Source: a virus
Reading direction: 5' to 3' (one strand)
Virus record (IMG/VR): IMGVR_UViG_3300044613_000080
Location: 1 to 26,740 of that record
DNA: 26,740 nucleotides
Positions within the stretch are counted from its first letter, which is position 1; each line of letters opens with the position of its first letter. The position numbers were made by a program, and so were the translations under genes. Under the pieces are notes generated by a model, which was given only the letters and a program-made list of their open reading frames with translations, made no database searches and was not told where the DNA came from. This document shows, piece by piece, positions 1 to 26,740 of the stretch.

Positions 1-225
1 AGTCTATTTAAGAACGACAAAAAGCTCACAGAGAAACACCCTGATTACAAGGGGTCAATCAAGATTAACGGAGTTGAGCATTGGTTTGATGCCTGGCTAA
101 AGGAAGGCAAAAAGGGCAAGTTCTTATCGGGTCGTATTGGTGATCCGAAACAGAAGGGCTTTACTCCCAAGGGCGATGATGAGTTGCCTAAGAGTAGTGG
201 TATTGAAGATGACATTCCCTTTTAG
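1..225 (+). CDS. SSB-like single-stranded DNA-binding protein, 3' end
   Basis: Open from the window edge, so the N-terminus is missing; 74 codons are visible. The text around YKGSIKINGVEHWFDAWLKE, with following basic and Gly residues, resembles the small OB-fold SSB/DUF736-like proteins common in phages. The chain ends in an acidic tail closing with DDIPF. This matches the C-terminal tip by which bacterial SSB recruits repair and replication partners, so binding of single-stranded DNA during replication or recombination is the likely role. It is followed after 9 bases by the next plus-strand gene, whose Shine-Dalgarno AGGAGA starts at the stop codon, so the two are probably cotranscribed. 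The DDIPF end is seen directly; the OB-fold assignment is family knowledge and the function is inferred. Confidence 0.7.
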   Translation, partial: SLFKNDKKLTEKHPDYKGSIKINGVEHWFDAWLKEGKKGKFLSGRIGDPKQKGFTPKGDDELPKSSGIEDDIPF

Positions 226-234
226 GAGAAAGAC

Positions 235-369
235 ATGAAAAAGATTGCTATAGGATTGGTAACATATATGTTACTGGGAAGTGCGTATGCTTGCCAAACC
301 ACCACTATAATTGTGAATGGTAAGGTAACGACCTGTACTGTTTGTGGAAATATAGTGAATTGTTTTTGA
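235..369 (+). CDS. Tiny secreted or membrane-attached Cys-rich peptide (44 aa)
   Basis: ATG at 235 follows a good AGGAGA ribosome site at 224-229. The protein opens with a typical export signal: MKK, a hydrophobic run to about residue 15, then GSAYA-C. An AXA signal-peptidase I site (SAYA) lies directly before Cys20. The residue three places before the cysteine is Ala rather than Leu, so the lipobox is poor, though lipoprotein processing is not excluded. The mature part would be only about 25 residues, Thr/Val-rich, with Cys20, Cys34, Cys37 and Cys43 (a CTVC motif). It sits between an SSB-like gene and a nuclease, which gives no functional clue. Export is predicted from sequence; the function is unknown. 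Superinfection exclusion or an envelope role is only a guess. Confidence 0.6.
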   Translation: MKKIAIGLVTYMLLGSAYACQTTTIIVNGKVTTCTVCGNIVNCF

Positions 370-450
370 TACCCCGATGAGATCGGCATTAGTGGCGCAA
401 TGCCACACCCTTTCAAGGAGTGCCACCCCCCTACCGATCAGGGTGGCTTA
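370..450 (+). promoter_or_regulatory. Structured leader with hairpin between Shine-Dalgarno and nuclease start
   Basis: AAGGAG at 415-420 is the only strong Shine-Dalgarno here, but it lies 30 bases before the ATG at 451. Between them GCCACCC (422-428) pairs with GGGTGGC (441-447), giving a 7-bp GC-rich stem with a 12-base loop. If folded, only four unpaired bases separate AAGGAG from ATG. Upstream, GGCATT (385-390) can pair with AATGCC (399-404), and GATCGG (381-386) could alternatively pair with CCGATC (434-439). The pairings are seen in the sequence; the translational effect is inferred by analogy with phage T4 gene 25. Confidence 0.5.
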
Positions 451-870
451 ATGACCTTCCAAACAGACCTACAGAGGGGTTTGGAGGTAGAGGAAAGGGT
501 CTTGGCTATCCTACGAAAGAAATACCCTTGTGCGACCCTTGTAAACGCTTTTAAGGGGTACGATATATGGATACCAGAGATAGATAAGGCTGTAGAGGTA
601 AAGTTTGACCCAATGAGCCAAAGAACAGGCAATATCGTTGTAGAGATAGAGATGTATGGGAAAGACTCAGGGCTAATGGCTACCCAAGCTGATTACTGGG
701 TTTTCTATGATGGGCAGATGTTTGTCATCATGCCGGTCAAGCACATATTTAAGTGCATATTCCTGAGTAAACTACAGTATGTAGAGTTTATAGGGGAGGG
801 GGATAGTCAGATTAAAAAGGCTTTCTTAGTAGATAAGAACACCTTGTTTAAGTATGGAAAGATATTATGA
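451..870 (+). CDS. PD-(D/E)XK-fold nuclease (Holliday-resolvase/RecB-nuclease-like)
   Basis: The 139-aa protein carries the order expected of a PD-(D/E)XK nuclease: a helix with Glu14/Glu15 (GLEVEERV), then GYD with Asp38, a short turn, and VEVK with Glu49 and Lys51. These would bind a metal ion and cut a DNA phosphodiester bond. The position after an SSB-like gene fits a role in phage recombination, replication-intermediate processing or host-DNA breakdown; the exact substrate cannot be read. The frame is also open back to an ATG at 400. I prefer 451 because the 400 start has no ribosome site and adds a Pro/His-rich stretch overlapping hairpins. Its last 6 bases overlap the end of the endolysin gene on the other strand, so the plus and minus transcription units collide here. 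Confidence 0.65.
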   Translation: MTFQTDLQRGLEVEERVLAILRKKYPCATLVNAFKGYDIWIPEIDKAVEVKFDPMSQRTGNIVVEIEMYGKDSGLMATQADYWVFYDGQMFVIMPVKHIFKCIFLSKLQYVEFIGEGDSQIKKAFLVDKNTLFKYGKIL

Positions 871-1338
871 GAGGTATAAGGCTCTTTCGTCTTTGCGTCT
901 AGTAGTCAGTCCTTTTAATTCTTTACCACCGGCTTTGTTCCACTTTAGAAACTCCTCGGCAGCACCTTCAAAATCACCCCTATTGTGTTTCATCCGAAGG
1001 GTAGAATTTTGGAGATTACCGAGTCCAACATTGAAGGCGAAAGACACAAGTGCGCCAAAGCGACCAGCAGTAAGCCCACTAGGACATAATCGTTGTACTC
1101 CGCTTTCAAACCGCGCCAAATCTTTAGCAAGAATTTCATCTACTTCTCCCATCGTTAAGACTCGATCCCATCCGCTAGGAATGGGCAGAGCCTTTCGTTC
1201 TGCTAGTGGTACTCTAGCATGGTTAGGATCTATGACATGACCGACACCGACAGTCCAAAGTAATGCAGGGCATTGGTAAGCCTTTTGCTTAACACCCTCA
1301 TGGTGCTTAATCATCTCAATAACTTTGTGGTCAATCAT
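865..1338 (-). CDS. GH24 endolysin (lysozyme, muramidase)
   Basis: The 157-aa protein should hydrolyse the MurNAc-GlcNAc bond of peptidoglycan at lysis. The N-terminus has the T4/P22-type lysozyme signature E-x8-(D/C)-x5-T: Glu14 in HHEG, Cys23 where T4 has Asp, and Thr29 in WTVGVGH. The later text GALVSFAFNVGLGNLQNSTL (about residues 94-113) is the second conserved block of the family. The length is normal. There is no signal-anchor or signal peptide, so it is probably a cytoplasmic endolysin that needs a holin to cross the membrane, which fits the genes just upstream. ATG overlaps the stop of the holin-like gene by 4 bases (ATGA), implying coupled translation. It is the last gene of the late block. 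Confidence 0.9.
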   Translation of the reverse strand: MIDHKVIEMIKHHEGVKQKAYQCPALLWTVGVGHVIDPNHARVPLAERKALPIPSGWDRVLTMGEVDEILAKDLARFESGVQRLCPSGLTAGRFGALVSFAFNVGLGNLQNSTLRMKHNRGDFEGAAEEFLKWNKAGGKELKGLTTRRKDERALYLS

Positions 1339-1820
1339 TTCTTAGCAAAGGCTTGCGTACCGAACCAGAAGGCAATAATAGAGGCTAGGATCTGCATCTC
1401 GTCTGCATCAAATACCAATGGGATAGCCTCGGCAAACGCTGCACCGCTAGACCAAGCCCACCAGATAGAGGCAATGTCTACAACGATTAGGAGTAAAACA
1501 AATAGGTAGGTAACGACAGGGCGAACAGAGGCTCGTAGGTTGATGATCCATTGGCTTGCACCCTTACCGATCTCTATATCGTGCTGGTACATGGCTGTGC
1601 GTTCTTGTGCTTGGGTCTGCATCTGTACTTGATCTGTGCGGATCTCCTCGACCCTAGCCTGTGCTGCGTAGCCTCTTTCTAGCATTTGGAGTTCTCTCTC
1701 CGTTTGCATACGAGCCAGTTCTAGTTCGTGAGACTTATCGGATTTGTCTTGGAAGAAATCTAAGAGTTTAGGTAGTCCACCCATTAGGAAGGACAAAGCT
1801 GTAGAGATTAGTGTGAACAT
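1335..1820 (-). CDS. Putative holin (three-helix phage holin-like)
   Basis: The 161-aa protein has a hydrophobic/amphipathic N-terminal helix (about residues 2-23). A charged, Glu/Gln-rich coiled-coil middle (about 25-85) follows. A strong transmembrane helix lies at about 98-122, containing VTYLFVLLLIVVDIASIWWA. A last hydrophobic segment near 143-156 ends in FWFGTQAFAKK. The C-terminal FWFG block after a membrane helix resembles the 3-TM holin family found in gene transfer agents and many phages. It lies directly upstream of, and overlaps, the endolysin, as expected for a holin. It would form membrane lesions that release the endolysin. A structural membrane protein is the alternative; the holin call rests on topology and position. 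Confidence 0.65.
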   Translation of the reverse strand: MFTLISTALSFLMGGLPKLLDFFQDKSDKSHELELARMQTERELQMLERGYAAQARVEEIRTDQVQMQTQAQERTAMYQHDIEIGKGASQWIINLRASVRPVVTYLFVLLLIVVDIASIWWAWSSGAAFAEAIPLVFDADEMQILASIIAFWFGTQAFAKK

Positions 1821-1823
1821 TAT

Positions 1824-1946
1824 TTATCCAAAAATAATAAGAATGACTAAAAGAAAAGCAATAAGAGCAGAATAAAAGATAGCAAAAGGTTTGTTACGCT
1901 TTATGACCCCAAGTAAGATACCAGGCAACGATTGCAGCCAACGCAT
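1824..1946 (-). CDS. Hidden 40-aa single-pass membrane peptide in the lysis cassette
   Basis: The ATG at 1946 opens a 40-codon frame lying partly inside the end of the upstream coiled-coil gene in another frame. It stops 3 bases before the holin-like ATG. The N-terminus MRWLQSLPGILLGVI is followed by a basic KRNK patch (residues 16-19) and one uninterrupted transmembrane segment, FAIFYSALIAFLLVILIIF (about 21-39). This fills what would otherwise be the largest gap of the lysis region and has the basic-then-hydrophobic pattern of phage pinholins, antiholins and other lysis peptides. No strong ribosome site is visible; translation may be coupled to the overlapping gene. The frame and composition are seen; expression and function are inferred. 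Confidence 0.55.
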   Translation of the reverse strand: MRWLQSLPGILLGVIKRNKPFAIFYSALIAFLLVILIIFG

Positions 1947-2346
1947 AACACATATACATAACTCTACGAACCTCTGCCAAATCTTTTCTAAATTCATTTT
2001 CTATTTCTTTCTCTTGTTTTTCAATCTTTGCTTTAATGGCTTCTACTTCTGACCATCGTTTTTGACCATGGTTTTTCACAAAGTCTTTCTTGACTTGTTC
2101 TTCTTTTATTCTGATTTCTTCTTGTTTTTGCCATTGAATCATGGCTCGTTTGAAGTACTGCTCTTTTAGGACTTCTGCTTCTTTTAACTGCCTTCTGCGT
2201 TCTAAGGCTTTTTGTTGTGCTACCGAGGCTGCTTCTTTTTGGACATCCTCGATAGACGATCCGATAGCCTTGCCTGCTTTTTTGCCTGTCTTTACGCTTT
2301 CGCTAAAAGACTTTGCGCCCTCCAAAAACCCGAATTGGTCTGACAT
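1894..2346 (-). CDS. Coiled-coil, C-terminally membrane-anchored lysis-region protein
   Basis: 150 aa, family not recognised. Residues about 35-125 are dense in Lys, Glu, Gln and Arg with heptad-like spacing, predicting a long coiled coil. The end carries one transmembrane helix (about 129-146, VMYMCYALAAIVAWYLTW) and a short GHKA tail. It sits between two other membrane proteins and close to the endolysin. A long periplasm-spanning or cytoplasmic coil on a single anchor recalls inner-membrane spanins, but those have the anchor at the N-terminus; here it is at the C-terminus, so the topology would be reversed. No lipoprotein partner was found. It may be a spanin substitute, a holin regulator or a virion protein. 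The start at 2346 has only a weak ribosome site. Confidence 0.55.
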   Translation of the reverse strand: MSDQFGFLEGAKSFSESVKTGKKAGKAIGSSIEDVQKEAASVAQQKALERRRQLKEAEVLKEQYFKRAMIQWQKQEEIRIKEEQVKKDFVKNHGQKRWSEVEAIKAKIEKQEKEIENEFRKDLAEVRRVMYMCYALAAIVAWYLTWGHKA

Positions 2347-2354
2347 ACATAGGA

Positions 2355-2570
2355 TTACTTTCTAAAAAATAAGTCTGCTAACCAAGCTACAAAGCCACCA
2401 AAGACAGAGCAAGCCCCCATAATTGCCCAAAGAGATCCTTTAGACCTCTCTGCCATAGCGACTAACTTCTTAATATCAGATTCCATGCTATCTACTTTTT
2501 CTTGCAGATGCTCGACCTGAGCTACTAGACCACCAAATTTGAATGGGTCAAATTCAAACTTATCGTTCAT
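2355..2570 (-). CDS. XhlA-like small holin/hemolysin-type membrane protein
   Basis: 71 aa with an N-terminal soluble part, a short coiled coil (about residues 16-44, AQVEHLQEKVDSMESDIKKL), one transmembrane segment (about 46-69) and a basic RK end. This arrangement is that of the XhlA family of phage lysis accessory proteins. The start is well supported: the GGAGG core sits just upstream (CGGAGGTTAGG-ATG), and the ATG overlaps the stop of the preceding small gene (ATGA). It probably helps the holin permeabilise the inner membrane or regulates it. The family call is by architecture, not by a diagnostic residue. Confidence 0.6.
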   Translation of the reverse strand: MNDKFEFDPFKFGGLVAQVEHLQEKVDSMESDIKKLVAMAERSKGSLWAIMGACSVFGGFVAWLADLFFRK

Positions 2571-2713
2571 CCTAACCTCCGTTTACCTAGCGACTTTTTT
2601 GCAACAGTTTTCTTTTTAGTCGCGACTTTTTTGCAAGGTTTAGGTATAGAAAAGACTATGCTTGCTTTATTAACATAGCCAAATCTATCTAGAATCCAAT
2701 CAATAATAAACAT
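2567..2713 (-). CDS. Short highly basic protein (48 aa)
   Basis: ATG at 2713 has an AAGGTG ribosome site just after the stop of the collar-fibre gene. The frame ends at TGA 2567-2569, overlapping the next ATG by the ATGA arrangement typical of this operon. The N-terminal third is an amphipathic helix-like MFIIDWILDRFGYVNKAS. The C-terminal half is Lys/Arg-rich with repeats such as KKVATKKK and VAKKS, ending in KRRLG. Such tails bind nucleic acid or acidic membrane surfaces. No family recognised. Ribosome site, stop-start coupling and fit to the gap argue that it is real. A role in lysis or as a membrane-surface peptide is speculation. Confidence 0.55.
   Translation of the reverse strand: MFIIDWILDRFGYVNKASIVFSIPKPCKKVATKKKTVAKKSLGKRRLG
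2587..2637. repeat. Direct repeat CGACTTTTTTGCAA, two copies
   Basis: The 14-base string CGACTTTTTTGCAA occurs twice about 30 bases apart on the plus strand, near 2588 and 2622. Both copies lie within the short basic gene, where on the minus strand they encode the Lys-rich repeats. Slippage or duplication within a Lys-coding stretch is the simplest explanation. Confidence 0.6.
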
Positions 2714-2721
2714 ATAGCACC

Positions 2722-3486
2722 TTATGTTTTCATAATGTAAGCAAGAGCATAGTATGGAGGTAAATTAGCATTTGTAGCACTAGAACCAGAACTATCCGTT
2801 GTAAAAGTATGAGCATGATCTCCAACAGCGTTTACTGAAGAACTTGTAAAAGTAGCTGATATGCCTTGATTCACAGAAATAACTGCATTGTTTATTCCTG
2901 TATTATTTATACCATCCGCATTAATAGTGTGCGTATGTGAACCAGCATTAGCAGTAGTTCCAGTATGTGTATGGCTCACTAAAGTAGCATCAGCAGAACC
3001 GCCAGTAGCACCCACAGCATAAGTAGAACCAGCGCCAACTACAAAGCGATTGCGTAAGTCTGGAGTACCGCTAGATCCGTTGCACAGCACCCATCCACTA
3101 GGAATAGATGCTACAGAACCAGACCACAGCATAATCATTCCAGCTAAGAATGGTGTTCCCCAAGTAGGAGTTGCTCCTGATCCTGCTGAAAGTAATGATT
3201 GACCAGAAGTTCCTGATGCGCCATCAAGGGTTAAATTGCCTGTAACCGCTAAAGTACCAGAAGAAGATACTGTGCCAGAAGTTACAACAGTAGCTGCTGT
3301 TAGCGTTCCAGTAAGAGTAAAAGTATCGCCAGAAGAACCATCTTGTTGAGCTTTTAATTGACTCATCAACTCACGAATAGCATTGTTAATGCCACTAGGA
3401 GCGCAACCTTCTGCAATGTTAATACCGTCTATATCGGTATTATTTGCTGGTGTTAAATCAAATTCTGAAATCTTAGTCTTTGCCAT
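2722..3486 (-). CDS. Tail fibre protein with phage tail-collar domain
   Basis: 254 aa. Residues about 20-45 (NIAEGCAPSGINNAIRELM) match the N-terminal virion-attachment block seen in many podovirus fibres. A Ser/Thr/Gly-rich shaft follows, then a tail-collar domain from about 113: MIMLWSGSVASIPSGWVLCN, then GTPDLRNRFVVGAG, then a His-rich region with repeated HTHT motifs. HxH clusters in related short tail fibres hold metal ions along a trimer axis. The C-terminus NLPPYYALAYIMKT is also typical of the family. It probably forms a receptor-binding trimer. AAGGAAA precedes the ATG. It is separated from the other fibre genes by the putative ejection genes and lies just before the lysis cassette. 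Confidence 0.82.
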   Translation of the reverse strand: MAKTKISEFDLTPANNTDIDGINIAEGCAPSGINNAIRELMSQLKAQQDGSSGDTFTLTGTLTAATVVTSGTVSSSGTLAVTGNLTLDGASGTSGQSLLSAGSGATPTWGTPFLAGMIMLWSGSVASIPSGWVLCNGSSGTPDLRNRFVVGAGSTYAVGATGGSADATLVSHTHTGTTANAGSHTHTINADGINNTGINNAVISVNQGISATFTSSSVNAVGDHAHTFTTDSSGSSATNANLPPYYALAYIMKT

Positions 3487-3494
3487 GGTTTTCC

Positions 3495-5459
3495 TTACTG
3501 TTGTTCTTCGTCTAACGCTCTAACAATTTGCTGAAATTCTGTCATTGCTAGTGCAATTTTTCTGCGATCTTTGCCAGCTTTTGCTAATTTTTCTAGAGCA
3601 TCAACACCTCTTGGGTCTGTAATTGCTTTTGCTATTCTTTCGTAATCTCGACCATAAAATATGCCTTGATATAAATCCCCAAATACACCTATTGGCGATT
3701 TAAATGTTTTTCCTAACAAGCTGACACTTTCTTGTGCCATCATTCCTTTTTCTGCTGTAGGTGATCCTGCTGGCAATCTACGACCTTGTGCCTCTAAAAT
3801 ATCAAGCATAGTGTTTAAACCTCTTACTGCTTGAGTTCCTTTTTCTCCGTAAACTTCTTTAAATGCAGCTTTGAGGTTTTCTCTTTGGGTTGTATTTTTA
3901 ACGATGGTATCTGCAAACCTAGCACCAACAGTACCGGCTTGTGTAGACGCAGCTCGTTGTACATTTTCTAATGATGCTCGCATATACTGATTAAGGAACT
4001 CTTTTGGTAAAGCTGCATCTGTTTTTCCTAATGCCTGAACTGCCATTGTTACTTTTTTAGGTGTTAATGCAATTTCAGCAGGCTTTGTAGCAAATAACTC
4101 ACCAAATTGTCTTGGAAGTTCATTTGTTGCTGCCATACCAGGAATAGGAGATTCTCTTACTGGGGTTTCTATTCTTTCACGAATAGCATCGTAGTTTTGT
4201 CTTGCAGGTTTATAGTCTTTTACTTGTTGGTCTGCTCTTTCTACAAGTTTGGCTCTAGCTGCTTGATAGGCTTTCATTTCGCCTGTAACCTTACCCATAC
4301 TTTGTGAAGCTAAAGTATCATACTTGTCTGCTAAAAACTGTCTCATTGCCTCAATTCTAGCAATAGAGTTTGTCTCATAGCCTTTTAATAGATCTTGGTA
4401 TGCTGGAATATTATCGACAGCTTTAGAAGCCTCTGCTATAACAGCAGATTCGTTTTCTAAATTGGTCATCCAAGTTTTAGGAATTTTCTTTTCTTTAATT
4501 GCTTCAAACGCAGGAGAGCCTTCTTTTACTATTTGTTTTTGAATTGCTCGTTGTTCTGCTTGGGCTGCTCTTTGTACTTCCGTTCCCATTTGCTCTCTAG
4601 TGGTCATCGGAAACGCTTGTTCTAAAGACTGTTGAGTTTGTTGACCGCGCGTACCCATAAATTCAGCCATTATTGGAGCAGATCTTGGAGTGCCTTCTAC
4701 TTGTCTTTGAATAGAGGGCAATGTTGTTCTACCACCTGCTGCTTGTTGCATAGCTTCAAATGAGGTTACAGGCATACCCATATCAAATGATTGTGTTTGT
4801 AACTGTGATGCTCTTGCCACCTGTTCTGGTGTCATTGTTTTTGTAGACTCAGCATACATTCTTTCCAATGGAGACTTAACTGCCATAGGAACAGTAGCCA
4901 AAGGAGCAGCTACACCACCAACCATGCGAGCATATGGCTCTAAATCAGTTCCACGAAAAGGCAATGCTAATGTTTCTTCTCCACCAGCAGCCAACAAAGA
5001 AGGAACTGCAGCACCAGGAACAGGAGCAGAAACAATATTACGAACTGCTGTTTGAGCCAATTGACCAGGAAAGCTCTCTGCTCTTTCCATTGGCACATAT
5101 TCACCAATTGCCTTTTGCATTTGAGCTGGTGTTGGCATTGTTGCTATTGGTCTGCCAACTGCTGTTTGCTCTGGTGTTCTACCAAATGCTAATTGAGAGA
5201 TTTTTTCTGCGCCCTTTTGGAATCCTTCCATAACTAAAGCTGGCAATCCAACAACGCTAGTTACTCCTTCTACAATAGGCAAATTTACTTTTGCCATAGC
5301 AGAATCAACTGTTCCTCTTTCTGCATAAGGTTTAATAGATGCGTCTCTTTGCAATCCATTTTCAGCAAGTTTTTTATCAATATCAGCTAAAGAATCTCTG
5401 ACATTAAACATTGCCTCTGTTCCATCTGTTAACCTAATAATTTTTGCACTTTCAGCCAT
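3495..5459 (-). CDS. Large putative internal virion/ejection protein (654 aa)
   Basis: Not recognised as an enzyme. The protein is Ala-, Gln- and Glu-rich, largely helical in appearance. It has several hydrophobic stretches in the first third (around residues 58-80, VEGVTSVVGLPALVMEGF; and a VGGVAAPLATVPMAV segment) and long charged helices afterwards. It is the largest gene of a four-gene block (8343-3495) after the tail hub. In P22- and T7-like phages that position is used by proteins packed in the head and ejected to build a trans-envelope DNA channel. The hydrophobic segments fit membrane insertion after ejection. I see no lytic-transglycosylase or peptidase motif. Start has AGGAATAAAG upstream. 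The virion role is an inference from position and composition. Confidence 0.55.
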   Translation of the reverse strand: MAESAKIIRLTDGTEAMFNVRDSLADIDKKLAENGLQRDASIKPYAERGTVDSAMAKVNLPIVEGVTSVVGLPALVMEGFQKGAEKISQLAFGRTPEQTAVGRPIATMPTPAQMQKAIGEYVPMERAESFPGQLAQTAVRNIVSAPVPGAAVPSLLAAGGEETLALPFRGTDLEPYARMVGGVAAPLATVPMAVKSPLERMYAESTKTMTPEQVARASQLQTQSFDMGMPVTSFEAMQQAAGGRTTLPSIQRQVEGTPRSAPIMAEFMGTRGQQTQQSLEQAFPMTTREQMGTEVQRAAQAEQRAIQKQIVKEGSPAFEAIKEKKIPKTWMTNLENESAVIAEASKAVDNIPAYQDLLKGYETNSIARIEAMRQFLADKYDTLASQSMGKVTGEMKAYQAARAKLVERADQQVKDYKPARQNYDAIRERIETPVRESPIPGMAATNELPRQFGELFATKPAEIALTPKKVTMAVQALGKTDAALPKEFLNQYMRASLENVQRAASTQAGTVGARFADTIVKNTTQRENLKAAFKEVYGEKGTQAVRGLNTMLDILEAQGRRLPAGSPTAEKGMMAQESVSLLGKTFKSPIGVFGDLYQGIFYGRDYERIAKAITDPRGVDALEKLAKAGKDRRKIALAMTEFQQIVRALDEEQQ

Positions 5460-5467
5460 CTTTATTC

Positions 5468-6670
5468 CTATCGTGGTGATGATGGAGTTCTAAAGTCTTT
5501 TCTTGATCCTGTTGTGTTGCCACTTCCTTGATTAATGCTTCCAAAGACTTTTGGATCTAATACTGCACCAAGACTTGCATCGTATTCAGCAATAGCAGCA
5601 GCACTATATTTGCCTTGACCAAATAGTTCTCTTGCTTTTCTTTCAATTAACGCATCACGATCAGCAAACGCTCTTAATCCTTTAGCCATTAAAGTTCTAC
5701 CTTGTTCAGATGTTCCTAAAGATGGGAACACAGATAAGAATGACTTAAATTCTAGGTCAGATGTTGATCCAGAACCAGCAGCACGAACTTGTGTTGCTGC
5801 CCTTACTTGCAATGCTTGTGCTAAAGCATTTGAACTTGCTGTTTCGCTTGGTAATCCAAGAGCTTGAACAAGATTAGCACCAACTCTCACAACTTCGCCA
5901 CCGCCTTTGCCTTTTAATAAATTCTCAATTGTTGCTGCTGTGTTTGCAGCCTCTCTTGCACTATTAACTTTTGCTGACATAGATCCAATTTGCTCTGCAT
6001 CTAATTTTTGCAATGCCGTGTCTCCAGCACCAACCTGAACTAATGGTGTTTTGCCAATTTTTTCATATGCTTCAAGAGTCATATTCTGAGGAATTAACCC
6101 CATTTGTTTAGCAGTAACAAACTCATCAATCTTGCCAGGTAATTTTGTAGGTTTCTGAACCAGTAGTTTTGCTGCTTCAACTGGATCTGTCATTGCAATA
6201 ACTTGCAATAATCTATTTGTGTCAATTTGAGGAGTCATTGGCAGATTTTCTCTTAACGCTGCTGCTGTCTCTGGAACAGCCATATTTCCACCAAATTCAG
6301 GGCGAGACAAAATTTCTAATTGAGAGCCCTTTCCTGTAGCCATTGGAATCTGAGTAGGCTGTGGAGTCATAATTCCAGCCATCATATCTCTCATTCGTTG
6401 TGCATCTTTTTGTTTGCGTATATTTTCCTGTACCTGTTGCCCACGAATCATGTTTTGTAAAGCAGAATCTATCGTGCCTTGGTATCCACCATAAAAACCA
6501 GCAGCAGCGTCTGCAATTCCTGTGCCACCGCCAGGCGTTAAGGATGGTGCGCCTGAACGAGCTAATGCTTGTCCTGCTGTTAATAAACCAGCCGTTAATG
6601 CTTGGCTTCTTAAACCAGCCATATCCTCTGGTGAGAGTAAACCTTCATAGTATGATGGTATTGTTGCCAT
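5468..6670 (-). CDS. Putative internal virion/ejection protein (400 aa)
   Basis: 400 aa, Ala/Gly/Gln/Met-rich, no catalytic motif recognised. The N-terminus MATIPSYYEGLLSPEDMAGL leads into a Gly/Ala-rich hydrophobic region (LTAGLLTAGQALARSG and ADAAAGFYGGYQG, about residues 25-85). A charged helical segment follows, then a middle with LQVIAMTDPVEAAKLLVQ (about 155-172). The C-terminal part has regular helices (SMSAKVNSAREAANTAATIE and similar) and a disordered Gly/Ser/Arg tail. GAGGCAAAC before the ATG serves as ribosome site. Eight bases separate it from the next gene. It sits among other putative ejection proteins and probably belongs to the same internal complex. Evidence is context and composition only. 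Confidence 0.5.
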   Translation of the reverse strand: MATIPSYYEGLLSPEDMAGLRSQALTAGLLTAGQALARSGAPSLTPGGGTGIADAAAGFYGGYQGTIDSALQNMIRGQQVQENIRKQKDAQRMRDMMAGIMTPQPTQIPMATGKGSQLEILSRPEFGGNMAVPETAAALRENLPMTPQIDTNRLLQVIAMTDPVEAAKLLVQKPTKLPGKIDEFVTAKQMGLIPQNMTLEAYEKIGKTPLVQVGAGDTALQKLDAEQIGSMSAKVNSAREAANTAATIENLLKGKGGGEVVRVGANLVQALGLPSETASSNALAQALQVRAATQVRAAGSGSTSDLEFKSFLSVFPSLGTSEQGRTLMAKGLRAFADRDALIERKARELFGQGKYSAAAIAEYDASLGAVLDPKVFGSINQGSGNTTGSRKDFRTPSSPR

Positions 6671-6677
6671 GTTTGCC

Positions 6678-7433
6678 TCAGAGTAAAGAGATTCTAGGAA
6701 CTCTAGTTTTTGGTTGATTAGATGCTAATAGGGCTAGTAGTGCGCTTTGGGCATCTACAGCTTCTCCACGCTTCATTCCTGCTTTTGGCAAATTCATCTC
6801 TTGCCTTCTAATTTTGTTTATTTCATCAAACTGTGATTGGGCTTGTCTATTGCTTTCTTGACCCATTCTTGCTAAATCTAATCCTTTTTGTGGTCTTAGA
6901 TTGTCGTATAAACCTTGCTCTGTGTTACCCATTAGTCTTTGGAAGAACGATGGCTCTCCTTGAGAAACACCTTGTTGTTTTGCAAGAGCGTCTAAGTATT
7001 CTGGTGTAAATGCACTAGAAGGTAAATCAAACATTCCTTCTCCAGCAAACTGACCACCTGATTCTGATCCTAGTCCTAAGTAATCTAAAAGACCACCCTG
7101 ACCAGACCCTGTAACATTTCCAAAAGCGTTTCCAGTACCTAACGCTGCACTAGAGTTTGGTATTACGCTAGAAAGGGAAAAACTATTACCTGCGGTTGGT
7201 ACAAAAGCACCACCACCCTCTAAGCCAAGGCTACCAAGCATAGAGTTTCCAGTAGCAGAACCTCCAGCACTTCCCATTGATCCCATAATCTGTGGAGCAA
7301 AATAAGAAGCAACCAACGCAGCAGGGAATCCCCAAGACATATTAAAAGGCATCTCTCGGTTCATAAAGGTATCTGCTTCAGCAAAGCCTTTACCGATTGG
7401 CTTAAATATATTGTCTAAAAATGAAAGATTCAT
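6678..7433 (-). CDS. Hypothetical Gly/Ser-rich virion-associated protein
   Basis: About 251 aa from the preferred start. The frame is open to an ATG at 7460, overlapping the preceding gene, but the ATG at 7433 (MNLSFLDNIFKPIG) has a clear TTAAGGATGAT ribosome site and fits spacing better. The N-terminal quarter has an amphipathic helix and a hydrophobic WGFPAALVASYFAPQIMG segment. Residues about 60-130 are low-complexity Gly/Ser/Asn/Ala. The remainder is charged and helical with Gln/Arg-rich text, ending in PRISLL. Glycine-rich hydrophobic proteins of this kind recur in the ejection modules of podoviruses. No family recognised; internal virion protein is the best guess from position. Confidence 0.5.
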   Translation of the reverse strand: MNLSFLDNIFKPIGKGFAEADTFMNREMPFNMSWGFPAALVASYFAPQIMGSMGSAGGSATGNSMLGSLGLEGGGAFVPTAGNSFSLSSVIPNSSAALGTGNAFGNVTGSGQGGLLDYLGLGSESGGQFAGEGMFDLPSSAFTPEYLDALAKQQGVSQGEPSFFQRLMGNTEQGLYDNLRPQKGLDLARMGQESNRQAQSQFDEINKIRRQEMNLPKAGMKRGEAVDAQSALLALLASNQPKTRVPRISLL

Positions 7434-7440
7434 ATCATCC

Positions 7441-8343
7441 TTAACCGAAAAGTCCACCAATTTTCTTATTAATCCCAGTAGCTTGTCCTAATCCAATTAA
7501 GCTAGTTAGATTGCCTAAGAATGATTGTGATGGGTTTCCGTAGATTGGTTGTTGCATAGTGGATGTGCCAGTACTTTCTGTAATGCCACCAGCAGGTGCG
7601 CCATATATAGAACTTAGGTAAGACTGTAATTTAGCCTGTGGTAAGTTTTGCTCGTAGTTAAAGCGATTGATTTGATCTTGTAGAGCCTGTAAGTCATAGG
7701 CTTCACGCGCTTGACCAACATTGGCTAAACGCTCAATATCTGCGTAATCTTGTGCTGCTAGTTGAGGCAACAACATATTTGCAGCTTCTTGTCTTGCTCT
7801 TTCATCTGCATAATTTTGATATGCTAGTTTTCCTGCTGTCTCTGTTAGGTTACGAGAAAATATGTCTCCAGCCTTACCTTCTAATCGACCCATTGCGCCT
7901 GAACCATAACGACCTGCCGATGATGCTTTAGATGTTATGTCTTGAATAGAGGATGCAAATGCTTCTTGAGCTTGACGAGCAGCAGGAGCAAAAGCACCCT
8001 GAAAGAATGGGTTTCCCTGTAGATACTCACCGCCTGCCGTACGCTGTGCCTGTGTCTGTGCTTGGCGCAATAAGGGGCTACCCCCCATCGCTCGTTGTTC
8101 TGCGCTCTGTAGTGCCGATAAAGTGGTTTGTGATGGACTTACAAAGGTTTGTCCAGGGAAGTAACTAGGTGCTTGGGTCTCATACAGTCTACGAGCCTCA
8201 CCAAGACCAAATTCTACATAAGGCTGTAGCATTGGGTCTAGTTGAGTAACAGACCTACCACTTTGGCTTTGGTTAATATTCTGTGTTCCTTGTTGGCTAG
8301 ATCCACCAAATAGACCACCGATTGCTTTTCCGATACCACTCAT
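7441..8343 (-). CDS. Putative DNA-ejection/internal virion protein (300 aa)
   Basis: 300 aa. The text PYVEFGLGEARRLYETQAPS, then YFPGQTFVSPSQTT, NPFFQGAF and SAGRYGSGAMGRLEGKAG matches a conserved phage family that commonly follows tail-hub genes and is annotated as internal or injection protein. The N-terminus MSGIGKAIGGLFGG and the C-terminus GINKKIGGLFG are both Gly-rich amphipathic segments with the same GGLFG string, perhaps membrane-active. The middle is helical and rich in Ala, Gln and Arg. AAGGAG precedes the ATG. A role in the ejected complex that carries DNA through the envelope is inferred from position and from related phage families. Confidence 0.6.
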   Translation of the reverse strand: MSGIGKAIGGLFGGSSQQGTQNINQSQSGRSVTQLDPMLQPYVEFGLGEARRLYETQAPSYFPGQTFVSPSQTTLSALQSAEQRAMGGSPLLRQAQTQAQRTAGGEYLQGNPFFQGAFAPAARQAQEAFASSIQDITSKASSAGRYGSGAMGRLEGKAGDIFSRNLTETAGKLAYQNYADERARQEAANMLLPQLAAQDYADIERLANVGQAREAYDLQALQDQINRFNYEQNLPQAKLQSYLSSIYGAPAGGITESTGTSTMQQPIYGNPSQSFLGNLTSLIGLGQATGINKKIGGLFG

Positions 8344-8344
8344 A

Positions 8345-8731
8345 CTAAAGCTCCTTTATCCATTTTCTAGGGCTAAACCCTAGTTTTCTTGCTACTTGAT
8401 CCCAACCTTTTCTATGGGAGTCAAAGGTTATTGTTCTTGCACCGCCAACAACAGCAATCTCTTGGATTGCTTGCCAACAAGGTTCAAGGTTATGCTCAAA
8501 ATAAGCACACCATATATGTAGGTTATCGCCTTGGGGTTGCAGAACCGAAAAACCAACTAATCGGTTGTCCTGCTTGAAAGCCCATAAAAGAGCTTTACTG
8601 TTGAAACAATCTACATATACATCCTCAGGAATCCAATCCTCAGGAGACTTGCTTAATATTGTTTGTAAACCTTTTCTTACAAAAGTCCAATACATCCGTA
8701 ATTCGTGTGGCTGTATGTAGACTTTTTCCAT
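8345..8731 (-). CDS. GNAT-fold-like protein (128 aa)
   Basis: 128 aa, no tail-protein features. The middle (LLWAFKQDNRLVGFSVLQPQ, then LHIWCAYFE) looks like the central strands of an acetyltransferase fold. The C-terminal ARTITFDSHRKGWDQVARKL followed by GFSPRKWIKEL resembles the conserved last strand and helix of GNAT-like proteins in many podoviruses, found at this same location between tail hub and ejection genes. PEDWIPEDVYVDC (about residues 30-42) is the other block I recognise from that family. The typical acetyl-CoA loop Q/RxxGxG/A is not evident, so catalytic activity is doubtful. It may be a structural or assembly factor. A candidate promoter lies directly upstream. Confidence 0.6.
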   Translation of the reverse strand: MEKVYIQPHELRMYWTFVRKGLQTILSKSPEDWIPEDVYVDCFNSKALLWAFKQDNRLVGFSVLQPQGDNLHIWCAYFEHNLEPCWQAIQEIAVVGGARTITFDSHRKGWDQVARKLGFSPRKWIKEL

Positions 8732-8775
8732 ACCACAATTTTACATATTATAAAATATAAATGTATTATTTTTAA
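8732..8775 (-). promoter_or_regulatory. Candidate sigma70-type promoter before the GNAT-like gene
   Basis: This 40-base AT-rich gap holds TATAAT (minus strand, 8752-8747), with TTAAAA (8775-8770) 17 bases upstream, which matches TTGACA at four of six positions. Predicted initiation is near 8740, leaving only about 10 bases before the ATG at 8731. There is no good Shine-Dalgarno, so the transcript would be nearly leaderless or the gene is read from upstream transcripts. An AT-rich gap can give such matches by chance. Confidence 0.4.
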
Positions 8776-9569
8776 CCAACGATCACATATTTATATGTCA
8801 TTCCTGAAACTGAATTAGCCGGATGACTAATGGTTGCAGATCCATTCTGAACTGCCGATATATAAGGCATTGTAAAAAGATTACTGGTATAGCCATTCGA
8901 TGATAAATAACTCATGGTGGCTATGATGCTTGGTGTTGCTGGTCTAGTTGGTGTGCTTTGTGTTGCAAAATGCTCAATGCTTACACCAATGTCGGTTGGT
9001 CTCCAATACAACTCTACATAATCATCTTTTTGCAATGCAATAAAGAAGTTTAGTGCTGCAATAGCTTGACTAGCAGCACCACTTGATTTTCTAGCTTTAA
9101 TACCAAACTCGCTATTACTGTTTGCTACATTTGTTCCGTTTTTACTAAACCAAATACTAACTGTTTGTGCATCGTTGGTCGTATTAGTTAGTTGTACAGA
9201 AAATTGTATGTTATACAGTCCAGAGTAACCTGCTGTTAGTTTCGTATTACTTACTAGACTTGCGCCTAGGCTATAGTCTGTAGTGCTAAACGACATAACA
9301 TTGGCTGCGGTTGTTGTTGTCGCAGCTTGGTCTGTATCGTCTTGTACCGCTAAATAAGGGAAAAAGGATGCTGCCGATACATCATCGCTTGGCACTAAGA
9401 TAATCGTACTATCTTGACCAATCCGAGCGTCATTGATTGTTGTAGAAGTAGCACTACTTGTAGCTAAAGTAACAGACCCTGTATTGTTGGTCTTGCCATC
9501 CATAATGTTATTGACGATCTCAGCTACTGCTCTTGGATCACCACCTTGAGGGGATAGTCTACGAAACAT
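8772..9569 (-). CDS. Tail fibre/spike-like protein with jelly-roll C-terminus
   Basis: 265 aa. The N-terminal part, DPRAVAEIVNNIMDGKTNNT then SVTLATSSATSTTINDARIG, is an attachment block I recognise from fibre genes of many aquatic podoviruses. After it, LTAGYSGLYNIQFSVQLTNT (about residues 112-131), WFSKNGTNV and ALQKDDYVELYWRPTDIGVS have the alternating pattern of a C1q/TNF-type jelly roll, which commonly ends phage receptor-binding proteins. The gene begins on the A of the tail-hub stop (TAATG), so its translation is coupled to the hub. Likely a fibre or tail-tip protein fixed to the hub; the receptor is unknown. Confidence 0.6.
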   Translation of the reverse strand: MFRRLSPQGGDPRAVAEIVNNIMDGKTNNTGSVTLATSSATSTTINDARIGQDSTIILVPSDDVSAASFFPYLAVQDDTDQAATTTTAANVMSFSTTDYSLGASLVSNTKLTAGYSGLYNIQFSVQLTNTTNDAQTVSIWFSKNGTNVANSNSEFGIKARKSSGAASQAIAALNFFIALQKDDYVELYWRPTDIGVSIEHFATQSTPTRPATPSIIATMSYLSSNGYTSNLFTMPYISAVQNGSATISHPANSVSGMTYKYVIVG

Positions 9570-10993
9570 TATCTGCCCGATGTTTTAACAATATCAATCT
9601 CTACACCAACTGCACTTTTCCAGTTAGCCCCAGTAGGAAATACTTTAACTCTGTGGTAATTACCGCTATTTCTAAAACCGATCCTATTTTCGCTATCTGC
9701 TGCGGTTGCTGTAGGAAAGCTAGGTACTTCGTTTAAAAGATTCCTAGAGGCTATAGAAACGCTTGCAGAGCCTGTATCAATCTTGGGCTTAACCAAAGTA
9801 ATCATGGACTGATTGCCATCGCCTATGTCGTTTGTGGTGATATATCCTGTGGCTGGCTGTCCAGTAAGTGTAACAATCTTTGCACCTTTTACTCCGGCAA
9901 GAACAAACTTGCCACCTGCCCATAAACGAGAGTCAAACGATGTCTCAATAGAATCCATTGTTCCAAAGGTATCCAAGCCTTCTAAGGTTGTTCCTGCGGT
10001 TGCTGCGCTACCTAAATAGTCTGTATTGGCTGTTCCCTCAGACCATTTCCTAGTTTGAAAGTTGTAGATCATGTAGCGTTTTTGAGCAAAAATATCGGTA
10101 TATTGCCAAATGACTAATTTACGGATTACATCTACAGTTGCACTCATTTCGTTTAACTTAGATTGATCTACAAAAGTATAGAAGTGGCGATTTACCTTTT
10201 CTGATCCAATGTCGTTTAGTATCTGACCATCGCAAGAATAGAATCCATCATCTGATAGGAAAAATGTTAGGTTTCCGTACTGGACTACAGAGTTAGACTC
10301 ATAGCATCCAATGTTCTTAGCGATAGTGTCAAACTGAAAGAACAATGGCGCACCAACATACGACATACGCACAATAGAACGCTCTAGTAAGACTAAGCCA
10401 AACTCGCCACCAGTAACACCACGCACATCGCCACCATCGGGCAATACTTGGCTGTCAGATTGACTGGTGGTTGCTGGAGTCCAATCTGTCTCATCGTTAA
10501 TATCAGACCAATAGACTGTGGATTCTTCTCCTGCTACATTGCCTGCGACCACAAAATCACGAACTGCTGCTACAAATCTAGCTGTTGGTGCTGCTGCTGC
10601 CAAGTCTGCAAATGCTGTAGAACTTGCAAGATCCCAACGCTGTAACTTGGCAACTCCATTAGCAACAATAACAGATGAGCCAAACTGAGCAAAGTTCCAA
10701 CGATTAGTTCCTGTGTAGTTTCCAGACTTAGATACATTGTCTACACTTAGATCAGAAGAATCAAACTTATATAGCTTAGTGAAGCTACCAGCAAATAATG
10801 TAGATGTGCCTGCGTATTTAGAAACAAACACATTGTTTAGGTTTGTGTCTGCTGCTGCAGATAGGTCTACTGCGCTAGGCAAAGTACCATAGCCAATTGC
10901 TTGTGGCACTACATTGTATGCTTCTTGTAGTGCACCAGCGACACCTGGTTGGTCTGGTAACCACTCCTCAAACTGAATTACTGATTTAGCCAT
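9569..10993 (-). CDS. P22 gp10-like tail hub (packaged-DNA stabilisation protein)
   Basis: 474 aa, almost the length of P22 gp10. The start MAKSVIQFEEWLPDQPG is followed by repeated beta-propeller-like text: a FAGSFTKLYKFD strand pair, NRWNFAQFGSSVIVANG, FVAAVRDFVVAGNVAGEEST, VYWSDINDETDWTP, and LLERSIVRMSYVGAPLFFQF with IAKNIGCYESNSVV. This order (FTKLYKF, W-FAQFGSSVI, V-WS...DWTP, SI-RM.Y.G.P..F.F..I...G) is characteristic of the gp10 tail-hub family. The protein closes the portal-adaptor channel and holds packaged DNA. It overlaps the upstream repeat protein by 16 bases and the downstream fibre by 1. Confidence 0.85.
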   Translation of the reverse strand: MAKSVIQFEEWLPDQPGVAGALQEAYNVVPQAIGYGTLPSAVDLSAAADTNLNNVFVSKYAGTSTLFAGSFTKLYKFDSSDLSVDNVSKSGNYTGTNRWNFAQFGSSVIVANGVAKLQRWDLASSTAFADLAAAAPTARFVAAVRDFVVAGNVAGEESTVYWSDINDETDWTPATTSQSDSQVLPDGGDVRGVTGGEFGLVLLERSIVRMSYVGAPLFFQFDTIAKNIGCYESNSVVQYGNLTFFLSDDGFYSCDGQILNDIGSEKVNRHFYTFVDQSKLNEMSATVDVIRKLVIWQYTDIFAQKRYMIYNFQTRKWSEGTANTDYLGSAATAGTTLEGLDTFGTMDSIETSFDSRLWAGGKFVLAGVKGAKIVTLTGQPATGYITTNDIGDGNQSMITLVKPKIDTGSASVSIASRNLLNEVPSFPTATAADSENRIGFRNSGNYHRVKVFPTGANWKSAVGVEIDIVKTSGR

Positions 10994-11586
10994 GTGTTAT
11001 TTCCAATATTTTTATCGTTCCAACTATTTGCTACTACTGATACATTTGTCCATGTATTAGAACCAACAGATGAATCTGTCCATGTATCACTAGAAACAGT
11101 AGATGTATTCCATGTATTTGCTACAGTAGAAACATCAGACCATTCTTCTCCATATATATATCCTGTAGCTGTAAATGTTACAGTTCCAGTTAAAGTTCCA
11201 TTTCCAGCAAAAACAGCATTTCCTGTACCACCAATTGTGGCAATTCCTGTGATACTTCCAAATCCTTCGGCAATAATGCCACCAAGACCAGTAATAGTTG
11301 CATTACCTGTAATTGATCCTGTAGACAAGCGTAAACGAATACCTGCACCAGTTGCTGTAGCATCAGCAGTAATAGAAGCCTCAGAAAGCCTTAAACGGAT
11401 GCCTAAGCCACTTATAGATCCTGTGCCTGTAATAGATGCACTACCAGCTCGTATTGCATTAGGAACAGCATTTACTGTGCCAATCCCTGTGATAGAGGCA
11501 CTAGCCTCTGTTGGTAATACATCTCCTACAGCATAGCCGTAATCCCAATACCCATATAGAACATACTGATCTGTATATTTAGACAT
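10978..11586 (-). CDS. Beta-repeat structural protein with Trp-repeat tail (202 aa)
   Basis: After a Tyr-rich N-terminus (YVLYGYWDYGYAVGD), residues about 28-146 form roughly six imperfect repeats of 20-21 residues built on SITGxGxIxGxGxRLRL, predicting a beta-solenoid or stacked fibre. Residues 147-202 switch to a second repeat of 10 residues with Trp at each turn (VANTWNTSTV, SSDTWTDSSV, GSNTWTNVSV, VANSWNDKNI, GNNTWLNQ). It starts with TAATG coupling to the preceding small gene and overlaps the tail hub by 16 bases. The location between fibre modules and hub suggests a tail-fibre or baseplate component. No named family is recognised, and the function is inferred. Confidence 0.6.
   Translation of the reverse strand: MSKYTDQYVLYGYWDYGYAVGDVLPTEASASITGIGTVNAVPNAIRAGSASITGTGSISGLGIRLRLSEASITADATATGAGIRLRLSTGSITGNATITGLGGIIAEGFGSITGIATIGGTGNAVFAGNGTLTGTVTFTATGYIYGEEWSDVSTVANTWNTSTVSSDTWTDSSVGSNTWTNVSVVANSWNDKNIGNNTWLNQ
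10981..11148 (-). repeat. Coding repeat of 10 residues (30 bases) with Trp each turn
   Basis: Six tryptophans are spaced 10 residues apart in the last 56 codons of the repeat protein. The DNA copies are diverged but keep the CATGTATT / CCATGTAT-like core on the plus strand several times between 11048 and 11120. The preceding region 11149-11505 carries a different 60-63-base coding repeat. Confidence 0.65.
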
Positions 11587-11795
11587 TACTGTAAAGTGTT
11601 AATAAATTCTGTTGCCTGTTCTTGCGACATCACATTCCCATCGGCATCTTGCAGTTCTGCACCAGCTAAAACTTCTTTTTTGAAGTTAGCAAAATCAGTA
11701 TTTTGAGGGTCGAACGGGATAAAAGCGTTGTCGGATAGGCGTTCAACAATATTTACAGAGCCAAAACTAGGTTTTATTAATTTGTATGCAATCAT
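11586..11795 (-). CDS. Small XkdW-like protein linked to tail-fibre genes (69 aa)
   Basis: 69 aa, starting MIAYKLIKPSFGSVNIVERL and ending in an acidic DADGNVMSQEQATEFINTLQ. Small acidic proteins with a text like FIPFDPxNxDYxxFKKxxxxG, then D.DG, are widespread beside phage tail-fibre genes and are often grouped with XkdW-like proteins. They may assist fibre assembly, or may be small structural proteins. The start overlaps the stop of the receptor-binding module by ATGA, and its stop overlaps the next gene by TAATG, so the three are translated as a coupled set. Soluble, with no membrane segment or signal. The assignment is by pattern and position. Confidence 0.5.
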   Translation of the reverse strand: MIAYKLIKPSFGSVNIVERLSDNAFIPFDPQNTDFANFKKEVLAGAELQDADGNVMSQEQATEFINTLQ

Positions 11796-12835
11796 AATTC
11801 AATACTCGCAGTCCAAGATGAAAAATAATACCCAGCATCTGCTGTAGAAGTCGCTGTTCTTGCTTCTCTATATCCTTTAGTTGTGCTACCTTCTACACCT
11901 GTTGTTGTGCCAAACCCAGAATTAGCTTGATTTGTTAATACTATTGTTGGAGCTGCTCGTTTTTCAACTTTAAACTGACTAATAGCCCAATATACGCTAC
12001 CAGATACTGTTCTTCCATTAAACATAGAAATTGAATTAATGTCCGTTCCACTATTTTCATAATAGCGTTGGCAAAGCTGCAGTTCTGTAGTGTAAGGTCT
12101 GTAATCAAAGCTAGTAGCTGTAGAGCCTACCTCAAGCTGAACTCCAGTAATGTAGAAGGTAGCACCGTTTGTACCGACTACGGATGTTGCTCCTGTGGCT
12201 GAACGATAATCTGCTCCAGCCCATGCACTAGCAGTACCACTAAATGTAGAACCAGTTCCAAGACTAAAACTAAGTAGAATGCCAATTCCGTTTGTAGTTA
12301 GCCAAGTTCCGCTTGTATCACCAGCAATTGTTATGGACTTTTGTTCCCATGTGCTAGCGGAAGAAACAGTGTAGCTAAATGGGTAAGAACGATTTTGTGC
12401 GCTATTTTGCAAAGCGCCACCAAAAGTACCAGTTAAACTAGAACGAACCCAAAAACTAAGAGTAATTGTTTTTGCACTTGCAGTTCCCCAACCTAAATCA
12501 AAAACATTTAAACCCTCAATTGGTTGATAAGCAAGAAAAACTTCCGAAGCTCCTACTGTGTATGCTGAAGATGATGTAAAACCAAGATATTTTATAAATC
12601 CTGCTGGTGGTGTTACTGAACCTGCGTTTTGTTGCCAAGTTGCTTTTGACGCTTGACTTGCAACATATGCCCACCTATCTACAGTATATCCGTTGGCTGT
12701 ACCACTAGCACCAGCATTACGCTGGTCAATCACCATTGCACCATTAATAATGCGGTTCTTGAACCCAAAGCTACTATCGGAGTTAAACTCTCCAGCTTGG
12801 GTTATTCCGTTTGAGCCGTCAATAGTGATGGGCAT
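11792..12835 (-). CDS. Tail-fibre receptor-binding module, carbohydrate-binding-like (347 aa)
   Basis: 347 aa. Residues about 25-50 (FKNRIINGAMVIDQRNAGAS) followed by YTVDRWAY (about 52-59) are a well-known opening of phage tail-fibre domains. AKTITLSFWVRSS and the block ITGVQLEVGSTATSFDYRPY, then ELQLCQRYYE (about 222-257), complete a beta-sandwich unit resembling carbohydrate-binding modules. The C-terminal ~90 residues vary most in such proteins and probably contact the host glycan. N-terminus MPITIDGSNGITQAGEFNSD is the linker type shared by this fibre array. It starts on the A of the S74 gene stop (TAATG), so production is tied to that gene. The module is recognised with confidence; the ligand is unknown. 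Confidence 0.75.
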   Translation of the reverse strand: MPITIDGSNGITQAGEFNSDSSFGFKNRIINGAMVIDQRNAGASGTANGYTVDRWAYVASQASKATWQQNAGSVTPPAGFIKYLGFTSSSAYTVGASEVFLAYQPIEGLNVFDLGWGTASAKTITLSFWVRSSLTGTFGGALQNSAQNRSYPFSYTVSSASTWEQKSITIAGDTSGTWLTTNGIGILLSFSLGTGSTFSGTASAWAGADYRSATGATSVVGTNGATFYITGVQLEVGSTATSFDYRPYTTELQLCQRYYENSGTDINSISMFNGRTVSGSVYWAISQFKVEKRAAPTIVLTNQANSGFGTTTGVEGSTTKGYREARTATSTADAGYYFSSWTASIEL

Positions 12836-13632
12836 TATTCAGTTCCTTTTAATGCAGCGATTTCGATTGCTTGTGTATCTACGATGGCTTTGAGTTCTTG
12901 GATTGCTGCTGTAAGAGTAGCCACCAAAAATGATGTATCAACACCTTGTGGTTTAATGTTTCCATCTTCATCTACCGCATCTTTTTCACCAATTACGCAA
13001 TCAGGCACTACTGCTTGAAGTTCATGGGCAATAAAACCTTGACTTTCTGTGCCGTCAGATTTCCATGTATAAGTAACAGGTTTAAGTTGAGCAACTTTAT
13101 CCAAAGCACCTGTCATTGGTGCAATGTTTTCTTTTAAACGATAATCTGAAGATGTTGAATAAGATGTAGCATTAGTTCCTGTAGATTGAATAGAACCACA
13201 AAGCGAGCCACCCCTACCAAAACCAATAAAATACTGTGTGCCTGTAGAGCTTGATGAATTAATGGTCATAGCACCACCAGTTAAATCACCACTCATTGCG
13301 ATGCCTTTTACACTCCATCCACTAATTATTGATGTGCTTGTAGTACCAACTAATACATTACCACTAGAGTCAATACGCATGGACTCAGCACCACCTTCAG
13401 AAAACGCAATCGTATCTGCTGCTGGGAAGAAGATACCTGTATTGGTATCATCTGATTTAGAAATAACTGGTGCAGATGCAGTACCAGCAGTATGAACTTG
13501 TACTTGCTGACCAGTAGAGATACTTACAGCCGCCGTTGTACCGTTTGTTTGAAGTTGTAATACACCGCTAGTATCGCCAGCAACAGCAATCGCTGTACCG
13601 CTAGTAGTTCCAGCCGAAATTGTTGATGCCAT
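12835..13632 (-). CDS. Tail fibre with C-terminal S74 intramolecular chaperone
   Basis: 265 aa. Residues 1-160 are a Ser/Thr/Gly-rich beta fibre (ISAGTTSGTAIAVAGDTSG, then VSISTGQQVQVH; NTGIFFPAADTIAFSEGG; MRIDSSGNVLVGTTS). From 161 comes the S74 chaperone: SSDYRLKENI, LKPVTYTWK, SQGFIAHELQAVVPDCV, VDTSFLVATLTAAIQELKA. Ser162 and Lys167 have the Ser-x4-Lys spacing of the self-cleaving dyad of endosialidase-type chaperones. The chaperone therefore probably trimerises the fibre and then releases itself by cutting near residue 161. The final helix (TLTAAIQELKAIVDTQAIEI) is the expected coiled coil. Both ends are joined to neighbours by TAATG junctions. Confidence 0.85.
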   Translation of the reverse strand: MASTISAGTTSGTAIAVAGDTSGVLQLQTNGTTAAVSISTGQQVQVHTAGTASAPVISKSDDTNTGIFFPAADTIAFSEGGAESMRIDSSGNVLVGTTSTSIISGWSVKGIAMSGDLTGGAMTINSSSSTGTQYFIGFGRGGSLCGSIQSTGTNATSYSTSSDYRLKENIAPMTGALDKVAQLKPVTYTWKSDGTESQGFIAHELQAVVPDCVIGEKDAVDEDGNIKPQGVDTSFLVATLTAAIQELKAIVDTQAIEIAALKGTE

Positions 13633-13895
13633 TATGCTACTCCTAACTTATTGGCTTGTTCAGCCTTAAATGTTTCGTATGCTTGGCGAACTTCTGGTGT
13701 CCATGCTGCATTGCAGATAGCAACGACATTGGCTGGCTGACCTGTTAAGTTTTGGGCTGGCGTGAGGCTAGTGCGGTGATATGTCTGGCTTAGTTGCTTG
13801 CCATCTTCCATAATGCGAGTCACTTCACGCACTAGAACTGTGCCTTTTTCTGTTACTGTAATTTGGTCTACTACTGTTTCTTTAGTTAATGCCAT
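13632..13895 (-). CDS. Hypothetical small tail-region protein (87 aa)
   Basis: 87 aa, soluble, no named family. MALTKETVVDQITVTEKGTV followed by LVREVTRIMEDGKQLSQTYH reads as a beta hairpin sheet. TSLTPAQNLTGQP and VRQAYETFKAEQANKLGVA read as turns and helices. Small proteins with a V.QI.V...G.V.VR...I..DG..LS...HR pattern recur between fibre genes in aquatic phages. They may be structural or assembly factors. AGGAGA precedes the ATG, and the stop overlaps the next start as TAATG, coupling it to the S74 fibre. A hairpin lies just upstream of its ribosome site. Confidence 0.5.
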   Translation of the reverse strand: MALTKETVVDQITVTEKGTVLVREVTRIMEDGKQLSQTYHRTSLTPAQNLTGQPANVVAICNAAWTPEVRQAYETFKAEQANKLGVA

Positions 13896-13918
13896 TTTGT
13901 TTCTCCTATTAAAATCTG

Positions 13919-13939
13919 TCTACGCTAGTCTGGCGTAGA
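13919..13939 (-). other. Hairpin in the intergenic gap before the 87-aa gene
   Basis: TCTACGC (13919-13925) and GCGTAGA (13933-13939) form a perfect 7-bp stem with a 7-base loop in the 48-base gap between two tail genes. On the minus strand it is followed by CAGATTTTAATAGGAGA, a weak T-run, so it may slow transcription, protect an mRNA end or act as a partial terminator. No strong terminator is claimed. Confidence 0.45.
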
Positions 13940-13943
13940 TAAG

Positions 13944-14573
13944 TTAATCTACTAAATAAAATACATTAAAAAGAATTTCTGCATTTATGTCCACATTAAC
14001 AGCGTTGCCATTGCGAACAGCGCCAGCGTTAGTATAAAAAGTAATTGCTGTACCACCTGCAGCAACTTCTAAAGTATCTCCAGCGTTTGTATTAAAAGAT
14101 GCTTGATAGTTAATTACTGCCACACCATAACTTTTGCTTGCTGCTGACCCAGCTGTAAATGGTAACCCACCAAAATCTATAGCAGTTGCATTGCCAACGG
14201 CTCCGTTAGCGTTGATTCTTACTTGGCAGTAAACAAGGTTTCCAATTTTTGTGTATGAACCAATCTGAAAAGAATAACTTGTTGGCGCAGTAGACCAACC
14301 ACCTTGAAGTGTAGGAGTAAAAGTACCTTCCTCATAATCATCTAGTGTATTAGCGTTTGTGCTTGCTGATTGAGTAGCTGGGAATGTAATGCCAGCACCT
14401 GATGAGGATGCTGTAGCACCACCAACGCCAATCGTTGTGCCAAATGACGGAGTGGTAAGAGTAGCTAATGTTGCCGTGGCTGCTGGTAATGTAAGCGTGT
14501 TTGTTCCCGCTACCGCAGGGGCGGCTAGTGTAATACTGCCTGATGTATCGCCTGAAATAACGACTGAAGACAT
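13944..14573 (-). CDS. Tail-fibre module (209 aa)
   Basis: 209 aa. N-terminus VISGDTSGSITLAAPAVAG, then TNTLTLPAATATL, is a fibre-linker repeat shared in style with the S74 gene. NANTLDDYEEGTFTPTLQGG (about residues 73-92) and SYTKIGNLVYCQVRI (about 107-121) are a beta-strand domain commonly found near the C-terminus of aquatic phage tail fibres. The rest (AIDFGGLPFTAGS, AVINYQASF, ITFYTNAGAV) continues the beta pattern. A structural and probably receptor-facing tail protein. AAGGAT lies ahead of neighbouring starts; a hairpin follows its stop. The domain pattern is recognised; which tail part it forms is inferred. Confidence 0.65.
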   Translation of the reverse strand: MSSVVISGDTSGSITLAAPAVAGTNTLTLPAATATLATLTTPSFGTTIGVGGATASSSGAGITFPATQSASTNANTLDDYEEGTFTPTLQGGWSTAPTSYSFQIGSYTKIGNLVYCQVRINANGAVGNATAIDFGGLPFTAGSAASKSYGVAVINYQASFNTNAGDTLEVAAGGTAITFYTNAGAVRNGNAVNVDINAEILFNVFYLVD

Positions 14574-14582
14574 ATTAAATCC

Positions 14583-15284
14583 TTATAGAACTACCCAGCG
14601 ACTACCGCTAGGAACAGTTACAGTAACTCCACTTGACACAGTGACTGCTCCAACAGATGAAGCTGAATAACCAGTTGGTATTGTGTAGCTTGTTCCAATT
14701 GTCATATTATTTAATACAAGACCATTTATTGCTAATAATGCAGTAGACTTTAGTTCTCCTGTGCTTGGTTTGTATAGTAACTTAGCATTGGATGTGTAGA
14801 TGTTTGTCGCAGTACCTGTCGTTGCGCCTAAGAGTGCAGGGTATACATCTGTAGAAGTAGATGTATCGTTACTGATAGCAGAGCCACCAACAGATGACCA
14901 CGCAACTCCGTTATATCCCTCGAACTCAGAAGTAGTAGAGTTAAAGCGTAACTTACCAGCTACACCTGTAGGTCTTTCACCTGTTGTTCCTGCTGGCATC
15001 TTAATTGCAGAAGTAGCAGTAAATGATGGGTTAGCGTCATCATATTTAACTGTGTCTGCATCGTACCCTTGGACTGTAGAACCAATATCTGTGGTTACTA
15101 CAAGCGTCTTATTGTTAGGGATGCTTGTGCCATTGATCGTGGCTGATCCAGTAACGACTGCTGCTGCGAAAGTAACTGTATCACCAGACTGATATTTGTC
15201 TGTGTTTAGGTTTGTAAAATTCGCATCTACTTCGTTATGGGTTAGCGGAGAGCCTTTTACTGCTCTTGTAACGATAGTAGACAT
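14583..15284 (-). CDS. Tail-fibre protein, proximal module (233 aa)
   Basis: 233 aa. The start STIVTRAVKGSPLTHNEVDA, then NFTNLNTDKYQSGDTVTFA, is a frequent N-terminal region of phage fibres, attaching them to the tail. AGTTGERPTGVAGKLRFNST, then SEFEGYNGVAWSSVGG (about residues 97-132), is the common RFNxxTxxFEGYNGxxW strand motif. The remainder is Ser/Thr/Val-rich, ending in a beta-strand cap VTVPSGSRWVVL. It is the first of several consecutive fibre modules, each small, suggesting that a multi-part fibre is assembled from separate chains. The start has little Shine-Dalgarno and may be coupled to the preceding gene, five bases upstream. Confidence 0.65.
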   Translation of the reverse strand: MSTIVTRAVKGSPLTHNEVDANFTNLNTDKYQSGDTVTFAAAVVTGSATINGTSIPNNKTLVVTTDIGSTVQGYDADTVKYDDANPSFTATSAIKMPAGTTGERPTGVAGKLRFNSTTSEFEGYNGVAWSSVGGSAISNDTSTSTDVYPALLGATTGTATNIYTSNAKLLYKPSTGELKSTALLAINGLVLNNMTIGTSYTIPTGYSASSVGAVTVSSGVTVTVPSGSRWVVL

Positions 15285-15288
15285 GGTA

Positions 15289-15675
15289 TTAAGCCAATGT
15301 TACTGTTACGCTTGCAGATGCAAACTTGAACACATCGCCTGTGTCAATTGCTTTAGAAGCTGTCAATGCTCCATGATAAAGAAGGTTTCCGCTTGTAAGT
15401 GCGTCTAGAATACCAAAGTGAGTAATTGTTCCCCAACTGCTTGTAGCTTGGTCAAATTCAACTGCTGCTGAGTTGGTTGATGCTCCGTTAGATGGCGCAT
15501 TAAATGCCATTGACTTACGCGCATACGCTCCACCAGTACACTCTGTACCAGTTCCAGCATCAGTAGGATCGCTAGTAAACAATCCCACATAAACTGTGGC
15601 TGGTGAAGAATAAGATGTATTTCGTAGAGTTGCGTTAATTAGAGCGTTCTCTAAGTAATTTGACATTGCAGCCAT
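15289..15675 (-). CDS. Small tail structural protein (128 aa)
   Basis: 128 aa. SNYLENALINATLRNTSYSS, then TVYVGLFTSDPTDAGTGTEC, then GAYARKSMAF and ITHFGILDALTSGNLLYHGA match a family found in many phages beside adaptor and fibre genes (pattern NYLEN.L...LRNT.Y..PA..Y..LFT.DP........E..GG.YAR). It is thought to be a virion protein of the tail or fibre connection; the biochemical role is not known. AAGGGC precedes the start, and 9 bases separate it from the adaptor stop. The family pattern is well matched; the structural role is inferred from neighbours. Confidence 0.65.
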   Translation of the reverse strand: MAAMSNYLENALINATLRNTSYSSPATVYVGLFTSDPTDAGTGTECTGGAYARKSMAFNAPSNGASTNSAAVEFDQATSSWGTITHFGILDALTSGNLLYHGALTASKAIDTGDVFKFASASVTVTLA

Positions 15676-15684
15676 ATTTAGCCC

Positions 15685-16305
15685 TTATCGTGATGTGAGT
15701 TTCATTTGTAAAGGAACACCAGAATACTCTGAGTTTTCGTCTGTTGTTCCAATATTTCCAATTGCCCTATCGTATAAAGCTGCCCATGTTTGAATCCGAG
15801 CATCGTTCATAAGATATGGCTCTGCCTCTGCCAATGATGCGTATAACAAAGCATCTGCATAATTAGCCAAGAATACATTTGAAGCATTTGTGCTTGACAG
15901 AACTGTTGGTTTGTAGAAATAAAGCATTTCTAACACATATGCTGTATCTGGAATGGGTGCAAACTGTAGTTCTAATCCAATAACTGTGTAATAGACCGGC
16001 TTGCCTGATTCTTGCGCCCTGGCATCTCTAGTAAATGCACTAGGAGTTAGATAACTAACTGGTACTCGTGGACTGCCTTGGATAAACAAATCACGCATCT
16101 CTAGGAAGTCTGTGGGTAAGCCTACTGTGTTATCTCCACCTGTCATTGTTGCTGTAGCAGACTTGAGCATTAAACGGGTTCTAAGATCGCGCTGTAAACG
16201 AGTTTCTGCCAATGTAATAAAATCAGGAATAACCGAGGTTAAGTCTGATCTGCCAAGATAGCTGGCTACAGTAGTTTTTAGATCGTTGTAGTTTGCAATT
16301 GCCAT
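15685..16305 (-). CDS. Head-tail adaptor, SU10/P22 gp4-like
   Basis: 206 aa. ANYNDLKTTVASYLGRSDLT, then PDFITLAETRLQRDLRTRLM (about residues 24-44), then TDFLEMRDLFIQG and PVSYLTPSAFTRD, form the pattern of the SU10-type adaptor family related to P22 gp4. LQFAPIPDTAYVLEMLYFYK (about 127-146) and NYADALLYASLAEAEPYLMN (about 160-180) are the remaining conserved blocks. The protein attaches as a ring under the portal and starts the tail, giving the hub its binding site. It follows the glycosyltransferase gene closely and precedes the tail modules, the usual order. Confidence is high from several blocks in the right order. Confidence 0.85.
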   Translation of the reverse strand: MAIANYNDLKTTVASYLGRSDLTSVIPDFITLAETRLQRDLRTRLMLKSATATMTGGDNTVGLPTDFLEMRDLFIQGSPRVPVSYLTPSAFTRDARAQESGKPVYYTVIGLELQFAPIPDTAYVLEMLYFYKPTVLSSTNASNVFLANYADALLYASLAEAEPYLMNDARIQTWAALYDRAIGNIGTTDENSEYSGVPLQMKLTSR

Positions 16306-16306
16306 G

Positions 16307-16942
16307 TTATTTCATCTCTATGTTTTGCCAGCCATAAATGTAAGAACCAACATGACCAATCTCCATAGATAAGTCGTGGTCTACCCAAGTGTCAAATCCT
16401 GCATCTTTTGCTTTTATGCAGAAGTAAATATCCTCGCCTAATACTGCTTTCTTTTGTAATGTCTCAAAGAAATAGTATGGCATTTCCATCTTTTTAAATA
16501 CATCTATTTTAACCAATACCACACCACAGCCGATGCCATCTGCGATCTCTATTCCTTTTTTTCCTTTGGAATAGATTGGATACCAATTAACTTTGCCATC
16601 TTCTTCAATCTTGAAGTTCTTGGCTGTTGGTTTAACTGGCTCTGATCGTGTTGTTGCGTTAACTCCAACAATATCTTTGTTGTGCTTTAACAAACGAACT
16701 AAGGCATCTTTAGGAAAACGCATATCACCATCAATAAACATTACATAGTCGCATCTATCTTTAATTGCGGTTTCTACTATGCTGTTGCGTTGGTCGAATA
16801 TGAGCGTTCCCATTGCTGTGTAGAAGTTAAGATCGTGTTTTGTGTTCTTTAGCGTATAAGCTGTCATTGAACAAACATCGAACCCTGTGGCTACTTCCAT
16901 CTGACCGCCGCGAGAAGGTATACATATAGCAATTCTGCTCAT
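16307..16942 (-). CDS. GT2-like glycosyltransferase
   Basis: 211 aa. RIAICIPSRGGQ (about residues 3-14) is the nucleotide-sugar strand of a GT-A fold. DYVMFIDGDMRFPKDAL (about 65-81) carries the DxD metal motif at Asp71/Asp73. GIGCGVVLVKIDVFKKM is the acceptor-side strand and GEDIYFCIKAKDAGFDTWVD includes the GED base motif, with HVG near the end. The enzyme probably transfers a sugar from a nucleotide donor; the acceptor could be phage DNA, a virion protein or host surface glycan. It overlaps the preceding small gene by 4 bases (ATGA) and sits between head and tail genes, an unusual location for sugar metabolism but known in phages. Soluble. Confidence 0.8.
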   Translation of the reverse strand: MSRIAICIPSRGGQMEVATGFDVCSMTAYTLKNTKHDLNFYTAMGTLIFDQRNSIVETAIKDRCDYVMFIDGDMRFPKDALVRLLKHNKDIVGVNATTRSEPVKPTAKNFKIEEDGKVNWYPIYSKGKKGIEIADGIGCGVVLVKIDVFKKMEMPYYFFETLQKKAVLGEDIYFCIKAKDAGFDTWVDHDLSMEIGHVGSYIYGWQNIEMK

Positions 16943-17268
16943 ACGACACCCCCTCTAGTGCGAAACACACGATTATCTGGATCATTTAAGAACTTTTTTA
17001 GTGCTTTTTGATCAAGAATTGCGTATCCACGCATAATGCCCACCTGATTTAGATGGTTAATAATTTCTGTTGGCAAGGTCGCTACATGATTCTTGCGATC
17101 TATTGGGTTATCTCCCCATCCTCTGCCTGTAGGATTATTGTTGTAAGCCTCTTTCGTATAATCTGCAAACTCAGTTAAATCTTGCTGAGAATGGATAACT
17201 AATCCACCTTCTCCGTCATCGTATGCTGTTTTTACTACACCATCTCGAACATCTAGGATTTTCTTCAC
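16939..17268 (-). CDS. Conserved hypothetical protein after capsid gene (109 aa)
   Basis: 109 aa, starting at GTG 17268 with AGGG 8-12 bases upstream. Blocks MKKILDVRDGVVKTAYDDGE, GRGWGDNPIDRKNHVATLPT and NHLNQVGIMRGYAILDQKAL followed by KKFLNDPDN recall a phage protein often placed between head and tail genes, but I know no function. No membrane segments or catalytic motif. A terminator stands immediately upstream and a weak promoter is possible there, so this may be the first gene of the tail transcription unit. Its stop overlaps the glycosyltransferase start. Confidence 0.55.
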   Translation of the reverse strand: MKKILDVRDGVVKTAYDDGEGGLVIHSQQDLTEFADYTKEAYNNNPTGRGWGDNPIDRKNHVATLPTEIINHLNQVGIMRGYAILDQKALKKFLNDPDNRVFRTRGGVV

Positions 17269-17312
17269 AATATTTACCCTATAAAAGTTTCATAAATTAG
17301 GGCAAATCAATT
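17269..17312 (-). promoter_or_regulatory. Weak promoter candidate after the capsid terminator
   Basis: Reading on the minus strand after the terminator, TTGATT (17312-17307) is followed about 18 bases later by TTTTATAGG. This could be a sigma70-type promoter feeding the tail genes that would otherwise be cut off from capsid-region transcription. The match is partial; the main argument is that a terminator lies just before and genes follow. Confidence 0.3.
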
Positions 17313-17314
17313 AG

Positions 17315-17343
17315 AAAAAGGGGATGAGTTTTGCCCATCCCCC
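17315..17343 (-). terminator. Intrinsic terminator after the major capsid gene
   Basis: On the minus strand, GGGGATG (17342-17336) pairs with CATCCCC (17326-17320) around a 9-base loop, and TTTTT (17319-17315) follows at once. This is a textbook rho-independent terminator 26 bases after the capsid stop. A second inverted repeat, ACTTATCT (17353-17360) with AGATAAGT (17372-17379), spans the stop codon itself, perhaps stabilising the 3' end. Confidence 0.85.
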
Positions 17344-17368
17344 TATTCTACAACTTATCTGTTATTTA

Positions 17369-18316
17369 TCAAGATAAGTCAAATGCACCGCCATGAGCTG
17401 CCTCATTGCGAACTTCGAGGGTCAATTCAGCCAAGATTTGTGTCTTGTCTGCATCGCCAACTTTTGCCAATTCGTTAGTTTGGAATGGGCGCAAGTATGC
17501 CAAAGCTGCATACTCAGGATCGAGTACGAGGGCATCACGAGTACGCATAAAGCGGTTAGGAACGATCTGCAATACACCAAAGTCGGACTGATACAAATCA
17601 GCACCGGCTAGGATAGTTGCTTGACCATTGGTAGGTACTTGGTAACGCTGTGCAGCCAAGCCTGTGAAAGCTGAAACTACTTGCTTGAGAGCAGGAGAAA
17701 CAACTAACAAGGAAGGTGTGCCACCGCTTGTAAATACCTTGCTGATAACATTCTTGAGAATGGTCTCAGTAAAGCTACGAGTTGTACCATCGGTACGGGT
17801 AGAAACACCAAGGGTTGCAGGGTCTACACCAGCAGTCGTACCAGACGATTTATCGGTATTGGTCTTGATATAAGACAACAACGAACCCATAACACGAGCT
17901 GTACTATTACTTGTACCAACGGCTTGACCTTGGTTAGCAGTAATGATGGTCTCGATGTCGCGCTTAATTTCAGCAGAAGCTTTAGCCAATTGATAAGCCT
18001 TCTCAGACTTACGACCAGCTTTGTCTACTGCCTCTAGCGTACCAGAGATCATAATGGTCTTACCTACGATCTGTGTGTAGTTACCGAGACGAGATGTTGG
18101 GCTAAGAGTTGCCTCAGAAGCAGTTGCACCTTCAACTAATGCGTTGGTGGTTGTAGCTGCTGCAAGGCTATCTGTCTGCCACTCGTGGTAAACGGCTGTT
18201 GCCTTTGTCTTACCAATAGACGACATGATTGGTGTGTCTGTTGGGGAGATGTTGTAGATCACATCGCTGAGATCTTCACGAGCGCCTACTGCGTCGTAAC
18301 GATTATATGCTGCCAT
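17369..18316 (-). CDS. Major capsid protein, SU10 type
   Basis: 315 aa. NRYDAVGAREDLSDVIYNIS, then PTDTPIMSSIGKTKATAVYH, then EWQTDSLAAA (about residues 5-54) is the opening of the SU10-type major head protein family (HK97 fold). RLGNYTQIVGKTIMISGTLE (about 81-100) and KSEKAYQLAKASAEIKRDIE (about 108-127) form the spine region. GGTPSLLVVSPALKQVVSAF and TILAGADLYQSDFGVLQIVP belong to the axial domain, and RNEAAHGGAFDLS is the C-terminus. It assembles the icosahedral or prolate shell around the scaffold. AAGGAAAT gives a strong ribosome site, and the gene is followed by an intrinsic terminator. Plus-strand frames in this region are shadows of it. Confidence 0.9.
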   Translation of the reverse strand: MAAYNRYDAVGAREDLSDVIYNISPTDTPIMSSIGKTKATAVYHEWQTDSLAAATTTNALVEGATASEATLSPTSRLGNYTQIVGKTIMISGTLEAVDKAGRKSEKAYQLAKASAEIKRDIETIITANQGQAVGTSNSTARVMGSLLSYIKTNTDKSSGTTAGVDPATLGVSTRTDGTTRSFTETILKNVISKVFTSGGTPSLLVVSPALKQVVSAFTGLAAQRYQVPTNGQATILAGADLYQSDFGVLQIVPNRFMRTRDALVLDPEYAALAYLRPFQTNELAKVGDADKTQILAELTLEVRNEAAHGGAFDLS

Positions 18317-18331
18317 GATTTATTTCCTTTA

Positions 18332-19309
18332 TTAAATGAATTTTTCAAAAAGTTTCGCAGCGTCAGTTTTTTTCCCAGTTTTCCTGAGTTGCTGAAACTG
18401 CTTCTTAATTGCTTCTGATTCGGAGTCTCTAGGAGAAGAAGTGCCTGACTTCATAACCTTAGGTGCGTTTTGCACTTTCTTGGTAGCCATGCCTTTATTG
18501 TCCACAAGTTTCCGATACATCATTCCATCGTATAGCGTCTTAACAGCCTTTGGATCATAGATTTGAGCCAAGTCCTCGTCAGTCCAACCTACCGATTTAG
18601 CATAGGCACGAATGTCTTTCTTAATGACTTCGGCTTTTACCTCATCAGCAAAGTCAGGTACTAACTGCTTTAACTGTTCTTTTGCTTGCGACAGATAACT
18701 TTGTAAGGCTTGTTGCTGTTCAACATCACGCTCTTGAGCGATTCGTTGTTGTTCAGCCCTTACTGCCATTATTTGCTTGTCTTTCTCGGCACGCTCTGCG
18801 ATCTTGATTGCATAACCAATCGGATCAGTATCTCTTAGCTCTTGTAGATTTTCCTCAGCATTTTCTTTGTTGAGGATTTGCTCAATTGCTTGTAAGCGTT
18901 GTGAGTAAGTTTCACGCAATTGCTTGGCTTCCTCGATTGCTACTCGTTCTGCTTCTACAGCTTTACGAGTTTCAGCGAGGGCTTGAGTTTTCTTAGTGTA
19001 ATCTGCTGTGCGACTGTAGCCACTCAAAAGTTCATCCTCAGTTACATCAACTTCTTCATTGCCAATTTTGACTCTGAATGTTTTTGTAGGCTGAGTTTCT
19101 TCTTCCTGTTCTACAGTTTCTTCCGAACTTTCATCTTGGTAGTCCTCATCTGAGGCTTCATACTCTACTTCTTCTGAAGTCTCAGGTTCATCAGATTGCG
19201 ATTGGGCTGCTTGAGCCTTCTCCTCTGGTGAGTCCATCAAAGACAAAAATGCGTTAGCTGCATCAGACACACTATGGACACTCCCTTGTGGGTTGGTGTT
19301 TTCACTCAT
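18332..19309 (-). CDS. Scaffolding protein
   Basis: 325 aa, strongly acidic N-terminal half (SEEVEYEASDEDYQDESSEE, residues about 45-72), then a short folded FRVKIGNEEVDVTEDELLSG block. A long coiled coil of Glu/Gln/Arg/Lys follows (about 115-220). The C-terminus is basic and helical (AIKKQFQQLRKTGKKTDAAK, then LFEKFI), the usual coat-binding helix of scaffolds. Position just before the capsid gene is diagnostic. It would form the inner core on which coat protein assembles and leave before or during DNA packaging. No protease motif is seen. AAAGGT lies ahead of the ATG. Confidence 0.85.
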   Translation of the reverse strand: MSENTNPQGSVHSVSDAANAFLSLMDSPEEKAQAAQSQSDEPETSEEVEYEASDEDYQDESSEETVEQEEETQPTKTFRVKIGNEEVDVTEDELLSGYSRTADYTKKTQALAETRKAVEAERVAIEEAKQLRETYSQRLQAIEQILNKENAEENLQELRDTDPIGYAIKIAERAEKDKQIMAVRAEQQRIAQERDVEQQQALQSYLSQAKEQLKQLVPDFADEVKAEVIKKDIRAYAKSVGWTDEDLAQIYDPKAVKTLYDGMMYRKLVDNKGMATKKVQNAPKVMKSGTSSPRDSESEAIKKQFQQLRKTGKKTDAAKLFEKFI

Positions 19310-19329
19310 GTTGTTTACCTTTTAGGTAG

Positions 19330-19560
19330 TTAAAAAATCTTCCACTTCTTGTCTACTATTTGCTTGTCATCTGACACAGCTTGAATAGAAGCAATAAGTT
19401 CGTCTAGCACCTTTAACTTAATAAAGTTTCGTTCCCGAATCTCTATATCGTTATCAGCACTATTAAAAATATTATTCTTGTACAGAGTCCGTTGGTTTTC
19501 CACAAGTTCTAAAAAGAACTCATCGTGTAAATATGCGGATGCTCTTGAACTATCTCTCAT
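19330..19560 (-). CDS. Small portal-scaffold intergenic protein (76 aa)
   Basis: 76 aa, charged, predicted all-helical: SSRASAYLHDEFFLELVENQ, RTLYKNNIFNSADNDIEIRE and NFIKLKVLDELIASIQAVSD. Its start overlaps the portal stop by one base (TAATG), so it is translated with the portal. Proteins of this size and helical character between portal and scaffold are common in podoviruses, without assigned function. A head-assembly helper is plausible; the name is from context only. Confidence 0.55.
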   Translation of the reverse strand: MRDSSRASAYLHDEFFLELVENQRTLYKNNIFNSADNDIEIRERNFIKLKVLDELIASIQAVSDDKQIVDKKWKIF

Positions 19561-21593
19561 TAAATAACATTAGGTATGTTTGCAGTAGGTGATAGTTTAG
19601 CCCCAAGTTGTAGAGCTTTCAACTGTGCCTCGTACTCAAACTCCTGTTGTTTCAAAGCCATTTCCATTTGGAACTTCTCACGCTCCAACTGAATCTGAGC
19701 CTCTGCTTTGGCTCGTGATACTTCGATGTCGCTCATTGCCTTGGCTCTGTCTGCCTCAATCTTAGCCTCTTGTTGTGCTACATAGGCTTGAATTGCAGGA
19801 TCAGGCTGTGCTGGTTGTTGAGCGTTCTGTTGAAGCATTTGCTCAGTCTCAGGTGTAATCTCGGCAAAGAACTCTGTAGAATCTTTGAACCCTGCTGCCT
19901 CAATAAAGCGACCTAATGTCTGCCGGTAGTTTGTCAGACTGACCAATGGATTGGATAGACCAACCTCTCGCAAAATAGCCTCTTGCTTCTCTAATACCAT
20001 AGCGATCATTGCCATCTGTTCTTGTTTGTTTCCTGTACCTAAACCGACATTAATTGAGATGTCAAAGCCATTTGCCCACTCTCTTGGGTCAATCGACACA
20101 TATTTGCCTCTTAAACGCACTACACGAGCTTTATCTTGGTACTTGCATAGTAGGTGTAGGATCTTTTGGAAAAGGTCTTTAACGCCTGTTTCTGCGAATA
20201 CACGAGCGATTAACTCCATCTTGCCTGCTGCTGCGTTTGTAACTGCTGCAACTGCTGTGGCTGTCGTGTTTTGTAGAACATTAGGGTCTAAGCCCTGGCT
20301 AACATCCGATACACCAGTACGCTTTGCCTGTACTCCATCAAGGTACTCTAGGAGTGGGAAAGATTGAGCTGCGGTAGGTGGCACAGTAAGAGGTGTAATC
20401 GCATTGATATTCTTTGTGCGAACAATCCCATTAGCAGTAACTGTTAATAGGTCATCTAGGTTTACTTGCCCTTCTACAATCTGTAGGCGAGGGCTATTGG
20501 TCATGTACATATTGTCAAGAATCTGACGAGTAACTGTAGACTTAATCAACTGCAAGTCCATTGCCCGATCAGCCAGACTTTGACCAAAGAACTTGTGTGG
20601 CATTGGGATTGGGCAGATCGAGCAGAAAGGAACAAAGTCCGCTTCTTCGTTATCTAAGATCTCTTTGCCAGAATAGGTTACTTTACGCAGTTCAGCGATC
20701 CCATCGCCATCCATGTCGCACTTAATATAGCATTCAAATACTTCTACTTCTTGCATTGAGTCATCGACCATGTTCTGATCGTCTGGCTGTTCGCCTTGTG
20801 AAAACCGAGCTACACGCTCTTGGTTATAGGTAATGTCTCCAAATGTAGGAAGAGTCTCAATGATCTTCTTATTGAATCCCATTGCTACTAAGTCTGAGCG
20901 AGTAACCAATCTGCGATGGGCTACGAATGGGCTATCGCCTATAGTTCGTGCTTTCTTAGAGATTAAGAACTCCTCTGGTGGCACATTCTCTACAATAACT
21001 TTGCCATCTTTTTCGGTCTTTTTGATCTTGACATCGTAAGCAAAGACAGGGATTACTGCGCCTATCATTGGATCTACATTCTCTGCTACTTGTCTACTGT
21101 CCTGATTTACTACCTCGATGCCAGGATCAGTTACCAACATCGTTAATTCTTCTTCGGTCAGGTCTTTATAGGACTCCTTCGTTACATCTACCTTCTCATC
21201 CCAATAGACTTTAACAATGCCATTCTTTTGTAGAAGTGCATCCTTAAACCAGTTATGGAATATCAAGACTCCATCGTTATCTCGGCTCATCACCCAATTA
21301 ACATACTCGGTAGCTTGCTTGGCTTTGTCCTCATCGCCTTGGAACTTAGGCTCAAAGCGCACCATCTCGTCAGACTGCGTAAACACTCGTAGGAGCTGTG
21401 GCAATGCACCATCGACTACCTCTGCTACCTCGCCTGTAACGATTTGACTACGACCCTCTACTTCGTTCCCATAGGGGTAACGATTATAGTATTCAATCGC
21501 TTTGCGTCTATCGTCTGTGGTTTCTGTTTCTATGAAACCGATAGCATTGTCGATCTCGGCATCTAGTATGCCTTTTAGTTTGCCTTCATCCAT
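19560..21593 (-). CDS. Portal protein, P22 type
   Basis: 677 aa, near P22 portal size. EYYNRYPYGNEVEGRSQIVT (about residues 49-68) followed by DGALPQLLRVFTQSDEMVRF (about 81-100) is the conserved N-terminal wing. HNWFKDALLQKNGIVKVYWD is the next block. FCSICPIPMPHKFFGQSLAD and LIKSTVTRQILDNMYMTN (about 345-372) form the stem/clip region, followed by GVSDVSQGLDPNVLQNTTAT. The last 100 residues are Gln/Glu/Lys-rich helix (QIQLEREKFQMEMALKQQEF), resembling the barrel helix of P22 portal. Twelve copies form the DNA channel at one head vertex; terminase docks here during packaging. It follows large terminase by 3 bases. The ribosome site is weak, suggesting coupling. Confidence 0.9.
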   Translation of the reverse strand: MDEGKLKGILDAEIDNAIGFIETETTDDRRKAIEYYNRYPYGNEVEGRSQIVTGEVAEVVDGALPQLLRVFTQSDEMVRFEPKFQGDEDKAKQATEYVNWVMSRDNDGVLIFHNWFKDALLQKNGIVKVYWDEKVDVTKESYKDLTEEELTMLVTDPGIEVVNQDSRQVAENVDPMIGAVIPVFAYDVKIKKTEKDGKVIVENVPPEEFLISKKARTIGDSPFVAHRRLVTRSDLVAMGFNKKIIETLPTFGDITYNQERVARFSQGEQPDDQNMVDDSMQEVEVFECYIKCDMDGDGIAELRKVTYSGKEILDNEEADFVPFCSICPIPMPHKFFGQSLADRAMDLQLIKSTVTRQILDNMYMTNSPRLQIVEGQVNLDDLLTVTANGIVRTKNINAITPLTVPPTAAQSFPLLEYLDGVQAKRTGVSDVSQGLDPNVLQNTTATAVAAVTNAAAGKMELIARVFAETGVKDLFQKILHLLCKYQDKARVVRLRGKYVSIDPREWANGFDISINVGLGTGNKQEQMAMIAMVLEKQEAILREVGLSNPLVSLTNYRQTLGRFIEAAGFKDSTEFFAEITPETEQMLQQNAQQPAQPDPAIQAYVAQQEAKIEADRAKAMSDIEVSRAKAEAQIQLEREKFQMEMALKQQEFEYEAQLKALQLGAKLSPTANIPNVI

Positions 21594-21596
21594 GTC

Positions 21597-22883
21597 TTAA
21601 ACTATCCATTTCGTGTTGATCTTAATCGGCTGACCCCAAGTGCTTTCTTGTTCCATTCCTAATGCTAAATAACGAAAGCTGTCGCTGCCATGACTTGCCC
21701 AATCGTGCATTGGCTTGTCAAAAAAGACATTACGCTTTTCATCATAATCGCGCCTATAGTTCCTAAGACAGTCTAGCCCTTGCTTTACCTGTGGCATATT
21801 GAACCAACATCTCGGTAGGAGTCTACGGACTGCCTGAATACCATCATCTACAGAAAGTCTTGGCAGAACCCGAACATCTAGTCCAGCTTCTCTCAACACT
21901 TCCAATCTGCTCTTGCCTGTGCCTAATTCTCTTACTTCTACATCGTGTGGTAGGAGTTGCTCTGCTTTCTCCCACTTGTTATCTTTTAGCCAGTTGACAT
22001 ACCAATCGAGTCCTTGACCATGATTCTCTACATAATCTAGTAGTCTTACTTCTTGTCCTGTTGTTTGTGCCACCCATATTGCTGTGCTATCACCCATGCC
22101 CAAATCCCAAGCCACATAAGTTCTACAGAGATCATCTCTTGTAATGTCGCAAAGTCTACCTTTTTCTTCGAGGTCGTTGATGAGTTTTCCATAGTAACTT
22201 CCCTCTACTGCTGCGTTAAAACTACACTCGAACTCTTGGTTGTACTTATCGTCTCCCATCTCTTTCTTGGCAGACCATAACTCTTGTTCATCTATTAGCT
22301 TTGTTTCGCTTGCCTTAAACTGTAATGCACTCCATCCTTCTTCTTTCCCTGCTCTGTCGAACAAGTCCTTGAAGTGGTTGTTTCCCTTGGGTGTGCCAAT
22401 AAACAAACAAAACCCTTTTCTGTCTGCCAAACTGGGTCTCAGGATCTCGTTCCAAATCTTAGGATTCTGATCGCCAATTTCGTCTAAAACTGATCCGTCA
22501 AAATATTGACCTCTGAGTGAGTCTGGGTTATCTGATCCGTATAACTGTATTCTTCTACCAAAGAAGTCTACCCTTAACTCCGCAATATTGGCTGTTGCAT
22601 CCAATGGTCTACAGAAGTTTGTAAGGTAATCCCAAGCTACTCTCTTTGCCTGGCTATATGTTGGCGCTATATACGCATACCGAGGGTTTGGCTTATCGTT
22701 CTCCATCGCTGCTTTGATTAGCGCATTAAGAGCCTGTACTGTCTTACCCATACGCCTATGTGCCACTACCACTACGAAACGATTGTTCTCCATCGCCTCA
22801 TGGATCTGTAACTGTGGCTCTCTTGGCTTGTAGGGGATGACTACTCTTTTTACTTCGTCATCTGCGTACTCTACTTCTCCCAA
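21597..22883 (-). CDS. Large terminase subunit (ATPase/nuclease)
   Basis: 428 aa. Packaging ATPase: adenine-side PREPQ (residues 20-24), Walker A variant AHRRMGKT (41-48), Walker B VLDE (132-135, with catalytic Glu135), coupling motif GTPKG (163-167). The C-terminal RNase H-like nuclease follows: VAWDLGMGDSTAIW with Asp260 and Asp265, then PHDVEVRELGTGKS, then HDWASHGSDSFRYLALGM, which carries the last acidic pair. The enzyme cuts concatemeric phage DNA and pumps it through the portal. The start overlaps the small terminase by 13 bases. All catalytic positions appear intact, and the length is normal. Confidence 0.93.
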   Translation of the reverse strand: MGEVEYADDEVKRVVIPYKPREPQLQIHEAMENNRFVVVVAHRRMGKTVQALNALIKAAMENDKPNPRYAYIAPTYSQAKRVAWDYLTNFCRPLDATANIAELRVDFFGRRIQLYGSDNPDSLRGQYFDGSVLDEIGDQNPKIWNEILRPSLADRKGFCLFIGTPKGNNHFKDLFDRAGKEEGWSALQFKASETKLIDEQELWSAKKEMGDDKYNQEFECSFNAAVEGSYYGKLINDLEEKGRLCDITRDDLCRTYVAWDLGMGDSTAIWVAQTTGQEVRLLDYVENHGQGLDWYVNWLKDNKWEKAEQLLPHDVEVRELGTGKSRLEVLREAGLDVRVLPRLSVDDGIQAVRRLLPRCWFNMPQVKQGLDCLRNYRRDYDEKRNVFFDKPMHDWASHGSDSFRYLALGMEQESTWGQPIKINTKWIV

Positions 22884-23176
22884 GCGACCACCATCTTAAA
22901 GATTCCACCTTCTGCATTGCTTAGTTCGGTAGTGTTGACAGGCTTACCATCTATCCTGTCCATAACTTCCTTGATTGCCCAAGGCTCTCCGGCTTCTGCT
23001 GACTTGACTAGCTTCTCGGTAATGTTCCTGAGTTTCTTACGATCCTCTTGTACTAGGGCTACTCTTAGTGCATCGTAAAAGAGCTTTCCCTTCTTACCAT
23101 TCTGGTTGCCTGTAGGTGCGCCACCTTTATTAGTTGGCTCAACTTGTAGATTATTGTTTTCTGTAGAGTTTTCCAT
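22871..23176 (-). CDS. Small terminase subunit-like DNA-recognition protein
   Basis: 101 aa. NKGGAPTGNQNGKKGKLFYD, then ALRVALVQEDRKKLRNITEK, then LVKSAEAGEPWAIKEVMDRI with DGKP is the pattern of the small phage proteins that sit directly before large terminase (often named DUF5681-like). They are thought to recognise phage DNA and load the motor. Gly/Lys-rich N-terminus may bind DNA; the helical middle may form the ring. AGGGAATGG precedes the ATG. It overlaps TerL by 13 bases. It lies beside a 93-base regulatory gap that could also hold the packaging site. Confidence 0.8.
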   Translation of the reverse strand: MENSTENNNLQVEPTNKGGAPTGNQNGKKGKLFYDALRVALVQEDRKKLRNITEKLVKSAEAGEPWAIKEVMDRIDGKPVNTTELSNAEGGIFKMVVAWEK

Positions 23177-23269
23177 TCCATTCCCTATGGGTTGATGGTT
23201 TATGATGTTGCTATTCTACAACAGATTTTATAAACAAATGTAGTAAAATGTAGAAGTAAAGGAGGTGTT
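23177..23269. promoter_or_regulatory. Divergent control region between TerS and a plus-strand gene
   Basis: The only divergent intergenic region in the window. AAATGTAG occurs twice on the plus strand with a 10-base period (23236-23243 and 23246-23253), and its inverted form CTACA lies at 23216-23220; TTCTACA/TGTAGAA make 7-base outer arms. A central TTTATAAA (23227-23234) gives a -10-like TATAAA on both strands. The plus-strand -35 candidate is TTGCTA (23208-23213), at a short 15-base spacing. The repeats suggest binding sites on one face of the helix. The packaging signal could also lie here. Confidence 0.45.
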
Positions 23270-23473
23270 ATGAAATTATCGCCAATCGTAAATGTAGAAG
23301 TTCCAATGTCAGCAGAGATGCTTCATGCTCTTAATCGTCAAGAAGCTATCTGTACTTGCAAAGGAATTGATACTGTTACTGTAGATTCTACAATTGCATT
23401 TTTGACAGAAAAATATAACTCTACATTTGCTGCACAATTTAAACCAGAATACTTAATATCCAAGAGCCTTTAA
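23270..23473 (+). CDS. Plus-strand insert gene (moron-like), 67 aa
   Basis: 67 aa on the opposite strand to every gene from 865 to 26740. Its ribosome site AAAGGAGGTG (23258-23267) is the strongest in the window, 4 bases from the end of GGAGG to ATG. Protein starts MKLSPIVNVEVPMSAEMLHA, has Cys-Thr-Cys (CTCKG) around residues 28-32, then DTVTVDSTIAFLTEKYNST, and ends FKPEYLISKSL. No family recognised, no membrane segment, no helix-turn-helix I would defend. The last 21 bases overlap the end of the 428-aa virion gene tail-to-tail. An own promoter, own ribosome site and reversed orientation fit a moron expressed independently of the late operon. Confidence 0.6.
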   Translation: MKLSPIVNVEVPMSAEMLHALNRQEAICTCKGIDTVTVDSTIAFLTEKYNSTFAAQFKPEYLISKSL

Positions 23474-24739
23474 TAGTTCTTCGTTAATTATTCCACCATA
23501 AGGCTTCATTTCCATTGCCCTTCTATCGGCTTGCGAGAAATTTTTAGGATCTGCAATTCCTCTTTCTTTTACGACTTGAGGAAGTAGTTCAAATACAGTT
23601 CTTGGTTGATCTATTATTCCTAAACCTTGTCCTGGCACACCTCTTGGATATGCTGGATGTCCTGATTGCATAATCATTGGAGCATCTGCAAAGATTTCTC
23701 CAATATTCATAACATCAAGAGTTGGTGCGTTTAATTGTTTTGGGTCTGCTACAGCTAATCTAGCCTCGCCAATGTTTAAACCGCCAACATCTCTAAACTT
23801 TACATCCATCTCATTCATAACTGCTTTTCTGACTGTGTCAGGAGCTTCTCTAAATTGTTGAATGCTTTCTCTAGAATCTATACCTTTCCAATCTGGAATA
23901 AATCCTTTAATTGTTTTATTTAATGCTTTTTTATCTGTTTTGCTCAATGCACTTTCTGCATAATTAAGCATAGTTTCATAAGTCATATTGGCAAAATCAC
24001 CGCCAGATGGTGTCATTCTCCAAGGCAAATACAATGGATTTTGTCCTGTTGTATCTTTTAAATCTTTAGCCAACTCTAATATTGATTTTGTTGGTGCTTG
24101 AGCAGATGCCCATACTTGACCAGGATTATTAAACATATAGTCTTGACCACCAAGCAATCCAACTGGTCTATTTAAAACTACATCATTAATTTTTACCAAC
24201 TCACCGCCTGCTGCAGTTCTATCAGACATACTTGTAATAAATGGTCTACCCTCAAAATCTACAAGAGACAGTTTTTGCTGTGCTGGTGTTCTTTGTCCTT
24301 CAATAACTGTGGTTAGATTTTTTAATCTTTCTTGCTCTCCAACTCTTGGATCAAATTTTGGATCAAAATCTTTTACTTTTGATACAACTGTTGGAACTTT
24401 ACTAGCAACAGAACCCATAAGTCCTGGCACTTGTTCCATTAGCCTTGCAAGAGCTTGCCGGTCTCCTACATTGATACCGCCTTGATCCATTACTAGAGCT
24501 TTGTCTAGATCGGACATTTGCGTTTGTAGATTCTGTTGCGCTGACTGTGCCACATTTCTTGCATAGTCCATCACTTGTGGATTTGTCATTGCTGTCATCT
24601 GTGGTGGTGTGTAACCTTGTAATGCGCCTGCTAGTGTGCCTGTTGGCTGTCTGCCACCAAGAAGTCCTGCCATTGATGGTCTTTGCGGAGCTAACAAGCC
24701 ACCTAATCGGGCTTGTGCCAGATCTAATAGGCTTGCCAT
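23453..24739 (-). CDS. Putative virion or ejected protein with conserved SMSDRTAAG block (428 aa)
   Basis: 428 aa. The N-terminal ~60 residues are Gly/Leu/Pro-rich repeats (LGGLLAPQRPSMAGLLGGRQ). The middle has KLSLVDFEGRPFITSMSDRT, AAGGELVKINDVVLNRPVGL and GGQDYMFNNPGQVWASAQAP (about residues 156-215). I recognise that block from large, uncharacterised structural polyproteins of other phages. The remainder is helical with EIFADAPMIMQSGHPAYPRG near the end. No catalytic triad is evident. It lies upstream of terminase rather than with the ejection genes, which is unusual. AAGGAT is the ribosome site. It could be a head-internal protein or an ejected effector; the function is unknown. Confidence 0.55.
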   Translation of the reverse strand: MASLLDLAQARLGGLLAPQRPSMAGLLGGRQPTGTLAGALQGYTPPQMTAMTNPQVMDYARNVAQSAQQNLQTQMSDLDKALVMDQGGINVGDRQALARLMEQVPGLMGSVASKVPTVVSKVKDFDPKFDPRVGEQERLKNLTTVIEGQRTPAQQKLSLVDFEGRPFITSMSDRTAAGGELVKINDVVLNRPVGLLGGQDYMFNNPGQVWASAQAPTKSILELAKDLKDTTGQNPLYLPWRMTPSGGDFANMTYETMLNYAESALSKTDKKALNKTIKGFIPDWKGIDSRESIQQFREAPDTVRKAVMNEMDVKFRDVGGLNIGEARLAVADPKQLNAPTLDVMNIGEIFADAPMIMQSGHPAYPRGVPGQGLGIIDQPRTVFELLPQVVKERGIADPKNFSQADRRAMEMKPYGGIINEELLKALGY

Positions 24740-24755
24740 ATTTATCCTTTATTTG

Positions 24756-25043
24756 TTACCACTTAACTTTGTCTGCCCAATATGCCGCACTCATCTTGCC
24801 TTTAGCAATGTTGCTTGCATGACGAGCCTTAAATGATTTCTGTCTTGCTTTGCCTGCCTCGGTCTTGGGATTAGCACCTGCACCGCTTACACCTTGCTGA
24901 CCAAATCGTATTGTCTTTACCTTATCGCCTTCTTTTGCTACGACTACATGGCTTTTAGTAGGGTGGCTAGGTGTCTTTTTAGGCGAATTAAATCCGCTAA
25001 CACCTATTCTTTCAAAGAGTTTCGCAGCTTCTCTTATCTTCAC
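24756..25043 (-). CDS. Small basic protein, DUF6321-like (95 aa)
   Basis: 95 aa from a GTG start at 25043 that overlaps the stop of the preceding gene (GTGA). N-terminus MKIREAAKLFERIGVSGFNS, then KSHVVVAKEGDKVKTIRFGQ, then a C-terminal KSFKARHASNIAKGKMSAAYWADKVKW-type block (shared pattern: RFG, KSFKARH, SAAYWADKVKW). This end is widespread in phages near terminase genes and is classed as a domain of unknown function. The many Lys/Arg and conserved His/Trp suggest nucleic-acid binding. It belongs to a run of three short basic genes, all overlapping by 4 bases. Confidence 0.65.
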   Translation of the reverse strand: MKIREAAKLFERIGVSGFNSPKKTPSHPTKSHVVVAKEGDKVKTIRFGQQGVSGAGANPKTEAGKARQKSFKARHASNIAKGKMSAAYWADKVKW

Positions 25044-25201
25044 TTTTTGTATCGAGCAGACTTACCAGCTTCTGACATAGCAATTGCAATCGCCTGGCGA
25101 GGGTTCTTAACGACCTTACCGCCCTTGCCAGAATGTAGCTTGCCCTCTTTGTACTCGCCCATGACCTTACCGATCTTCTTTTGGGATTTGGTCATCTTCA
25201 T
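25040..25201 (-). CDS. Small basic protein, DUF6496-like (53 aa)
   Basis: 53 aa. KVMGEYKEGKLHSGKGGKVV, then KNPRQAIAIAMSEAGKSARY (about residues 12-51) is the standard text of the small DUF6496 proteins found in phages and bacteria (KxMxEFKxGxLxSxSGxxVxxxxQAIAIALSEA). ATG at 25201 overlaps the upstream stop (ATGA), and its stop overlaps the next gene start (GTGA). The protein is strongly basic; the function in the family is unknown, with DNA association plausible. It is short, but the conserved pattern and both overlaps make it secure. Confidence 0.8.
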   Translation of the reverse strand: MKMTKSQKKIGKVMGEYKEGKLHSGKGGKVVKNPRQAIAIAMSEAGKSARYKK

Positions 25202-25356
25202 TTTTTAGCCTTTACTGGTTTAGCTGTCTTAGCTGCTTGTTTGAAAGCCTTGGCTGTTGGCGCACCGGCTGTGCCTGGCTTACGCATCTTCTCGCCTGAT
25301 CCTTCGGCTATTCTTTTACGCTTTGCTGCGATATTGCTGTAGAGACCCTGTTTCAT
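25198..25356 (-). CDS. Small basic protein (52 aa)
   Basis: Start chosen at ATG 25356, which overlaps the preceding TGA (ATGA); the frame is open further upstream, but that part is a wrong-frame reading of an acidic tail and gives an Arg-rich artefact. The protein MKQGLYSNIAAKRKRIAEGS, then GEKMRKPGTAGAPTAKAFKQ, then AAKTAKPVKAKK is a very common short phage protein (MKQGLYxNIxAKRxRIxxGSGEKMRKPGxxGAPTxxxF) of unknown function, highly basic and probably disordered. It is likely a DNA-associated or virion protein. It forms a set with the next two genes. Confidence 0.75.
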   Translation of the reverse strand: MKQGLYSNIAAKRKRIAEGSGEKMRKPGTAGAPTAKAFKQAAKTAKPVKAKK

Positions 25357-25724
25357 TCTTCTTCCCCTTCTTCTTCCATTTCTTCTTCGCCTACAGCTTC
25401 CCAAGCCATGCAACCTCGTTCACCCTTGCAGACAAAATCGAATATCTCACAATGCCCCATGCCTTTAGGCACTCCGCACTTGCTCATTTCTTCGCCTGTT
25501 TCGTAGTATTCACAGGCTTTGCACTTGCCTTCACCATCTTTACGATCACCATAATCGGCTGTAATAACGGCTTTTTTCATGTTGCCTTTGTTAATATCGG
25601 CATCCACTGTAGAGAGTGGGCAAGACTCGGTATCCGACTCTAGTAGACCACCCTCGGACTTCTCAGCCATCTTAGGCTCTTTGCCAAGGAGTCCAATCAT
25701 TATCGACATACCTTTTTCTTTCAT
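25353..25724 (-). CDS. Cys-rich protein with acidic tail (123 aa), first late gene
   Basis: 123 aa. N-terminus contains an internal MSIMIGLLGK hydrophobic stretch. Residues 67-108 hold Cys68, Cys71 (CKACEYY), Cys83, Cys92, Cys99 and Cys105 (GCMAW), a spacing that could bind zinc or an iron-sulfur cluster. The last 13 residues are nearly all Glu (GEEEMEEEGEEE). Similar small Cys-rich proteins with a CxxCxYY...C...GxC..F pattern occur in aquatic phages with no known function. It is the first gene after the late-region terminator. The GGGTGA at 25733-25728 is its probable ribosome site. A metal-binding role is inferred from cysteines only. Confidence 0.6.
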   Translation of the reverse strand: MKEKGMSIMIGLLGKEPKMAEKSEGGLLESDTESCPLSTVDADINKGNMKKAVITADYGDRKDGEGKCKACEYYETGEEMSKCGVPKGMGHCEIFDFVCKGERGCMAWEAVGEEEMEEEGEEE

Positions 25725-25733
25725 ATTTCACCC

Positions 25734-25758
25734 GAAAAAAAGCCCTATTGCTAGGGCT
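25734..25758 (-). terminator. Intrinsic terminator in the leader of the late operon
   Basis: On the minus strand, AGCCCTA (25758-25752) and TAGGGCT (25747-25741) form a 7-bp stem closed by a GCAA tetraloop (GNRA type). Seven T residues (25741-25735) follow. It works only in the minus direction, as no T-run exists on the other side. It stands between the second glycosyltransferase and the first late gene, only 10 bases before that gene. Confidence 0.85.
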
Positions 25759-25780
25759 ATAAAGAAGAATCACTAAATTC

Positions 25781-25815
25781 TGGGTGCAATTACCCAAGAA
25801 AATTATACAACATTT
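25781..25815 (-). promoter_or_regulatory. Late promoter candidate with perfect TATAAT and early hairpin
   Basis: TATAAT (25807-25802) is a perfect -10 on the minus strand. The -35 is weak: TGGTTT lies 17 bases upstream, and a TTGAAA is too close. Such a promoter may need an activator. Initiation would fall near 25795, at the start of a small inverted repeat TGGGT/ACCCA (25781-25785 and 25792-25796). The full terminator at 25758-25734 follows about 40 bases later. Confidence 0.45.
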
Positions 25816-26499
25816 TCAAGCATTAAACCATCTTTTATACAAATCTGGTCTATTTTCTTTTAACCAATCTTTTGACTCATCGCTACATTGTTTGTAGTTT
25901 GTTCCGTAAGTTTGGCTTCCAACATGGTGAATGTATGCTCTAGCAATGTAAAGATTGTGTCCTTTAGCAATTTGGTTCATGCACCAAATGTCATCGGAGT
26001 ACCAATCAATTGGCGCACAGTCCTCCCAAGTATGTTTAGAGACCCAGTTGAATATTCCTGCAATATAGTCCGTTTGGATAATTTGATTCTCGCCTTCGTA
26101 ATTCAGCCCTACTAGGTTTCCTTGCCCATAACGAATGTTTTGTAGACCCTTGGCATAATTTGTTCTTGCTGCGACAGAGCCAATCTTGTCATCAACCTGT
26201 TTTATAAGCTCTACATCAGCGATTAGGTCTTGGTAGGATGATGGGTTCAAGACTACATCATCGGCACACGCTACAGCCTCTGGATAGTCCTCAAAAGCCT
26301 TATTAGTAATAAAGTTCCATGCCTTGCCACCTTTATCGTAAGTATGCTCAAAATTCCTAGTTTTATGCTTTGGTAATTTGTAATCTGATCCGCAAATGTA
26401 GATTTCCACATCTTCTGGCACATAGAGTTCTACAGATTTAAGTAGAACTGGTAAACACTTTTGGTTTTTAGAGCAAATTACGATTGGCGGTTTTTGCAT
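25816..26499 (-). CDS. Second glycosyltransferase-like protein (227 aa)
   Basis: 227 aa. PPIVICSKNQKCLPVLLKSV is the first strand and helix of a GT-A fold, EDVEIYICGSDYKL the second. ACADDVVLNPSSYQD (about residues 77-91) holds the DxD-like metal site at Asp80/Asp81. TDYIAGIFNWVSK and DWYSDDIWCMNQIAKGHNLY are the acceptor and base-motif regions, with HHVGSQT near the end. It probably transfers a sugar to an unknown acceptor. It stands upstream of the late promoter in the same direction and is terminated before the late genes, so it may be a middle or separately controlled gene. Divergent from the glycosyltransferase at 16307-16942. Fold assigned by motifs. Confidence 0.65.
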   Translation of the reverse strand: MQKPPIVICSKNQKCLPVLLKSVELYVPEDVEIYICGSDYKLPKHKTRNFEHTYDKGGKAWNFITNKAFEDYPEAVACADDVVLNPSSYQDLIADVELIKQVDDKIGSVAARTNYAKGLQNIRYGQGNLVGLNYEGENQIIQTDYIAGIFNWVSKHTWEDCAPIDWYSDDIWCMNQIAKGHNLYIARAYIHHVGSQTYGTNYKQCSDESKDWLKENRPDLYKRWFNA

Positions 26500-26520
26500 T
26501 GTAGACAGACAAACCTTTCG

Positions 26521-26740
26521 TTAATTCCATGATTGTATATCTCGAAAATCCCATTCTCGGTTGTCTTTTTCTCCTGACACCTTGAGCATATCCGCATAGT
26601 CTTTAGATTTGGCTTTCTTGTCGAGTTGGTCTTGGAGTCGCTTTTTAGCATTGTGTAGGTCTGTTTCGAATCGCTTTGTAGATATTCTAAGGTGATGGGC
26701 TAGTTGATTCTGACTAGCGTATGGGTGGCTTATATAACGA
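26521..26740 (-). CDS. Putative helix-turn-helix DNA-binding protein, 3' part
   Basis: The frame runs off the right edge, so the N-terminus is missing; 72 residues are visible. HPYASQNQLAHHLRISTKRF is compatible with a helix-turn-helix (QNQLAHHL - turn - ISTKRFETDL). A Lys/Gln-rich coil (NAKKRLQDQLDKKAKSKDYA) and an acidic/aromatic end (NREWDFRDIQSWN) follow. This would suit a small transcriptional or replication regulator, perhaps of the late promoter next door. It precedes the glycosyltransferase by 21 bases on the same strand. The DNA-binding role is inferred from the helix pattern only. Confidence 0.5.
   Translation of the reverse strand, partial: RYISHPYASQNQLAHHLRISTKRFETDLHNAKKRLQDQLDKKAKSKDYADMLKVSGEKDNREWDFRDIQSWN

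Follow-up and report, generated by a model that had tools for sequence, protein, structure and literature searches.

A probable Q21/AlpA-type late-control module in uncultivated freshwater phages

Antitermination from loci that join a promoter, a terminator and an antiterminator has been established by experiment for phage 21 Q (Q21) and for AlpA (PMC6606751, PMC9371919, PMC7969949). Both systems need a binding element between the -35 and -10 positions, together with a -10-like pause sequence (PMC6606751, PMC9371919), and in the structure of Q21 a domain resembling sigma region 4 has helix 1 packed against it (PMC6606751). Here we describe a locus of comparable layout in an IMG/VR virus record, analyzed as a single 26.7-kb stretch of DNA (the window), the minus strand of which carries a block of late genes (Table 1).

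Downstream of the first late gene, this strand encodes the terminase and portal proteins, and the same block includes a major capsid protein of the SU10 type. The first late gene itself, which is cysteine-rich and falls into no family, found zero matches when compared with phage records by tblastn. Relatives of the window phage are common in IMG/VR, where they reach lengths of 34-36 kb, and the nearest relatives of its portal in the annotated collection are those of uncultivated spring phages (60%) and Methylophilales phage Venkman (53%); the phage belongs to a large group of uncultivated freshwater phages. One 95-aa gene of the window is much more widely conserved than its neighbors, with counterparts at about 60-79% identity in marine roseophages, cyanophages and other phages.

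Table 1. Positions of the features discussed, numbered from the first nucleotide of the window
Feature	Position	Strand	Remarks
Q-like antiterminator gene (putative), 3' part	26521..26740	-	helix-turn-helix resembling sigma region 4; runs off the window
57-aa ORF, CxxC-x24-CxxC zinc ribbon	26478..26651	-	+1 frame; overlaps 3' end of Q-like gene
Inserted 227-aa gene	25816..26499	-	no family match; separates the promoter from the Q-like gene
Invariant AAA 5' of -10	25814..25816	-	candidate part of antiterminator-binding site, from a position like that of QBE/ABE
-10 element TATAAT of late promoter	25802..25807	-	from sequence and conservation in relatives
Leader hairpin TGGGT-AATTGC-ACCCA	25781..25796	-	at predicted transcript 5' end; conserved
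CA(A/G)AAT, -10-like, candidate pause element	25777..25782	-	transcribed region, near +14; conserved across clades
Intrinsic terminator AGCCCTA-GCAA-TAGGGCT + T6	25735..25758	-	7-bp stem 25758-25741, T6 25740-25735
First late gene	25353..25724	-	123 aa; ATG at 25724
95-aa gene	24756..25043	-	function unassigned
Terminase	21597..22883	-	late strand
Portal	19560..21593	-	late strand
Major capsid protein, SU10 type	17369..18316	-	same late block
Second strong terminator of late strand	17318..17344	-	directly behind major capsid gene

Late promoter and terminator

A sequence-only reading of the window had proposed that a perfect TATAAT with a poor -35 is followed, some 40-60 bases downstream on the same strand, by a strong terminator placed just ahead of the first late gene. 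Inspection of this region bears the arrangement out. With a spacing of 17 nt, TGGTTT occupies the -35 position, matching at two of six bases, and 43 nt separate the TATAAT from the terminator stem; in order along the minus strand come TATAAT, TTTCTTGGGTAATTGCACCCAGAATTTAGTGATTCTTCTTTAT, the terminator stem, T6, a GGGTG ribosome-binding stretch and the ATG. The T tract abuts the ribosome-binding stretch and ends 10 nt short of the start codon, so that the gap between terminator and late gene fits no promoter. A TATAAT by itself is not rare (there are four on the minus strand of the window), and a sigma-70 site scan of positions 24000-26740 found none; the late-promoter TATAAT is credible because it is conserved in relatives. 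The isolated terminator hairpin folds at about -11 kcal/mol, and the window contains two perfect 7-bp, T6-tailed stems, this one and the one behind the major capsid gene, where 200 dinucleotide shuffles average 0.005.

To describe conservation of the promoter-terminator pair, which does extend to related phages, we grouped 70 distinct relatives by the identity of their first late gene. Where identity is at least 80% (50 relatives), the TATAAT and leader are kept in 48 and the terminator in 40; at 60-80% (16 relatives), the -10 is still present, with leader and terminator in none; and below 60% (four relatives), the terminator is found in three. Altogether the terminator is missing in 27 of the 70, including clades that retain the Q-like protein discussed below. 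The element motif occurs once per genome, and the promoter-leader element is conserved while the gene upstream of it changes: it is preceded by the Q-like gene directly, by the Q-like gene and a 227-aa cassette, or by the Q-like gene with further genes. The cassette position is a cargo slot, which in relatives may be empty or filled by a 94% copy or a 41-45% version. The earlier description of the terminator as GNRA-capped holds for the window, where the loop is GCAA, but not for the element at large, since relatives carry GCAA, GAAA, GTAT, GTAA and other loops. A reading of the same hairpin as a boxB of the lambda N/nut type was rejected on similar evidence: the loops vary (GTAT, GTAAC, TTGTAC) and the T tract is kept.

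Two further observations concern terminators elsewhere. In the clade comprising L303, L304, L307, L308 and L313, a T-tailed hairpin (GTGGGC-AAGTAC-GCCCAT + T8) stands about 5 nt behind the -10, a placement at which a terminated RNA would measure only about 26 nt. On the late strand of the window, the leader terminator and the one behind the capsid gene are nearly the only strong ones; the latter is kept in several relatives (G002, G003, G005 and G006), among them one, G006, that lacks the leader terminator.

The Q-like protein and its Burkholderiales homologues

In relatives that hold the region, the gene lying directly 5' of the promoter, or of the inserted cassette and promoter, encodes a helix-turn-helix protein that we term Q-like. 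Its C-terminal 72 aa lie inside the window; full-length versions in relatives span 134-152 aa, and the gene occurs once per genome in records that hold it. Family searches returned weak matches to sigma region 4 and to phrog_19609 (unknown function), a below-cut-off match to the PA0613 family (for which our literature search found passing mentions and no functional paper) and, for the distant homologue L065, a weak match to the Q-like phrog_79 (E 0.022). A Pfam search gave no Q family, with Phage_antitermQ (PF06530) unmatched up to E 1. Searching PDB sequences with Q-like profiles likewise yielded coiled coils, one sigma factor and chance matches rather than any Q protein, an expected outcome because AlpA and Q21 share no sequence similarity. 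The ctXG6705 protein, annotated as antitermination protein Q, was considered as a homologue and set aside, its weak sigma-4 similarity being insufficient to show homology.

We compared AlphaFold models of two family members, L103 and the approximately 40% identical L065, with solved structures; the two underlying alignments share members, such that the models are not fully independent. Q21 is the best structural match of both (Z 10.0 each; 106 residues at 5.0 A and 109 residues at 3.8 A), aligning from residue 1 through the DNA-binding helix (model residues 1-131 and 1-130), and other Q21 entries score Z of about 8-9 over 93-114 residues. Sigma factors reach Z 9.0, mostly over residues 45-125, the sigma-4-like half. 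The models reproduce the arrangement in which helix 1 packs on the sigma-4-like helix-turn-helix domain. Model confidence is modest (pLDDT 72-74) and Foldseek E-values are not significant. The Q-like protein thus likely has the Q21 fold, a prediction that stops short of proof because the lead over sigma chains is modest, at about 1 Z unit, and the ring-forming N-terminal loop is poorly modelled.

Paraburkholderia phage IPK encodes, at the end of its genome, a homologue with 31% identity. Scanning genomes with the freshwater Q-like profile found zero loci; the IPK protein as query recovered seven loci in Burkholderiales genomes as well as Burkholderia phage Magia, and the freshwater and Burkholderiales profiles align in hhalign (97.4%, E 1.2e-11, 117 columns). 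Six of the seven genome loci have a strong terminator no more than 125 nt from the stop codon, compared with 13 of 600 random stretches. In Magia, an annotated terminator follows the homologue gene by 80 nt, and a RusA resolvase is encoded two genes upstream. In IPK, a hairpin occupies the last bases of the record and its T tract seems to continue at the first bases, which is why the automatic scan misses it. Five sequences (L322-L325 and L320, the last being IPK) contain a TTGTAA-17-TAT(A/G)AT promoter with a -10 that overlaps the stop codon. Here the promoter sits in the last codons of the putative antiterminator gene, the stop codon forming the -10 (CTATGA/GTATAA). The Burkholderiales relatives also carry TAGATT or CAGATT near +1, a -10-like candidate found in a search for a pause sequence. 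As the homologues, too, precede terminators, the order antiterminator, promoter, terminator recurs in two separated phage groups.

We consider it probable that the promoter-terminator pair and the Q-like gene form a late-control module of the Q21/AlpA type. The kind is known; the Q-like antiterminator is a divergent, so far unannotated, new member of it. Polymerase would start at the -35-less TATAAT and, if unmodified, run into the intrinsic terminator and stop after about 60 nt. The Q-like protein would bind promoter DNA through its sigma-region-4-like helix-turn-helix, join an early, probably paused polymerase and, with its N-terminal loop, narrow the RNA exit channel such that the terminator hairpin could not form; the modified polymerase would then transcribe the packaging, head and tail genes. 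Analogy with Q21 and AlpA is our basis for proposing binding, pausing, antitermination and timing for the Q-like protein. The lambda-like logic suggested earlier (late promoter, early terminator, antiterminator) fits these findings and gains support from sequence and modelling. The helix-turn-helix gene at the window edge, one of the sources then considered for the antiterminator, is favored by its predicted fold, its position and its terminator-preceding Burkholderiales homologues.

Not everything fits the module as described. If antitermination were complete, the second terminator, behind the capsid gene, would serve no purpose; its presence suggests either partial antitermination or tuning of capsid dosage. 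Furthermore, clades that have the Q-like gene and lack the leader terminator indicate that this terminator is not essential to the role of the protein. Resistance to terminators or Rho along the long late operon could suffice to keep the gene, and in some relatives the protein may be directed solely against Rho or terminators lying further downstream.

Those same clades, which retain protein and promoter, could also be read differently. Regulators of the RinA/ArpU type are thought to replace sigma region 4, and the helix-turn-helix protein might similarly be a late activator at a -35-less promoter, the terminator serving only to insulate the late operon from upstream read-through or to trim leaky transcription. 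The poor -35 beside a strong -10 and the sigma-region-4 similarity of the protein agree with such a role. An insulating terminator, however, would precede the promoter rather than follow it, the Q21 structural match includes helix 1, which lies outside the sigma-4 domain, and the Burkholderiales homologues pair the terminator with a promoter that has a recognizable -35; we therefore regard activation as unlikely.

The conserved leader

Beyond the elements reported earlier, a second, conserved hairpin stands at the predicted start of the transcript. To our knowledge, such a 5' leader hairpin has no counterpart in Q systems; it may stabilize the mRNA or hinder backtracking. Each main helix, terminator stem and leader hairpin alike, is paired in 98.8% of cells across 17 diverse sequences, and both are kept through double changes, with changes from U-A to C-G in the leader hairpin. 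The leader differs at 0.053 per site, whereas fourfold sites in the gene that follows differ at 0.302, in a set chosen by motif, whose motif positions are invariant by construction. Two other proposed pairings were rejected: the hairpin GAATTT/GTGATTC is broken in variants, and a long-range pairing of CACCC with the ribosome-binding GGGTG is not followed by the variants GAGTG, GGATG and GGGCG.

Neither the candidate binding signal nor the candidate pause signal convinces by itself. Only the AAA and one T are invariant across relatives 5' of the -10, and we found no clear Q-binding repeat. The candidate pause element near +14 scores no better than shuffles (P 0.69), though it is conserved across clades.

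A zinc-ribbon ORF of about 57 aa lies beside the Q-like gene in all 24 listed loci, down to the approximately 40% identical clade (the loci include L103, L010, L043, L065 and L316-L319), and may, or may not, be part of the mechanism. Where relatives do not carry the inserted cassette, the TAA stop of this ORF falls inside the TATAAT of the late promoter. One could envisage that antitermination also needs both the leader hairpin and the zinc-ribbon protein, parts unknown from Q systems: the hairpin would form as polymerase reaches the +14 pause sequence and prevent backtracking, and the protein encoded in the overlapping frame would be an obligate partner. That both parts are needed together strikes us as unlikely.

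The leader is strongly conserved along its entire length, in loop and linker as well, and this, together with its fold (-19.5 kcal/mol for 65 nt, z -3.25), would also suit a terminated RNA of about 60 nt that is itself the product, a small regulatory RNA, with the late genes expressed from elsewhere or by leak-through. The gap that separates the terminator from the first late gene is, however, too small to hold a further promoter; in some relatives the linker is lost along with the terminator while promoter and hairpin are retained; and the Q-type module would in any event generate a short RNA as a by-product. Such a role is accordingly very improbable. Control of the terminator by an RNA-only attenuator or riboswitch, without a phage protein, is least credible of all, since the conserved leader hairpin does adjoin the terminator but no alternative pairing was seen that would disrupt it, the second predicted stem, GAATTT/GTGATTC, does not survive in natural variants, and an Rfam 15 search of 25400-26740 gave chance matches only, none near threshold.

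Comparison with described antitermination systems

The Q-type module, as predicted from sequence and models, would make late-gene antitermination the likely function of an unannotated protein family (the freshwater group together with phrog_19609) that is common to abundant uncultivated freshwater phages and to Burkholderiales phages and prophages. It would extend Q-type control beyond the classical lambdoid phages to genomes with an SU10-type capsid, in a layout with a very short distance from promoter to terminator, and Burkholderia phage Magia and Paraburkholderia phage IPK provide cultivable systems in which to test it.

The order of antiterminator gene, late promoter, terminator and late genes is that of lambda Q/pR'/tR'. 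In lambda, the terminator lies about 194 nt downstream of the late promoter. Lambda Q differs from the Q21 type in its fold outside the helix-turn-helix (PMC6606751). GafZ of the Caulobacter gene transfer agent is likewise a sigma-like helix-turn-helix antiterminator that acts from one promoter on a virion gene cluster; it differs in working with GafY and IHF, in having its terminator after the first gene and in using a palindromic site between -10 and -35 (PMC11150451).

AlpA of Pseudomonas aeruginosa (AlpA/PalpB/tB) resembles the present system as a helix-turn-helix antiterminator with a terminator immediately 5' of the first gene, but it serves chromosomal lysis genes and has two extra helices (PMC7969949, PMC9371919). 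Its binding element (ABE) lies between -35 and -10 (PMC7969949, PMC9371919), where only the AAA is a candidate here; no ABE-like GGGACG was seen 5' of the -10.

Phage 21 (Q/PR'/tR') shares the predicted fold, the sigma-region-4-type helix-turn-helix and the sequence of late promoter, terminator and late genes (PMC6606751). In contrast to phage 21, the Q-like protein has no detectable sequence similarity to Q21, no TGAGCA-type direct repeat was found, the terminator is very close (an RNA of about 60 nt) and directly adjoins the site where ribosomes would bind for the first late gene, and the transcript begins with a conserved 5' hairpin. What the locus has in common with Q modules is a putative antiterminator gene beside the late promoter, a terminator ahead of the late genes and a predicted Q21/AlpA fold.
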